A stretch of 64,000 nt of DNA, from assembly GCF_003946545.1 (NCBI RefSeq), contig NZ_RHOA01000010.1, forward strand, positions 1 to 64,000. The letters are read 5' to 3'. Source of the stretch: Levilactobacillus tangyuanensis (GTDB lineage: Bacteria; Bacillota; Bacilli; Lactobacillales; Lactobacillaceae). The notes under the pieces are model-generated. The model was not told the origin of the DNA. It saw nothing but the letters and a program-made list of their open reading frames with translations, and made no database searches. Positions 1 to 64,000 of this stretch are shown one piece after another; positions within the stretch are counted from its first letter, which is position 1; every line of letters begins with the position of its first letter. A program made the translations under genes and the position numbers.

Positions 1-75
1 TGGGTTTGATATAAATATCAAACCGCCCTACACATATTTGGTTTGTCGAAACAATGTTCAGTTTTCAAAGGTCTA
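1..75 (-). other. Leader of a 16S rRNA gene (rRNA operon runs off the left edge)
   Basis: Read on the minus strand, this stretch has the CTTTGAAAACTGAACA block that lies upstream of 16S rRNA genes in lactobacilli (boxA-like antitermination and processing region). It is followed by an AT-rich inverted repeat near 5-23 (TTTGATATAAATATCAAA), the kind of stem cut by RNase III during rRNA maturation. The 16S gene itself is not in the window. The call rests on this leader plus the two strong promoters just upstream. Confidence 0.7.
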
Positions 76-111
76 CCTTGTCACAACGTTACTCCCTGTG
101 ACAACTCAATA

Positions 112-141
112 AGAATAACATACCTTATCATTAGCCGTCAA
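112..141 (-). promoter_or_regulatory. rRNA operon promoter P2
   Basis: Minus-strand -35 TTGACG (136-141) and -10 TATTCT (112-117) are 18 bp apart, and TGT before the -10 gives an extended -10. It is the promoter nearest the rRNA leader. Confidence 0.65.
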
Positions 142-200
142 GAGAAAAATTAACGTTTATTTGTTAAGCAACACTCTGTGTCGCCGTGACAACGTTTATA

Positions 201-229
201 AATATACCAAGATTTGGATGATTGGTCAA
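201..229 (-). promoter_or_regulatory. rRNA operon promoter P1
   Basis: Minus-strand -35 TTGACC (224-229) and -10 TATATT (201-206) are exactly 17 bp apart, about 90 bp upstream of P2. Tandem P1/P2 promoters are usual for Firmicute rRNA operons. Confidence 0.65.
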
Positions 230-269
230 GCCATTTTTGTATAAAATTGACAAAAGTGCAAATAAATTA

Positions 270-309
270 GTAAAAGGGCGCCCACCATGCGGTGAGCACC
301 CTTTTTTTA
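270..309 (-). terminator. Intrinsic terminator after hslO
   Basis: An 11-bp GC-rich stem (276-301, loop GCAT on the minus strand) lies directly after the hslO stop. The minus-strand tail is TTTTACTAATTT, and a seven-T run lies on the other side, so it can stop transcription from both directions. It separates the housekeeping operon from the rRNA promoters. Confidence 0.85.
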
Positions 310-312
310 TGG

Positions 313-1200
313 TTATTTTGCCTGAGTTTCGGCCAAAATGGTCCGTAAATCATCTTCGGAAAAATGATAATGATTGCCGCAGAAATGACAAACGGCATCC
401 GCACCATGGTCCTCATCAATCATTTCTTGCAAGGCCTGTGGCTGCACTGAGGATAATGCCTTAGCAAACCGGTCTTTGGAACAATCGCACTTAAAGCCGA
501 CGGGGAGTTTCTGAAGAATCTTAACCTCTTCATCCTTAAAGAGAAGCTTCAAGATGTCCTCTGGCTTCTGTCCCGCCAATAACAGCTCTGATACCATTGG
601 CATCGCCTCAATGCGCTTTTCTAACCGACTAATCGCCTCATCGGAGGCCCCAGGCATGACCTGAATCATGAACCCACCAGCTACCTTGACACTATTGTCC
701 GGCTCTACAAAGACTGAGACCCCTACGGCACTCGGAATCTGTTCTGACTTAGCCAGATAGTAAGTGAAGTCTTCTCCCAGTTCTCCTGATACTAACGGCA
801 CTTGTCCCGTATAGGGTTGTCCGAATCCTTGGTCCTTAGTCACTGTCAGCATACCAGCGGTACCGACAGCCTTTTTAACATCAATTTTATGTTTATTATT
901 CAATGGTAAATTGATATGCGGATACTGGAGGTACCCCTTAACCGTTCCATCCGCATTCCCGTCGGCAACAATCGCGCCAACCGGGCCGTGACCATTGACC
1001 TTAACCGTTAAGGTCTCCTTCCCTTTTAACAGAGAGGTTGACAGCAACATGGTGCCAATCAAGGTCCGTCCAAGGGCAGCCGTCGCGGCACTCCAGGTGT
1101 CGTGTTTCCGTTGTGCTTCAGCAACCGTCTCAGTGGCATCTACCACATAGGCTCGAAACATTCCGTTATCAATCAAACTTTTTACTAAATAATCTGCCAT
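313..1200 (-). CDS. hslO: Redox-regulated chaperone Hsp33
   Basis: Cytosolic holdase chaperone (295 aa, normal family length) that binds unfolding proteins under oxidative stress. The redox switch is complete: Cys238 and Cys240 (CDC) and Cys271 and Cys274 (CHFC) near the C-terminus, which bind zinc when reduced and form disulfides when oxidised. The ATG start has an AAAGGA about 13 nt upstream, which is rather distant. It is the last gene of the leftward run after ftsH, an order common in Firmicutes. The ftsH terminator just upstream means it may depend on readthrough or its own promoter. Confidence 0.95.
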   Translation of the reverse strand: MADYLVKSLIDNGMFRAYVVDATETVAEAQRKHDTWSAATAALGRTLIGTMLLSTSLLKGKETLTVKVNGHGPVGAIVADGNADGTVKGYLQYPHINLPLNNKHKIDVKKAVGTAGMLTVTKDQGFGQPYTGQVPLVSGELGEDFTYYLAKSEQIPSAVGVSVFVEPDNSVKVAGGFMIQVMPGASDEAISRLEKRIEAMPMVSELLLAGQKPEDILKLLFKDEEVKILQKLPVGFKCDCSKDRFAKALSSVQPQALQEMIDEDHGADAVCHFCGNHYHFSEDDLRTILAETQAK

Positions 1201-1268
1201 GCTCTTTATAACGTCCTTTCGTTCATACAGTCATGCCCTACCATACCAGAAACCTTTGCATTTGCAAA

Positions 1269-1297
1269 CAAAAAAGGAATCGGAGTTATCCGGTCCC
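1269..1297 (-). terminator. Terminator after ftsH
   Basis: Minus-strand hairpin (stem 1276-1297, one mismatch) followed by TTTTTTG, just downstream of the ftsH stop. Confidence 0.7.
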
Positions 1298-1310
1298 TTT
1301 TCCTCACAAC

Positions 1311-3410
1311 CTATTCAGAATCGCTTTGGTTTGACTGGTCATCAACAGAACTTGCTGGTGATTCAGCTTCACTCGAGTCAGCGGCAGCTGATGAAGCCAG
1401 CTTAGCTTCGGTAGAAGCCTGGCGTTCTGCTTCACGCCGTTCCAACTCACGCTTGGATTCTTCAAACGTTGCTGCTTTTTCGCTTGGGAATTCGTTTGCG
1501 CTGTCCTTATCGGGCATCTTACCCGTATTGAACAGACTAAGAATTTGCTTTTCATCCAACGTTTCATACTTCAGCAAGGCTTCGGCAATTAACTTGTGTT
1601 CTTCCTTGTGTTCGTTCAAAATCTTCCGAGCAGTCTCGTGGGCTTCTCCGATGATTCGACGAACTTCACTGTCGATCAGGTTAGATGTGTTTTCAGAGTA
1701 TGCAGGCTGGTTGTAGTATCCGGCGCCAGCAAATGGTTGCCCACTGCCGCTTTCGAGTGCTACAGTCCCTAACTTGTCACTCATCCCATACTGGGTGACC
1801 ATGGAACGGGCAATTTGTGTTGCCTGTTCAAAGTCATTAGAGGCACCGGAGGATTCAGAATCAAAGATTAATTCTTCAGCCGTCCGACCACCCATTAACC
1901 CGGCAATCTGTTCCATAGCATCCTTCTTGGACATCAGCATTTGATCTTCACGTGGCAACATGATGGCGTAACCGCCAGCACGACCCCGCGGAACAATCGT
2001 CACCTTGTGGACAACCCGGGCGTCGTTTAAGACTAACCCAACAATCGTATGCCCAGCTTCGTGATAAGCGACCGTCTTGCGTTCCTGCGGACTGACCACA
2101 CGGTCCTTCTTCGCAGGTCCCGCAATGACCCGGTCTTCAGCCTCATCCAAATCAGATGCGTCAATTTGAGTCTTGTTACGACGAGCTGCCAGCAAGGCGG
2201 CTTCGTTCAACAGGTTTTCCAAATCGGCCCCAACGAAACCAGGGGTTTGCTTTGAAATTTCCTTCAAATCAACATCATTAGCTAACGGCTTGTTCTTCGC
2301 GTGAACCTTAAGGATTGCCTCACGGCCCTTAACGTCAGGACGACCAACTAAGATCTTCCGGTCAAACCGGCCTGGACGTAGTAAGGCTGGGTCCAAGACA
2401 TCAGAACGGTTAGTGGCGGCCATAACAATGACCCCTTCACTCCCCGTAAAGCCATCCATTTCAACCAGCAATTGGTTCAAGGTTTGTTCACGTTCATCGT
2501 GGCCACCGCCCATGCCGGCACCACGTTGACGACCAACCGCATCAATTTCATCAATAAAGATGATTGAAGGTGCGGCCTTCTTGGCCTGTTCAAACAGATC
2601 CCGGACACGGCTAGCCCCAACCCCGACAAACATTTCCACAAAGTCAGAACCAGAAATTGAGAAGAATGGTACGGCAGCTTCACCAGCAACAGCTTTGGCC
2701 AGCAAAGTTTTACCAGTACCAGGCGGGCCCTCGAGTAACACCCCGGATGGGATCCGGGCCCCTAACGCAACGAACTTTCTAGGATTCTTCAAGAACTCAA
2801 CCACTTCAACCAGTTCTTGCTTTTCCTCTTCTTCACCCGCGACATCGGAAAAACGAACTTTATTTTCCTTACTATCGGCAGGCTTAGCCTTGCTCTTCCC
2901 AAAGTTCATGACTCGACCATTGCCGCCACCTTGGCCGGCTTGGCCCATCATCATGTAGAAGAAGAAGAAAAAGATCAAGAGTGGTGCCACGTAAACCAAG
3001 AGGTTAATCCAGAAACCACTGGACTCCTCGGCCTTCGTGTTCACCTTTACATTGTGATTCTTGGCGGTCTTGTCAATCTCAGAAACCGTCGAGTTATTAG
3101 TTAAAACTTGGGTACTAAATCCAGTCACTGCGGTACTCTGTGAGCCACCGAGGCTGAAACCGGTGTTGGTCGAACGCTTTTGGGCGTCACGGTATTCACC
3201 GGTGATCTTGTAAACTCCACCAGACGGTTGAATGGAGAAGTTCTTGATCTTATTGGCATTCAAGTCCTTCACGAACTGACTCGATTGGATTTCTTGGGAT
3301 TGTGAATTGCTGCTATTTCCATTGAACATGTAAATAACACCAACGATCAACAAGAACATCACAATGTAAAACAGGCTGTTACGGAACAGTCCATTTCGTC
3401 GATTATTCAT
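1311..3410 (-). CDS. ftsH: ATP-dependent zinc metalloprotease FtsH
   Basis: Membrane-anchored AAA+ protease (699 aa) that degrades misfolded and regulatory membrane and cytosolic proteins. There are two transmembrane segments (about 13-30 and 134-155) around an extracytoplasmic domain, Walker A GPPGTGKT (228-235), Walker B IIFIDEID (283-290), the second region of homology near 334-350, and the zinc motif HEAGH (450-454). The C-terminal 60 residues are Glu/Ser/Ala-rich and low in complexity. The ATG start has AAGGAGG six nt upstream. It follows tilS-hpt, the conserved Firmicute order. Confidence 0.97.
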
Positions 3411-3517
3411 GTCTTGCCTCCTTACTCACAGTTCCCAGTTTTAACATAGGAACGAAAATTTGGGCTTTGGCCCTTTTACTAAATAAGATGTTATCACAAT
3501 TGACTATCGTTGACTAA

Positions 3518-4060
3518 TTATTTATCTGAATAGACGGAAGGCTTCAAAACACCGACGTAAGGCAGGTTCCGATATTTTTCTTCGTAGTCCAAGCCGTACC
3601 CAACCACGAACTCACTTGGAACATTAAACCCAACGTAATCGGCCTTAGCCTCAACCACACGGCCACTGGGTTTGTCCATCAATGTGCAGACCTTAATCGA
3701 GTTAGCCTGACGGTCCTTTAGAAGGTCCTCAAGGTACTTTAAGGTCCGACCAGTGTCGATAATGTCTTCAACTAACAAAATGTCGCGACCAGCAACGTCC
3801 GTGTCGAGATCCTTCAGGAGCCGAATGGTTCCAGAGGATGCCGTACCACCGTTGTAACTGGAAACATCGATAAAGTCGATTTCTGCATAAATATCCATAT
3901 CCCGAATAACATCTGTCATAAACAAGATGGCACCCTTCAAGACACAGATGATTAATGGGGTCTTACCCTTATAATCCTCCGTGAGCTGAGTTCCTAATCG
4001 TTTACAAGCTGCGGCGATATCTTCCTCACTGTACAGAACCTTTTCAATATCGTTATTCAT
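3518..4060 (-). CDS. hpt: Hypoxanthine phosphoribosyltransferase
   Basis: Purine salvage enzyme (180 aa) that joins hypoxanthine or guanine to PRPP to make IMP or GMP. The PRPP-binding loop [14 protein letters not shown] (94-107) is intact. The ATG start has AAAGGGG upstream inside the end of tilS, and the two genes overlap by 8 bp, so they are probably translationally coupled. In Bacillus the HprT, TilS and FtsH products are functionally linked; that is family knowledge, not seen here. Confidence 0.95.
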
Positions 4061-5444
4061 GCTGTTCCCCTTTCATCTCATCACGCTTCAAAATTAGATG
4101 GTACGCTGTTGCATGCGTTTGCCGTGGCCAGACCGACCATTTGACTCCCGGTACCGCCAGAACCTCCTGCTTAGCTGTCACCAGCACCGATATTTGTGCC
4201 CGTTGATCACGTGGAATCTTCGCGTTGATCAGCGCTCGCCGAACGGACTGGTGATGACCATTCCGTAACCGTAGCACATCTGTCGGTGTCCAAGGACGAA
4301 CCTGCAAGGGTAACTGGTCAGGCGTCAAAGTCACCGTCTGCGCCACCTCCTCCTTCTGAGAGGCTGAGGCCACAAACAGCCCTAGCTGCCAACCGCGACC
4401 AATCGCATGGTAATGGTTTAAGTCTACCATAAATCGAAATTGTTCCACGGATTTTTCTCCGCTTTTTTTCGGTTGCCAAACTTTGAAGACCTGGTACCGT
4501 TTCTCCACGACCCAGCCAAGTCCCAACTTCACGGTCCCGGTGGGGTGTTGCCGGCTCTTTAACAATCGGAAGACCTGTTCCAATTTTGGCTTTTCGGTGG
4601 CCAGTGTCGGCTCAGCCTGTTTCAATACCTTCATTAAGATAATCGACTGATTGACCTCTGACTGTGATAATAGTTTCTCAACAGAACCGGTTATCGGGTC
4701 AGCCGCCGTGAGAATATTGCTCATAGCCGCCGTGATTTGTGGCTGGGCCAAATCCAAGGTCGTTCTCAGTTGGTCAGCGTAGTCTAAAATGTGGCGATCT
4801 ACCTGCGGATTCTCTTCCCGTAGCTGAGGCAAGATAACCTGACGCACCCGGTTGCGGCTGGCCACCAATTCCCGATTTGTAGCATCCTCATACCAGGGAA
4901 TCCGTTCTGCAACGGCGAAGTCGTGAAGCTCCTGCTTGGTCATCGTGAGCAATGGCCGAATCACCTGCCCCATTCCCAATGGACGGCTGGCTGGCATCCC
5001 AGTTAACTGATCCAACTGACCGCCGCGAATCAACTTTAACAGAATGGTTTCGACCTGTTCATCTGCCTGGTGGGCCGTGGCGACCCAGTCTGCCGATTGC
5101 TGCTCAAGCTGTTCCTTGAAGAACCGGTAGCGAAAGTCTCGCGCTGCGAGTTCAATCCCGTTTGCGGGATGATCGCCTATCGGCCAACGCTTGATCACCA
5201 AGGGCACCTGGTGTACGTGACACCAGTCCGTCAGAAAGCCTTGCTCAACCTCACTCTGATCTCGTAGTTCATGATTGACATGAACGACCGTTAATTGCGG
5301 TCGTTCGCTCACCGGCAATTGGAGAAATAGCGTCAAGAGGGCCATCGAGTCGACGCCTGTTGAAACGGCAACCAATCCTTTTTGGGTGGGATCATTCCAA
5401 CCATGAGCCGCACAGATTTCCCGAAACCGTTCAATTAATGACAT
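4053..5444 (-). CDS. tilS: tRNA(Ile)-lysidine synthase
   Basis: ATP-dependent enzyme that changes C34 of tRNA-Ile(CAU) to lysidine so that it reads AUA. The N-terminal PP-loop reads STGVDS (28-33), a variant of SGGxDS, and is followed by the HxADEQ-like segment [11 protein letters not shown]. The C-terminal substrate-binding region is present. The start is set at the ATG of MSLIERF because GGGAGGG lies about 7 nt upstream; the longer frame starting at 5477 has no such site. Product 463 aa. It overlaps hpt by 8 bp. Confidence 0.93.
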
Positions 5445-5474
5445 CACATCGCCCTCCCGCTGAATTATCCCTGA

Positions 5475-5501
5475 CAAAAAAGGGCCGCACGAATGCGGTC
5501 C
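5475..5501 (-). terminator. Terminator after the S1-domain gene
   Basis: Minus-strand hairpin (5482-5501) with a TTCG tetraloop, one mismatch and a TTTTTTG tail. It lies just upstream of the tilS ribosome binding site, so it may attenuate rather than fully separate the downstream genes. Confidence 0.75.
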
Positions 5502-5521
5502 TCATCTCTTTAAAGGCGTGA

Positions 5522-6064
5522 TTAACTACGCCGGCCACCACGACCGCCACGCTTGCCTTCAGTATTACGCTTAATAGTTGCCAGGCGATCTTCACTTTGT
5601 TTCATGAAGCCTGACATCAAATCGTCAAAGCTTTCTTCATGTTTAGCAGCGTGATGCCCTGAAAAACGGCCATTTGCTGAACTATGGTGTTGTGCCCGGG
5701 GCCCGTTGTTGTCGAACCGTCGACCATGTTCCTGACTTGAACCACCATGATTAGCATTACTCTTACCATGAAAATCATGATGTTCGCTATGACTAGGCCG
5801 ATCATGATGTGGCCGGTCGGCTGCTGGATGGTCACTAGCCTTACGAATTGAAAGACCAATCTTACCATCATCACCAACAGTCAGGACCTTAACCGTCACT
5901 TCGTCCCCTACCGTCAAAACGTCATGAATATCCTTAACATATCCATCAGAAATTTCACTAATGTGAACCAACCCGGTCTTGTGGTCACCTAAATCAACAA
6001 ATGCACCAAAGTTCGTAATCCCGGAGACCTTTCCGGTAACTTTAGCTCCAACCTCGATTGCCAT
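5522..6064 (-). CDS. S1-domain RNA-binding protein (YabR/general stress protein 13 type)
   Basis: Small RNA-binding protein. An S1 OB-fold fills about residues 3-72 (ITNFGAFVDLG, GLVHISEI). The rest is a His/Gly/Asn-rich, low-complexity region ending in RGGRGGRRS. Such proteins associate with RNA or ribosomes; the exact role is unknown. The start is uncertain: AAGGAGG is 6 nt from a TTG (6070) and 12 nt from the ATG used here (6064); the family favours MAIEVG as the N-terminus. The neighbours divIC and tilS match the Bacillus divIC-yabR order. Confidence 0.85.
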   Translation of the reverse strand: MAIEVGAKVTGKVSGITNFGAFVDLGDHKTGLVHISEISDGYVKDIHDVLTVGDEVTVKVLTVGDDGKIGLSIRKASDHPAADRPHHDRPSHSEHHDFHGKSNANHGGSSQEHGRRFDNNGPRAQHHSSANGRFSGHHAAKHEESFDDLMSGFMKQSEDRLATIKRNTEGKRGGRGGRRS

Positions 6065-6098
6065 AAACAAGAAGTTCCTCCTTAAAATAAGTGATTTC

Positions 6099-6104
6099 AG
6101 TATA
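6099..6104 (-). promoter_or_regulatory. Probable promoter of the S1-domain gene
   Basis: Minus-strand TGTTATACT (extended -10, hexamer 6099-6104) lies about 25 nt before the ribosome binding site. No good -35 is visible. Confidence 0.4.
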
Positions 6105-6281
6105 ACACAGTTTTAACCAAACCCCTACGCCAAAACAAAAAATATCATGCGACGTTTCATTGAAATCAGGGGCACGAAAGCTGATTAAACTAACCTTCAC
6201 GCCGCCCATTCCCGAACCAGTCCGTCTGATTCAGGGGCTCAACTAATGAGAAAGCCATCACCGACCAACCTGGCTCTCACT

Positions 6282-6326
6282 AAAAAATCAGAAAACCGCC
6301 AGCCAAGAATCCACTGACGGTTTTCT
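6282..6326 (-). terminator. Terminator after divIC
   Basis: Minus-strand inverted repeat with 13-14 bp arms (AGAAAACCGTCAG and CTGGCGGTTTTCT; 6290-6326) followed by a T run (6282-6287). Confidence 0.85.
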
Positions 6327-6332
6327 AAGACC

Positions 6333-6743
6333 TTACTTGGCAGTTACATCGCCAGCATGGTCGCCTGGGAGACTATAGATCGTCTCACTGGACTTCGAAT
6401 AATAATACTTGGACCGAATTAATTGCCCAACGTAGTCATCATTGTTAAGTTGCTTAACCTGAAGCTTTAACTTCTGGCTCTCGGCCTTCGTGCGCTTCAA
6501 GTGCTGTTCACTCGTGGCAACCTGGCTATTCACGTGGCGGAGACTAGCATTCGTCCGAATGAGCTGAACCCCTAGGATCGCTGCAAAAATCACGAAAATG
6601 GCGATGATCCGCGTTGCCCGTCGCTTGCGACGCTTACCCAAAACCGGAGTATGCTTCACCGCATCCCGTTGGTGGCTAAGCCGACGGGTGTATTCATTCT
6701 CTAAGCGTTCAACTTTACTAGCTTTGGCTTTCACATCGGCCAT
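6333..6743 (-). CDS. divIC: Septum formation initiator DivIC/FtsB family
   Basis: Small bitopic division protein (136 aa from the ATG of MADVKAK; an in-frame GTG two codons upstream is closer to the GAGGAG). It has a basic cytoplasmic N-terminus with RKRRATR, one membrane segment (about 45-62, IIAIFVIFAAILGVQLI) and an extracellular coiled coil with QKLKLQVKQL, ending with the conserved DDYVGQLIRSKYYYS element. It pairs with DivIB/FtsQ and FtsL at the septum. The position between the S4 and S1 genes fits divIC. Confidence 0.9.
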   Translation of the reverse strand: MADVKAKASKVERLENEYTRRLSHQRDAVKHTPVLGKRRKRRATRIIAIFVIFAAILGVQLIRTNASLRHVNSQVATSEQHLKRTKAESQKLKLQVKQLNNDDYVGQLIRSKYYYSKSSETIYSLPGDHAGDVTAK

Positions 6744-6784
6744 CCCCACTCACTCCTCGACTTTTCACCAGATAATTTAACTTG

Positions 6785-6813
6785 AGTATAGCAAGTTTCA
6801 ATATGGTCGTCTA
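6785..6813 (-). promoter_or_regulatory. Promoter upstream of divIC
   Basis: Minus-strand -35 TAGACG (6808-6813), 17-bp spacer, and extended -10 TGCTATACT (hexamer 6785-6790), 40 nt before the divIC start. It is internal to the gene run. Confidence 0.6.
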
Positions 6814-6855
6814 GCTAGTTAAGCATATTGTAAAAGATTCGTCACATTCAAAGCG

Positions 6856-7128
6856 TTATTCTTGCCGGAAGTCTTGTGCATATTCTTCTTTGACGATGGT
6901 GTACATCCGTTCAGCATCATCCTTCTTAGTTGTCTCCAACAGCTCATTAACTTGTACCGTTAATGTTTTGTTACCGAACTTAATAACCAATTCATCATTA
7001 GTCACCACGTCACTCGAAGACTTGGCAACCTTACCATTGATCATGATCCGGCCCTTGTCAGCAATTTCCTTGGCAACTGACCGCCGTTTGATAATCCGTG
7101 AAACCTTCAAATATTTATCTAATCGCAT
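6856..7128 (-). CDS. S4-domain RNA-binding protein (RqcP/Hsp15-like)
   Basis: 90-residue S4 RNA-binding protein; the S4 fold covers about residues 1-60 ([21 protein letters not shown], quoted in part). The Bacillus homologue (YlmH-unrelated, formerly YabO) acts in ribosome-associated quality control with RqcH, adding alanine tails on stalled 50S subunits; transfer of that role is inference. The start ATG has GGAGG 9 nt upstream inside the end of the preceding gene, three bases away, so translation is coupled. Confidence 0.88.
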
Positions 7129-7131
7129 AAT

Positions 7132-8712
7132 TTATTTTCCTCCAATTTGGCCTAGTCGCTGCCAAAATCTTAATAATCGTTTAGCAAAGGGCAAGGTTAA
7201 CCATTCCCGAACGGTCAATAGACGCCACCATAACGCCACCGCCAAGAACACCAACGCCCCAACTGGAATGAGAACCAGCAGTCCCGCACCGTCTAGGAGT
7301 CGACCACTGGTCAGCCGCGGCCACACCGTTTCGCTAATCCCAACCAACCCGCGCAGACTGATCACCATCAACCCGGTGCAACCAATCAGTTTAGCCAAGA
7401 AGCCAGTCGTCCAGACGCCTGACCGTAATTCCACCGCGGAACCGTACCAGATAACCACTAGGGTCACCAAGAGACCGGCTACCGTGAGCCAACTGGCGCC
7501 AATCCCGCCAAAACGTTCAACCATCCAGTGATTGCCCACCATTTTCACAGCTAGCCCCACTAATAGGGCCACCACCGTTAGACGATAGCCATCCTGGCTC
7601 TGAAGCACACTGTTATAGGTCTGAATCAAGGTGGCTAAAACGATGCTCAACATGTAAATAGCCAGCATCGTGGCGCCTTGGGCATCCCCGAACAACAGGC
7701 GATCGACCCAGGGCATCAACGAGATTAAACCGGCCGCGGCCGCGGTAGCAATAATCAAGGCGATCCGCATCATGGTTGCCGTTAGCCGTTTAAAAGCCAA
7801 CGGCCGTTGCTGTCGTTGGGCCTCCGTTAGTGCTGGCAACAAGGACGTCGCAAACGCCACCGCCACCACTAGTCCTAGCTGGACCAGTGGCTGGGCGCGA
7901 TCATAGATCCCCTTCAGGCTCTTGGCCGCCAAATCAGATGCCCCGCCAGCCACTAAGCCATTCTTAACCGTAAACGAATCGACCAACTGGAAAAGCACCA
8001 TCATCGCCGTTAACAGGCACAGGGTTCCCCCCTCGATCAGCAGGCGCCGACCCAAATGAGCTATCGGCGTTCCAGTAGTTGCCACCGGTTTTCGCCAGCG
8101 TGGCAGGACTAAGCAGGCCGCGATGGCCGCAAAGGTCCCGCTGCTGAGGGTCCAGACCCCCATCCGGTAATCCGACCAACCATGATGGGTCGCCCAAGCA
8201 GCTGCCACTAAGATAATGGCCACCCGGACCAGCTGCTCCACCACCTGAGAACGGGCCGTGGGTAACATGTCGAACTGCCCCTGGTGGAGTCCTCGATTGA
8301 CCGAGAGCTCCGGCATGAGTAGAAACATCCACGCCACCATTCGAATCAGTGGCGTCAGTTGCCGATCACCCATTCCCGCCGCAATGAAGGGCGCGCCCAG
8401 CATTAGGCCAAGGAACACCCCACCGGCTAGCAACCAGACCCAACGATAGACTTGTCGAGCAATCTGCTGTTGGCTGGGCAGGTCAGGCACACTGGCAATT
8501 AATTTTGAAATAAACACGGGTAACCCACTCAGCGCAAAGGTCATGCCAATCCCATAGATTGGATAGACCTGTTGGTACACGTAAAAACCCGTGTTGCCCA
8601 CCATATTCTGAAAGGGCACCCGATAGACCGCACTGAGTAACTTGGCAATAAATGCCGCGATCGACAGGACCAGGGCCCCGCGTAAGGTTGTATTCAAATG
8701 ACGGTTGCCCAT
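7132..8712 (-). CDS. Polysaccharide/lipid flippase-like membrane protein (SpoVB/YabM family)
   Basis: 526-residue polytopic membrane protein with about 12-14 hydrophobic segments along its length, of the MOP exporter superfamily (SpoVB/MurJ/RfbX type). The N-terminal GALVLSIAAFIAKLLSAVYR pattern is typical. These proteins move lipid-linked cell-wall or polysaccharide precursors across the membrane; the substrate cannot be told from sequence. The ATG start has AAAGGAGG 6 nt upstream. It sits between mfd and the S4 gene, as in Bacillus and Lactobacillus. Confidence 0.85.
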   Translation of the reverse strand: MGNRHLNTTLRGALVLSIAAFIAKLLSAVYRVPFQNMVGNTGFYVYQQVYPIYGIGMTFALSGLPVFISKLIASVPDLPSQQQIARQVYRWVWLLAGGVFLGLMLGAPFIAAGMGDRQLTPLIRMVAWMFLLMPELSVNRGLHQGQFDMLPTARSQVVEQLVRVAIILVAAAWATHHGWSDYRMGVWTLSSGTFAAIAACLVLPRWRKPVATTGTPIAHLGRRLLIEGGTLCLLTAMMVLFQLVDSFTVKNGLVAGGASDLAAKSLKGIYDRAQPLVQLGLVVAVAFATSLLPALTEAQRQQRPLAFKRLTATMMRIALIIATAAAAGLISLMPWVDRLLFGDAQGATMLAIYMLSIVLATLIQTYNSVLQSQDGYRLTVVALLVGLAVKMVGNHWMVERFGGIGASWLTVAGLLVTLVVIWYGSAVELRSGVWTTGFLAKLIGCTGLMVISLRGLVGISETVWPRLTSGRLLDGAGLLVLIPVGALVFLAVALWWRLLTVREWLTLPFAKRLLRFWQRLGQIGGK

Positions 8713-8724
8713 GGTCGACCTCCT

Positions 8725-11700
8725 TTATTCAGCCGAGGACTCAGACTTCTGGTTTTCTTTAGGCTTCGTTGTCACTTCGACAACGTCGCGTAAGGCCGCG
8801 AGAAATTGGTGTAACTGAGGTAACCAATCGGCCGTTTCCATCCGTGGTTGAATAACCAACTTGATATGCAGTCGATCGTCATTAATCCCCACAGTTGCCT
8901 TAAGCTTCGTGGCGGCCAAGGCCTTGAAGACATCTTCGCCACCGAGAATATTAGTCCCACGCTTCGAAATCGTGACAAAAATATCCCCATCCACGCGACG
9001 AATCTTATCAACCAGCGCCTGATCGGCAGCCAACTTCAACTGACCTATCGTCAGTAATTGGGCCACCGCCGCTGGGTAATCCCCAAACCGGTCAATCAGA
9101 TCGGCCTGAATTTCACTCACTTCATCGTCACTTTCCAGTTGACGAATTCGCTTATACATTTCAATCTTTTGTTGCTCATCAGTAATGTAATCACCGGGCA
9201 GATAAGCTTCCACGCCCAGTTCGACCGTGGTATCCGTCTTGGGCTGAACATGTCGACCGCGCTTCTTGGCCACGGCATCACTTAACATTTGCGTATAGAG
9301 ATCATACCCCACCGAGTTAATGAATCCATGTTGTTGCTTACCCAATAAGTTACCGGCCCCACGAATGGACAGGTCACGCATGGCAATCTTGAAACCAGAA
9401 CCCAGTTCAGTGAAGTCTTTGATGGCCTCGAGCCGCTTTTCACTGACCTCGGTCAACACCTTATTAGGTTTGTAGGTAAAGTAGGCGTAGGCAACCCGGT
9501 TGCTCCGACCGATTCGGCCCCGCAGTTGATACAGCTGTGACAGACCCATTCGGTCCGCATTCTCCACAAACAGCGTGTTGGCGTTCGCAATATCAATCCC
9601 GGTTTCGATGATCGTCGTGGTGACTAACACATCGTAATCGCCCCGCAGAAAGTCCACGAGGACCCCTTCTAACTGAGCTTCCGTCATTTTACCATGAATA
9701 TAACCCACGTGGGCTTCGGGAACCAAGGCCTGGATCTGGCCAACGGTCTTCTCAATATCCTCCACGCGATTGTGCAGGTAGAAAACCTGTCCGCCCCGTT
9801 GCATTTCACGTCGAATACCATCCTGAATGGCCCCGGCGTTTTGTTCCATCACATAGGTTTGAATCGGGAATCGGTTGGCCGGTGGCGTCTCAATCACTGA
9901 GAGATCCCGCACACCAAGCATCGACATGTGCAGTGTCCGTGGGATTGGCGTTGCGGTTAAGGTCAGCACGTCAACATTCGCCTTCAGCTGCTTCAATCGT
10001 TCCTTATGTTTCACACCAAACCGTTGTTCCTCGTCGACCAAAACCAGTCCTAGATTCTTAAACTTAACGTCCTGTGACAGCAGTCGGTGAGTCCCGACAA
10101 CAATATCGAGTTGGCCACTTTCCAAATCTTTAATGGACTGGTGAATCTGTTTCGTGGTCCGGAACCGCGAAAACATTTCGACATTGATCGGATAACCCTC
10201 AAACCGATTGACCATCGTATCATAGTGTTGCTGGGCCAAAATGGTTGTTGGCACCAGAAAGGCCACCTGTTTGCCCGCCTCGACGGCCTTAAAGGCGGCC
10301 CGCAAGGCAACTTCAGTCTTACCGTACCCAACATCCCCAACTAACAGACGATCCATCGGCCGGGCCTTTTCCATGTCGTGTTTAACTTCCTCAATGGTCC
10401 GGAGCTGGTCTGGCGTTTCCGCATAAGGAAAGTCATCTTCGAAGTCATGTTGCAGGCTGTCATCCATCGGAAAGGCGAAGCCCTTCTCGGCCGCCCGCTT
10501 GGCATACAGATCGACCAATTCATCGGCAATGTCTTCAATCTTCGCCGCAACTTTACTCTTCGTCTTGGCCCATTCGGAGCCACCCAAACGATTAATCTTA
10601 GGCTTCTTGTCCTCGGAGGACACATACTTTTGAATCAGATTTAACTGGGTTACCGGGATAAACAACTGCGCGTTGTCCTGATAATCAATGGTCATGTAAT
10701 CCTGATGGACCCCATCGACCGTCAACGTCTGCATCCCAATGAATTTCCCAATCCCGTGGTTCACATGAACCACATAATCGCCGGGCTTCAGATCCGTATA
10801 GCTCTTCAGGCGCTCCGCATTAGCCATGTTCTGACGACGCGGCCGCTTCTTCGTGACCTTCTGGAACATTTCGGCTTCGGTAATCACGACTAGATTGGCC
10901 TCTGGCAATTCAAAGCCGGTTCGCAATCTTTCGGGTACCAGTTGTGTGAGACCGGCCTGTAAGTTGGTCGACTTGGTTAAGACCGCCTGAATTTCAAAAT
11001 CATCCAGCGTCTGTTCGATTTTTGCCAACCGTTCCTCGTCCTGAACCAAGACAACGACCGTTTGCTTTTGCTTATGCCACCGATCGATCTCCGTCTTCAT
11101 GACCGGAAGTTGACCAAAGAATTGTTGCATGGCTCGCGTCGTCAGGTTGGTCACGGCTTGGAACCGCAAGCTCCCCATGCCCTTTTGGAACAGGGCCAGC
11201 ATAATCTGGGCATGGTCATCGCCGCGAACGATCGGCCGTAACTCACCGCCAAAGACCTGTTGGGAAAAGATCTGGTGGTGGGTCAACTTGTCGGTGGCCC
11301 AGTTAGCCTCGTCCTCCAACAATTGACGTTCGGCGTCTTGCAGCCGTGAATAGTCACCAAATAGCGCCAATCCATTATCTGGTAAATAGTCGAGCAACTG
11401 ATGATGTTCAGGAAATAAGTAATCCGCAAATTCCATCAATTGTGGGTCCACCGACCCCTTTTTCAGGCCATCGATCAACGGCTGTACCTGATTGGTTAAG
11501 GTCGTTTGAGCCTCGGCATCCTTTAGATTGTTCAACTGCTGCTTCAGGGCAGCGGCTAAACTCTCGGCCCCAGCCGTTCGTTCCGACTGGGTTAAGATAA
11601 AGTCCGTGGCCGGTAGAATTTCAATTTTTTCTGTATTTTCAATGCTCCGTTGCGTGGCCGGATCAAAGTACCGCAGTGAGTCCACCTCGGTATCAAAGAA

Positions 11701-12279
11701 ATCGAGTCGCACGGGATATTCCGCTGCTAATGGGTAGATATCGACTATCGACCCGCGCACGGCAAAGTCGCCAGGCCCCGCTACCAACTTCTGATGCGCA
11801 TAGCCCATTGAGAACAACCGCTGTTGCAGATCGGTCAGGTCAAATTCATCCCCAACGTTCACTTCGAACCGGGCTGCCGCAAAGTTAGCGGGCGCTGGCA
11901 AGAAACGGCGTAATCCGGATAACGACGTGACCACTACAACCGGACGGTCACTCTGTAGGGCGCGCAAGGCATCGATCCGTTCTGACCGATATTCTGGTGA
12001 GCTGGTTGCAACCTCTGCCGCCAAAAGCTCCTCAACGGGAAACTCAAAAAGCTCGTCATCACCCAGCAGGTTCGCTAGATCATCGACGAGTTGGCCGGCA
12101 TGATAGAGTGTATCCGTCACGTAGACAATCGATCGTTGTTCTTCGTGGAGCAGACTAGCAATAAATAAGGTTTCGGCCGACCCATTGAGGCCCGTGACCA
12201 GCTGGCGCTGTCCGGGGGCTAAGGATTGGCGAATCGTCCCATACTGGCTAGTCTGGGTCATAAATCCTTCTAAATTCAC
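8725..12279 (-). CDS. mfd: Transcription-repair coupling factor
   Basis: 1184-residue SF2 translocase that pushes stalled RNA polymerase off DNA lesions and recruits UvrA. In order it has UvrB-like N-terminal modules, the RNA-polymerase-interacting domain (GDYVVHVNHGIGKF), the RecG-like motor with Walker A GDVGYGKTE and the box LVDEEQRFG, helicase motif VI QLRGRIGRS, and the C-terminal TRCF domain (YLPGDYITDEQQKIEMYKRI in part). Start is GTG with AGGAAG 7 nt upstream. It forms an operon with pth (17 bp upstream). Confidence 0.96.
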   Translation of the reverse strand: MNLEGFMTQTSQYGTIRQSLAPGQRQLVTGLNGSAETLFIASLLHEEQRSIVYVTDTLYHAGQLVDDLANLLGDDELFEFPVEELLAAEVATSSPEYRSERIDALRALQSDRPVVVVTSLSGLRRFLPAPANFAAARFEVNVGDEFDLTDLQQRLFSMGYAHQKLVAGPGDFAVRGSIVDIYPLAAEYPVRLDFFDTEVDSLRYFDPATQRSIENTEKIEILPATDFILTQSERTAGAESLAAALKQQLNNLKDAEAQTTLTNQVQPLIDGLKKGSVDPQLMEFADYLFPEHHQLLDYLPDNGLALFGDYSRLQDAERQLLEDEANWATDKLTHHQIFSQQVFGGELRPIVRGDDHAQIMLALFQKGMGSLRFQAVTNLTTRAMQQFFGQLPVMKTEIDRWHKQKQTVVVLVQDEERLAKIEQTLDDFEIQAVLTKSTNLQAGLTQLVPERLRTGFELPEANLVVITEAEMFQKVTKKRPRRQNMANAERLKSYTDLKPGDYVVHVNHGIGKFIGMQTLTVDGVHQDYMTIDYQDNAQLFIPVTQLNLIQKYVSSEDKKPKINRLGGSEWAKTKSKVAAKIEDIADELVDLYAKRAAEKGFAFPMDDSLQHDFEDDFPYAETPDQLRTIEEVKHDMEKARPMDRLLVGDVGYGKTEVALRAAFKAVEAGKQVAFLVPTTILAQQHYDTMVNRFEGYPINVEMFSRFRTTKQIHQSIKDLESGQLDIVVGTHRLLSQDVKFKNLGLVLVDEEQRFGVKHKERLKQLKANVDVLTLTATPIPRTLHMSMLGVRDLSVIETPPANRFPIQTYVMEQNAGAIQDGIRREMQRGGQVFYLHNRVEDIEKTVGQIQALVPEAHVGYIHGKMTEAQLEGVLVDFLRGDYDVLVTTTIIETGIDIANANTLFVENADRMGLSQLYQLRGRIGRSNRVAYAYFTYKPNKVLTEVSEKRLEAIKDFTELGSGFKIAMRDLSIRGAGNLLGKQQHGFINSVGYDLYTQMLSDAVAKKRGRHVQPKTDTTVELGVEAYLPGDYITDEQQKIEMYKRIRQLESDDEVSEIQADLIDRFGDYPAAVAQLLTIGQLKLAADQALVDKIRRVDGDIFVTISKRGTNILGGEDVFKALAATKLKATVGINDDRLHIKLVIQPRMETADWLPQLHQFLAALRDVVEVTTKPKENQKSESSAE

Positions 12280-12296
12280 ACGATAACTTCCTATTC

Positions 12297-12854
12297 TTAG
12301 TTGTACTGGTTCATCAGTTGGGGGAATTCAGTGCCGGCGATCCAGTCATCTAGTGCTGACACCGCATGATCCGTGGCTTGGCCGAACAAAGGAGCCTGTT
12401 CGGTCGTAAACTTACCCAGAACATAGTCCACCACCGTCGTTTGTTGCGGATGGGCAATCCCGACCTTCAACCGCTTAAAGTGTTCGCTGGAGACGTGAGC
12501 AATGATGCTCTTGATCCCATTGTGCCCACCAGCAGATCCATGGTCTCGCAGGCGAATGCGGCCAACGGCTAAGTCCATATCATCTTGAACCACCATGATG
12601 TCATCCAGGTCAATCTTAAAGTAATTCATCAAGGGATGAACCGCTCGGCCGGATTCATTCATAAAGGTCGTTGGCTTAACCACCAAAACCTTTTCACCAT
12701 TGACGACGCCGGTCCCATAACGAGCATCTAGCTTACGCGTGGTCAGATCGATACCATGCTCCTTAGCAAAGGCATCCACCACCATGAAGCCGGTGTTGTG
12801 TCGCGTATTCGTGTACTGTGGACCAATATTTCCTAAACCAACAATCATTTTCAT
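12297..12854 (-). CDS. pth: Peptidyl-tRNA hydrolase
   Basis: 185-residue enzyme that frees tRNA from prematurely released peptidyl-tRNAs. Conserved elements are the N-terminal GLGNIGPQYTNTRHNTGF with catalytic His19, the MNESG substrate loop, and VVQDDMDL followed by GSAGGHNGIKSI. It is the first gene of the leftward run towards mfd. Confidence 0.96.
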   Translation of the reverse strand: MKMIVGLGNIGPQYTNTRHNTGFMVVDAFAKEHGIDLTTRKLDARYGTGVVNGEKVLVVKPTTFMNESGRAVHPLMNYFKIDLDDIMVVQDDMDLAVGRIRLRDHGSAGGHNGIKSIIAHVSSEHFKRLKVGIAHPQQTTVVDYVLGKFTTEQAPLFGQATDHAVSALDDWIAGTEFPQLMNQYN

Positions 12855-12894
12855 CTTTAATGTACCCTCTTATATTTAAGCTTGCCGAACGAGA

Positions 12895-12945
12895 AACAAA
12901 AGAGCCGGACGGGACCGTTCCATTCCCGTTCAGCCGGTTCAGCTC
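12895..12945 (-). terminator. Terminator-like hairpin in the pth leader
   Basis: Between the pth promoter and its start codon the minus strand forms a long hairpin (12902-12945: GAG, CCGG and ACGGGA pairing with TCCCGT, CCGG and CTC, with small bulges) followed by TTTTGTTTC. It has the form of an intrinsic terminator but sits in the 5' leader, suggesting attenuation of the pth-mfd run. Confidence 0.55.
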
Positions 12946-12970
12946 AATTCATTTTAATTAACCTCACTGA

Positions 12971-12976
12971 GTATAG
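12971..12976 (-). promoter_or_regulatory. pth-mfd operon promoter (extended -10)
   Basis: Minus-strand TGCTATACT, hexamer at about 12971-12976, gives an extended -10. No good -35 is seen. The leader to pth would be about 110 nt and contains the hairpin described separately. Confidence 0.5.
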
Positions 12977-13090
12977 CATAGTCCGCCCGCAACTTCACGA
13001 ATGCCGCACCACCAGTGTCTTTCCGTCACCTTACCGGAACTTTCCCACCGGTTTTCAACGAGCATCATGGCCCCCGATCTGGTTACATGG

Positions 13091-13096
13091 TATACT
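13091..13096 (+). promoter_or_regulatory. ldh promoter (extended -10)
   Basis: TGGTATACT gives an extended -10 (hexamer 13091-13096) about 55 nt before the ldh start. The -35 is weak. Confidence 0.5.
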
Positions 13097-13140
13097 GGTT
13101 TTGGGTATTTATCGTGACCCTCGATGTCATAATTTATTAG

Positions 13141-14103
<963 letters not shown>

Positions 14104-14115
14104 TTTGACGTCGAT

Positions 14116-14145
14116 CGTCACCCCTCATCGGGTGGCGATTTTTTT
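14116..14145 (+). terminator. ldh terminator
   Basis: CGTCACCC/GGGTGGCG stem (14116-14137) followed by seven Ts. Confidence 0.9.
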
Positions 14146-14202
14146 ATTCCTTCGAATTTTGACTAAATTCGTAACGTAAGCGTTAACATCTCAGTAATCA
14201 CA

Positions 14203-14231
14203 TTGTCATTTAAGGTTCTGTGAAGTATGCT
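14203..14231 (+). promoter_or_regulatory. Promoter of the L,D-transpeptidase gene
   Basis: -35 TTGTCA (14203-14208), 17-bp spacer, -10 TATGCT (14226-14231), about 75 nt before the start codon. Confidence 0.6.
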
Positions 14232-14305
14232 AGAGTTATGCTGATAGATGATAGTTAACCATAACTACTTTTTCTCCATTGGCTTAATTCTGGGAGGCCT
14301 CATAC

Positions 14306-15694
14306 ATGAAAAAGAAACGAGCCCTCGTGATTGGTCTAGTAACCGCCTGTGTAGCGGTTGGGGCCATTTACGTTGGACAAGCAGTCCATTATTCCTCGTC
14401 CAAGGTTTTCTTTAAGGACACGGAAATCGCCGGCGTTAACGTCGGGGGTAATACGGCAACTCAAGCAGCAACGAAGTTACAAGCTGCCCTGAAGAACCAA
14501 GAACTAACTTTAAAGGACGGTCAAAAGACCGTCACGTCATTCAAGACGCGTTCCATTAACCTCAAGGTCACCTCGAAGGCCGCCTTGAGTCACCTCATTG
14601 CTAATCAAAACATTTGGAGCTGGCCAGTACACATGACCACTGCTACCGCGGATTCAATTGCCCTGAACGCAGATGAATCCAATCAAAAGAGCGTTCAATC
14701 CATGGCTAACCAGATTGCTAGCAAGGCTAACAAGACTCGGACGGCAGCCAAGGATGCTAGCTTCAAGTATGCGAACGGCCAATTCGCCATTCAAAAGGAA
14801 CAGGCCGGTAACCAACTCGATGCCGCTAAGCTCGCCAAATCAATTTCACTAGCCATCGAAAAAGGCGAAACCACGGTCAACGTCGATACCGATTACCTGA
14901 AGCCTCAGGTAACCACCACATCGGCCACCTTCAAAAATGCCAAGACCAAGGCGGTCGAGGCTACCAAGGCAACCTATACCTATGAACTTAGCAATCATAA
15001 GGTCACCATCCCGGCCGACACCATTGCTTCTTGGTTAACCTTTAAGAAGGGGAAGTTCACAACCGATGACACACTGGTTAAAGCCTACCTCACGAAGTTG
15101 AGTAAGAAATACGGGACGGTCAACAAGACCCGGACCTTCAAGTCCACCAAGCGTGGTACTGTCAAGGTTAAGGCTGGTCTCTATGGCTGGAGCATCAAGG
15201 TCAAGAGCGAAGCCCCAATCCTGAGTAAGCTCGTTGTTGCGGCTAAGGGGATGGACCGTACCCCTAAGATCCAAGGCTCCGGTTACCACAAGAACGGTAC
15301 CGATATTGGCAACTCCTATGTCGAAGTCGACAAGGTCAACCAACATATGTGGGTCTACAAGAACGGTAAGGTCGTCGTCTCAACTGATGTTGTGACCGGA
15401 TTGCCTACCACGGCCCACCATACCCCCGTTGGTGTTTGGGTCATCTGGAGCAAGCAACGGAATACCACCCTGCGTGGTGAAAACGATAATGGATCCAACT
15501 ACGCCTCTAAGGTGAAGTACTGGATGCCAATCGATGATACCGGCGTTGGGATTCACGACTCGCCATGGCAACCACAATATGGTGGCACCTGGTACGTCAA
15601 GCATGGATCTCACGGCTGTGTGAACACCCCACCTTCTGAAGTTGGCAAGGTTTTCGCTAACGTCAGCGTTGGGACGCCCGTCATCGTCTTCTAA
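14306..15694 (+). CDS. L,D-transpeptidase (YkuD domain) with PG-binding-4-like region
   Basis: 462-residue membrane-anchored cell-wall enzyme. An N-terminal membrane segment lies at about 5-26. The middle (about 30-320) is Lys/Ala/Thr-rich and resembles the putative peptidoglycan-binding domain found in the ErfK family. The C-terminal YkuD domain (about 335-462) has the catalytic motif HGSHGCVNTP with Cys438. Such enzymes form 3-3 cross-links or attach and modify peptides in peptidoglycan; many lactobacilli end the stem peptide in D-Ala-D-Lac, so the in vivo reaction is inferred only. The start has GGGAGG upstream. Confidence 0.92.
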   Translation: MKKKRALVIGLVTACVAVGAIYVGQAVHYSSSKVFFKDTEIAGVNVGGNTATQAATKLQAALKNQELTLKDGQKTVTSFKTRSINLKVTSKAALSHLIANQNIWSWPVHMTTATADSIALNADESNQKSVQSMANQIASKANKTRTAAKDASFKYANGQFAIQKEQAGNQLDAAKLAKSISLAIEKGETTVNVDTDYLKPQVTTTSATFKNAKTKAVEATKATYTYELSNHKVTIPADTIASWLTFKKGKFTTDDTLVKAYLTKLSKKYGTVNKTRTFKSTKRGTVKVKAGLYGWSIKVKSEAPILSKLVVAAKGMDRTPKIQGSGYHKNGTDIGNSYVEVDKVNQHMWVYKNGKVVVSTDVVTGLPTTAHHTPVGVWVIWSKQRNTTLRGENDNGSNYASKVKYWMPIDDTGVGIHDSPWQPQYGGTWYVKHGSHGCVNTPPSEVGKVFANVSVGTPVIVF

Positions 15695-15712
15695 TTAGAT
15701 TTTAAATAAGTC

Positions 15713-15748
15713 AAGGCCACCATCAACCGATGGGGCCCTGGCTTTTTT
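15713..15748 (+). terminator. Terminator after the L,D-transpeptidase gene
   Basis: GGCC(A)CCATC/GATGGGGCC stem followed by CTGGCTTTTTT. Confidence 0.7.
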
Positions 15749-15918
15749 GTTGATCATGATTCATCTATTCTCGTCACCGATGAACGTCCTTCATCCAATG
15801 TTGACGGTCTTTCGCGTTCCTTGAGTCTCTCGATTCGTTTCCTGATAATCGGACTGCTCAGCCACATATTTTTCACGGTTAGGCCTAAAAACCAGTTCAG
15901 GTTTCTGGCAATCTATGT

Positions 15919-15924
15919 TATTAT
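15919..15924 (+). promoter_or_regulatory. Promoter of the CBS-domain gene
   Basis: TGTTATTAT gives an extended -10 (hexamer 15919-15924) about 45 nt before the start. No clear -35. The rest of 15749-15918 shows nothing recognisable. Confidence 0.4.
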
Positions 15925-15971
15925 TAGGAAAGAATATTAGAAGTTTCTAATCTTTTAGGAGGTCATCTGCT

Positions 15972-16613
15972 ATGCTGCTTAAATCCCTAGTGAAACCGAA
16001 AGAACGTTTGGTTACGGTTCGCGAGGACGTTACCTTGGAACAGGCTTTAAAAGTCTTGGAAGACTCCGGTTACCGGTGTGTCCCAATCTTAGATGAAACG
16101 GGACAGATTTTCCGCGGTAACATTTACAAGATGCACATCTACCGTCACAAATCTCGCGGCGGCGACATGCAGTTGCCCGTAACGTCATTACTAAAGAACG
16201 CGACCAAGTTTATTTCCGTTAACTCGGCCTTCTTTAATGTTTTCTTCTCCATCAAAGACTTGCCATACATCGCGGTTCTGGATGACAACAACGCCTTCTA
16301 TGGCATCCTCACCCACACGCGCCTAATGGATATGCTGTCCCAATCATGGAATGTGAATATTGGGAGCTACGTGCTCACCATTGTTTCCGGTGGTGACCGT
16401 GGTGACCTGGCTGGTATGGCCAAGATCATCACCAAGTACACCAACATTGCCAGCGTCATTAGTCTCGATGGCCAGGAAGGCGAACTGGTCCACCGGATCA
16501 TGTTCACTCTGCCTGCCGAAGTCGATGAGGAAAAGCTCGATCGGATCGTTAAGGCCCTAGAACGTAAAGAATTCCAGGTCACCGAAATCGAAGACTTACG
16601 TCACGAAAACTAA
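15972..16613 (+). CDS. cbpB: CBS-domain protein, CbpB type (c-di-AMP binding)
   Basis: 213-residue cytosolic protein with a pair of CBS domains (about 8-65 and 73-130) and a C-terminal ACT-like tail (LTIVSGGDRGDLAGMAKIIT in part). This architecture matches CbpB/DarB, which binds cyclic di-AMP and, in Listeria and Bacillus, tunes the stringent-response enzyme Rel and pyruvate carboxylase. Transfer of that role here is inference. AGGAGGT 8 nt upstream fixes the ATG start. The gene stands alone between terminators. Confidence 0.8.
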   Translation: MLLKSLVKPKERLVTVREDVTLEQALKVLEDSGYRCVPILDETGQIFRGNIYKMHIYRHKSRGGDMQLPVTSLLKNATKFISVNSAFFNVFFSIKDLPYIAVLDDNNAFYGILTHTRLMDMLSQSWNVNIGSYVLTIVSGGDRGDLAGMAKIITKYTNIASVISLDGQEGELVHRIMFTLPAEVDEEKLDRIVKALERKEFQVTEIEDLRHEN

Positions 16614-16625
16614 CTGATAATAGAC

Positions 16626-16660
16626 AAAAGGGTCGCAACCTAATCGTTGCGACCCTTTTC
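16626..16660. terminator. Bidirectional terminator between the CBS gene and the PemK toxin gene
   Basis: Perfect AAGGGTCGCAAC/GTTGCGACCCTT stem with a six-base loop and T/A runs on both sides; it serves the converging genes. Confidence 0.9.
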
Positions 16661-16681
16661 TTCTACAAACTATGTATGACA

Positions 16682-17062
16682 CTATTTTCCTTTTTTCTTC
16701 CGGGCCTTATCTACCAAGCCAATACTTGTTGCCAAGGCCGCGTCAACCGCTGCCATGGTCTTCGGATCCAAATGAGTCACCTGATCTTTTAACCGTTGCT
16801 TATCTATTGTACGGACTTGCTCAAGCAAAATGACGGAATCCCGTTCAATCCCGGTCCGATCAGCCGAAATGCCGACATGCGTCGGCATTTTGGGCTTTTC
16901 GATCCGGGCGGTAATTGCCGCCACGATAACGGTCGGACTATAATGGTTTCCCACGTTGTTCTGGATAATTAACACGGGGCGCATGCCCCCTTGTTCCGAA
17001 CCAACGACTGGTGATAGGTCGGCGAAAAAGACGTCACCGCGTTTAACCTCAACACGGGCCAT
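16682..17062 (-). CDS. PemK/MazF-type endoribonuclease toxin
   Basis: 126-residue ribosome-independent mRNA interferase of the EndoA/MazF family. The diagnostic N-terminal block is present: [19 protein letters not shown] then [10 protein letters not shown] basic C-terminal tail KARKKKGK extends beyond the usual fold. The upstream partner (17093-17320) is separated by 30 bp in the same operon, and alr lies further upstream, as in Bacillus (alr-ndoAI-ndoA). Confidence 0.92.
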
Positions 17063-17092
17063 GGGCCGCCATCCCCTATCTACGTTTATTTT

Positions 17093-17320
17093 TTATTGCT
17101 GTTTTCTACGAAATTGTGTTAACCGGCGTTCGGCCTCTTCTTCACATGGCGTGAACATACGGGTCAAATCCTGATTAATCAGTGCCATTGCTCGGTAACC
17201 AACAATTAAAGCTAACTTGTGTGATGCTGCGGAATGCAGTGGCATTAAGGCCTGACGTCGCCGGGTCTTTGCCATGTGTAAGCGCACATTGGGTTGTTCC
17301 AATTGTCGCGAATGAGCCAT
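17093..17320 (-). CDS. Small protein in the antitoxin position upstream of PemK
   Basis: 75-residue basic protein. GAGGAGG 7 nt before the ATG makes it a convincing gene. By position it should be the antitoxin for the PemK/MazF toxin, but I see no clear ribbon-helix-helix or MazE AbrB-type signature. The region LALIVGYRAMALINQDLTRM is helix-like and the tail CEEEAERRLTQFRRKQQ is charged. The antitoxin role rests on context only. Confidence 0.65.
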   Translation of the reverse strand: MAHSRQLEQPNVRLHMAKTRRRQALMPLHSAASHKLALIVGYRAMALINQDLTRMFTPCEEEAERRLTQFRRKQQ

Positions 17321-17403
17321 GAATGCCCCTCCTCAAGAAATCTCCATTTCGTCTCATTCATCTTACCACGAAACGAGGATGCAGGACAGAATAACCCTCG
17401 AAA

Positions 17404-18528
17404 TTAATGGGTATAGCGGCGGGGTACCCGGGCCGTGAACCCACAGGCAATTTCATAGTTGATCGTGCCACAGTACTCGGCCATCTCTTGAAGGGTAATC
17501 TCTGCGCCCCCATTACGACCAACTAAGGTCACCTTGGTTCCCCGTGGATACTGATGTGGCAACCGAATCATGAATTGATCCATGCAGATCCGGCCAATAA
17601 TTTCACAAGGTTGACCATCAACCAGTACATGAAAGCCTTGCAAACGGCGTTCGTAGCCATCGGCGTAACCCAATGAAACGGTTCCCACCCATTCGGCTTT
17701 GGTCGTCGTGTACGTGGCCCCATAACTCACGGATTCCCCAGCAGCCAATTGTTTACAATGGGCCAATTCACTAACCAAACTCATGGCGGGTTGTAACTCA
17801 AAGGGTGGCTTCAAGGTATTCCCTGAGGGATTCAAGCCATAACCAGCGGCACCATACCGCACGATATTAATGTTGTGGTCGGCATGCCAGAGACTTGTCG
17901 CCGAATTTGTGACGTGAACATACCGGGGTTTATCAGGCACTGCCGCCATGAAGGCATCCCAGCGTTCAACCTGCTTATGAAAATAATCGGCACTGGCTTC
18001 GTCGGCAGTGGAAAAGTGGGTAAACATCCCCTCAAAGGTGAAGACCGTGTCGTGCTCGGCCAAGAACGCAACCGCATGTTGTAAAGCTGCGGGCGTTTGA
18101 AAACCGATCCGCCCCATCCCAGTGTCCAAGCCAAGATGAACCCGTAACGGTTCCTTAGGTTGAGACAACTTCAAGTAGTGATCGGCTTCAGCCAACCAAT
18201 CCTCAGCGGCCACCGTGGTCGAGACCTTTTCTCGCGCCATGAGTGGTGCGTATTCGGGTTCAACAACCCCTAGTACCAGGATTGGTTCATCAAAACCAGC
18301 AGCTCGCAGCTCCAGGGCCTCGTCGAGAATGGCGACACAAAACCCCTTAGCACCAGCCTCTTTAGCTGCCGCAGCGACTTGCACGGCTCCATGACCATAC
18401 CCATTGGCCTTAACAACCATGAAGAGTTCGCAATCCTTTGGCAGACGCTGAACTTCTTCCCGAATATTATGCCGAATAGCCTCCCGGTCGATGACCAACT
18501 TAGATGGACGATGTTCACCAATAATCAT
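17404..18528 (-). CDS. alr: Alanine racemase
   Basis: PLP enzyme (374 aa) interconverting L- and D-alanine for peptidoglycan and teichoic-acid D-alanylation. The PLP lysine is Lys40 in MVVKANGYGHG; the opposing catalytic tyrosine lies in SVSYGATYTT; the substrate-binding region CMDQFMIRLP is present. acpS lies 2 bp upstream, so the two are an operon. Confidence 0.96.
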   Translation of the reverse strand: MIIGEHRPSKLVIDREAIRHNIREEVQRLPKDCELFMVVKANGYGHGAVQVAAAAKEAGAKGFCVAILDEALELRAAGFDEPILVLGVVEPEYAPLMAREKVSTTVAAEDWLAEADHYLKLSQPKEPLRVHLGLDTGMGRIGFQTPAALQHAVAFLAEHDTVFTFEGMFTHFSTADEASADYFHKQVERWDAFMAAVPDKPRYVHVTNSATSLWHADHNINIVRYGAAGYGLNPSGNTLKPPFELQPAMSLVSELAHCKQLAAGESVSYGATYTTTKAEWVGTVSLGYADGYERRLQGFHVLVDGQPCEIIGRICMDQFMIRLPHQYPRGTKVTLVGRNGGAEITLQEMAEYCGTINYEIACGFTARVPRRYTH

Positions 18529-18530
18529 AC

Positions 18531-18890
18531 TTATTGCCCTCTTTCCAAAATAACCTGACTCATGACAACCGTTGCCGTATGGGAAATTGACACATGTGCT
18601 ATCCCCTCAAAAGGTTGTCTCAACACGACGGGCCGGCCAGCCGAATTATCGCGAATTTCAATATCCTGAAACCCCACTCTCCGGCCGATCCCGGTGCCCA
18701 TGGCCTTGCCGTAGGATTCCTTGGCCGACCAGCGACCGGCGATAAATTCCACGGCCCGTGGTCCGGTGAACTGGCGGTAATCGGCCAGTTCATCTGGCGT
18801 CAGAACCCGCTCTAAAAAGGCCGGCTGGCGATCAACAATTGCCGCTACCCGCGCTAAGTCAGTTATATCAATCCCAGTACCAACGATCAT
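18531..18890 (-). CDS. acpS: Holo-[acyl-carrier-protein] synthase
   Basis: Transfers the phosphopantetheine arm from CoA to acyl carrier protein. The product is 119 aa, the usual length, with the conserved GTGIDITDLAR start and the Mg/CoA motif GRWSAKESYGKAMGTG. The start ATG has GAGGTG 6 nt upstream; a longer frame reaching 18962 is not supported. First gene of acpS-alr-antitoxin-toxin. Confidence 0.95.
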   Translation of the reverse strand: MIVGTGIDITDLARVAAIVDRQPAFLERVLTPDELADYRQFTGPRAVEFIAGRWSAKESYGKAMGTGIGRRVGFQDIEIRDNSAGRPVVLRQPFEGIAHVSISHTATVVMSQVILERGQ

Positions 18891-18921
18891 GGTATTCACC
18901 TCACGATAATGTCTACGGTAT

Positions 18922-18927
18922 ATTTTA
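18922..18927 (-). promoter_or_regulatory. Probable acpS-alr operon promoter
   Basis: Minus-strand TGCTAAAAT (extended -10, hexamer 18922-18927), about 32 nt before acpS; weak -35. Confidence 0.35.
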
Positions 18928-19011
18928 GCACACGCCACACTGATTAATCCCCACAACATCATTAGTTAAGAATAATCATAAACTAATATTAAGCTCCTAG
19001 CCAGCAAGTTC

Positions 19012-19047
19012 ACAAAAAAACGAGCACCCCCTAGTGGGTTGCCCGTT
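19012..19047 (-). terminator. cshA terminator
   Basis: Minus-strand stem AACGGGCAACCC/GGGGTGCTCGTT (one mismatch) with a T7 tail, just downstream of the cshA stop. Confidence 0.85.
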
Positions 19048-19072
19048 TTCTACCAATCAATCTCTTTTTAAA

Positions 19073-20638
19073 TTAGTCTTTTTTCCGGATAGTGAAGCCG
19101 CGGCTTCCACCATCGGAACGCCGACCACCGTTACCGTTGCTGTGATGGCTGCCATTGCCGTTACGATTGCCCCCGTGATTACGGGAGTCATGGTTACGGG
19201 AATCGCTGCCGCCACGACGGTCTTGGCGATGACGGAAGTTACCGCCACCACGATGATTATTGCCACCGCCGTTGCCGCCGCGATGGTAACCACCACCGTT
19301 GCGTTTGCCGCCACGACGAGGTAATGGACGCTCAGGTGTGATCTTAACTGGAACCTGACTGCTGTCATCCTTAGTTACATCATTTAATAATGCTGCAACC
19401 AAGTCTTCGGCGTCATATTCGGCCAGTAAGCTTTCAGCAACCTTAGAGAACTTTTCAGTATCGGTCTTGTTGATCAGATCGACAACTGCGTCCTTGGCTG
19501 CACCAAGTTGGCTGACCAAAGCTTCTTCATCCGAAGGTGGCTTCAGAGGTAACATACGCACCTTAGTTAACTTTTCGATTTCACGCAAGTAATCCATTTC
19601 GTTAGGCGTCACGAAGGTCATGGACACACCATGCTTCCCGGCACGGCCAGTCCGGCCAACCCGGTGAACGTAACTATCTGGATCTTGAGGAATATCGTAG
19701 TTGTAAACGTGGGTCACGTCATCAATGTCAATCCCACGAGCTGCAACGTCCGTTGCAACCAGGATATCCAATTGACCGTGCCGGAACTGGTTCATGATTT
19801 GAGTCCGACGCTTTTGCGTCAGGTCACCATGAATACCAGCAGCGTTGTAGCCACGTGCTTGTAAACCACTTGAGATTTCATCAACCCGGCGCTTCGTCCG
19901 CGTAAACACAATCGTCAAATCTGGCGATTGAACGTCGAAGAACCGTGTCATAATGTCAAATTTTTCAAAGTCACGAGAACGGACGTAGAATTGATCAATT
20001 AAGTCAGTGGTCAATTCCTTCGCCTTAATCTTCACGTGCTTAGGGTCCTTCATAAACTGAACCCCGACACGTTTGATTTCTGGTGGCATAGTTGCTGAGA
20101 ATAACATCGTTTGACGTTCTTCTGGCAATTGCTTGATGATATCTTCAATGTCATCCAAGAAGCCCATGTTTAACATTTCGTCGGCTTCATCCAAGACCAA
20201 CATTTGCACGTGGTCAAGCTTCAGCGTGTGACGACGGATGTGGTCGAGTAAACGACCTGGCGTCCCAACAACGACTTGGGGATGATTCTTCAGCGCTTTA
20301 ATTTGACGCCGAATATCTGCCCCACCGTAAACAACTTGCACGTTAGCCCGTTCGTTACGGCCTAACTTGTAAATTTCTTCTTGGGTTTGGATAGCTAATT
20401 CCCGTGTTGGTGAAACCACGAGGGCTTGGACATTTTGATTGCTCTTATCAATCTTTTCAAGGATTGGTAAGGCGAAGGCCGCCGTCTTCCCAGTACCCGT
20501 TTGGGCCTGACCAATAACATCTTGGCCATCCAACACCATTGGGATGGTTTCGGCTTGAATTGGGGTCGCTTCTTCGTAACCTGCTGTAGTGACAGCTTTC
20601 AGTAGGTCATCGGAGAGACCTAGTTCATTAAACTTCAA
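19073..20638 (-). CDS. cshA: DEAD-box RNA helicase CshA
   Basis: 521-residue ATP-dependent RNA helicase acting in RNA decay, ribosome assembly and cold adaptation. Motifs: Q motif near residue 20, AQTGTGKT (Walker A), PTRELAIQ, TPGRLLDH, LDEADEML, SATMP and HRVGRTGRAGK. The last 80 residues are a Gly/Arg/Asn/His-rich tail (RGG-like repeats) that binds RNA. Start is TTG, with AGGAGG 9 nt upstream. It is monocistronic with its own promoter and terminator. Confidence 0.95.
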   Translation of the reverse strand: MKFNELGLSDDLLKAVTTAGYEEATPIQAETIPMVLDGQDVIGQAQTGTGKTAAFALPILEKIDKSNQNVQALVVSPTRELAIQTQEEIYKLGRNERANVQVVYGGADIRRQIKALKNHPQVVVGTPGRLLDHIRRHTLKLDHVQMLVLDEADEMLNMGFLDDIEDIIKQLPEERQTMLFSATMPPEIKRVGVQFMKDPKHVKIKAKELTTDLIDQFYVRSRDFEKFDIMTRFFDVQSPDLTIVFTRTKRRVDEISSGLQARGYNAAGIHGDLTQKRRTQIMNQFRHGQLDILVATDVAARGIDIDDVTHVYNYDIPQDPDSYVHRVGRTGRAGKHGVSMTFVTPNEMDYLREIEKLTKVRMLPLKPPSDEEALVSQLGAAKDAVVDLINKTDTEKFSKVAESLLAEYDAEDLVAALLNDVTKDDSSQVPVKITPERPLPRRGGKRNGGGYHRGGNGGGNNHRGGGNFRHRQDRRGGSDSRNHDSRNHGGNRNGNGSHHSNGNGGRRSDGGSRGFTIRKKD

Positions 20639-20745
20639 AAATATTTTCCTCCTAATATGGGACCATCACACTAGTGCCTCGTAGTCCTTGGAAAAAATCC
20701 GTTTCCCATGGTGCGAACCGCGATTGGCTAGTGCGGGTTAATTCG

Positions 20746-20774
20746 ATTCTAAATACAACTAAGCCATCATACAA
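20746..20774 (-). promoter_or_regulatory. cshA promoter
   Basis: Minus-strand -35 TTGTAT (20769-20774), 17-bp spacer, -10 TAGAAT (20746-20751). It leaves a leader of about 100 nt, a common feature of cold-shock-type helicase mRNAs. Confidence 0.6.
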
Positions 20775-20781
20775 CGCTGAA

Positions 20782-20819
20782 ACAAAATAAGCAACTCCCA
20801 AGACTTATGGAAGTTGCTT
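20782..20819 (-). terminator. murF terminator
   Basis: AAGCAACTTCC/GGGAGTTGCTT stem (20789-20819) followed on the minus strand by ATTTTGTTT. Confidence 0.8.
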
Positions 20820-20828
20820 CGTTTTCAT

Positions 20829-22214
20829 TTAATTTTCAGAAGAATCCTTTAATGCCGCTAAAACTTGTTCCAAGTGGATTCCGTGCGACCCTTTTAATAA
20901 AATTTGATCGTCATTGGTTAAAACCGCTTCCAGGTCCTGACTCAATTGTTCCAGCTCTGTTGTGGCATAATGGGCAACCGCTAAGTTCGGATCATCCTTC
21001 GCTAACGCCCGTTGCAGGGCCTCCATATGCGGGCCAACTAAGAAAACCTTAGCCATCTTAGTCGGGTCGATGGCCGTAGACAAACTCGCATGCATGGCAT
21101 CGGCTTGCTTGCCTAATTCCAGCATGTCCCCAAGGACCACGTACCGCTTTCCCTTAACCGGCGTTTGTGAGAAGGCCAACAGGACCTCTTTAGCAGCCGT
21201 TGGATTGGAATTATACACGTCACTCAGGATGGACTCGCCTTGTTTGCCCGGTAACCATTCGGCGCGATTCTCGGTCAAATCAACATTGGCCAGGGCCTTC
21301 TGGGCATTCTCAGGTCGAATCCGGTAAACAGAAGCTACCGCCAGCGCAGCCAGCGCATTGTTGACATTATACGTCCCTAACATTGGAATCGTAAACGTGG
21401 TGTCTGGCCATTGGTTAGCCTTGAAACTCGTTGACGTTGCCTCGCCCTGAATATCCTTCGAGAACAAGTCGTTCGTCCCTTGTTGACCAAAGGTGACTTG
21501 ACGCTGTGGTAGATCGGCGGCTCGTTCACGTAGCAACGGTTCGTCACCATTGTAAACGAAGATCCCATCGTCATTCAGACCGTGAGTAATTTCCAACTTG
21601 GCATCCGCAATCTTATCCCGCGTTCCGAAGAATTCGATATGCGCCTCGCCAATCATGGTCACGATGGCCACGTCTGGCTTCACTAAGTTACTCAAGAAAT
21701 CGAGTTGGCCCGGCCGGTCCATCCCCATCTCAACCACCAACATTTCAGTGTTGGGTTCCATCGATAGGACGGTCATTGGCACACCGATTTCATTATTAAA
21801 ATTGGCGTTGGTCTTAGTCACGTTAAACTGAGTAGCTAACACGGCAGCCACCATGTCCTTAGTCGTCGTCTTACCATTGCTACCGGTAATCGCAACGACC
21901 CGTGGATAAATCTTTAACAGATAGTATTGTGCCAACGCTTGAAGGGCCTTCAGAGAATCTGCCACTTGAATGACGGGAAAGTCAGCGGGGGCGGTTGCTA
22001 AATCCTTGGCCCACAACGTGGCCACAGCCCCGTGATCAATCGCCGATTGGACGAACTTGTGGCCATCCTGCTCACCATTGAGCGGAATAAACAAGCCTCC
22101 CGGTTGGAGGTGACGACTGTCGAACGCCACGCTAGTCACGCTGACATCTCGCCATTGGTCAAAATCGTTGATTGCTCCGACTGCTCGAGCAATTTCTGCA
22201 AGTTGCATTTTCAT
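20829..22214 (-). CDS. murF: UDP-N-acetylmuramoyl-tripeptide-D-alanyl-D-alanine ligase
   Basis: Mur ligase (461 aa) that adds D-Ala-D-Ala (or, in lactobacilli, the depsipeptide D-Ala-D-Lac) to the UDP-MurNAc-tripeptide. ATP loop GSNGKTTTKD, the following NFNNEIGVP, the central EMG motif VVEMGMDRPGQL and the C-terminal GDMLELG are all present. The start is at MKMQLAEI, where AGGAG is 8 nt upstream; the frame extends to 22265 without support. Confidence 0.95.
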   Translation of the reverse strand: MKMQLAEIARAVGAINDFDQWRDVSVTSVAFDSRHLQPGGLFIPLNGEQDGHKFVQSAIDHGAVATLWAKDLATAPADFPVIQVADSLKALQALAQYYLLKIYPRVVAITGSNGKTTTKDMVAAVLATQFNVTKTNANFNNEIGVPMTVLSMEPNTEMLVVEMGMDRPGQLDFLSNLVKPDVAIVTMIGEAHIEFFGTRDKIADAKLEITHGLNDDGIFVYNGDEPLLRERAADLPQRQVTFGQQGTNDLFSKDIQGEATSTSFKANQWPDTTFTIPMLGTYNVNNALAALAVASVYRIRPENAQKALANVDLTENRAEWLPGKQGESILSDVYNSNPTAAKEVLLAFSQTPVKGKRYVVLGDMLELGKQADAMHASLSTAIDPTKMAKVFLVGPHMEALQRALAKDDPNLAVAHYATTELEQLSQDLEAVLTNDDQILLKGSHGIHLEQVLAALKDSSEN

Positions 22215-22460
22215 TTTATATGCTCCTAATTTTGAGGCCCAGCCGTCTATCGCAAACTGGGTCATCTGTTTTTCTAAGTGTCTAGTCGCACACCTAGTTA
22301 AGCACGGCTTAAAATTTCTGTCTTACATTATACCATGGATCCCCAGGCCGAACCTAAAACAGTCTAGCCGCCATTTGGCGTGACAGCCTTTGGAGCCCGT
22401 GGCAATAGGCATTGGGCCGTCATTTTCAGGTCACTTTTCGTTAAAACCACATATTGACAA

Positions 22461-22490
22461 TAAAAAAAGAACCCGGCATCTGCCAGGCTC
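22461..22490 (-). terminator. Terminator after the unknown gene at 22500
   Basis: Minus-strand hairpin GAGCCTGGC/GCCGGGTTC followed by a T7 run, 10 nt after the stop. Confidence 0.75.
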
Positions 22491-22499
22491 CCACTATTC

Positions 22500-23285
22500 T
22501 TAAATTAAATCGGCCACATCGCTAAAAACCTCGTTGTCATGGATGCTGAGAGCCCACTCCCGTGAGGTTAAATCGTAGCGCAAGCTGGCAACCTCTCGCG
22601 AGTCTGCATAGACTTCCTCTTGAGAATACCAAGTCGCTTGCCGCTCAGGATGATCAACGGCTCGAACGGGAATGACGTAGACTCGCCGGCGCTCAACCAG
22701 TTGGTCAAAGGCCACAATCATGCCATCCATTAGCCCCTGCGTCAACTGCAGCAGAATCTCATGAGGAATGTCACTAATAGCCAACGGCCGGGCAAAGACC
22801 CAACGATTATTATGCATCGCCCGTAGGTGCCGCTTTAGGCTAACCTCCAACACATGATTGAAATCACCCAACTCGCGATAGTAGGTCTTGTAGAACCCAT
22901 CACGTAAGGTTAGGAAGGCATATTGATTCTGTAACTTGGCATAAAACGGGGTTCTAATATGCGTTTCCATGTGGGCCAGGTAGAGTAACTCGGCAATCTC
23001 AGATGGCAACAGAAAATCCAAGTCATCCGAATGCGTATAATCAACCCACTTGACTGGCCGTTCATGCTTAGCTAATAGGTAGCGTCGAATCTGTGCTTGC
23101 CCATTGACCGTTTGGAACCGGGTATGCGGGTTAATCTCAACATCACTCCCTGATTCTTCGTTCAGCAAAAGGAGCTGATTCGGGATTGCTGGAATCCCAT
23201 TCAAAAAATCAGCGGGTGATATCCCTAACGAATAAATCATATTCGTGACGGGTTCTAGACTTAAATAAACAAAATTTCCGCGCAT
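22500..23285 (-). CDS. Conserved protein of unknown function
   Basis: 261 residues, soluble, no signal peptide or membrane segment. I do not recognise the family. It is mixed alpha/beta by composition, with LLPSEIAELLYLAHMETHI and LRDGFYKTYYRELGDFNHVLE-like helical stretches and many Tyr/His residues; no catalytic motif stands out. The ribosome binding site is weak (GAAAGAG). It has its own terminator and stands between murF and htpX. Confidence 0.7.
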   Translation of the reverse strand: MRGNFVYLSLEPVTNMIYSLGISPADFLNGIPAIPNQLLLLNEESGSDVEINPHTRFQTVNGQAQIRRYLLAKHERPVKWVDYTHSDDLDFLLPSEIAELLYLAHMETHIRTPFYAKLQNQYAFLTLRDGFYKTYYRELGDFNHVLEVSLKRHLRAMHNNRWVFARPLAISDIPHEILLQLTQGLMDGMIVAFDQLVERRRVYVIPVRAVDHPERQATWYSQEEVYADSREVASLRYDLTSREWALSIHDNEVFSDVADLI

Positions 23286-23359
23286 ACTCGTACACTCTTT
23301 CCCCGATACTCAGTCAAGTTTAATTGTACTCCTAAACACCCCCGAAACGAACACTCGTT

Positions 23360-24250
23360 TTACATTTTTTCTAGCCGAGCGATACGGTCCGCAATGGGTG
23401 GATGGGTCGCAAACAAGTCCGAAAACTTTTGCTTTTTCTTGAAAGGATCGCTGATATAGAGAGCAGAACTGTTAGGGTCTGCTTCTTTCATGGGCGCACT
23501 GTCATCAATCTTTCTGAGCGCCATAATGAGGCCTTGTGGATTCCGGGTCAATTCAACACTGGAGGCGTCCGCGAGATATTCACGATTCCTGGATAACGCC
23601 ATCTGAGCAATGCTAGCAGCTAGCGGTGCCAAGAGAATCAGGACCAGTGAGATCACCATCCCTATCGCCCCGGCATTCCCTTCCCGGTCGTCCCGGCGAC
23701 GACTGCCACCCCAGAAAAACCAGTTATGGGAGAAGCTGACTAACAAGCCAATTGCCGCAGACAAAGCCAAAGCAATCGTCTGTAAGCGGATATCATAATT
23801 CCGAACGTGAGACATCTCATGACCGATTACGCCTTCGAGTTCTTCCCGGTTTAGCCGTTGCAAGAGCCCGGTGGTGACGGCCACGGCCGCGTGCTGGGGA
23901 TCATTTCCCGTTGCAAATGCATTGGGGCTGGCGTCATCAATGATAAAGACTCTTGGCATAGGAACTTGGGCAACCAATGCCATATCTTCCACCAGATGCC
24001 ACAACTGAGGGGCGGCACTGACGTCCTTAATTTCTCTAGCGTGGTTCATGCTCATCACAACATTGGTCGATTGACTAATCATGATGGCCATATAGACTGC
24101 CGTGACAATAGCCGCGATGACGATTCCTGATTGCCAACTTGCCCAGAACAAATCGCCAAGGGCCGCTCCAATTGCCAGGACCAGTAAGCCAAAGCCCACC
24201 ATGACATATCCTGTTCGCCGTTTATTCATGGCAATTTGATCATACAACAT
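23360..24250 (-). CDS. htpX: Protease HtpX homologue (M48 family)
   Basis: 296-residue membrane zinc metalloprotease for membrane-protein quality control. There are two N-terminal membrane segments (about 15-55), then the zinc motif HEMSH in [14 protein letters not shown], two further hydrophobic segments and the third ligand region [14 protein letters not shown]. It follows lemA by 8 bp; the lemA-htpX pairing is conserved in lactobacilli and streptococci. Confidence 0.95.
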
Positions 24251-24258
24251 GCTATCGC

Positions 24259-24834
24259 CTACTTATCTTGACCAAAGTCGTCAAAGTTAACCTTGGGCGC
24301 TGTTTTTTCTTCTTCTGGAACTTGAAGATATTCGCTGGCCTTAAAGTGGTGAATATTGGCCACCACATTGCTTGGGAACGAATGAATCTTCATGGTTAAG
24401 TTGGCCACTGATGTGTTATAGAGTTGCCGTGAATAGGCAATCTTATTTTCAGTGTTTGTCAGCTCTTCCATCAATTGGGTAAATTGCGTATTTGCCTTTA
24501 GGTCAGGATAATTTTCTGACAAAGCAAATAGTGACCGCAACGTGGTGGAAAGTTGATTAGAAACTTCCATCGTCTGTTGATGATCGTCGGCAGGAACCGC
24601 CGTTAATTGATTCCGTAACTCAACAACCTTCTTCAACGTTGCCTGTTCATAATTCGCATAGCCCTTGGTCGTTGACACCAAGTTAGGAATTAAATCGTTC
24701 CGCCGCTTCAGCTGAACATCGATCTGACTCCATGATTCTTCCACGTGTGTCCGGGTCCGAATGAGACCGTTGTAAGCACTGATGTACCAAGCGACTATCA
24801 AAACCACGATGATGATTAAAATTATTGCTACCAA
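24259..24834 (-). CDS. lemA: LemA family membrane protein
   Basis: About 191 residues. One N-terminal membrane segment ([16 protein letters not shown]) is followed by a long alpha-helical domain starting [25 protein letters not shown], the family hallmark. I place the start at TTG 24834 because GGAGAAGGAG is 8 nt upstream; an ATG at 24870 gives 12 extra residues and lacks a ribosome binding site. Function is not established; it is co-transcribed with htpX. Confidence 0.9.
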
Positions 24835-24938
24835 ACTGCTCACTCCTTCTCCAATGTCTGTTAAACTCATGATAACAAATGGCCAATTCAGACTCCAGCA
24901 AGTTCGCCTGACTTTACCATTAATTAGGAGGTTTCACC

Positions 24939-25397
24939 ATGCAACACGTTTTGTTCGTTTGTCTAGGGAACATTTGTCGCTCCCCAATGGCCGAAGCAAT
25001 CTTTAACGATCTGGTTGCTAAGCAAGGCCTCACTGACCAATTCACGGCTATTTCGGTAGCCACTAGTCCCGAGGAAGAGGGCAATCATCCCCATCCCGGT
25101 GCCCTGAAAACCATGCGGGAACACGGATTAGATGCCAGTCAACACCGATCACGGCCAATTACCGCGGCGGACTTTGACTGGGCCGACATCATTATTACGA
25201 TGGATCACGCCAATGTGGCTAACTTGAAGCGCATGGCGCCAACGGCAGCCGATGCCGCTAAGGTTCAACTCTGCCTGGATATTCTTCCTGGACGTCAGGG
25301 CGAGGCCATCGATGACCCTTGGTATACCCACAAATTCGAGCTGACCTACCAAGAACTGGCGCAATCCCTGCCAGCTTGGCTAGAGAAGCTTCGGTAA
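24939..25397 (+). CDS. Low-molecular-weight protein-tyrosine-phosphatase
   Basis: 152-residue cytosolic phosphatase. The P-loop CX5R is at residues 8-14 (VCLGNICRSP) and the general acid lies in the DDPWYTHKF segment near residue 127. Such enzymes dephosphorylate bacterial tyrosine kinases or stress proteins; the substrate is unknown here. AGGAGG 8 nt upstream sets the ATG. It diverges from lemA. Confidence 0.93.
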   Translation: MQHVLFVCLGNICRSPMAEAIFNDLVAKQGLTDQFTAISVATSPEEEGNHPHPGALKTMREHGLDASQHRSRPITAADFDWADIIITMDHANVANLKRMAPTAADAAKVQLCLDILPGRQGEAIDDPWYTHKFELTYQELAQSLPAWLEKLR

Positions 25398-25406
25398 AAT
25401 ACCTTA

Positions 25407-25456
25407 TTAAAATACGCTGATCAGTGACTGTTAAAGTGGACTGATCAGCGTATTTT
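25407..25456. terminator. Bidirectional terminator
   Basis: A perfect 17-bp inverted repeat (arms AAAATACGCTGATCAGT and its complement) with a 14-15 nt loop, between the converging phosphatase and lectin genes. Confidence 0.9.
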
Positions 25457-25458
25457 CT

Positions 25459-27660
25459 TTAAACCTCTGGGACATCATCTAGACTCCAGGTGATTTTACC
25501 GGTGTAGTTTCCCTGTTGAGCGCCGGCATTCAGTTGCAGCATTAGGCCTCTAAGCCCCTGCCAATCGGCCGCGACATTAGTCGAGTCGTTACTTCCCGTA
25601 TTTTTTTCATGTTCCGCCACAATCTGGGCGTCATCTGACAAGGTGAGCGTCTTCCCCCAGGTGGTCACGTAGGCCATGGCTCCCGCTAAATGGCGCTGGT
25701 CTTTATCGGTTGTCAGAGACGTGGCCGTGGCCTGCAACGCCCATTTATTCCCAACGGGCCGTGTATCCGTGATGGTTAGTTCTGCCTTGGAGGCAGTGGG
25801 AATAAGTGCCGATGTGCCGCTCAGCCGTCCGACGAAGTCAACTGCCGGCGATGCCGATGTGAACTCAACGGTTCCCCGTGATGGGTCTTTTGAATAATGC
25901 GCCGGTACGGATACGGCTACCTCATTTGACTGATTATTGGCGGTATCAACGGCCGTGATGGCAAGCTGATTGTCTCCCTCTCGTAACGTATTGGCCGGCA
26001 CCCGATAATTGAAGTGCCCGGCATCATCCAGTAAGGTCACCCCTTGGTCTGGCTGACTGTCACCATTGAGGCGGCTTTCTAGATGGATATCTTTAGCCGT
26101 GAATTGGGTGTGCGACAGATCCAATTGGCCTTTGATCAGGGCCTGCTTGCTGCCATCCACTGCTGTATCTTTCGACTTTTCCAACGTTAAACTCATATTA
26201 TTCGTTCCATGGACCTTAAACGAGGGTAGTGTCGCCTGAGCAACGGCTTCCGTCCCCGTGAACACACTGGTTTGTTCCGGCTCCGTCCCACTCTCATCCT
26301 TAACCTTACCCGTCAGAACAATCTTGGCACTAGGATTATCGTCAGACAGGTTCTGTTGTAATTGATGAGTAATCGTCGACGCCTTTAAATCTAGTCCGCT
26401 TAGTTCCTGAGTTGACCCATTGGCATATGTCAGCGTCGCTGTGGCAAATCGGATCTTTCCTGGCAAATTCAAAAGGGCCTTAATATCATGCCAATCGGTC
26501 GTTCCGTTAGCGTATTTTAGGTTGTATTGCAGGCTAACTGGATCACCATGTTCTAGTACGTCGCCGGCCTTAACCAGGTGATCGTTGTCCTTGAGCTCTA
26601 CCGAGGCATCGGCATCGACCAAGTTGGGGACAGTGTCGAAGACGACCAAGTTGTTCTCCCAGGCGCTCCCCGTTGACCCTGTAAATCCCCAGAGGGCATC
26701 CTTATTATGGTCCGGATCAATAATTTTCCGGTTAATCCGAACATCCCGTGTAACTGACTCCCTGGCTAAAGAGTGGTCATCAAAAGAATAGGACATCGTG
26801 GCTAGGTCAGAGTTTTCAGAATCTGGATGATAACGAATCGTGAGATGATGCCACCGGGCATCCGACAAGAAATTAAAATCATTACCTTGGATTAACCCAT
26901 TATGAATTAACCCAGCATACAGTGATGACCCCATGCCCCAGATTCGATTGTAGATGTGATAACTATCGGGTTGCGCCGGATAGTTGGAAGCGATATGTGG
27001 TCGTTGAATACGACCTGGATTTTCATCAAGATCAAAAGAATTGCCGGTGCCGGCCTGATCCCGGTCATTTGAGTTATTAATAAAGGTATCAAATTCTAAG
27101 GCCCAGCTATTTTGAATGGCTGATTTGGCTAAGTTCTGCTGAATCGTATCAAACAACCACTGACTCGGCTTATTATCGACACCCCAGACCCCCAAAGTTT
27201 CACCAAATGGACTTGACTTGCCAAAATCAGGTGCGGCTTTGCTTCCTCGCTTATCATTCTGTAGAACAAAGGCCATGCCATCTCCCGCATGATTCAACTC
27301 TTCCTGAGCGTTCCCCAGGTTGCCAAAATATAGCCACATCGAAACCGTCTGGTCATGCCGCAGATTAAACCGCATATTGTCTCGGGACCAAATCCCCCCT
27401 ATCTGAGAGCGACCATCGGTAATTTTGACGACCTGGGTCCCCAATGTTTGGGGATTGGTACTGTCGATCACCTCGGCACGATTGCGGTCCGATTGACTAA
27501 CCTCAAAGAAGTCTTGTAGGTGAATCCCTTGAGGCGCCGACCTCAATGCCGCATTCAAATCATCATTATAAAATGATGCCTTGACCGGGATAGTTGCCGT
27601 CCAAAATAGACATACAGCGGCCACCATGCTAACAATTCCTAGTCCTATTGTCTTCATCAT
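25459..27660 (-). CDS. WxL-domain surface protein with L-type lectin domain
   Basis: 733-residue secreted protein. Signal peptide about 1-28 (cleavage after IPVKA), then an L-type lectin-like domain (about 30-270; WLYFGNLG, GDGMAFVLQND), Ig-like or adhesin-like modules (about 290-560) and a C-terminal WxL domain with the two motifs WAL and TWSL (KITWSLDDVPEV at the end). WxL domains bind peptidoglycan non-covalently; the lectin part suggests glycan binding. The start is taken at MMKTIGLG because it begins the signal peptide. It has its own promoter downstream of the csc terminator. Confidence 0.9.
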   Translation of the reverse strand: MMKTIGLGIVSMVAAVCLFWTATIPVKASFYNDDLNAALRSAPQGIHLQDFFEVSQSDRNRAEVIDSTNPQTLGTQVVKITDGRSQIGGIWSRDNMRFNLRHDQTVSMWLYFGNLGNAQEELNHAGDGMAFVLQNDKRGSKAAPDFGKSSPFGETLGVWGVDNKPSQWLFDTIQQNLAKSAIQNSWALEFDTFINNSNDRDQAGTGNSFDLDENPGRIQRPHIASNYPAQPDSYHIYNRIWGMGSSLYAGLIHNGLIQGNDFNFLSDARWHHLTIRYHPDSENSDLATMSYSFDDHSLARESVTRDVRINRKIIDPDHNKDALWGFTGSTGSAWENNLVVFDTVPNLVDADASVELKDNDHLVKAGDVLEHGDPVSLQYNLKYANGTTDWHDIKALLNLPGKIRFATATLTYANGSTQELSGLDLKASTITHQLQQNLSDDNPSAKIVLTGKVKDESGTEPEQTSVFTGTEAVAQATLPSFKVHGTNNMSLTLEKSKDTAVDGSKQALIKGQLDLSHTQFTAKDIHLESRLNGDSQPDQGVTLLDDAGHFNYRVPANTLREGDNQLAITAVDTANNQSNEVAVSVPAHYSKDPSRGTVEFTSASPAVDFVGRLSGTSALIPTASKAELTITDTRPVGNKWALQATATSLTTDKDQRHLAGAMAYVTTWGKTLTLSDDAQIVAEHEKNTGSNDSTNVAADWQGLRGLMLQLNAGAQQGNYTGKITWSLDDVPEV

Positions 27661-27766
27661 GTGTGATGTCCATCCCCTTCTTGATGCCAACCAAGGGGGT
27701 AATCCATTATGAGTCAAAATTATATTACAAGTTATTTAATAATAACACCCCTGATTGTTTTGCTTA

Positions 27767-27824
27767 AGTATAGCATTGCCAATCCGGTTATGGGACCACA
27801 AACGTTGATATAACAATATTTGTG
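27767..27824 (-). promoter_or_regulatory. Promoter of the lectin/WxL gene with an upstream inverted repeat
   Basis: Extended -10 TGCTATACT on the minus strand (hexamer 27767-27772). Just upstream of the expected -35 position lies an imperfect inverted repeat, CACAAACGTTG-N6-CAATATTTGTG (27797-27824, 9 of 11 pairs). Its place suggests an activator site; the factor is unknown. Confidence 0.45.
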
Positions 27825-27859
27825 ATTAATATTATTATGATAACGAACTCATTACGACG

Positions 27860-27902
27860 AAAAGAGAGCTGTGAGATATTTTCATCTCACAGCTCTCTTT
27901 TG
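27860..27902. terminator. csc operon terminator
   Basis: Perfect 18-bp stem (AAAAGAGAGCTGTGAGAT and complement) with a short loop, followed by TTTTCG on the minus strand, directly after the DUF916 gene. Confidence 0.9.
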
Positions 27903-27906
27903 TTAT

Positions 27907-28947
27907 TTATTCCGCATCGCTTGAACCATTGTCATCACGGCGACGATTCTTTAATAACAGGTAAATAATAATCAATAACAGAAGAATAATCACCGCGCCA
28001 CCCGCCACGAACCACCATAAATAGTTGGTTTTCTTTGGCGTATTGAACTTGTTTTGCATTTGACCGACTTCCTTGGTCGTCAGTTCAAAGTCCTTGGTAA
28101 AGTGCCAGTGGTAGCCCCCCTGAGCGTAAGCATCCAACGTCAAGGTATACGTGCCCGCCTTCAGCTGCTTGTCGCCCCAAGGAATCGCATAGTTAAAGTG
28201 ACTGTTTGGTGCCATAGCTAAGGACGATTTCTCGTTATTCAAGATCACCTTGCTGTCACCCTGCTTGGTCACTTTGGCCTTCACTTTTAACTTACTCATG
28301 ATACCAGGCCGTGGGTTCTGCAACTTGGCTTCAACCTGATTGAACTGATTAAATTGGCCGTTCTTCACCGAAAGCAACTTCATGTCTGGTGCAACATTGA
28401 CATCACTTTCCCGTAACCGCACCCCAATCACATAGGCGAAGGCGTTCTTAATGCTAACGCCGCCCTTCTTGCCAGCCTCATCCGAAGTCAATTGCTTCAC
28501 ATAGATGCCGCCGAGAATCATGCCTTCAATCTTTTGTGGCGGCATCTTGTAGGTCACATAAACTTTCTTCTTACTCTTACCAGGAATTGTGACCTTCTGC
28601 GTTTTATCGCCAAAGATGTCTTTGATTCCCACCTTCAGGGTACTATCGCGTTCGGGCTTTTGCTTACTGTAATCGATCACCCCATTGCTATTAGTAATGG
28701 CCTGATTGACTCCAACTTGATAACTCTTTTTTTCCTTACTCGTGTTACTAATGACGATGGCCAACTTCTGCTTTTGGTTCGGTTTGACCCGCAAAGCAAA
28801 GTAAGTGACCTTTTTATCATCCTGATTATCGGGAAGAATTGAACTCACCGTATAACCCACGCCCTCTGCATGAGCAACCTGTTGAGCAAATCCAACTCCC
28901 AAAATCAACGTCCCTAACGTTAGAACAATCCGCCACCATTTTTTCAT
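27907..28947 (-). CDS. cscA: DUF916/DUF3324 WxL-interacting surface protein (CscA type)
   Basis: 346-residue cell-surface protein. Signal peptide ending in VAHA, a DUF916 domain (about 30-150) and a DUF3324 domain (about 160-290), then a C-terminal membrane segment (WWFVAGGAVIILLLLIIIYL) and a basic tail KNRRR. This is the WxL-interacting protein architecture: it binds peptidoglycan and WxL partners at the surface. The ATG start has GAGGGGG upstream; a longer frame to 29037 lacks a signal sequence. Last gene of the csc-type cluster. Confidence 0.92.
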   Translation of the reverse strand: MKKWWRIVLTLGTLILGVGFAQQVAHAEGVGYTVSSILPDNQDDKKVTYFALRVKPNQKQKLAIVISNTSKEKKSYQVGVNQAITNSNGVIDYSKQKPERDSTLKVGIKDIFGDKTQKVTIPGKSKKKVYVTYKMPPQKIEGMILGGIYVKQLTSDEAGKKGGVSIKNAFAYVIGVRLRESDVNVAPDMKLLSVKNGQFNQFNQVEAKLQNPRPGIMSKLKVKAKVTKQGDSKVILNNEKSSLAMAPNSHFNYAIPWGDKQLKAGTYTLTLDAYAQGGYHWHFTKDFELTTKEVGQMQNKFNTPKKTNYLWWFVAGGAVIILLLLIIIYLLLKNRRRDDNGSSDAE

Positions 28948-29041
28948 AATAAATTGGCCCCCTCGCTTATCAATATATTTATCGCTGCCTTGCGAAAAAA
29001 TGCGATGACTGGTGCCATCGCATCCTTCAAATCGCATCTTT

Positions 29042-29755
29042 TCAGGGTGCTTCAGTCAACTGCCAAGTTAACTCACCCGCATAACTCTGTTTACGGGTAA
29101 CCTGTGCGCTATTAAAGAACAAGCGCATCGGTGAAGCTGAATTGTCGTTCAATCGCAATAACCACGTGCCAATTCCAGCATCGCGCCCGGCTTCGCCAAC
29201 GAGTGTCGACTCACCCATCTTAACTGGCTGTTTACCATCCAGGGTCGTGACAGGTGGATTACTAACCGTATTGGCAATTGCCGGCGTAAATTTCGTTGAC
29301 CCAATCGCTAGTGAACTCTGTGACAGCGTTTCACCATTCGATTGGCCCTTCGGATACCCAGCCAATAAGGTTAGTTTCCATCCCGCACCATTGTAACGGC
29401 GGTCGCTGACTTGAATAAAGGCTTTGGTATTTGTCGCGGTGGCGCTTAACGTTTGACCTGTCGTTGCCCCCTGCTTGAAGGTAAGGTTCGAGACATAATC
29501 CAAGGTTAGGACACCAGTTGACCCGGTTCCATGGTTATCCTCGTCCCCTGGTTCCGGTTGAAAACCACCACCAGGATTATCTGGATCCACCGGTTTCACC
29601 GGTCCCGTCGTGTCACCGGGAGTCAAAGACGTTGTTGCCGTGGTCCTTTGTGAGTCACGCGTTGTCGTTGCAAATGCGGTTATCTGCGTCGGCCCCGTCA
29701 GTATCCCAAGAATACAGGCTAACGAAGCCACCATTCCTAATATTTTTATAGTCAC
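29042..29755 (-). CDS. WxL-domain surface protein (CscB/CscC type)
   Basis: 237-residue secreted protein. Signal peptide about 1-30, a Thr/Pro/Gly/Asp-rich linker (about 45-75, PVDPDNPGGGFQPEPGDED) and a C-terminal WxL domain with motifs WKL (GWKLTLLAGYP) and WQL (GELTWQLTEAP). It is 4 bp from the DUF916 gene downstream and is one of two small WxL proteins of the cluster. Confidence 0.92.
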   Translation of the reverse strand: MTIKILGMVASLACILGILTGPTQITAFATTTRDSQRTTATTSLTPGDTTGPVKPVDPDNPGGGFQPEPGDEDNHGTGSTGVLTLDYVSNLTFKQGATTGQTLSATATNTKAFIQVSDRRYNGAGWKLTLLAGYPKGQSNGETLSQSSLAIGSTKFTPAIANTVSNPPVTTLDGKQPVKMGESTLVGEAGRDAGIGTWLLRLNDNSASPMRLFFNSAQVTRKQSYAGELTWQLTEAP

Positions 29756-29798
29756 TGCGCAGCCCTCCTTTGCTTAGAGCAACGGAATTGGGAAGCGC

Positions 29799-30446
29799 TT
29801 AAGCCTGGTCGCCAGTGTCAGTACCACCAGGAGCATTGCTTAACGTCCAAGTCAACGTACTTGCGTAGTTACCAGCCTTGTTCCCACCGGCAACGGTAAA
29901 CTGTGGTTTCGTGTATTTAGCGGCCCATTGCCCAACCCCGGCATCCTTAGCTGCGCTGAAAACTAACATATCTTCAGAACCTTGGCTGGCAAACTTAATG
30001 TCGCCACTAGCGGTTGGATGACCACTAGCACTGTCTTCGCCAGTAACGGTGCCAACTACTGGTGTCAGGAAGGCCATTTCACTCGCCTTCATAACCGAAC
30101 CGTTATCCGTATCTTTGAATGCACTAGAGTTCACATGGACAGTCCAACCAGTACCACTACCTTTATCGTTAACAACTAAACTGTCTTCAGTAAATGCAGC
30201 GTCACCTAAAACCTGAGTAGTCCCATTGAGTTTGTCGGAAAAAGATGCACCAGGCGCCTTTTCCAAGCTAATACTCCCGACACCACCAGTACCACCGTCA
30301 CCAGGCTTTAACTCAACCGTTGCCTGTGTTGTCGTCGTGCCTGGTGCTGGCGTTTCGCCCTCAGCCGCATGAGCGGTGACGCCGCTGAAACCAATACCTG
30401 CTGCCAGTGCTAAAGTCGCCATTAATTGCAAAGTCTTTTTAGTCAT
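29799..30446 (-). CDS. WxL-domain surface protein (CscB/CscC type)
   Basis: 215-residue secreted protein made almost wholly of a WxL domain. Signal peptide about 1-27 (SGVTAHA), conserved SLEKAPGASFSDKL segment, first motif WTV (TGWTVHVNSS) and second motif TWTL (STLTWTLSNAP). It resembles the neighbouring WxL protein but lacks its long acidic linker. It lies second in the csc-type operon. Confidence 0.93.
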   Translation of the reverse strand: MTKKTLQLMATLALAAGIGFSGVTAHAAEGETPAPGTTTTQATVELKPGDGGTGGVGSISLEKAPGASFSDKLNGTTQVLGDAAFTEDSLVVNDKGSGTGWTVHVNSSAFKDTDNGSVMKASEMAFLTPVVGTVTGEDSASGHPTASGDIKFASQGSEDMLVFSAAKDAGVGQWAAKYTKPQFTVAGGNKAGNYASTLTWTLSNAPGGTDTGDQA

Positions 30447-30465
30447 AATATTCTCTCCTCAACTT

Positions 30466-30894
30466 TTAGTTGTGTGCTTTCCGTCTACGCGTCAGTACTA
30501 CAATCCAAATTAATAACAATAAGATGATACCGGTCATGGTTCCAATTCCGAACCATGTCTCAGAAGTTTGAGGTAAGCGTCCCGTCAACCCGGAATGATG
30601 CTGGGTTGACTGACCATTCACGGTATCGCCATCGCCGCCAGAAGTCGCTGTAGTCGTTGGCTTCTGATGGTTATTCGAGCCGTTAGAATCGCCACCGGGT
30701 GAAACTAAATCCCCATCGCCACCACCAACCAAGTTCCCATCGGAACCGGAGTTGGCGGTAGGCTTCAGAGTGACAGAGTAATGACCCTGCTGGACATCCC
30801 CAGCTGATTGACTCGCGGCATGAGCAGTCGTGGGAGCCCCCCAACCGACGATGAGCAGGCCCAGTATCAGCAACATTCTCTTTCCTAATTGCAT
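30466..30894 (-). CDS. Small LPXTG-like wall-anchored protein (CscD type)
   Basis: 142 residues. Signal peptide ending TAHA, a short Gly/Ser/Asp-rich region, the sorting signal LPQTS (a Thr-Ser variant of LPXTG), a hydrophobic stretch TGIILLLLIWIVVL and the tail TRRRKAHN. It should be attached covalently by a sortase; a sortase gene lies directly upstream. The start is the ATG with AAGGA upstream, which begins the signal peptide. First gene of the csc-type operon. Confidence 0.88.
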   Translation of the reverse strand: MQLGKRMLLILGLLIVGWGAPTTAHAASQSAGDVQQGHYSVTLKPTANSGSDGNLVGGGDGDLVSPGGDSNGSNNHQKPTTTATSGGDGDTVNGQSTQHHSGLTGRLPQTSETWFGIGTMTGIILLLLIWIVVLTRRRKAHN

Positions 30895-30944
30895 CGCTGT
30901 CCCATCCTTACGTCTTAACTTGCTCAAACATCTATCTATTGCCA

Positions 30945-30971
30945 GGACCGAATCCGGCCGGAAATTGGTCC
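30945..30971. repeat. Imperfect palindrome in the csc leader
   Basis: GGACC-GAATCCGG/CCGGAAATT-GGTCC, two arms of about 13 bp meeting at a CCGGCCGG centre, between the csc promoter and the first gene. It could be an operator or an RNA hairpin in the leader. Confidence 0.5.
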
Positions 30972-31014
30972 TGATTTGGAACTCATCTGATGAACGTCAT
31001 CTGATTACAAACAC

Positions 31015-31043
31015 AGAATATCATGGATTTGTTGCCTTGTCCA
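31015..31043 (-). promoter_or_regulatory. csc operon promoter
   Basis: Minus-strand -35 TGGACA (31038-31043), 17-bp spacer, and -10 TGATATTCT (hexamer 31015-31020). The leader would be about 115 nt. Upstream, 31044-31304 is AT-rich with a TTGATATATCAA palindrome at about 31105-31116; no gene is seen there. Confidence 0.6.
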
Positions 31044-31298
31044 CAATTAACCATGTGTGGTGATTCAGGATATTATGGAATCGCTTCCGTTTTTGATAAA
31101 TCGATTGATATATCAAGTGAGCCGCATTCGAAATGCACTGGTACATAAGCAGTTGAAGCGTTTTATCGGTTTGATTCTCGTTTCCACATTTTATCATTAT
31201 TTTCTCATCTATCCATAAATATTAAACGTTTTATACTGTACCATAAAAGCACTTATATTCACGCAATTGTAGATGAAATCACAACCATTTTTGACCCC

Positions 31299-31333
31299 AA
31301 AAAAGGCGATCGCTGTTAGATAGCGATCACCTA
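31299..31333 (-). terminator. Sortase gene terminator
   Basis: Minus-strand GGTGATCGCTAT/AGCGATCGCC hairpin followed by six Ts, 16 nt after the sortase stop; it isolates the sortase from the csc operon. Confidence 0.85.
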
Positions 31334-31348
31334 CTAGATGACTTTAGC

Positions 31349-32056
31349 TTACTTGTTATTGAAACCACTGTGGAACCCTTTTTGTACGGAAGTCGGGGCA
31401 TCCTTGTACGCCATCTGCTTCACATACGTTCCGCGAATCATGAGTCGGTTGGCCCCGGTCGCATCACAGGTAATTAGTGTCACCAGCTTCCGCTTGGTCT
31501 GCGCCACCACCTGGACATCGGTGGCCTTGATAAACTTACGGACACTAACCTTGTAGACATAAACTTTCTTGGCATTCGTCAGGTAGATGTTCTGCCCCAC
31601 CCGTGTCTTCCAATAGAGTGGACTGAACAGAATGGTCTGCGAGGTCATATGGTGCCCGGCCAACGGATAGTTGCCTTCGCCCATCTTCTGATCGGGGCGC
31701 ATAGTTCCCGCCGTCAGAGCCAACACCTCGTTGCTGACACCTTTGGCAATTGGCAAGTGAATCTTCGATTGTGGCATTAGAAGTTCACCAACCACATGAA
31801 TATTGGCCGTATTCCAGCGAGCGTTCGCCACCGTTGAGAAGTCGAGCGACTTCACCTTACTGAAATCATAGGAGGCTTTCTTCTTCTCACTCTTCTTCAC
31901 CGACTTCTGAGTAATCTGCGGTTGATAGGAAGAAATCAGCCAATTTTTAATCTGCTCGTTGAAGATTAAGGCCAATGAAACGATTAATAGTAATACAAAT
32001 ATTGTGGACCAGAACCAGCGCATTCGACGCGGTTTTGGGGTCTTTTTATCTGCCAT
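31349..32056 (-). CDS. srtA: Class A sortase
   Basis: 235-residue membrane transpeptidase that cleaves LPXTG-like signals and links proteins to the cell wall. N-terminal membrane anchor about 14-33; catalytic His135 (LAGHH), Cys197 in TLITC (193-197) and Arg204 (NRLMIRG). It may be the housekeeping sortase or one kept with this surface locus; the adjacent LPQTS protein is a likely substrate. Confidence 0.94.
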   Translation of the reverse strand: MADKKTPKPRRMRWFWSTIFVLLLIVSLALIFNEQIKNWLISSYQPQITQKSVKKSEKKKASYDFSKVKSLDFSTVANARWNTANIHVVGELLMPQSKIHLPIAKGVSNEVLALTAGTMRPDQKMGEGNYPLAGHHMTSQTILFSPLYWKTRVGQNIYLTNAKKVYVYKVSVRKFIKATDVQVVAQTKRKLVTLITCDATGANRLMIRGTYVKQMAYKDAPTSVQKGFHSGFNNK

Positions 32057-32151
32057 TTGAGTTTACTCCAATCCCCAATTAATTCGATCTCTACGATACC
32101 GCATTTTACCCCAAAACACGGGAAAAACAAAGCTATCCGCAATTTTGAGCA

Positions 32152-32184
32152 AACAAAAACCGGCGACAGATAACTGCCACCGGC
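32152..32184 (-). terminator. rpmE2 terminator
   Basis: CCGGTGGCAG/CTGTCGCCGG stem (32160-32183) with a TTTTTGTTT tail on the minus strand. Confidence 0.85.
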
Positions 32185-32205
32185 GACGAATCATAATTTT
32201 TATAA

Positions 32206-32457
32206 TTAGTCGTTTGCCAAACCGTATTTCTTGTTGAAACGGTCCACGGCACCATCGGCCTGAGTAAACTTTTGCTTACCAGTGTAGAATGGGTGTGAAT
32301 CTGAAGAAATTTCGACACGGATCAATGGGTAGGTGTTGCCATCTTCCCATTCAACCGTTTCGTCAGAAGTTGCAGTTGAACCAGACAAGAACTTGTAACC
32401 AGTACTTGAGTCTTGGAACACAACTTCACGGTAATCTGGATGGATTCCTTGCTTCAT
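32206..32457 (-). CDS. rpmE2: 50S ribosomal protein L31 type B
   Basis: 83-residue zinc-free L31 paralogue. It begins [14 protein letters not shown] and has no CxxC pair, which defines the type B form used in many Firmicutes, often induced on zinc shortage. AAAGGAG 11 nt upstream supports this ATG rather than the longer frame to 32487. Single gene with its own promoter and terminator. Confidence 0.96.
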
Positions 32458-32525
32458 AATGTATTTCGCTCCTTTGCCCTGAACCATTGACTGGGTCAGA
32501 GATTGATTTAATCGTCAACCGTTGA

Positions 32526-32554
32526 ATTATACCATGAATCTATCTGCGCGGCAA
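32526..32554 (-). promoter_or_regulatory. rpmE2 promoter
   Basis: Minus-strand -35 TTGCCG (32549-32554), 17-bp spacer and a consensus -10 TATAAT (32526-32531) preceded by TGG; it lies just past the end of murA. Confidence 0.65.
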
Positions 32555-32557
32555 TGG

Positions 32558-33844
32558 CTAATCTTGACCATTCTCCACGAGACTGTCCTCAACGATTTCA
32601 ACGTCGGCATTTAGGTCCGTTAGTTTTTTAACAATTCGGTCGTAACCCCGCATGATATTCTCCGCACGATTAATTTCCGTGGTTCCGTCAGCCATCAAGG
32701 CCGCAATTACTAGTGAGGCCCCCGCCCGAATCTCGCCGGCCTGAACCTCGTTGCCGACCAGATCGGTACTTGGGTCAACCACGATGGTGCCTTCTTCGGA
32801 ACGGATGTTAGCCCCCATCTTCCGCAGCTCGGCAATATGCTTAATCCGCTTGGGATAAATGGTATCAATCACCACACTACTCCCGGCCGCTCTGAATAAG
32901 AGTGGTGTCAGGGGTTGTTGCAAGTCAGTGGCGAAGCCAGGGAATGGCATCGCCTTAATCTGAATTGGCTTGAGATCATCCACGTGTGGCACATAGATGC
33001 TATCCTCGTTAATCTCTAACGGCACACCCATTTCCATCATCTTGGCCGTGAAGGCCTCCAGATGTTCAGGGATCACGTTCTTAACCGTCACACCATCCCC
33101 AACCGCAGCGGCCATTGACAGATAGGTACCCGCTTCAATCCGGTCTGGAATAATCGTATGGGTGTTCATGGCCCGTAACGTTGAGACCCCTTCGATCCGA
33201 ATGACATCGGTTCCGGCACCACGCACGTGGGCCCCCATGTTATTCAAAAAGGTGGCAATATCGATAATTTCGGGTTCCTTGGCGGCATTTTCAATCACCG
33301 TCGTGCCAACGGCCTTGACCGCCGCCAGAATCGAGTTAATCGTTGCCCCAACAGAAACCATATCTAAGAAAATTCGGGCCCCATGGAGGCCATCTGGACC
33401 AGTCGTGATCCGAACCGTGTTATCATGTTCTTCAACCGACGCCCCCAACGCTTGGAACGCCTTGATATGCTGGTCGATTGGTCGCGGACCAATATTATCA
33501 CCACCAGGGAAACTTAGCGTTGCCCGTTGGAAACGACCTAATAATGACCCCATGAAGTAGTACGAGGCTCGTAAACTCTTGATTGCTTTACTTGGTAATG
33601 GGGCTTCCACGATTTCCGTGGGATCGATCGTCAAAACACCGTCTTCAAACGTTGAATGCACGTTCATCGAGCGGAGGATTAACATTAAGTTATGCACGTC
33701 TAAGATATCCGGTACCATATCGAACCGAACCGGTGTGTCAGCCAAAATTGCTGCTGGAATTAGGGCTACTGTGCTATTTTTAGCGCCGCCGATCGTCACT
33801 TCTCCAGCTAGACGATGGCCGCCATGAATAATCATTTTCTTCAT
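32558..33844 (-). CDS. murA: UDP-N-acetylglucosamine 1-carboxyvinyltransferase with Asp in the active-site loop
   Basis: First committed step of peptidoglycan synthesis: transfers enolpyruvate from PEP to UDP-GlcNAc. 428 aa, full length, with two similar lobes; N-terminal [15 protein letters not shown]. In the catalytic loop the usual PGGCxxGPRP reads [10 protein letters not shown], so Asp116 replaces the cysteine that fosfomycin alkylates. Enzymes with Asp here (as in mycobacteria) are active and resist fosfomycin. Probably the second MurA paralogue (MurZ/MurA2) of the genome. GAGGAA 9 nt before the ATG. Confidence 0.94.
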
Positions 33845-33970
33845 TGTGATGGGTTCCTCACTTATTTATCTTCCATTTATAATTCCATACAGTCAGATAC
33901 CATGATAAATAATGCCGAGCAAAAAGACAACAGTTTCCCGGGATTCTGTGCAAAATGTAATATTTGCTAG

Positions 33971-34507
33971 TTACAAGACCACGTGACGTAAGTCATCCAA
34001 GTCCTTTGCCAGAATCGTATCGATAATTATTTTTGTTAGTTCTTTCGGGGTCTCGGGCATCCCGTCCTTAACCCATTTCTTCATAATACTCTGTAACCCG
34101 GCGCCAATATAGGTGCCTTGATAATCGTCAATCATTGGTGGTTGGGGACCGACCTGCATCATCAGCGCTTGCATCCGCGCCAACAATTTGGTCTTACCTT
34201 CCACAAAGACTAGGTGACTAAGCTTCTCATCCTGGTAGAAGGCGCTCAACAGGTGTTCTAAGGCCTGGGTAGGGGTTCGCCCATCAAGTGGCTCTAGCGA
34301 GTCAAAAAAGGCCTTCTCAATCGTCTCAACGCACTGGTAGATGTCGGTATAGTAACGGTAAAAGGTCGTTCGGTTCACATCTGCCTGCGCACAGACCTCC
34401 GTGACCGAAATCATATTAATTGGTTTCGTCTCCAACAAAGACAGCACCGTCGTTTGAATGACTTGCTGGGTATACTGTGCCCGGCGGTTATTCTTGACTC
34501 CAGCCAT
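33971..34507 (-). CDS. TetR/AcrR family repressor
   Basis: 178-residue transcription factor. The N-terminal helix-turn-helix is clear (ISVTEVCAQADVNRTTFYRYY, in part); the C-terminal ligand-binding part is like the TetR-like regulators with a C-terminal domain common in Firmicutes. It diverges from the ABC transporter gene; a palindrome between the two genes is its likely operator, covering its own -10. Effector unknown. Confidence 0.92.
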   Translation of the reverse strand: MAGVKNNRRAQYTQQVIQTTVLSLLETKPINMISVTEVCAQADVNRTTFYRYYTDIYQCVETIEKAFFDSLEPLDGRTPTQALEHLLSAFYQDEKLSHLVFVEGKTKLLARMQALMMQVGPQPPMIDDYQGTYIGAGLQSIMKKWVKDGMPETPKELTKIIIDTILAKDLDDLRHVVL

Positions 34508-34524
34508 CATGCTTCACTCCCATA

Positions 34525-34555
34525 AGTTCAACAAAAAGAATAAATCTGTTGAACT
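34525..34555. promoter_or_regulatory. Probable TetR operator
   Basis: Perfect inverted repeat AGTTCAACA-N13-TGTTGAACT (34525-34533 and 34547-34555). A minus-strand -10-like TATTCT (34537-34542) lies in its centre, so binding should block the repressor's own transcription and could control the divergent transporter. Confidence 0.7.
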
Positions 34556-34697
34556 AACAACATTTACAATTAAATTGATGGTTGCTAGTCCCTGTAAAAA
34601 TTTTTATGATATAAGACACGGTGTTGCATTAATGCCAGTTTACCAGAAAAATTGTACAGGCGATAGTCGTAATCACAAAAAGGAAGGATTCTTTCAA

Positions 34698-37031
34698 ATG
34701 CTGGAACTAAAACACATTAAGAAATATTACTACGTGGGTGATTCCGTCACCAAGGCGCTGGACGATGTGTCCGTGGCCTTCCGTTCACAAGAATTCGTCG
34801 CCATCCTCGGTCCCAGTGGATCCGGTAAGACCACCATGCTCAATGGTATTGGTGGCCTCGACATTTACGACTCCGGCGACTTAGCCATCGAAGGCAAATC
34901 GACCAAGGACTTTACCGCCGCGGACTGGGATGCCTATCGGAACAATTCCGTTGGCTTCATTTTCCAAAGCTACAACATCATCAGTCATCTGAGTATCCTC
35001 GACAACGTCGAAATGGGGATGACCCTGAGCGGTGTCTCCAACCAAGAAAAAAAGGAAAAGGCGTTAAAGGCCCTCGACCGGGTTGGCTTGACCGAGCACA
35101 TTGGCAAGCGCCCCAATCAGCTCTCAGGTGGTCAACTCCAACGAGTTGCCATCGCGCGGGCCATCGCCAACGATCCAGAAATCTTACTCTGTGACGAGCC
35201 CACCGGTGCCCTAGATACCGAAACCAGCGAGCAAATCATGCAGCTGATCAAGGAACTGGCGGCCGAACGACTGGTCATCATGGTGACCCATAACCCCGAC
35301 TTGGCTAAGGAATATGCCGATCGGATTATTGAATTCGCGGACGGCAAGATTCAACACGACTCCAATCCGTATGATGGTCATGCCGATGCGGAACAGTTCA
35401 AGCTTAAGAAGACGCGGATGACCTTTTGGACGGCCTTGAAGCTTTCCTTTAATAACATCCGGACCAAGAAGGGCCGAACGGCGCTGACTGCATTTGCCTC
35501 AAGCATCGGGATCATCGGGATCGCCATCGTCCTCGCCCTATCAAATGGTTTCCAAAAACAAATCAATAAAACCCAGGCTAATACGTTGGCCCAGTTCCCC
35601 GTCACCATTTCGCAAACGGCCACCAGTACCAGCGGCACCAATGCCAATGACAAGGTCAAGGCAACCAAGTCCAACAAGGTGATGGCGAAGGTGTCCGAAC
35701 AGGATAAGGCCACGCACGCCAATAAGCTTACCAAAGATTACTTAAACTACGTTAAACGGCTCGATCCACAACTCAGTAAAAATATTACCTACACTTACTC
35801 AACCGGGATGAACCTACTCCGCCAGGTAAACGGCAAGACCAAGTCAGTCTCGTTCTCTAACGCCGATAACAGCGGCTCTAACAGCGCCAGTGCCATGCAG
35901 TCGGCCATGTCCGCCTCGACCGGTGTCGGTGGCTCGGTCTACCCTAGCGCCAATGACGGCGGCATCGGCTTCCTGAAGAAGCACTACAAACTGGTCTCCG
36001 GCAGTTATCCCAAGAATGCGAACGATGTCATTCTGATCGTGGACCGCGACAACTCTACAAACATCAATGCCCTTAAGAATCTGGGCTATTCGGTTAAGGC
36101 CGATCAAAAGTTCTCCTATAATCAAATTGTTGGGACAACGATCAAAGTTGTGAACAACAATGATTACTACCAGAGCCTGCCAACCGGTAACTACGTGCCC
36201 AACAAGGCGACGTCAAGCCTTTATAACAACCGGAACAATACCAGCCTAAAGATTGCCGGGATCGTCAAGGTTAAGGCCAAGTCCTCAGAAAATGTTCTGG
36301 CCTCAGGGATTGCTTACAGCGACCAGTTGACCCAAAACATTATCAAGAAAAATCAGAATTCCAGCATCGTCAAGGCTCAGAAAAAGGCTAATGCTAACGT
36401 GATGACCGGCCAAAGCGTCGACAAGCCGACTAAGAAGTCCTTAGTGAGTTATCTTGGTGGGTCAACCACCCCATCGAGCATTCTCATCTATCCCAACACC
36501 TTTAACAACAAGGATAAGGTGCTGAGTTACCTGGATAAATACAACCACGGTAAGAAGAAGGCCGACCAGGTCATCTACACCGACATGGCCGGAACCGTTT
36601 CTAGTCTAACCGGTGGCTTGATGAACGCGATCACCTATGTTCTCATTGCCTTTGCCGGCATTTCGCTGGTTACCAGTATGATTATGATTGCCATCATTAC
36701 CTACACCTCGGTACTCGAACGGACCAAGGAGATTGGCATCTTAAAGGCGCTCGGTGCTCGGAAGAAGGATATTACCCGAGTATTCGATGCAGAAACCTTC
36801 ATCCTCGGGGTCGCCTCAGGAGCGCTCGGGGTCGTGATTGCTTGGCTCCTCACCTTCCCCGTCAACATCGTATTGAAGAACATCACGAACCTCAGCAACG
36901 TCGCCCACTTGAATCCGATTCATGGGGTGATCTTGATTATTATTAGTACCATTTTGACCGTTCTCGGCGGGCATATTCCGGCCCGCATGGCGGCCAAGAA
37001 GGATGCCGCAACGGCGCTGCGTTCCGAATAG
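34698..37031 (+). CDS. ABC transporter, ATPase fused to FtsX-like permease
   Basis: 777 residues. N-terminal ATPase of the LolD/MacB class (1-235): Walker A GPSGSGKTT, signature LSGGQLQR, Walker B ILLCDEPTGALD. Then one membrane segment (about 255-280, SSIGIIGIAIVLAL), a large extracellular domain of about 300 residues rich in Asn, Ser and Lys, and three membrane segments with the FtsX motif TKEIGILKALGARKKDI near the C-terminus. Likely exports peptides, antibiotics or lipoproteins. The ATG follows AGGAAGGA; upstream extension to 34458 is not coding. Confidence 0.92.
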   Translation: MLELKHIKKYYYVGDSVTKALDDVSVAFRSQEFVAILGPSGSGKTTMLNGIGGLDIYDSGDLAIEGKSTKDFTAADWDAYRNNSVGFIFQSYNIISHLSILDNVEMGMTLSGVSNQEKKEKALKALDRVGLTEHIGKRPNQLSGGQLQRVAIARAIANDPEILLCDEPTGALDTETSEQIMQLIKELAAERLVIMVTHNPDLAKEYADRIIEFADGKIQHDSNPYDGHADAEQFKLKKTRMTFWTALKLSFNNIRTKKGRTALTAFASSIGIIGIAIVLALSNGFQKQINKTQANTLAQFPVTISQTATSTSGTNANDKVKATKSNKVMAKVSEQDKATHANKLTKDYLNYVKRLDPQLSKNITYTYSTGMNLLRQVNGKTKSVSFSNADNSGSNSASAMQSAMSASTGVGGSVYPSANDGGIGFLKKHYKLVSGSYPKNANDVILIVDRDNSTNINALKNLGYSVKADQKFSYNQIVGTTIKVVNNNDYYQSLPTGNYVPNKATSSLYNNRNNTSLKIAGIVKVKAKSSENVLASGIAYSDQLTQNIIKKNQNSSIVKAQKKANANVMTGQSVDKPTKKSLVSYLGGSTTPSSILIYPNTFNNKDKVLSYLDKYNHGKKKADQVIYTDMAGTVSSLTGGLMNAITYVLIAFAGISLVTSMIMIAIITYTSVLERTKEIGILKALGARKKDITRVFDAETFILGVASGALGVVIAWLLTFPVNIVLKNITNLSNVAHLNPIHGVILIIISTILTVLGGHIPARMAAKKDAATALRSE

Positions 37032-37041
37032 TTAATCACAT

Positions 37042-37080
37042 AAAAACGGCTTGCGATCGATTGACCGCAAGCCGTTTTTT
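37042..37080. terminator. Bidirectional terminator between the ABC transporter and pyrG
   Basis: AAAAACGGCTTGCG/CGCAAGCCGTTTTTT stem with a 10-nt loop. Confidence 0.92.
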
Positions 37081-37089
37081 CGAATTAAA

Positions 37090-38826
<1,737 letters not shown>

Positions 38827-38833
38827 AAAAAAT

Positions 38834-38862
38834 ATGATACCTGCTTTTGGGTAAGAGGTCAA
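38834..38862 (-). promoter_or_regulatory. pyrG promoter
   Basis: Minus-strand -35 TTGACC (38857-38862), 17-bp spacer, -10 TATCAT (38834-38839); seven nt later comes GGGC, the start needed for the CTP switch. It lies within 15-40 bp of the rpoE stop. Confidence 0.75.
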
Positions 38863-38875
38863 GTAAACAAAGAAA

Positions 38876-39541
38876 CTATTTTTCTTCGCTGTCCTCTTCT
38901 TCATCATCATCGTCACTGTCATCATCGTCGTCGGCGGAGAAGTCGAGACTGTCATCCTCGTCGTCATCGGGAGCATCCATCTGTGAAAGCTGGTCTTCGA
39001 TTCCGTCAGGGATATCTTCGGTATCGTCTTCTTCGTCATCGTCGTCAATGCCGAGACCCGTCTGTAACTTACCCAAATCTGGGCCGTTAGAACCAGTCGT
39101 GTCGTCATCGTCATCATCGTCGTCGGCGTAAGTGCTGCTGTCGTCATCTTCTGGATCATCGTCGTCATAATCGATCACGTCATCGTCATCGGTCGTGTCG
39201 GCGAGAAAGGCATTAACCTTCTTGCGCTTCTTGCGCTTAGGTTGGTCCTCATCCTCTTCGGTGTGAACCGTTGCCTCATCGATGGATTCGAACGGATACC
39301 AAGTTCGCAGTCCCCAAAGGTTATCACCCAGAGAAATGAAACTACCATCGACGTTTAAATCCGTATAAAATTGGGACAGCCGTTCACGAATTTCTTCGTC
39401 GCTATCGCCTAAATAGGTTTGGACGGCATTTGCCAGATCGGCAAACCCCATCACATCGCCATGCTGTGACAAAATGGCGTGAGCGACTTCAATCATTGAT
39501 AATTCCTTTTTGTTCTGGCCCTCAAAGACTTTTAATTCCAA
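38876..39541 (-). CDS. rpoE: RNA polymerase delta subunit
   Basis: 221 residues. N-terminal HARE-HTH domain (about 1-90; [20 protein letters not shown], quoted in part) that binds RNA polymerase, then a very acidic disordered tail of mainly Asp and Glu (from about 117) that displaces nucleic acid and speeds recycling. Start is TTG with AAAGGA about 12 nt upstream. The tail is coded by long GAT/GAC/GAA runs and is longer than in Bacillus. No separate terminator precedes the pyrG leader. Confidence 0.95.
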
Positions 39542-39586
39542 ACTGGTGCACGTCCTTTCCGCAGTCTACTAAAATATGATACTCGC

Positions 39587-40027
39587 TTATGCTGTAAATT
39601 GCAATCTAATCTTATAGTTTCCGACCAATTCTTCCCCAGCATACAGGAGGTAATCAATCTTAACGTTCCCACGGAATGGCCGTTCCTCAAATTTTGTCTC
39701 AAGGAGTGGCGTCACCGTTTCGATGGGCATCGTCCCATATGGCGTATTATAACGGGCCGTGACCCGTTTGCCACTGACAAAATGCAACCGTAGTTCGGCT
39801 TCGGCCGCACGAGTCAAATGAACCTCGCCCTCCGGCGTAAACTTCATAGTGACTGGTGTCTTATCGCCGGTCTCTTCATCGGGTTCGAGGTATCTGAGGT
39901 ACAAATTGGTCCCCATCTGGACCAATTGTCCATCAACGTCCAAGCGGTAATCCGAAACATCGTCATGCTGCTTGATATGCGTTTCCAAGTGAATCGCAAC
40001 GGGCACCCCCGTAGATAGCTGATCCAT
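39587..40027 (-). CDS. DUF1934 (YwiB-like) beta-barrel protein
   Basis: 146 residues, all-beta pattern, with repeated short strands and the end segment FRGNVKIDYLLYAGEELVGNYKIRLQF. It belongs to the DUF1934/YwiB family, a calycin-like barrel; no role is established. AAGGAAGG 6 nt before the ATG sets the start. In Bacillus ywiB also lies in the rpoE-pyrG/argS region. Confidence 0.85.
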   Translation of the reverse strand: MDQLSTGVPVAIHLETHIKQHDDVSDYRLDVDGQLVQMGTNLYLRYLEPDEETGDKTPVTMKFTPEGEVHLTRAAEAELRLHFVSGKRVTARYNTPYGTMPIETVTPLLETKFEERPFRGNVKIDYLLYAGEELVGNYKIRLQFTA

Positions 40028-40233
40028 TTGCACCCTTCCTTTCCAAAAATGTCTGTTCTAATTATAGTTCATTTGTGGGTGAAAACCTACCATTTAACTA
40101 TCGTGACTGCAATTGATCTCATCCCCAGCTGCGGCAACCCTCAGTTTTCGTTAAGAGTGGTCCAGACCATGACGGCACCAGGCTTTTCTAGTATAATGGT
40201 GGGGTGAAGACCTATCGTGAAGGGGGATGACCA

Positions 40234-41061
40234 TTGTTGGATCAATTAAACCAAATAGCGCCTGATATCCAGACGCTGACCACACCGATTCCGGCGGACC
40301 AAGCCAACGCTGCATTCGGCTATACCAATGCCCTACTGGATTCGGTGGCGGAACTTGGTCAACCAATCCTACATTTCTGGACCATGACCCCCACGCTGAT
40401 CATGGGACTAAAAGACAAGCATCTCCCGCACCTAGCGGCGGCAGTCAGGGCGGTTCAAGCCCATGGTTACGACGTTGTTCTCAGAAATTCGGGTGGGCTC
40501 GCCGTCATTGCTGACAGCGGTGTCCTCAACGTCTCACTCTTTGCGCCACTAAGTGAGCCCATCAGTGTCAGCGCCGCCTACCAGCAAATGACGACCTTGG
40601 TCGCGGCAGCCTGGCCCGAACTTAGCATCGATCACTACGAAATCAGTCGGTCATATTGTCCGGGCGACTATGATCTCAGTGTCGGCGGCCGTAAAATCGC
40701 CGGCATTGCGCAACGCCGCAGTACCAATGCGCTAGTCACCATGTTGTACCTGAGCGTCAGCGGTAATCAATCGCAGCGGGGTCTCATCGTGCGGGACTTT
40801 TACCAGGCTGGTTTGGGTGATGAACCCAATCAGTGGAGCTTCCCGGACGTGGACCCCGATACCATGACCACGACTGCCGACTTACTCGACCAGCCACTAA
40901 CCCTGACAACCGCTCAGGATCGGTTCCGAACAGCCCTTGTGCAGGCTGGGACCCGAGTCGGTCGTGGAAAGATAACGGCCATGTTGAGCACACCGGCCTT
41001 TCAGACGCGACTCGACCGGGCAACAGATCAAATGCGGCGTCGCCAACCAAAAATAAATTAA
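40234..41061 (+). CDS. lipL: Octanoyl-[GcvH]:protein N-octanoyltransferase-like (LipL)
   Basis: 275-residue member of the BPL/LplA/LipB fold. Substrate-loop RNSGGLAVIADSGVLNVSLF and the motif SYCPGDYDLSVGGRKIAGIAQRR (in part) match the LipL amidotransferases, where the cysteine of YCPG is the acyl-carrying nucleophile, rather than LplA ligases. It would move octanoyl or lipoyl groups between GcvH and E2 subunits. Start TTG with AAGGGGG 7 nt upstream; a second TTG follows directly. Confidence 0.85.
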   Translation: MLDQLNQIAPDIQTLTTPIPADQANAAFGYTNALLDSVAELGQPILHFWTMTPTLIMGLKDKHLPHLAAAVRAVQAHGYDVVLRNSGGLAVIADSGVLNVSLFAPLSEPISVSAAYQQMTTLVAAAWPELSIDHYEISRSYCPGDYDLSVGGRKIAGIAQRRSTNALVTMLYLSVSGNQSQRGLIVRDFYQAGLGDEPNQWSFPDVDPDTMTTTADLLDQPLTLTTAQDRFRTALVQAGTRVGRGKITAMLSTPAFQTRLDRATDQMRRRQPKIN

Positions 41062-41082
41062 CTTTAGCAAGGAGGAATTAGT

Positions 41083-42450
41083 GTGTCCTATGCCCAAGCA
41101 CGGTTACCCCGCGAGAAAGTCTTTCGGGATCCCGTTCATAACTATATTTATGTTCAACATCAAATTATTCTTGATCTGATTAATACCCGGGAATTTCAAC
41201 GACTACGCCGAATCAAGCAGCTGGGGACAGCCTCACTAATCTTTCATGGCGCGGAACACTCCCGTTTCACCCACTCCTTAGGGGTCTACGAGATCACCCG
41301 CCAAATTTGTGACAATTTTCAACGAAACTATCCGACCAAGGAACCTGGCGATGGGGGTTGGGACGACAGTGAACGGCTGACCGCCCTATGTGCGGCACTG
41401 CTACACGACATCGGCCATGGCCCCTACTCTCACACCTTTGAACACATCTTCCACACCAATCATGAGGCCATTACCGTTGAGATTATTACCTCGCCCACAA
41501 CCGAGGTGAATCAGGTCCTTCGCCGGGTAAGCCCAACCTTCCCCAGTGAAGTGGCCAGTGTTATTCAGAAGACCTATCCTAATCCACAAGTCGTCCAGAT
41601 GATCTCCAGCCAAATTGATGCCGACCGCATGGACTATCTCTTGCGCGATGCCTACTTCACCGGAACCGAATACGGCACCTTCGACATCACGCGGATTCTT
41701 CGCGTGATGCGACCATACAAGGACGGGATTTGCTTCGCGATGAATGGGATGCATGCCGTGGAAGACTACATTGTGAGTCGCTTCCAAATGTATCAACAGG
41801 TCTACTTTCATCCGGTCTCTCGTTCAATGGAGGTTATCTTGGACCACCTCTTGGGACGGGCCAACGAGCTCTACCAATCCGGTCAGAGCAATGAGAGTTT
41901 CATCCCCCATCTGCTGTTGCCCTTCTTTAACAATGAATTTGACCTCGAAGATTATCTCTACCTGGATGATGGCGTGTTAACCACCTACTTTACGCACTGG
42001 CGGCAATCGCCCGATGATATTTTAGCCGACTTGGCTCATCGTTTCTTAGACCGCAAGCCGCTCAAGAGTGCCGTCTACAATGACGCCACCAAGTCGTTGC
42101 TTCCTCACCTGCGGGAAGCCGTTCGGTCCGTTGGCTTTGACACCGACTACTACACAGCCACTGACGACAGCTACGACCTGCCATACGATGACGCTTACGA
42201 TCCGAAGATGACCTATCCTTTGACGCAAATTGAATTGCAGGAGCCCGATGGCAGCCTGCGGGAGCTTTCCACCGTTTCTGATCTGGTGAACGCGATTCGC
42301 GGGAAGTTCACCGGCGATCAACGTTTCTTCTTCCCAAAGGAAATGCTGAATCCGGGAGATGATGCCCCGGAACTCTTCCAACCCATTTACAACGATTTCA
42401 CAACTTATCTGCAAAATGACCAACTGATTCAACCACAGGGACGTGATTAG
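41083..42450 (+). CDS. HD-domain phosphohydrolase (YwfO type)
   Basis: 455 residues. N-terminal HD domain with ligands in HSRFTHSLGVYEI and LLHDIGHGPYSHTFEH, like dNTP triphosphohydrolases; the C-terminal half is helical and family-specific. Likely hydrolyses (d)NTPs or a related nucleotide; the substrate is not certain. Start GTG with AAGGAGG upstream. A three-gene run with the two HAD genes follows, starting at the next base after the stop. Confidence 0.9.
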   Translation: MSYAQARLPREKVFRDPVHNYIYVQHQIILDLINTREFQRLRRIKQLGTASLIFHGAEHSRFTHSLGVYEITRQICDNFQRNYPTKEPGDGGWDDSERLTALCAALLHDIGHGPYSHTFEHIFHTNHEAITVEIITSPTTEVNQVLRRVSPTFPSEVASVIQKTYPNPQVVQMISSQIDADRMDYLLRDAYFTGTEYGTFDITRILRVMRPYKDGICFAMNGMHAVEDYIVSRFQMYQQVYFHPVSRSMEVILDHLLGRANELYQSGQSNESFIPHLLLPFFNNEFDLEDYLYLDDGVLTTYFTHWRQSPDDILADLAHRFLDRKPLKSAVYNDATKSLLPHLREAVRSVGFDTDYYTATDDSYDLPYDDAYDPKMTYPLTQIELQEPDGSLRELSTVSDLVNAIRGKFTGDQRFFFPKEMLNPGDDAPELFQPIYNDFTTYLQNDQLIQPQGRD

Positions 42451-43272
42451 ATGACAATCAAACTCATTGCCATTGACATCGATGGCACCTTATTGAATAA
42501 TGACCATCGCATCACCCCAGGAACTAAGGCCACCATCCAGGCTGCCTTAGCCGCCAACATCAAGGTGGTCCTGTGTTCCGGAAGACCATTGACTGGTGTG
42601 ACGCCATTTCTTCACGAATTAGGGATTAGCGGACCCGACCAATACGCGATAACCTTCAACGGTTCCATGGCCCAAACGGTTACCGGCAATGTCTTGGTTC
42701 AACACGCTCTGTCCTATACGGATTACATTGACCTCGAGGCCTGGGCCCGTAAACAAGCGGTCCATTTTCAGGTGGAAACCCCCGAACGGCTCTACACCGC
42801 CAACCCGGATATTAGCTGGGAAACGGTCGTTGAAAGTCATTTGGTGCACCTGCCCATTGCCATCCGAACGCTTGATGAAATGCCGACGGACCTCATCATG
42901 CCAACGGCCATGTTCATCGATGAAAAAGCCGTAATCGACCGTGTCATCACCGCGATCCCCCAAGACTTTCACGACCGTTTCTATGTGGTTCGAACGTCGC
43001 CGAAATTCATCGAAGTCATGAATAAAAACGCTAGCAAGGGTAAGACACTCCACGAGTTGGCAACCCGCCTACAAGTAAATGCCGATGAAATCATGGCGAT
43101 TGGCGACCAGGGCAACGACCTCCCGATGATCCAGTATGCGGGGGTCGGCATCGCCATGGGTAACGCCAGCGATCCCGTCAAGGAAATAGCCGACCACATT
43201 ACCCTGCCCAACACCGAAGATGGTGTTGCCGCAGCAATCAACCGATACGCACTTAACTACTCAGAAGAATAA
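42451..43272 (+). CDS. Cof-type HAD-IIB phosphatase (first of a tandem pair)
   Basis: 273 residues. HAD motif [11 protein letters not shown] (10-17 region), motif II LCSGR, motif III Lys in [10 protein letters not shown], motif [15 protein letters not shown] cap between. Members (YidA-type) are sugar-phosphate or flavin/phosphate hydrolases with broad range. It directly follows the HD gene (stop and start abut) and is about half identical by eye to the next gene, a tandem duplication. Confidence 0.93.
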
Positions 43273-43287
43273 AGGAGACTCCTCTAC

Positions 43288-44097
43288 ATGACGATTAAAG
43301 TAATCGCAATCGATATTGATGGCACCTTAGTTAACGATCAAAAGCAAGTCACGCAAACCACCATCGACACCATTCAGGCCGCCCGCGACCGTGGCATCAA
43401 AGTGGTTCTCTGCAGTGGCCGACCACTCTCTGGCGTCAAGCCCTACCTCGACAAATTGGGCATCGATGGGGATGACGAATACGCGATTACCTTTAACGGA
43501 TCCGTTGCCCAAACCATCAGTGGCAAGGTCATGACTAACCACTCCCTGTCATACGATGACTTCATTGACCTCGAAGCCCTATCCCGGAAGCTTCAAGTGC
43601 ATTTCCAAATTGAGACACCCGATCATATCTACACCCCCAATAAAAATATCAGTGCCTACACCATTGCCGAAAGCTACATGGTTCGCATGTTGATTCGTTA
43701 CCGGAACGCCGCCGAAACCAGCCGCGACCTGACCATCTCTAAGGCCATGTTTGTTGACGAGCCTAAGATTATCAGCCGGATCAAGCCGCTGATTCCAGCC
43801 GAATTCCATGACCGCTTCTACGTCATTCAGAGTGAACCCTTCTTCATCGAAATCATGAACAAGAATGCCAGCAAGGGCAATGCCCTCAGTGAACTGGTTG
43901 CCGATCTCGGTTTCAAGTCCGACGAAGTCATGACTCTTGGTGACCAAGGGAATGACCTGACCATGATCCAATACGCCGGCCTTGGCGTTGCCATGGGTAA
44001 TGCCATTCCTGAAGTCAAGGAAGCCGCAAGCGCCGTGACCTTGACGAACAACGAAGACGGTGTCGCCGCTGCGATCAAGAAATACGCACTGGCTTAA
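43288..44097 (+). CDS. Cof-type HAD-IIB phosphatase (second of a tandem pair)
   Basis: 269 residues, paralogue of the preceding gene. Motifs [29 protein letters not shown] and [10 protein letters not shown] are intact, so both copies should be active. The copies differ mainly in the cap domain (about 90-190), which sets substrate choice. AAAGGAG upstream. The stop is followed 24 bp later by repeat copy A. Confidence 0.93.
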
Positions 44098-44120
44098 ATT
44101 CAAGACCAGGTTCAAGAGAA

Positions 44121-44307
44121 GGCCGCTCGCCGGCGGCCGGGGATGGCAGTCCGCCGTGGGGTCGCTCCAGCCAAAGTGCGGGCTGCCACTCGACTTGAAG
44201 CCGCGAATAAACCTCGCGTCTCCAAGCTCGACCCATGCTGTAAACTGGTAAATCATCAGTTAACACCATCGTCACAGCTACCCGCCATCCCCAACCGCCT
44301 CCGGCTA
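44121..44307 (+). repeat. Conserved structured intergenic element, copy A
   Basis: About 187 bp after the second HAD gene, same strand. Elements: 5' hairpin GGCCGC/GCGGCC; closing stem GGGGATGGC (44139-44147) with GCCATCCCC (44284-44292); a hairpin with the CCAAAGTGCGGG loop (44161-44194); a hairpin CTTGAAGcCGCGA/CGCGtctcCAAG; a hairpin ATGCTGT-AACTG/CAGTT-ACACCAT (44235-44269); the tail ACCGCCTCCGGCTA. The same plan, with different paired bases, occurs in copies B and C. Confidence 0.6.
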
Positions 44308-44339
44308 CATGGAAGCATCAATTAAACTTAGGCCAAATT

Positions 44340-44371
44340 GGTCCACCGTTTTTTTATCGGTGGGCCTTTTT
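44340..44371 (+). terminator. Terminator after element copy A
   Basis: GGTCCACCG/CGGTGGGCC stem with a T-rich loop and a T5 tail; it would end the HAD transcript or any transcript of the element. The next 120 bp (to 44495) show nothing recognisable. Confidence 0.85.
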
Positions 44372-44495
44372 GTTGTTCTCGTGAACGAGATTCCCGACAA
44401 CCTCATTGATTTCTGACAGGTCATAGTTCAAATGGACTTGTCATCGCACGCCACATCACATGGTCAGTTCTCACCCATCACCGTGGCAACAGCAA

Positions 44496-44526
44496 CAAAA
44501 AACCGCCGATCAATCATGATCGACGG
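44496..44526 (-). terminator. Terminator of the DUF3899 gene
   Basis: Minus-strand CCGTCGATCA/TGATCGGCGG stem followed by a T run. Confidence 0.85.
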
Positions 44527-44548
44527 CCCTTTAACATTTAGTCTGTTT

Positions 44549-44905
44549 TTATAAGACGGTAAAGATGATTCCCAGGACCATGTAACAGGCACCGGAAACC
44601 AGGCCATAGCGGGCCGGAGCGTTAACCGTGATCGGGGCGTTCTTCACGCTTGCGACGTGACGGACCCCAACCTTTTCGCCTGGTAATGGCGCCGGGTCTT
44701 CACCTTTGCGTCGGCGATGCCGCCAGCCCGTAAAGAGATGCCCCTTCAATAAGACACAGATAGCCCCAAAGACTAACAATGCCAACCCGAACATAAACAG
44801 GAGATTGCCAATCACCATTAACGGCTGGTTCAGGATCTTCATGACCAATGCGACCAACAGGCCGCCCGCAACCGTTCCCGTTGCCCAACGTTGCCACTTA
44901 TTCAT
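44549..44905 (-). CDS. DUF3899 membrane protein
   Basis: 118 residues. Three hydrophobic segments: about 10-28, 31-53 (GNLLFMFGLALLVFGAICVLL) and 98-118 at the C-terminus, with a basic loop WRHRRRKGE between. This is the DUF3899 pattern. Function unknown. It has its own terminator and lies after prs. Confidence 0.8.
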   Translation of the reverse strand: MNKWQRWATGTVAGGLLVALVMKILNQPLMVIGNLLFMFGLALLVFGAICVLLKGHLFTGWRHRRRKGEDPAPLPGEKVGVRHVASVKNAPITVNAPARYGLVSGACYMVLGIIFTVL

Positions 44906-44925
44906 TCAACCGCTCCTCACTTTAA

Positions 44926-44967
44926 CAAAAAAGCCCAAGCCAACGCCCAGCGCCGCTCAAGCCTTTA
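44926..44967 (-). terminator. prs terminator
   Basis: Minus-strand GCTTGAGC/GCTTGGGC stem (imperfect, extended inner pairing) followed by TTTTTTG. Confidence 0.7.
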
Positions 44968-44972
44968 AGATC

Positions 44973-45953
44973 TTACTGTTCTTGACTCCGAAAACGATTC
45001 TTAAACAAAGGACTCACTGGACGGTTTTCGTTAATCCGCTTGATGGCTTGGCCAATCAGTGGACCGACAGAAATCTGTTCAATCTTATCGATTTGTTTTT
45101 CTGGCGTTAACTGAATAGAGTCGGTAATCACTAACTTTTTAATTGGTGAATCTTGAATCCGGTCGATAGCAGGACCAGACAGGACAGGGTGAGTACAACT
45201 GGCGTAAACCTCCGTTGCTCCCGCATCCATCAAAGCCTTCGATCCCAGGGTAATCGTTCCGGCCGTATCAATCATGTCATCAATCATGATACAACGCTTG
45301 CCCTTAACGTCACCGATGATGTTCATCACCTTGGCCACGTTAGCCTTGGGCCGCCGCTTGTCAATGATGGCAATTGGGGCCTTTAAGAATTCGGCTAATG
45401 CTCGTGCCCGCGTCACCCCACCATGGTCGGGTGAAACAACAACGGCATCCTTAGCCAAACCATTACGTAAGAAGTAGTCCGCCAACAATGGCGCACCCAT
45501 CAAATGGTCGACAGGAACATCGAAGAACCCTTGAATCTGGGCAGCATGGAGGTCCAGTGCCAAGACCCGAGTCACCCCGGCCGTCTGTAACATATTTGCT
45601 ACAAGCTTGGCCGTGATTGGTTCCCGAGAACGTGCCTTACGGTCTTGTCGAGCGTAGCCGTAGTAAGGAATGACCACGTTAATGGTCGCAGCACTTGCCC
45701 GCCGCAACGCATCGATCATGATTAACAATTCCATCAAGTTGTCGTTTACTGGCGCCGAGGTCGATTGAATCACGTAGACGTGACAACCCCGAATGCTTTG
45801 TTCAATGTTAATCCGAATTTCACCGTCACTAAAACGGTCCACCGAAGTTTTACCCAATTCAACCCCAACTTCGTCGGCAATCTTTTGAGCCAACGGTTTG
45901 TTAGAGTTCAACGCAAAGATCTTCAATTTAGGGTCAAAATATTGCGTAGCCAT
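44973..45953 (-). CDS. prs: Ribose-phosphate pyrophosphokinase
   Basis: Makes PRPP from ribose 5-phosphate and ATP for nucleotide, His and Trp synthesis (326 aa). Conserved [18 protein letters not shown] (in part), ATP flexible loop [14 protein letters not shown] and the PRPP-type loop [13 protein letters not shown]. The ATG at MATQYFDP has GGAGG 5 nt upstream; an upstream frame to 45971 is not used. purR-glmU-prs order, as in many Firmicutes. Confidence 0.96.
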
Positions 45954-45997
45954 AATTTCCTCCAATAGCAACTAAGCTGCCAGAATTTACTATAACA

Positions 45998-46026
45998 ATT
46001 TTATGCTATCGAGTCGTGAAACACAA
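45998..46026 (-). promoter_or_regulatory. prs promoter
   Basis: Minus-strand -35 TTGTGT (46021-46026), 17-bp spacer, -10 TAAAAT (45998-46003), in the 83-bp gap after glmU. Confidence 0.5.
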
Positions 46027-46036
46027 GACCTACAAC

Positions 46037-47416
46037 CTAGTCTTCGCCCCGATATGGTAGTTTTTGGTAATAATTAGGCTTATTCGTTTGCCGTTGACGG
46101 GCAATGGCCATGTCGTATTGGTTAACCTGATCCGTAATCGTTGAACCGGCAGCGATGAAGCTGTGGTCAGCAACGTCCAATGGTGCCACCAGATTTGAGT
46201 TAGATCCGATGAAGGCATCATCGCCAACCACCGTCTCATGCTTGTGTTTGCCGTCGTAATTAACGAAGACCACGCCACAACCAACGTTGATGTTCTTACC
46301 CAACGTGGCATTCCCAACGTAGGTCAAGTGACCGACCTTGGTGCCCTCGCCAATCGTGGCCTTCTTAACCTCCACAAAGTTCCCCAGGTGGACGCCGGCC
46401 CCAATGTGGGACTCTGGCCGTAAGTGACTGTCAGGACCAATGTTGCTCCCGCTAGCCATATCAGAATCTTCCAGCAACGAAGACGTTACCGTGACGTGGT
46501 CGGCCAACTGGGCATTCCGCAATTCAGAATGAGCACCAATGTAGCAATCCTCACCGATTACCGTGTCACCCTTCAGCAAGACGCCGGGTTCAATAATGGT
46601 GTCGGCACCAATCTTAACGCCGGCATCAATATAGGTCGTCGCGGGATCGATTAACGTCACCCCATCACGCATGTGAGCCTCGTTAATCCGCTTCCGCATA
46701 ATCTTCGTTGCTGCTGACAAGGCCACGCGATCATTAACCCCCATGGATTCATTGAAGTCATCCATTTGGTAGGCCGCCACGATGTCACCCTTGTGCTTCA
46801 AAATTTCAATGACATCGGTCAGGTAGTATTCCCCTTGAGCGTTATCGTTGGAGGTTTCGTGCAGGGCAGCAAACAACTTTTGATTATCGAAGACGTAGAC
46901 ACCCGTATTAATTTCGTGGAATTCCTGTTCTTCTGAACTGGCATCCTTTTGTTCCACAATCTTTTCGACGATGCCGATGTTATTGCGGACAATCCGGCCA
47001 TAGCCAGTTGGGTCTGGGGCAACGGAAGTCAAAATGGTTGCGGCCGCGTGCTTAGCTTCATGATAGGCAAACAGATCGTCGAAGGTTTCCGCCCGGAAGA
47101 GTGGCGTATCGCCACTAACGATTAAGGTCGTTCCTTCTTCATTCTTCAGCATCGGTTCCGTCTGAAGAACCGCATGGCCGGTCCCTAATTGCTTGGCCTG
47201 TAAGGCGTATTGTGTCCGGTCACCTAAGGTTGCCTTGACATCTTCAGCGCCATAACCGACAACCGTCACAATTTGGTCCATCTTGGTTTGTTCAACCTGG
47301 GTCAACACGTGGTCAACCATGGCCTTACCACACACTTGATGTAAGACCTTGTACAACTTCGACTTCATCCGGGTGCCCTTACCGGCAGCCAGGATAATGG
47401 TATTTCTCGTACTCAT
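46037..47416 (-). CDS. glmU: Bifunctional GlcN-1-P acetyltransferase / GlcNAc-1-P uridyltransferase
   Basis: Makes UDP-GlcNAc, the precursor of peptidoglycan and wall polymers (459 aa). N-terminal uridyltransferase with [12 protein letters not shown]-terminal left-handed beta helix of hexapeptide repeats (about 250-440) with the acetyltransferase region [20 protein letters not shown] (in part). GGAGA before the ATG; it is 19 bp after purR. Confidence 0.97.
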
Positions 47417-47435
47417 TCGAAAAATCTCCTAGTTT

Positions 47436-48269
47436 TTAATTATTGTCAGTATTAAAAATCTGCGTCAGGTAATTCCCTGGTGTCACACGAATCTTCTCGT
47501 CTTGGGTGTGAATCTGCAAGAGCGAGGTGTACTTGCTAACGGTCCGTTGGCCTTCGAAGTCGCCTTCGGCAAAGACCGCCACACCAGCTAATTGAGAATC
47601 GAATTCATCGACCAATGAACGAAGGCCCCCAACGGTGCCCCCGCCCTTCATGTAATCATCGACAATCAGGACTTTGGAACCCGGCTTAACGCTTCGCTTG
47701 GATAGGGCCATGCGTTCGATTCGTTTGCTGGAACCGGACACATAATTCACGCTGACCGTGGAGCCTTCCGTAATCTGTGAATCATGACGAACGATGACGA
47801 ACGGAACGTTGAGGTAGCTAGCCACACTCTGCGCCAAAGGAATGCCCTTGGTGGCCACCGTCACCACGACGTCAACCGACTGATTCAGATACTGAGTTGC
47901 CAGAATTCGACCAATTTGCCGTAATGCCGATGGCCGACCCAAGATATCCGACATGTAGACGTAGCCACCCGGCAGGTACCGGTCAGCATCGGATAACTCC
48001 GTAATCATCTCATCAACAAAGTGTTGAGCATCTTCCCGTAAGATATAAGGGATGAACCGGGCACCACCAGCGGCACCGGGAACGGTCTCTAACAATCCTG
48101 TTCCGCGGGCCTGGAAGGTTCGCTTCAGGATTGTTAAATCTTCACTGATTGAGGACTTGGCAGACTCATAACGAGTTGCAAAAAAGGTCAATGAAACTAA
48201 TTGGTGCGGTCTTTCCAATAAATAACGGGTCATGTCGACCAATCGGTCACTTCTTCTGACTTTCAACAT
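47436..48269 (-). CDS. purR: Pur operon repressor
   Basis: 277-residue PRPP-sensing regulator of purine synthesis. N-terminal winged helix (about 1-75, RRSDRLVDMTRYLLERPHQL in part) and a C-terminal phosphoribosyltransferase-like domain with the PRPP motif VLIVDDYMKGGGTVGG. The ATG of MLKVRRSD is preceded by GAGGTG; the longer frame to 48320 covers the promoter. A PurBox lies in its own promoter. Confidence 0.95.
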   Translation of the reverse strand: MLKVRRSDRLVDMTRYLLERPHQLVSLTFFATRYESAKSSISEDLTILKRTFQARGTGLLETVPGAAGGARFIPYILREDAQHFVDEMITELSDADRYLPGGYVYMSDILGRPSALRQIGRILATQYLNQSVDVVVTVATKGIPLAQSVASYLNVPFVIVRHDSQITEGSTVSVNYVSGSSKRIERMALSKRSVKPGSKVLIVDDYMKGGGTVGGLRSLVDEFDSQLAGVAVFAEGDFEGQRTVSKYTSLLQIHTQDEKIRVTPGNYLTQIFNTDNN

Positions 48270-48310
48270 CTTCACCTCAAACGTTTTCTTTAGAGTTAAT
48301 TGTAAGGTCA

Positions 48311-48334
48311 ATTTTAGCATAAATGTTCGGGTTT
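48311..48334 (-). promoter_or_regulatory. purR promoter with PurBox
   Basis: Extended -10 TGCTAAAAT (hexamer 48311-48316) on the minus strand, and just upstream AAACCCGAACATT (48322-48334), matching the PurBox consensus AWWWCCGAACWWT at all but one position. It suggests PurR controls its own operon. Confidence 0.6.
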
Positions 48335-48450
48335 ATCGTTATATTTTCGTGAGAAAAAGGAAAAATGGCGGAAATTTAAGAAATGAAAGCGAAAGAAAAA
48401 AAGTTGACCATCGCCAGCGCCTCGTAATTTCCAATTATTTTCAAATACGC

Positions 48451-49248
48451 CTATTCGGCCGTTTGTAATTTTTGCCAACCCAACGCCGCGAAGTAAAACA
48501 GCGCCTCGATGGCGGCAATAAAGAACGACACGGGATAGTTCGTGACATAGCTCAAAACCAGACCAAGCCAAACCCCAATCAAGGCCAAGCCAACCGCTAG
48601 GATCATCATGCCACCCACCGTATGGGCAAAGTACTTCGCCGTTGCCGCCGGCAGCGTCAGAAGAATAAAGATCAACAGTGACCCGACAATCTGGGCCGCC
48701 ACACTCACGCTCAATGCCAGCAGGACCAGGAAAATAATCGACAGGCTGTTGGTCCACAGCCCCTTGACCCGGGCCCCGGTGTGGTCAAACGAATCGAATT
48801 TCAAAAACCGATAAATCACAAAGATCACGATGAGCACCAGCAGGGACAACCACAGCATCTGTCGCACATCGGCCGCGCTAATCCCAATGACGCTCCCAAA
48901 CAAGATACTGGTGGCGTAACTGGCATTCTTATTGGCCAACGATAGGAATAAAATCCCTAGGCCAATGAAGAGCGCCGAGATAGCACTCGTAGCGGCCTCA
49001 CGTCGTTCACTACGGGCACTCAATTGGCCCACAATGACGGAACTCACAACCGTGAACAACAGCATCCCATTCAGGGGGGCCCAACCGGCAAAAATCCCGA
49101 AGGCCGCCCCCGAAAAGCCAATTTCGGAAAGGGTATGCGTTAGAAACGACATGTTACGAGCGATCACAAAGACCCCCATGATGCCACAAATAATGGCGAT
49201 GATGGTGCCGGCCGCGAAGGCGTTGCGCATAAATTCATAACTAAACAT
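48451..49248 (-). CDS. znuB: Zinc-type ABC transporter permease
   Basis: 265 residues with about 8 membrane segments, ABC-3 family (ZnuB/AdcB/MntC type). The C-terminal half carries the long hydrophobic blocks LSIIFLVLLALSVSVAAQIV (in part). It overlaps the ATPase gene by 8 bp and would form the membrane channel. Zinc rather than manganese is inferred from the Zur-like box upstream of the operon. Confidence 0.92.
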   Translation of the reverse strand: MFSYEFMRNAFAAGTIIAIICGIMGVFVIARNMSFLTHTLSEIGFSGAAFGIFAGWAPLNGMLLFTVVSSVIVGQLSARSERREAATSAISALFIGLGILFLSLANKNASYATSILFGSVIGISAADVRQMLWLSLLVLIVIFVIYRFLKFDSFDHTGARVKGLWTNSLSIIFLVLLALSVSVAAQIVGSLLIFILLTLPAATAKYFAHTVGGMMILAVGLALIGVWLGLVLSYVTNYPVSFFIAAIEALFYFAALGWQKLQTAE

Positions 49249-49939
49249 TTTCGCCCTCCCAAACCTTGTTCTGTGTCAGGCCAGCAATGGGACCCTGTTC
49301 AGCACCACGAGGCGTTAACATCAAGTATTCCGTACTGTACTTCCGTGCCATGGGAATATCATGCGTGACGAAGAGGACGGTCAGATCGAGTCGTTGATTC
49401 AACTCCTGGACCAGGTCGAGCAGGTCCGTCTTAGTCACCGGGTCCAGACTCGCCGTCGATTCATCCAGGATTAACAGATTCGGGGCCTCAACCAAGGCTT
49501 GCGCCAAGTAGGCCTTCTGCCGTTCCCCACCGGATGCCTGGCCAATCGGCCGTTTAGCAATGTCCGCCAAGCCGGTTTCCTTTAAGATCTCCCGGACCGC
49601 TTGATGCTCAGTCCGTGATAACCAGGGCCACTTCCAACCGGTCAGGTTTAACCCGACAAAATCCTCGATGGTCAAGGGATAGTCGGCATCGATGTTGCGA
49701 AACTGGGGAACATACCCTATCTTGACGTGATTGGCGTCCGGCAGATAGGTCACCCGTCCATGGGTGGGCCGCAACTGATGCAGGATCGTTCGCATCAGCG
49801 TCGTTTTCCCTACCCCATTTTTCCCGACGATACTGAGAAAGTCGCCATGATTAATGGTGAGATTAAGGTCCTTAAAGACCGGGTGGTTCGGAAAGGTCAC
49901 GCCGAGATTATCTAATTTTAAAATTGGTGCTGTCGTCAT
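49241..49939 (-). CDS. znuC: Zinc-type ABC transporter ATP-binding protein
   Basis: 232-residue ATPase. Walker A GKNGVGKTT, signature SGGERQKAY, Walker B LLILDESTAS, H-loop VTHDI. The start is the ATG of MTTAPILK with GGAGGG upstream; it overlaps the substrate-binding gene by 4 bp (ATGA), a coupled pair. Confidence 0.93.
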   Translation of the reverse strand: MTTAPILKLDNLGVTFPNHPVFKDLNLTINHGDFLSIVGKNGVGKTTLMRTILHQLRPTHGRVTYLPDANHVKIGYVPQFRNIDADYPLTIEDFVGLNLTGWKWPWLSRTEHQAVREILKETGLADIAKRPIGQASGGERQKAYLAQALVEAPNLLILDESTASLDPVTKTDLLDLVQELNQRLDLTVLFVTHDIPMARKYSTEYLMLTPRGAEQGPIAGLTQNKVWEGENV

Positions 49940-50856
49940 GATTGACTTCCCTCCTGAATCCGTTGAACCTGGCGATACTGCTTCAACATCCACGTCCGAT
50001 AGCTCTCCTTGGTCGGCATGGTCTCGGTGACCTTCACCACCGGAATGCCGGACTGCTTAGCTAACTTGACCATGGCTGTCACATTTTTACTAGAGTTTTG
50101 GGTGTTTTCCACAAAGAACGCAATCTGATGATGACGAATCTGGTGTTGTAACTGGGTAATGTCGGCGGGCGTCGGATCACTATCTTCTTCGATCGCCTGG
50201 GCAAAGTGGCCGTCACTGACGCGGTAGCCCATGGCCGTCAACGCCAGGTCAAAGACCGGCTCGCTCACGGCCACGCGTTGCCCATGAGACCCTTTAGCCA
50301 GTTGACGGGCTAGTTTAGGGAGGATGGCCAACTGCTGCTCATATGCCGCTCCACGCCGCTTATATTGGCTAGCATGGTCCGGATCAATCCGACTGAACTT
50401 CTTGACCAATTGCTGAGTGACCTTAGTCATCACCGCAGGGTCCGTCCAAAGATGGGGATTATCCCCCGTCGTCTTGCCCATTAGTTTCCCGATAGAAACC
50501 GTCTTCGTCCCGGAATCGGTGTTGGCCGCCACTAATTTATCCATCCAACTATCGTAACCCAAGCCATTCTCGATCACGACGTTGGCCTTGGCCACCTGCT
50601 TCGCCGTCCGAATATCCGGCTCGTAGCTTTCGGCATCGATGCTCGGACTATTAATCACCGTTGTGACCTGGCCCCGATCGCCCAAAATAGCTTTCGCTGC
50701 CTCACCATAAAAACCCAGCGTCGCGACCACCTGGAGTTTACCAGATTGGCGTGGCTGGGTTTGCTGCTGACAACCGGTCAAAATCAAGACGACGGCGAGC
50801 AAGGACATGATTAAGGTCAGGGTGCGCCATTGAATTCGCTTGCCCACTTTGTTCAT
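49936..50856 (-). CDS. znuA: Zinc-type ABC transporter substrate-binding lipoprotein
   Basis: 306-residue lipoprotein of the ZnuA/TroA cluster A-I. Lipobox LILTGC with lipidated Cys about 28. Metal-ligand histidines are expected in GDNPHLWTDPAVM and in the C-terminal third; the His-rich loop of some ZnuA is absent. First gene of znuA-znuC-znuB, under the Zur-like box. Confidence 0.93.
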   Translation of the reverse strand: MNKVGKRIQWRTLTLIMSLLAVVLILTGCQQQTQPRQSGKLQVVATLGFYGEAAKAILGDRGQVTTVINSPSIDAESYEPDIRTAKQVAKANVVIENGLGYDSWMDKLVAANTDSGTKTVSIGKLMGKTTGDNPHLWTDPAVMTKVTQQLVKKFSRIDPDHASQYKRRGAAYEQQLAILPKLARQLAKGSHGQRVAVSEPVFDLALTAMGYRVSDGHFAQAIEEDSDPTPADITQLQHQIRHHQIAFFVENTQNSSKNVTAMVKLAKQSGIPVVKVTETMPTKESYRTWMLKQYRQVQRIQEGSQS

Positions 50857-50879
50857 CCCATTCTTTACCCAAATTTATG

Positions 50880-50902
50880 TAAACAGTAATAATTACCGTT
50901 TA
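50880..50902. promoter_or_regulatory. Zur-box-like palindrome
   Basis: 23-bp near-perfect palindrome TAAACAGTAAT-A-ATTACCGTTTA, one mismatched pair. The core GTAAT-N-ATTAC matches the Firmicute Zur box. It overlaps the start site of the znu operon, so Zur plus zinc should repress it. Confidence 0.75.
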
Positions 50903-50905
50903 GTA

Positions 50906-50933
50906 ATTCTACCAGAGATTGAAAACTTGTCAA
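50906..50933 (-). promoter_or_regulatory. znu operon promoter
   Basis: Minus-strand consensus -35 TTGACA (50928-50933), 16-bp spacer, -10 TAGAAT (50906-50911), directly next to the Zur-like palindrome. Confidence 0.75.
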
Positions 50934-50947
50934 CAGGGTGTCGTTAA

Positions 50948-51880
50948 CTATTTGACGTAGGCCGTCAGGAAGTCGGCAACCATCTGGTCATAGCGTTCGG
51001 GGTCTTGGGCCCGGGTCTCGATATGGGCGGCAACCGGGTCCCGGTACTTAAACTTTGGACCCGCGGCGGCGCGATACAGTTTATCTAAATTATCAATGGG
51101 AACCGTTTGGTCGTTGACGCCTTGAATCAGGAAGATTGGCAAATGCGACTTACGCAATTGGCCAGCAATGTCGCCATCCGCCAATCGATAGTCGCTTAAC
51201 CGTGAGTATTGGTCGGCAATCGACAGGGCCGGTTGAGCGGGCACGTGAAAATCATGGTGGAGCCGGTACCGCGCTTCGCCTAAGACGGAAGCATAGCCAG
51301 AGTCCGCAATCACGGCCTTCACATTTTCAGGGAGGTCTTCACCCATGGTAGCCATCACGGTTGCCGCCCCCATGGAGATCCCCAACATGACAATCTGACA
51401 ATCATCGCCCTTGGCCGCAACGACCTGGTCAATCCAGCCTAAATAATCCAGCCGGTCCGTCCAGCCATAGCCAATCGTACTCCCGGCACTGTCGCCATGA
51501 GCCCGAGCGTCCGGCATCAGCACGTCATAGCCCCAACTGTGGAAGACCCGGGCCCAGGGAATCATTTGTTCCCGCGCGTGACCAAGGCCATGGGCCAAAA
51601 TAACCACTTTCGTTGTTTCTTCTTCGGCAGCAAGCCAACTTGCCCTGAGCAGTAACCCATCGCGACTGGTTTGGGTCCATTCCACCGGCTGATGGCGCAG
51701 ATACCAGGCATTATCAGAAGCTGAATTTTCCCCAATTGCCCGTTGTTTGGACTGTTCCCGACTCCGTGCATACGACTTCGTAGCGGCCACGTATAGCCCT
51801 GCCGCCGCTCCTAGGACACTGACAACGCCGACAGCGGAGAGCGCTGCAACGCCACCAACGACCTTTTGCCAAGTTTTCAT
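50948..51880 (-). CDS. Alpha/beta hydrolase, membrane-anchored
   Basis: 310 residues. N-terminal membrane segment (about 6-30), then an alpha/beta hydrolase fold: oxyanion region HGLGHAREQ, nucleophile elbow GISMGAA (Ser), Asp in LIQGVNDQTVP and the catalytic His near the C-terminus (AHIET). This is the S9-like family with YqhD/FrsA-type members annotated as esterases or peptidases; the substrate is unknown. No terminator is seen after it. Confidence 0.88.
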   Translation of the reverse strand: MKTWQKVVGGVAALSAVGVVSVLGAAAGLYVAATKSYARSREQSKQRAIGENSASDNAWYLRHQPVEWTQTSRDGLLLRASWLAAEEETTKVVILAHGLGHAREQMIPWARVFHSWGYDVLMPDARAHGDSAGSTIGYGWTDRLDYLGWIDQVVAAKGDDCQIVMLGISMGAATVMATMGEDLPENVKAVIADSGYASVLGEARYRLHHDFHVPAQPALSIADQYSRLSDYRLADGDIAGQLRKSHLPIFLIQGVNDQTVPIDNLDKLYRAAAGPKFKYRDPVAAHIETRAQDPERYDQMVADFLTAYVK

Positions 51881-51982
51881 CTTTACGACCCCTTTCGTTT
51901 TTTCCTACACCCCCACTGTACCCAAAAAAGGTAAGCGTTGCCACCATTTCCATTTAAATTATCTCGGGTTCCTCATATTGGA

Positions 51983-52155
51983 CCGCCGTCGGCGGTTAGG
52001 GGCTCCGTCCTATGGGGAACGGTCAAAGCCAAAGGGCGGTCTTTGACCTCGCCTGAAAGCCTACCGGCTTCCAGGTCGTCCCGTGCTGTAAAGCCAGCAA
52101 GCCACCTGGCTTAACACCACTTTCACAGGACTCCGCCCCTAACCACCTCTGGCTA
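51983..52155 (+). repeat. Conserved structured intergenic element, copy B
   Basis: 173 bp. 5' hairpin CCGCC-GTC-GGCGG; closing stem AGGGGC/GCCCCT, TCC/TCC internal loop, GTCCT/AGGAC (51998-52011 with 52127-52140); hairpin GGTCAAAG/CTTTGACC with loop CCAAAGGGCGGT (52021-52048); hairpin CCTGAAAGCC/GGCTTCCAGG; hairpin GTGCTGT-AAGCCAG/CTGGCTT-ACACCAC (52083-52120); tail ACCACCTCTGGCTA. Same architecture as copies A and C. Confidence 0.6.
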
Positions 52156-52507
52156 AGATCTGCGTAGACCAAAGATAAACAAATGAGATCCTACTAGCTC
52201 ATCATCTTTCACAAACGATTAGAGCACGACAACTTAATATGCCGGTCAAGCACCAGTAAGATGGGTCAAAAATTAGGCGATGCTCACTTGCATCACCATT
52301 AGCTTTTCAGGGTAAGCGTCATTCATAAATCGTTTTGCGCAGACAACATGATATCGAGGCAGCTTACATCCAGACAGTCGCTAGACGCAAAAAATTCGGT
52401 CGATCCAACAATCCTGCCCGATTGGTGACAGGCTTGCCTGTGTCGATTGTCAGTTCAACAATGACCACCGTTTCAATCAGGCCTTGGTTGCATTTGATCA
52501 TCCGTCT
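52156..52507. other. Intergenic DNA between element copies B and C
   Basis: About 350 bp without a gene I can support. Short open frames exist on both strands but have no ribosome binding site or family signature. The stretch is flanked by copies B and C in opposite orientation. Confidence 0.5.
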
Positions 52508-52695
52508 CGAGCCAGAGGTGGGGGGCAATGGAATCCTGTGACGGTGGTGTTGCTCCGACTGCAGTTTGTCGGACTTACACCACGGGCCGTCTTCGAGACC
52601 CACATTTTTTGTGGGACTTGAAGGCGAGTTCCGAGACCGCCCTTTGGCTCGGAACGGGCCCCACAGGATGGAATTGCCCCCCGCCGTCGGCGGGC
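52508..52695 (-). repeat. Conserved structured intergenic element, copy C
   Basis: 188 bp, inverted relative to copy B. On the minus strand: CCGCC-GAC-GGCGG hairpin; closing stem GGGGGGCAAT (plus 52520-52529 pairs with 52673-52682), symmetrical TCC/TCC internal loop, ATCCTGTG/CACAGGAT; hairpin GTTCCGAG/CTCGGAAC with loop CCAAAGGGCGGT (52628-52655); hairpin CTTCaAGTCCCACA/TGTGGGtctcGAAG; hairpin GTGGTGT-TCCGAC/GTCGGA-ACACCAC (52544-52583); tail CCACCTCTGGCT. Confidence 0.6.
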
Positions 52696-52720
52696 CAGTA
52701 TCGAAAAGAAACTCAGAAAA

Positions 52721-52752
52721 CAAAAAAAGAGTCGCCAACATGTGGCGACTCT
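52721..52752 (-). terminator. Terminator of the uracil-DNA glycosylase family gene
   Basis: GAGTCGCCA/TGGCGACTC stem with a T7 tail on the minus strand, just after the stop. Confidence 0.9.
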
Positions 52753-52758
52753 AATGAG

Positions 52759-53343
52759 TTAATCAGTCATAATTTGACGAACATGGTCTTGCAAAACAGG
52801 GACGACATCCTCGATAAACCAGGGATGTTGATGCTGCCAACCATAGTTCAATGGCGATGGATGGACTAACGGAAAGTATTCCGGAAGATAGTCCTGATAG
52901 TGTTCAACCGTAGCCGTTAAGGTTGGTTCATGCTTATCCAGGTACGCCTTTTGCGCATACTGGCCAATTAACAGCGTCAATTTAATCTTCGGCATCAACG
53001 CTAATAAGGGGGCATGCCACTTCTCGGCGAAGCCCTTTCGTGGCGGCAAATCGCCACCATGTAGATGTTTGCCAGGATAATAGAAGTCCAACGGCAGAAC
53101 GGCAATCTTACCAGAATGATAAAACTCATCCTTGGTAACGCCCATCCACTCGCGGAGTCGGTTGCCACTGGCATCGTCCCAGAAGGTCATCGCGGCCTGT
53201 GCTTGACGACTAGGCGCCTGACTCACCAAAAGGATTTCTGCCTGGGGATCAATGTGATACAAAGGCTGAAGCCCCTGAGCAGTCAATGCCGCGTTCTGCG
53301 GATCAGCCTGGATCGCCTCAAAAATCTCAGCCGTTGTCTGCAC
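52759..53343 (-). CDS. Uracil-DNA glycosylase family protein
   Basis: 194 residues. Uracil-DNA glycosylase superfamily fold with motif LLVSQAPSRQAQ (N-terminal motif) and VHPSPLNYGW (the HPSP motif of motif 3). It is one of the small UDG-like enzymes, not classic Ung. It should remove uracil or related damage, but specificity is unknown. GTG start with GGGGAGG 5 nt upstream. Confidence 0.88.
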   Translation of the reverse strand: MQTTAEIFEAIQADPQNAALTAQGLQPLYHIDPQAEILLVSQAPSRQAQAAMTFWDDASGNRLREWMGVTKDEFYHSGKIAVLPLDFYYPGKHLHGGDLPPRKGFAEKWHAPLLALMPKIKLTLLIGQYAQKAYLDKHEPTLTATVEHYQDYLPEYFPLVHPSPLNYGWQHQHPWFIEDVVPVLQDHVRQIMTD

Positions 53344-53366
53344 ACGATCGCCTCCCCTTTTTCAAC

Positions 53367-54221
53367 CTATGGTAACGGCCGAACCAAATAAACTTCCCGA
53401 CAGAAGCCCTTCATCCCGTTGAAGACGCGTTGCGCGCGAGACTGTTTGCTACACAGACCAAAGACCGTGGGCCCCGTTCCACTCATCTGAGCGGCATCGG
53501 CGCCAAACTTCATCATCTGTTGCTTGAGCTGCGTAATCTCCGGATGTCGAGTCGCCGTTAGCGGTTCCAGTGCATTGCCCATGGCCGCACACATGCTTTC
53601 AATATCCTGATTCCGAATGGCCCGTAGGAGAGCGTCAATGTCCGGATGATCCAGCTCGTCGTAACGGATCTGCTGTAAGATGCTTGGCGTCGACACACTA
53701 ACCTTGGGCTTTGCCAAGACAACCCAAGCCGCCGGCAACTTGGAGAGCGGCGTAATCCGCTCCCCACGGCCACGAACATGGGCGGTCCGACCATAAACAC
53801 AATATGGGACGTCCGAGTCGATCTGCAATCCCAACTCGGCCAATTCCTGCCAGCTCAGATCTAACGACCAGAGCTGATTCAGGCCCCGCAGTACCGCGGC
53901 GGCATCAGAAGAGCCACCGCCTAATCCAGCGGCAACGGGAATATTCTTTTTTATTCGAATATTCACGCCCTCATTGATATGAAACTTGGTTTGCAATAAG
54001 TGAGCGGCCTGAAATGCTAGATTCCGCTGATCATTCGGCAAAAAACCGCTATCCGAAGCCACACGAATTCGCTTGTGGGTCGATAACGTTTGAATGTCGA
54101 CGTAGTCCGCCAGGTCGACGGACGTCATGACCATGTTCCACTCCTCTGCCCCATCCTGGTGGTGGTATGGGCTATCAAGCCCGAGGTTTATCTTGGCTGG
54201 CGCCTTTTCAATCAGTTGCAT
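53367..54221 (-). CDS. ispE: 4-diphosphocytidyl-2-C-methyl-D-erythritol kinase (IspE-like GHMP kinase)
   Basis: 284-residue GHMP kinase. APAKINLGL at the start and the ATP loop PVAAGLGGGSSDAAAVL are intact. In lactobacilli isoprenoids come from mevalonate (mvaA is in this window), and IspE is often kept although the rest of the MEP pathway is missing, so its real substrate is open. Next to veg and rsmA, as in Bacillus. Confidence 0.93.
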   Translation of the reverse strand: MQLIEKAPAKINLGLDSPYHHQDGAEEWNMVMTSVDLADYVDIQTLSTHKRIRVASDSGFLPNDQRNLAFQAAHLLQTKFHINEGVNIRIKKNIPVAAGLGGGSSDAAAVLRGLNQLWSLDLSWQELAELGLQIDSDVPYCVYGRTAHVRGRGERITPLSKLPAAWVVLAKPKVSVSTPSILQQIRYDELDHPDIDALLRAIRNQDIESMCAAMGNALEPLTATRHPEITQLKQQMMKFGADAAQMSGTGPTVFGLCSKQSRAQRVFNGMKGFCREVYLVRPLP

Positions 54222-54302
54222 AAGCTCACCTTAATTCCAGATAGGCCACCGACCTACCGTTCTCGTGAATTTGATTAAGCCTATTATACTATGGTTTAAG
54301 CC

Positions 54303-54326
54303 AAAATAAAAAGGCCTCATCGGCCC
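54303..54326 (-). terminator. veg terminator
   Basis: Short GGCC-GATGA-GGCC stem with TTTTTATTTT on the minus strand. Confidence 0.65.
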
Positions 54327-54332
54327 AATTAT

Positions 54333-54569
54333 TTATTCATCGAAGTCAACTTCGATGTTCTTCGTTAAAATATCGGTATAACTGTAGGAAACTCGTTCAA
54401 ACGAATTTTCATTCTGGTCGAGATCAACCACAAAGACTGCTGGATAGGTTTCCCGGAGGATTCCATGCCGTTCTGTCGTTTTCTTGCGGCCCGCTTGGGC
54501 AATGACCATCAATTTTTCACCAATCCGGTCGTCCAATTTGTTCTTAATGTTCGCTAAACTTGTTGGCAT
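54333..54569 (-). CDS. veg: Veg family protein
   Basis: 78-residue small protein of the Veg family (biofilm and growth-linked in Bacillus). Conserved block GRKKTTERHGILRETYPAVF (in part) and NSFERVSYSYTDILT. The start is the ATG with GAGGTG 8 nt upstream; the frame to 54608 is not supported. Located between rsmA and ispE, as in Bacillus. Confidence 0.93.
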   Translation of the reverse strand: MPTSLANIKNKLDDRIGEKLMVIAQAGRKKTTERHGILRETYPAVFVVDLDQNENSFERVSYSYTDILTKNIEVDFDE

Positions 54570-54668
54570 GCATTTCACCTCTGTGAAACAATAATAACAT
54601 GGTTTCACAAAAATTGCAAATTATACCACAACTCGATTTAATCCGCAAGAATCCTACGATGGAAAGGG

Positions 54669-55559
54669 TTACATAAGTCCCTCATTGTGAAAAGCGTTCG
54701 TCAATTCGATGAAATTAATCAGTGTCAACCGCTCAGGACGTAACTGCTGAGAAATTCCGACCTCTTTCAAAACGGATTCAATCCGTTCGCGAACCTCTGG
54801 CTGCTTACCGAAGATCCCTTGTAAATTGTTCCACAACGTTTTCCGCCGATGAGCGAAGCAACCCTTAACAAACTTAAACAGAGCCTGATCTTCGTACGGC
54901 TTAATGGGTAGTGGGTCTCGGGGTGTCAACCGCACAATCGCGGAGTCCACATTCGGTTGTGGAATAAAGGCGGTACGCGGAACCTCAAAGGCTACGGCCA
55001 CATTGGCCCGATATTGCATGACCACGGACAGTGACCCATAGGCCTTTTGTCCTGGCGTTGCCACTAGTCGGTCGGCAACCTCGCTTTGCATCATGACCAC
55101 GATACTAGCGAAATCCACCCCACTCTGCAACACGCCCATCAGGATGGGCGTCGTGATGTAGTACGGCAGATTAGCCACCAACTTGACTGGGTGGCCTGGC
55201 TCAAATTCGTCCTTGATCACTTCCGGTAGGTTAGCCTTCAAGATATCTTGATTGATGATTTTAACATTATCATAATCCATCAGCGTCTCGTCCAAAACTG
55301 GCAAGAGATTCTCATCGATTTCGAAAGCAACAACCTTACGGGCCTGTTTAGCAATCTGCTCGGTCAAAGCACCAATCCCAGGGCCAATTTCAATCACATC
55401 GTCATGGTCCGTCACATCCCCAGCCGCCACAATATTCCGTAAAATATTGAGATCTGACAGGAAGTTCTGGCCTAAACTCTTCTTGGCAACCAAGTGGTAA
55501 CGGCTCAAAATAGCCTTGGTGCGGGCCGGTGACCCAATTTCAGGAACGCTATTATTCAT
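54669..55559 (-). CDS. rsmA: 16S rRNA dimethyltransferase A
   Basis: Dimethylates A1518 and A1519 of 16S rRNA (296 aa). SAM motif [12 protein letters not shown], catalytic NLPYYITTP. The start is at MNNSVPEI, with AAAGGAGG upstream. It overlaps rnmV by 8 bp. The rnmV-rsmA pair is the normal Firmicute order. Confidence 0.96.
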
Positions 55560-56121
55560 GCAAATCCTCCTTTGACCGAATCGTCTTGACCGCCTCAGCG
55601 AAGGCCGCCGGTTGAATACTGAACATCCGCAACCGCTTCTCCAGTTGCTTACCATTCACATAACCAATCTGAAGCAATTCCCCTAACTGTTCACGACGGG
55701 CCTTGGCACCGGCGCCACCAATTAAGCCTGCTGCCATCAGATCTTCGTGGGTGATCAGGGTTGGTGCGGCGTCCGTTTCGGTATACACATGGTCGAGGGC
55801 CGCCCGAATGGCTGCCGGACTTGCGTGTTCCACACCCAACGAGCCACCGGCCTTATCCGGGCGCCCTTCTGCTTTTGGCAAGAAGGCGTGCTTGGCATTG
55901 GGAACGGCCTCCGCCACAATCTTTCGAATCTTCTCCCCAGAAAAGTCGGGGTCGGTAAAGATAATGACCCCCCGCTGGTCAGCGAGTTTTTGAATCAAGG
56001 CCAAGGTATCTTCATCGATTGCGGAGCCCCGCGTTTCGATGGTGTCGGCCACGACGGCCTGATTAATCTGTTTCGTATCGTCCTTGCCCTCAACGACGAG
56101 GACCTCTTTAATCTTCTTCAT
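55552..56121 (-). CDS. rnmV: Ribonuclease M5
   Basis: Matures 5S rRNA by cleaving the precursor, helped by L18 (189 aa). TOPRIM domain at the N-terminus: [10 protein letters not shown] with catalytic Glu, and [12 protein letters not shown]. It overlaps tatD by 14 bp and rsmA by 8 bp, a tightly coupled set. Confidence 0.95.
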
Positions 56122-56890
56122 TTATGCGATAAAACTCCTCTGCGTTTTTGAACGTTGCGACCGCAATAGCTTCCGGTGTGGTTTCCCGCTCCTTAGCAAT
56201 GGCTTCCACCGTGTAACGGGTAAAGGCGGGCTCATTCTGCTCACCACGATGCGGTTCCGGCGTCAGGTACGGCGCATCGGTCTCCACCATCATGACGTCT
56301 AAGGGCGTTGCCCGAACGGCGTCGTGAACCTCATGGGCATTCTTAAAGCTGGCGACTCCCGAATACGAGATGTGCATCCCTAAATCCAGGAACTTCTTCA
56401 GCCATTCCGGGTCACCGTTAAAGCTGTGCATGACGCCACCGATATCCTGGATACCGGCTTCCTTGATGATCCGGTAGGAATCCTCGAAAGCATCGCGATT
56501 GTGAACCACGATTGGCTTCCCAACTTCCTTGGCAATCGCGATTTGACGCGCAAAGATTTTTCGTTGGGTATCTTGAGGAGAGGTGTCCCAATGATAGTCC
56601 AGCCCAATCTCACCGAGGGCCACCACCCGGCTGTCCGCCAGCTGTTCTTCCAACAAGGTTTCTTTCTCGGGCGTATAGTCCTTCGAATCCTCTGGATGCC
56701 AACCAACGGCCGCGTACATTTGTGGGTACTCGTGCGCCAACTTAATGGCATCGGCATTCAGTTGGGTATTAGAGCCCACATTAGTGAACCGGGTCACACC
56801 GAGTTCGGCTGCCCGCTTCACAAAGTGGGGAACATCCGTGATGAACTCTTCACTATTCAAATGAGTATGTGAATCAAAGATTTTCATCAA
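56108..56890 (-). CDS. tatD: TatD family metal-dependent hydrolase
   Basis: 260-residue TIM-barrel hydrolase, likely a 3'-5' exonuclease acting on DNA. Metal ligands in DSHTHLNS (residues 5-12), Glu in LGEIGLDYHW and His in GVMHSFNGD, Asp in VETDAPY. AGGAGAA before the ATG. Part of metG-tatD-rnmV-rsmA. Confidence 0.95.
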   Translation of the reverse strand: MMKIFDSHTHLNSEEFITDVPHFVKRAAELGVTRFTNVGSNTQLNADAIKLAHEYPQMYAAVGWHPEDSKDYTPEKETLLEEQLADSRVVALGEIGLDYHWDTSPQDTQRKIFARQIAIAKEVGKPIVVHNRDAFEDSYRIIKEAGIQDIGGVMHSFNGDPEWLKKFLDLGMHISYSGVASFKNAHEVHDAVRATPLDVMMVETDAPYLTPEPHRGEQNEPAFTRYTVEAIAKERETTPEAIAVATFKNAEEFYRINEED

Positions 56891-56908
56891 AATTCTCCTA
56901 TTAGCAGA

Positions 56909-56946
56909 AAACGTGGGTCAACCGTACGAAACGGACCACCCACGTT
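56909..56946 (-). terminator. metG terminator
   Basis: AACGTGGGTGGTCCGT/ACGGTTGACCCACGTT hairpin with a TTTCT tail on the minus strand; may allow readthrough to tatD. Confidence 0.75.
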
Positions 56947-56955
56947 AACTTAAAT

Positions 56956-58983
<2,028 letters not shown>

Positions 58984-58985
58984 TC

Positions 58986-59013
58986 ACCCAAAATTATCAC
59001 GTTAATTTTGGGT
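58986..59013 (-). repeat. Inverted repeat in the metG leader
   Basis: Perfect 11-bp arms ACCCAAAATTA/TAATTTTGGGT with a 6-nt loop, directly before the metG ribosome binding site; it can form an RNA hairpin near the start codon. Confidence 0.6.
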
Positions 59014-59038
59014 TAAATTCTAATGTAAATTCTCATTA

Positions 59039-59044
59039 AGTATA
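59039..59044 (-). promoter_or_regulatory. metG promoter (extended -10)
   Basis: Minus-strand TGCTATACT, hexamer 59039-59044. An inverted repeat with 10-bp arms (ATCCCTAGTC/GACTAGGGAT, 59051-59083) lies directly upstream and may be an operator or the weak terminator of the DUF72 gene. Confidence 0.5.
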
Positions 59045-59097
59045 GCATAATCCCTAGTCTAGCCATAGCACCCGACTAGGGATTTCTGTCTGAATTG

Positions 59098-59946
59098 TTA
59101 AAATAAATCCAGCTGTTGTGGCGCCAAGTTTTGCCAATGGAGGCCCAGAATTTTTTGGAGCCGTTGCGCATTTGGTGCGGCATCGCGACCGGCATTGTTA
59201 TTGAAAATAACAACGACCTGCTTCGCCTCCTGGTCGAGTGCCTTCACCTGCTTGGCCAAAGCCTGTAACTCATCTTCCGAATACCGATACAGCGTGCGGG
59301 TCTTTCGCCAATCGGTCCCATGGTTCAGCCAGCCCTCGACGTTACGACCGTGAAGCCGCAACATGGCCAAGCCTGGCGTGGTCACCGTTGTTACCATCGG
59401 AATCCCGTCATTCAAGTTATGGGGTTCATCGGTGGTGACGTTGGTCATCTTGAGCGAGGTCAGGTAGGCCATAACATCTGCGGTCATCCCCGGATCGTCA
59501 AACCAACTCGGACTGCGGAACTCTACCGCAACGGGCAGGTCTTCCATTTGAACACGGACCTCACGGAGATACTGAATATTAGCGGTCGTCCGATTAAAGT
59601 AAGGGGGAAATTGGAACAAGACCGTTTGCAGCTGCTGATGGTCAACCAGCGGCTGAATCGCTACCTTAAACTCATCGAACGCCGTCACCCGTTCGGCCTG
59701 GGTCGTCGGTTCGGCGCCCCGGTCGTGTTGCGTCATGATTTGATTAGCCTTCAAGATATATTGAAAGCCATCGGGAACTGCCGCCTGCCATTTGGCAATG
59801 GTACTCTGACGGGGAATACCATAGAACGGCGTGTCGAGCTCCACTATTGGAAAATTCCCGGCGTATTCACTCAGGGTAACGGGGCGGTCCTCCGGGGCAA
59901 TCAGTGCGGGATGTTCTGTCCAAGTGGTTAACCCAATTGTAATCAT
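59098..59946 (-). CDS. DUF72 family protein
   Basis: 282-residue TIM-barrel-like protein of the DUF72/YecE family, with the conserved WQAAVPDGFQYILKANQ (in part), PVAVEFRSPSWF and the end segment VVIFNNNAGRDAAPNA. The family is distantly like sugar-phosphate isomerase folds; no function is proven. The ATG at 59946 has AAGGGGG upstream; the GTG two codons earlier is less likely. It follows the small membrane protein by about 20 bp. Confidence 0.9.
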   Translation of the reverse strand: MITIGLTTWTEHPALIAPEDRPVTLSEYAGNFPIVELDTPFYGIPRQSTIAKWQAAVPDGFQYILKANQIMTQHDRGAEPTTQAERVTAFDEFKVAIQPLVDHQQLQTVLFQFPPYFNRTTANIQYLREVRVQMEDLPVAVEFRSPSWFDDPGMTADVMAYLTSLKMTNVTTDEPHNLNDGIPMVTTVTTPGLAMLRLHGRNVEGWLNHGTDWRKTRTLYRYSEDELQALAKQVKALDQEAKQVVVIFNNNAGRDAAPNAQRLQKILGLHWQNLAPQQLDLF

Positions 59947-59964
59947 CCACACACCCCCTTTTCC

Positions 59965-60291
59965 TTACTTAAATCTTTCAAACCGATGAATCAATTCTGC
60001 CTCAGAAGTGGTCAGATGACCCTTCAACTGGGCAATCAGCCGCTTACCCACGAGCCGGTCGTTGGCCCGAATCCCCGTCACACAGAGATCAATCAGGGCA
60101 AACATCACCGTCACCATGACGGCCTGTTGGCGACTAAAGGCCACGTTAAACAGCATCACCACTTGGCTACTAAACGCCAACTGGAGAATGCCGTAGATCA
60201 CCAATGTATCCGGGACCAGTTGGAGAATGTTCAACCAGCGTAACCGGCAAACAACTCCCCGTAATTGTTGAATAATCTCTTGATGACTCAT
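59965..60291 (-). CDS. Small membrane protein of unknown function
   Basis: 108 residues. Two hydrophobic stretches (about 25-48 and 57-72), a basic middle (GIRANDRLVGKRL) and a soluble C-terminal end. GAGGAC upstream of the ATG, which abuts the sirtuin gene 10 bp upstream. I do not recognise the family. Confidence 0.65.
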   Translation of the reverse strand: MSHQEIIQQLRGVVCRLRWLNILQLVPDTLVIYGILQLAFSSQVVMLFNVAFSRQQAVMVTVMFALIDLCVTGIRANDRLVGKRLIAQLKGHLTTSEAELIHRFERFK

Positions 60292-60301
60292 GGTTTAGTC
60301 C

Positions 60302-61000
60302 TCATACCCGAAGTTCATCAAAGAAGGTCGTGGCATCTGCCTTGACCATTCGATAGTCAAACCCCAAGTCCAATTCTTCCTGATTGACCACGACGACCGG
60401 CGCCTGGTCATTGCGGTAGTCCAGCAGCCCAGCAAATGGGTAAACTCGCATGGACGTCCCAACAATCACGACCAGATCGGCCTGAGCCATGGCACCCACG
60501 GCCCGTTGCACATTGAGTTGATTTAAGCCTTCTTCATAAAGCACCACGTCCGGTCGTAACCAGCCACCATCGGCATCATGATACGGCGACTTCAGGTAGT
60601 CGTGCCAATTAACCTTAGCACCACACACCTGGCAATAGACTTGATAAAGATTGCCATGAAATTCCACTAGATGTTGACAGTCAGCAACGTTATAAAGGTT
60701 GTCGATGTTTTGGGTCACGACCGTTGCCCGGTTAGCCTGCGTCAATGCGGCCTGCTTTTCATGAATCACATTGGGCTTGGCATCCGGGTAATACAGGTTT
60801 GATTTGACATAATCGTAAAAGACCTGTGGTTCCTGGACGAGGCAAGTATGACTGAGATAATATTCAGCGTTCCGGTGACCCTTATACAGCCCATTCTTCG
60901 ACCGATAATCGGGAATTCCCGACGGTGTCGACACACCCGCACCCGTCAAGAATACGATGTGCTGCGCTTGATCAAAGGTTGCTTGTAACTCTGCATCCAT
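60302..61000 (-). CDS. NAD-dependent deacylase (sirtuin family)
   Basis: 232 residues. NAD-binding motifs GAGVSTPSGIPDYRS and TQNIDNL, catalytic His in EFHGN. The first zinc pair CxxC is present (YCQVCG); the second pair, normally CxxCGG before the RPDVVLY segment, reads HDADGG, so the zinc site looks incomplete. The start ATG has AAAGGA 8 nt upstream. Family enzymes remove acyl groups from lysines; the target is unknown. Confidence 0.88.
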   Translation of the reverse strand: MDAELQATFDQAQHIVFLTGAGVSTPSGIPDYRSKNGLYKGHRNAEYYLSHTCLVQEPQVFYDYVKSNLYYPDAKPNVIHEKQAALTQANRATVVTQNIDNLYNVADCQHLVEFHGNLYQVYCQVCGAKVNWHDYLKSPYHDADGGWLRPDVVLYEEGLNQLNVQRAVGAMAQADLVVIVGTSMRVYPFAGLLDYRNDQAPVVVVNQEELDLGFDYRMVKADATTFFDELRV

Positions 61001-61027
61001 TGCCATCATCCTTTCAAATCATTCTGA

Positions 61028-61993
61028 CTAACGGAGAATATAGGGCATCTTCAATTGCTTGAAGAGGTCTTCGACCGTCATTGCGTAAATTTTCGTGTAG
61101 TAATCTGGTGTATCATCCTTTGGTGCTGGTGAAGGAAGCACAAAGGCATTTTGATTATCCGAGCGGTTGAAACCAACGTAGGCCCGGCGCTGGGTAGTCT
61201 TGTCGTGCATATCTGAATGGTACAATTCGAAGATCTGCTTAACGGATAAGCCCAGTTGACGCTTTGACAAGACACTGGACAACGTAGTGAACTCGGTGTT
61301 GTGCAGTGCTGGCAAATGCCAGGCCTCTAGTTGAGCATCAAAGGCCTTGAACAACTTGACCACGTTGCGCCGTAGCGTAAACGGTGAGTCAACGGGCTTT
61401 TCGGTAATAACGCCGTACAACTTCTGAGCGGCCGCAAAGCTAACCGGATAGTCCTGCTTGAACTTGGCCATCACGGCTTCATCGTCGGGGCCGAAGAAGA
61501 CCAATGCATCCAACAGGGTCAGCGTCCGTAAGGTCATCTCGTCATCAACGGGGTCGGGTTCCGGCTTGATCGTGGCCTGAACACCCGCGAGGTAAAGGTC
61601 CTTGATGGCTGGCGTAATCAAGCCGTGCTTTTCCTGTTCCTTGACCACTACGATATGACTCACGATGTCATAGAGCTCCGTGCCCATAATCATGAGTTGT
61701 TCATCCAATTGTGGTTGACCCGTGGTTAAGGAGAAGAAGACTTGTGGGAACCCGGACAAGATCATTAGTAAATGCAAGAGCTCATGGGAAGCCGTGTAGT
61801 TAGGCGCCGTTAAGTCGGCTACCTGGATGGCAATATCCTTGCCGACCTGCATCTGTTGGGCCTGGTCATGACGAACGTAGCCCGCTTGAAGTTCCCCGAT
61901 AAATTGAACTTCAACTTTTCCTGGATAAAGTGCGTTGACCTGATTCAACAGGTCCTGAACAGCATCATTTAATTTAATATCTTCGGCTTTCAT
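61028..61993 (-). CDS. HExxH-containing protein of unknown function
   Basis: 321 residues, soluble, no signal peptide. The segment ASHELLHLLMILSGFP has a zincin-type HExxH (His, Glu, His near residue 70), suggesting a metallopeptidase-like fold, but no clear third ligand is seen. In lactobacilli genes of this kind have been given the vague label IpaB/EvcA; I cannot support a function. Between mvaA and the sirtuin gene; weak ribosome binding site. Confidence 0.7.
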   Translation of the reverse strand: MKAEDIKLNDAVQDLLNQVNALYPGKVEVQFIGELQAGYVRHDQAQQMQVGKDIAIQVADLTAPNYTASHELLHLLMILSGFPQVFFSLTTGQPQLDEQLMIMGTELYDIVSHIVVVKEQEKHGLITPAIKDLYLAGVQATIKPEPDPVDDEMTLRTLTLLDALVFFGPDDEAVMAKFKQDYPVSFAAAQKLYGVITEKPVDSPFTLRRNVVKLFKAFDAQLEAWHLPALHNTEFTTLSSVLSKRQLGLSVKQIFELYHSDMHDKTTQRRAYVGFNRSDNQNAFVLPSPAPKDDTPDYYTKIYAMTVEDLFKQLKMPYILR

Positions 61994-62008
61994 GTCGGTT
62001 AAGGTCCC

Positions 62009-63274
62009 CTATTTCTTTAAATTTTCAGCACGGACGGCCGCAAGGGCTGCCTGTGCCTGTTCAATGGTCGGTTGTGTTTGATCGGCCAGCCGCTCAGCGA
62101 CTGCCGCCACTTCTGTTCCCTTAGCGCCAACCGACAGCGCGAGGGATTTTAATTGTAAATGCATGTGACCCTTCTGAATCCCATCCGTGACCAGCGCTCG
62201 AAGCGCCGCCACGTTTTGGGCCAACCCAACGGCCGCCGTGATTCCCATCAACTGGCGAACACTAGTCACCTTGGCAATCAGCTGGTTCACGGTGACCAGC
62301 GGTAGGACGCGAGTGGCCCCGCCCACCACGCCAAGCGTTAGTGGAATCGTCAATTCACCATGGAGATTCTGGTCGTCATCTAACCACCAGCGACTCACGC
62401 CCTGGTAGCGGCCACGACGACTGGCATAGGCATGCACGCCACTCTCGACAGCCCGCCAATCGTTTCCCATTGCCAGAACGACGGCATCGATACCGTTCAT
62501 GATGCCCTTGTTATGGGTCACCGCCCGGTAGGGGTCAATCTGAGCATAGTCGCTGGCCGCACAAATTCGCTGAGCCACCGTCAGCCCCGGAATCGTCTTG
62601 GTTTTCATCTGGTCGGCTGGGACTACACAGCTTGCGGTCACTAAACTTCGGGTCGCAAAGTTACTGAGGATACTCATGAGAATATCCACATCCAACTGCG
62701 AGCGAATGTAAGTCGCCACGGCCTCCGCCATGGTATTCACCAGATTGGCACCCATGGCCTCGCTGACGTCCACGAACAGATCGAGCGAAACCCAATCCGG
62801 CCGCATCAAGCGAACGCGAATAGACCGCGCCCCACCACCACGTCGTTTAATCGATGGATGGGCGGCATCGGCTACCGCTAGTAGCGTTGCTTCGTGGTCT
62901 TGCAACCATTGCCGAAGGGCCGGTTGGTCACTCACGTGTTGAAAGACAATCTGCCCCATCAACTCGTGATTGGCCACTACCGTCGTAATGCCCTGTGGAC
63001 TGCTGAGCAGGCGACCACCATTACTGGCTGCCGCAATGACGGAGGGTTCCTCCGTCACCATGGGCACGGCCACCGCCTGGCCATCCACTTGAAGGTTAAC
63101 TGCGACGCCCTCCGGTAAACCATAGGTCGTCAGATAATTTTCAATGAGATCTTCGTCAGTCGTTTGCCGGTGCGTGGCTAAAGTGGCCAGCTGATCCGCC
63201 GTTAAATGACTGGCCTTGGCCAGCTGATCCCGCCGGGCACCATATGGTTGCCGATAAAATGGCGTCTGATCCAT
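62009..63274 (-). CDS. mvaA: Hydroxymethylglutaryl-CoA reductase, class II
   Basis: Reduces HMG-CoA to mevalonate for isoprenoid and undecaprenyl synthesis (421 aa). Conserved EEPSVIAAASNG, the NAD(P) region DVSEAMGANLVNTM and KGIMNGIDAVVLAMGNDWRA (in part). Annotated as the degradative (class II) form by similarity, although in lactic acid bacteria it acts in synthesis. AGGAGG before the ATG; 10 bp after the ppx-like gene. Confidence 0.94.
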   Translation of the reverse strand: MDQTPFYRQPYGARRDQLAKASHLTADQLATLATHRQTTDEDLIENYLTTYGLPEGVAVNLQVDGQAVAVPMVTEEPSVIAAASNGGRLLSSPQGITTVVANHELMGQIVFQHVSDQPALRQWLQDHEATLLAVADAAHPSIKRRGGGARSIRVRLMRPDWVSLDLFVDVSEAMGANLVNTMAEAVATYIRSQLDVDILMSILSNFATRSLVTASCVVPADQMKTKTIPGLTVAQRICAASDYAQIDPYRAVTHNKGIMNGIDAVVLAMGNDWRAVESGVHAYASRRGRYQGVSRWWLDDDQNLHGELTIPLTLGVVGGATRVLPLVTVNQLIAKVTSVRQLMGITAAVGLAQNVAALRALVTDGIQKGHMHLQLKSLALSVGAKGTEVAAVAERLADQTQPTIEQAQAALAAVRAENLKK

Positions 63275-63284
63275 GTTAATCCTC

Positions 63285-64000
63285 CTAGCGTTGACTCAGG
63301 TATTCGGAAATGATGCCCTCTCTGACACCACTTTCGGAAAAGACCACGCGGTCCGAATCTAACATTTGTAAGAGCGTCACGAGGGGCAACATCCCTCCGA
63401 TAATAATATCCGCCCGTTCGGCCTCAAGTCCAGAGATTCGCTTACGTTCCGCGAGTGGTACCCGCAATAAACGCTCGAAGGTCCGCAGAACTTGGTCCGT
63501 GGTTAACCGATAGCCGTGAATGTTTTCGACATGCAGAATCTTTTGTTGTTGTCGATTCATCCGGGCTAACGTCCGGTTCGCCCCGCCCAGCAGGACCAGT
63601 GGCAGATGCTTAGCATCGTTCAACCACCAAATATCCTGGAGCCGTTCTCGCAAAAAGACTTGAGCGGAAAACAAATCGACGGCCGTTACCCGATCGTCCA
63701 GATGAAATTGCTCAGACAGGTTGACGGCACCAAACGGCACGCTAATCAAATTAGCATCCTTACCATTCTTCACATGAACTAATTCACAACTAGCCCCACC
63801 CGTATCGAGCAACAGGCAATCCTTAATCTTTAAACGATTGACGGCACCCAGGTAGTCATAGTAAGCCTCCTGATCGCCAGACAAGACTTCCAATTGAATA
63901 TCGGTGGCCGAAGCCACCCGTTCCAGGAATTCATCGCGGTTACGGGCCTGACGAACGGCCGCGGTCGCGATACCACGAACCACTAGGTTAGGCAGGTGTT
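63285..64000 (-). CDS. ppx: Exopolyphosphatase/GppA family protein (5' end missing)
   Basis: The N-terminal part lies beyond the window edge; about 238 residues are present, reading through 63983 to the end. ASKHA-fold phosphatase: GIATAAVRQARNRDEFL, the second phosphate loop LLLDTGGASCELV and the end segment VVFSESGVREGIISEYL. Degrades polyphosphate or pppGpp. Upstream of mvaA with 10 bp between. Confidence 0.9.
   Translation of the reverse strand, partial: HLPNLVVRGIATAAVRQARNRDEFLERVASATDIQLEVLSGDQEAYYDYLGAVNRLKIKDCLLLDTGGASCELVHVKNGKDANLISVPFGAVNLSEQFHLDDRVTAVDLFSAQVFLRERLQDIWWLNDAKHLPLVLLGGANRTLARMNRQQQKILHVENIHGYRLTTDQVLRTFERLLRVPLAERKRISGLEAERADIIIGGMLPLVTLLQMLDSDRVVFSESGVREGIISEYLSQR

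Follow-up and report, generated by a model that had tools for sequence, protein, structure and literature searches.

The three related elements in the window, the 64,000-nucleotide stretch of DNA analysed here, are best read as copies of a new, very abundant BOX/MITE-like structured interspersed repeat that spreads copy by copy with overwriting of its core, a reading to which we give a probability of roughly two in three. The repeat is about 160-260 bp long and, in many lactic acid bacteria, occurs in tens to hundreds of copies per genome, almost all of them intergenic. In its behaviour it resembles a spreading piece of DNA more than a particular regulatory RNA.

Three copies of one branched fold

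An earlier note on this DNA had placed three copies of a structured element in the window, and both of our models, R1 and R2, recover all of them (copies A, B and C, Table 1). R1 was built from 16 copies including these three, so its scores for them are not independent; R2 was built from two other genomes and detects A, B and C too. A fourth row in the R1 search of the window is the reverse strand of copy B (27.6 bits). The three copies share one common branched fold, and the plan described previously is visible in alignment A3: a GC-rich 5' end, a closing stem with an internal loop, the AGCC-AAAGNNC-GGTCT hairpin, a third hairpin with an A mismatch, an xTGnTGT/ACACCAx hairpin and the tail CCnCCTCYGGCT. 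The parts described earlier as a 5' hairpin and a tail prove for the most part to be the opposite arms of a single outer stem.

Table 1. Copies, parts of the fold and spacer in the window. The P1 arm positions in copy B were converted by hand from A3 columns.
Feature	Position	Strand	Remarks
Copy A	44122..44312	+ (probable folding strand -)	R1 126.6 bits, R2 123.2 bits
Copy B	51978..52160	+ (probable folding strand -)	R1 188.4 bits, R2 155.3 bits
Copy C	52504..52698	- (probable folding strand +)	R1 182.6 bits, R2 153.9 bits
Copy B, outer stem P1, 5' arm	51985..52003	+	A3 columns 8-26
Copy B, outer stem P1, 3' arm	52135..52153	+	A3 columns 172-193
Copy B, inner stem P1b, 5' arm	52007..52014, partner 52124-52131	+	A3 columns 30-37 with 161-168
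Copy B, hairpin H2, conserved GCC-AAAGNNC-GGT loop	52021..52048	+	A3 columns 44-72
Copy B, hairpin H3, shortened in copy B	52052..52075	+	A3 columns 76-110
Copy B, hairpin H4, conserved TAA/TAA mismatch	52083..52120	+	A3 columns 118-157
Spacer B-C	52161..52503	.	343 bp, reading 3' side of both copies

The strong covariation claimed from the three copies holds in A3, where pairing is found in 92.1% of 982 cells, 35 of the 64 pairs show two-sided change and none of 500 shuffles reaches any of five measures; structures slid along the same alignment pair in 31.0-46.5% of cells. The same copies served to draw the structure, and shuffles can be beaten by related sequences; more weight than on the shuffles is therefore placed on the slid control and on copies found later. 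When each copy was compared with dinucleotide shuffles, the fold gave z values of -3.24 (A), -4.82 (B) and -6.27 (C), with 0/200 shuffles as good in each case. A pseudoknot between the tail and the H2 loop was rejected, as inspection of the alignment by eye showed that changes in the tail are not tracked by the loops.

Copy A is a single copy that follows a HAD-family ORF (43288-44097, +) at 25 bp from its stop, and the next ORF, a DUF3899 protein (44549-44905, -), is convergent with it (both by Pfam). Orthologues of copy A are present in G007 and G032, while in G009 the tail alone remains. Copies B and C form a (+,-) pair. B lies upstream of an alpha/beta-hydrolase ORF (50948-51880, -), at 98 bp from its start, and C follows a uracil-DNA-glycosylase-superfamily ORF (52759-53343, -) whose stop is 61 bp away (both by Pfam). 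The gap between the hydrolase and the glycosylase is 1068 bp in the window compared with about 330 bp in G007, G032 and G009, where an R1 search of the gap found no copy of the repeat. Pfam gives no match for either of the two uncharacterised ORFs (125 and 113 aa) that overlie copy C.

Distribution in the Lactobacillaceae

Further copies were sought with covariance models, as had been proposed, and the repeat is present in 33/35 genomes of the genus and in 80/301 genomes of the family, covering 11/40 genera. Copy density is very uneven among relatives: G021, G012 and G027 are rich, with 90 copies within 270 kb in G021, and G031 has no copy by either R1 or R2. Across genera, conserved loops are accompanied by changing stems. 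Three copy listings were filtered. In one, 10/25 rows were excluded (5 as reverse-strand echoes, and 5 weak rows, 4 of L106 and 1 of L112, that may be other subtypes); in another, 15/63 were excluded as reverse-strand echoes or overlaps; and 24/29 rows of the third were not carried forward.

The family had been called unrecognised, and this stands: no Rfam 15 family matches the copies, and a known Rfam RNA is rejected. At the gathering score the window yields one match, away from the copies; 140 kb with many copies yields none; and 20 loci, mostly from other genera, yield a T-box and a tRNA, neither of which lies within a copy. A lax Rfam scan near copy A produced no score close to the gathering score. 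Carriage as phage or plasmid cargo was likewise rejected, with one copy used as a blastn query finding no match in phage and plasmid collections and one sequence pattern finding none in viral contigs.

Strand and nature of the covariation

For the subtype found in the window, folding is better on the strand complementary to the one first read, and the strand taken as RNA in the earlier note was probably the wrong one. G-U/A.C counts in A3 are 74/15 on the reverse (folding) strand versus 26/23 on the reading strand. The corresponding counts on the two strands are 87/41 versus 42/51 for the best 60 of 114 rows from G021/G012, and 128/69 versus 104/88 for all 114 rows, where folding is nearly strand-symmetric. 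Orthologous pairs, each scored in both directions, give 63/52 versus 58/74; the sister-species stems contain 63 G-U, 52 A.C and 47 other combinations, indicating that breaks are about as frequent as wobbles.

Covariation with constant loops had been taken to imply selection on RNA structure. The kind of change observed does not support this implication as worded: on the folding strand of the best 60 G021/G012 copies there are 713 two-sided Watson-Crick cells versus 74 one-sided G-U cells. For comparison, RNase P of the same genus has 158 two-sided versus 170 one-sided G-U cells, and the T-boxes have 163 versus 74. The changes are predominantly two-sided and G-U intermediates are scarce, so part of the covariation is probably due to template switching in DNA. 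In the orthologous copies L138:10241 and L132:10770, an inner stem is rewritten as a block, with 5 changes in one arm, 2 in the other and, by eye, 12/12 positions still complementary; this fits template switching in DNA as described in PMC8794818.

Borders, differing cores and tests of mobility

Young subfamilies whose borders are alike occupy dozens of unrelated loci: twenty aligned G021 copies have sharp ends against unrelated flanks, and units of 219 bp and 261 bp from one G021 region match dozens of G012/G027 loci with similar borders. As in MITEs, the repeat is short, non-coding and present in many copies, and terminal inverted repeats with the shared ends GGGYTAAAC/GTTTAGCCC can be read in a young G021 subfamily. 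No target-site duplication was detected, with direct flank similarity of 8.89-11.18 (44 copies) versus 9.69-10.55 for permuted inverted flanks. The flanks of 167 copies score 13.26 with their own partner flank versus 12.43 when permuted, the cut borders of G021 lying inside the elements. At five cut offsets, 8, 10, 12, 8 and 5 of 44 copies reach at least the permuted 99th percentile, in a test that used 44/114 G021/G012 rows and in which offset 0 retains conserved ends. Flank complementarity is absent in G000 (1/30).

Evidence for exchange of the core comes from two loci at which the G021 core subtype differs from that of G012 and G027 within the same outer arms. Similarly, in 4 of 13 usable ortholog comparisons (several of the 13 with unequal lengths or poor flanks) the core is poorly kept, at 71/138 to 92/137, with at least 16/20 positions kept in each arm. 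Sister species share inherited copies at corresponding sites, and some copies have been deleted or have decayed. Shorter sites in G002 and G019 may be losses as opposed to empty sites.

Among the pairs listed in a G021 arm-pattern search, the arms lie about 143 or 217-240 bp apart, with no long, gene-bearing version. No transposase or other mobiliser was identified for the repeat. An IS200-type TnpA was rejected as partner: PF01797 occurs in 23/35 genomes, with no match in G000 and 5 in the copy-free G031. Upstream of 56 copies, -10-like boxes have no fixed place. The idea that all copies follow terminators is not supported; by eye, some copies do.

Proposed mode of spread

Under the preferred reading, copies of the non-coding repeat, whose sequence is able to form a long outer stem with a branched core, would spread singly in the manner of BOX/RUP or other MITE-like repeats. 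Younger copies may overwrite residents by recombination in the arms (gene conversion), and template switching in DNA would in part maintain arm complementarity. A putative protein or machinery could use the conserved loops and mismatches as recognition marks. In favour of this reading are the wide distribution and high density of the repeat, the fixed polarity and pairing of copies described below, the sharp and similar borders, the differing cores inside shared arms and the high identity of elements at separate loci whose spacers mostly do not match. Co-transcribed copies would add strong structure to untranslated regions, and neighbouring genes may be affected as a side effect. Counting against this reading are the better conservation of elements than of spacers, unnecessary for an insertion that is dead, the failure to identify a mobiliser or a long, gene-bearing version, with PF01797 not tracking the repeat, the flank results, both for target duplication and for complementarity in G000, the doubt over the shorter sites of G002 and G019, and the few spacers that may have moved with an element. 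It is conceivable, if rather doubtful, that the spread proceeds largely by core homing, whereby the branched core overwrites resident cores and the outermost arms are copied from host DNA beside a gene; each genome would then carry hairpins by the hundred, specific to their loci but built on a common core that is replaced repeatedly.

Orientation, pairing and alternative explanations

The polarity of the copies is fixed: the reading 5' end is close to a gene boundary, and the reading 3' end adjoins a spacer that changes fast. Of 88 copies, 62 have a gene boundary no more than 120 bp from the reading 5' end and 3 have one that close to the reading 3' end, based on ORFs called by length only, as for the pair and neighbour counts below. 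Between sister species, elements are identical at 2093/2385 positions, compared with 1569/2014 for spacers and 3' sides (7 loci with both genomes). This better conservation of the elements would suit a host-useful RNA on the strand opposite to that first read, multiplied because useful, which would place structure in many untranslated regions, 5' or 3', and act on decay, termination or translation. We consider this unlikely. It would account for the conserved loops and changing stems seen across genera, for the G-U excess on the folding strand of A3, and for the 21 of the 62 close cases in which the 5'-side gene starts there and the folding strand would enter the gene. However, the same orientation is found more often at gene ends (41/62), no promoter box sits at a fixed distance, breaks in sister-species stems are about as common as wobbles, and G031 has no copy by R1 or R2. 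The earlier note had left the choice between a regulatory ncRNA and an RNA-structured mobile repeat; the mobile repeat is our best reading, and a regulatory ncRNA is less likely.

Neighbouring copies no more than 700 bp apart are arranged as (+,-) in 46/64 cases and as (-,+) in none, and in G000 such pairs frequently join two unlike subtypes. Both features would be expected if a (+,-) pair and its spacer were one mobile unit, with B and C as its unlike ends and single copies as remnants. This explanation, already weak, is rejected as highly improbable: elements at different loci have identities of 0.91-0.95 while most spacers have no match, the nearest relative of a copy is its own pair partner in just 2/90 cases, and single copies are numerous. 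Of the spacers in the top 16 pair comparisons, 3 score 54-95 (background mean 23.8, maximum 87), and a spacer may sometimes move along with the element. An invertible spacer was rejected, as 8 orthologous spacer pairs, when reversed, score at background. The dense, boundary-bound copies of G021 and the near strand symmetry of G021/G012 are consistent with an architectural element at the level of DNA, consisting of boundary hairpins or cruciforms that act on supercoiling, replication or recombination and have no RNA role. The very uneven density among relatives and the copy-free G031 speak against such a function, and we give it little credence.

Relation to known repeats

Many intergenic regions in some Lactobacillaceae genomes are occupied by this structured repeat, for which Rfam 15 has no family. 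If the preferred reading is correct, it changes the annotation and engineering of gene boundaries and untranslated regions in these food bacteria. The family also offers a natural test of how far compensatory change in hairpins reflects selection on RNA and how far arm copying in DNA, since it contains copies of different ages together with orthologues and swapped cores. Like REP/REPIN sequences with RAYT, the copies are extragenic palindromes, often in inverted pairs. REPs are far shorter and have no branched core, and unlike in the REPIN/RAYT system, the presence of PF01797 does not follow the repeat.

The BOX, RUP and SPRITE repeats of Streptococcus pneumoniae are described in PMC3049150 as interspersed repeats that proliferated in a few related species and were judged parasitic. 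The present repeat is similarly short, interspersed and structured, with a likely effect on co-transcribed genes; going by those descriptions, it differs in a branched core kept across 11 genera, in a far higher density in some genomes (the G021 region above) and in cores exchanged within resident arms. With prokaryotic MITEs, as covered in the review PMC10969869, it shares small size, lack of coding capacity, long terminal inverted repeats and many loci. In contrast to MITEs, no target duplication or related autonomous element was found for it, and it has a conserved internal branched fold and an orientation toward gene boundaries. The word Lactobacillus is absent from that review. The stem-loop sequence families Bcr1, Efa-1 and Lac-1 are likewise genome-wide and foldable, according to passages of PMC2267715. 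In these passages L. johnsonii is the sole Lactobacillus, with one family, Lac-1 (231), lying within coding regions, whereas the present family is intergenic.

Structure of the repeat

Copies A, B and C, which the earlier note had read as sharing one plan, were confirmed to do so, each folding better than 200 shuffles of its own sequence. The predicted plan has outer and inner stems separated by an internal loop, a junction that includes hairpin H4, and a further stem bearing hairpins H2 and H3. When copy B was used as a blastn query, 15 places were matched in its own genome, including B and C; copy A was absent from these matches and was found by covariance models R1 (16 copies, including A, B and C) and R2 (114 rows from genomes G021 and G012). 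In A3, the alignment of the 16 copies in reading orientation, 92.1% of 982 cells were paired by the structure, and slid structure controls paired 31.0-46.5%. The covariation reported between stems was likewise recovered, with 102 two-sided cells, and the structure exceeded all 500 shuffles on five measures.

Coordinates of copies and associated features (fold z against 200 shuffles; folding strands are those probable from modelling)
Feature	Location	Strand	Remarks
Copy A	window 44122-44312	reading +, folding -	z -3.24; placed after the second HAD-family ORF
Copy B	window 51978-52160	reading +, folding -	z -4.82
Copy C	window 52504-52698	reading -, folding +	z -6.27
HAD-family hydrolase ORFs	window 42451-43272, 43288-44097	+	adjacent, both PF08282; tandem duplication by appearance
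L31-Firmicutes ribosomal protein leader	window 32469-32501	-	RF03156, 34.5 bits, barely above gathering score
Paired-copy spacers (examples)	L122:4858-4964, L122:11531-11706		vs L126: spacers 0.58-0.62 identical, flanks at least 0.94
Replaced element	G012 c80 99338		upstream region also replaced
Inverted ORF ends	G021:C2 near 202616, 57685, 81020		last bases of ORF and stop recur inverted beyond repeat

Abundance, spread and comparison with described families

The family of structured repeats is real, abundant and unnamed. That no named family was known for it held against Rfam 15, which gave one match in the window (the L31 leader, away from the copies), none in 140 kb rich in copies, and a T-box and a tRNA, both outside copies, in 20 loci mostly from other genera. 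No such repeat in lactobacilli was found in a limited literature search of open-licence PMC papers. PMC2864571 lists a Lacto-int motif, given there without an Rfam number. In behaviour the family is like BOX/RUP and MITE repeats, a likeness that carries no claim of class membership. The presence of PF01797 across genomes does not track the repeat. Contig C1 of genome G029 has eight matches to this IS200-type family, four of equal score, by appearance a recently active insertion sequence.

Further copies, sought with the covariance models in the genome and its relatives, were present. On the own contig (C1, 355 kb), 15 R1 rows exceeded 70 bits. G021 gave 90 rows per 270 kb (R1, E <= 0.01) and 97 rows with R2, a few of them weak, which extrapolates to about 1000 copies in that genome if the density is even. 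Within the genus, R1 matched 33 of 35 genomes at E <= 1e-3, many per-genome counts standing at 73 or more scored candidates and including some reverse-strand echoes; R1 found no copy in G031 or G022, and R2 none in G031 either. Two of the 13 loci from a pattern scan of named genomes were copies by R1; a Levilactobacillus paucivorans copy scored 146.6 bits, and one from L. senmaizukei, shortened internally, 50 bits. At E <= 1e-5 (E-values being rough after short calibration), R1 matched 10 of 295 genomes across the order (5 of 74 genera), all belonging to the same family, Lactobacillaceae; within that family R2 matched 80 of 301 genomes, which represent 11 of 40 genera. By eye, copies in other genera keep loops and junctions while the letters of the stems vary.

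Folding strand and meaning of the covariation

The sites identified originally stand; the strand on which they were read probably does not. RNAalifold on A3 gave -60.6 for the reading strand and -84.8 for the reverse, with G-U/A.C cells of 26/23 and 74/15, respectively. For comparison, RNase P from 30 genomes gave 473/1 on the true and 32/22 on the wrong strand, and 30 poorly aligned T-boxes 97/18 on the true strand. Among 52 copies above 80 bits, the reading strand was lower in five and the reverse more significant in 40; composition explains 8.05 of the mean strand difference of 12.97 kcal. The RNase P difference was -36 kcal (30/30). On the basis of these alignment folds, G-U/A.C counts and per-copy comparisons, the window subtype probably folds on the reverse strand. 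Reverse-strand folding is predicted less surely for other subtypes, the preference being weaker in G021/G012 copies (reading 42/51 vs reverse 87/41 over 60 rows; 104/88 vs 128/69 over 114 rows). Neither the window subtype nor these copies resemble RNase P.

It had been proposed that covariation implies selection on RNA structure. The covariation is genuine; the implication is not supported in that form. The folding strand of G021/G012 copies has 713 two-sided Watson-Crick cells vs 74 one-sided G-U cells, unlike RNase P (158 vs 170); T-boxes gave 163 vs 74. Stem changes between 16 orthologous pairs (both directions, single-sequence folds) comprised 63 G-U, 52 A.C, 47 other mismatches and 31 two-sided; for pairs of RNase P the counts were 306, 4, 28 and 409, taken on a consensus fold and so not a like-for-like comparison. 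In one orthologous pair a stem was rewritten: one arm carries five changes, the other two, and the stem is still 12/12 complementary; template switching can rewrite a stem so in a single step (PMC8794818). Conservation of the loops across genera argues that the structure would be needed for something.

Placement, age and movement

Copies are intergenic, with 2 of 88 in G021 inside an ORF (ORFs called by length). In this genome 62/88 copies have a gene boundary no more than 120 bp from the reading 5' end and 3/88 have one as close to the 3' end; the nearest boundary is on the 5' side in 79/88. The 5'-side gene is on the strand of the copy in 53 cases and opposite in 35 (41 and 21 within 120 bp); the reading 5' end therefore faces either a gene end or a gene start. 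Of 64 cases in which adjacent copies were under 700 bp from each other, 46 were (+,-), 14 (-,-), four (+,+) and none (-,+).

Copies occupy the same sites in sister species. Identity over seven loci was 2093/2385 for elements, 1569/2014 for spacers and 3' sides, and 4664/5033 for flanks; single elements ranged from 0.62 to 0.97, some being partly deleted. Copy A is matched by orthologues in G007 and G032, G009 keeps only the tail, and one copy of the own genome (G000) has an internal deletion in G034. Two contigs of G034, the nearest relative, C30 and C34 (L095, L089), both stop where B and C sit in the window.

A young G021 subfamily (20 aligned copies) has sharp ends, terminal sequences GGGYTAAAC/GTTTAGCCC and unrelated flanks. 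In a 15-kb G021 query, 219-bp and 261-bp units (two subtypes) matched at least dozens of loci in G012 and G027; most of the matches listed were 82-96% identical and had similar borders. One site measures 664 bp in G021 vs 16 bp in G002/G019, a second 422 bp vs 71-72 bp. At locus 1 (L321-L322 vs L319-L320), the gene gap is 16 bp in G002/G019 and about 600 bp in G021/G027, the first gene of the long form being followed by a terminator-like hairpin and T-run, and the second preceded by a repeat; the difference amounts to an operon split or joined.

At two loci the same outer arms enclose the 219-bp subtype in G021 and the 261-bp subtype in G012 and G027. The core was poorly kept in 4 of 13 usable ortholog comparisons, some of the 13 being ambiguous through mismatched lengths or flanks (71/138, 76/138, 83/139, 92/137; each arm at least 16/20, flanks at least 31/40), and kept in others (144/151, 134/151, 126/144). 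At one G012 site an element was replaced between nearly identical flanks. We infer that resident copies undergo gene conversion.

No target duplication was seen at copy flanks, and a cruder test of G000 flanks found no inverted complementarity (1/30). Outside the conserved ends, the left and right flanks of single copies had mean inverted complementarity of 12.36-14.73 vs 9.69-10.55 when permuted (five offsets), and 5 to 12 of 44 pairs reached the 99th percentile of the permuted scores (about 0.4 expected). By eye, the left flank of several copies is an ORF end with its stop codon.
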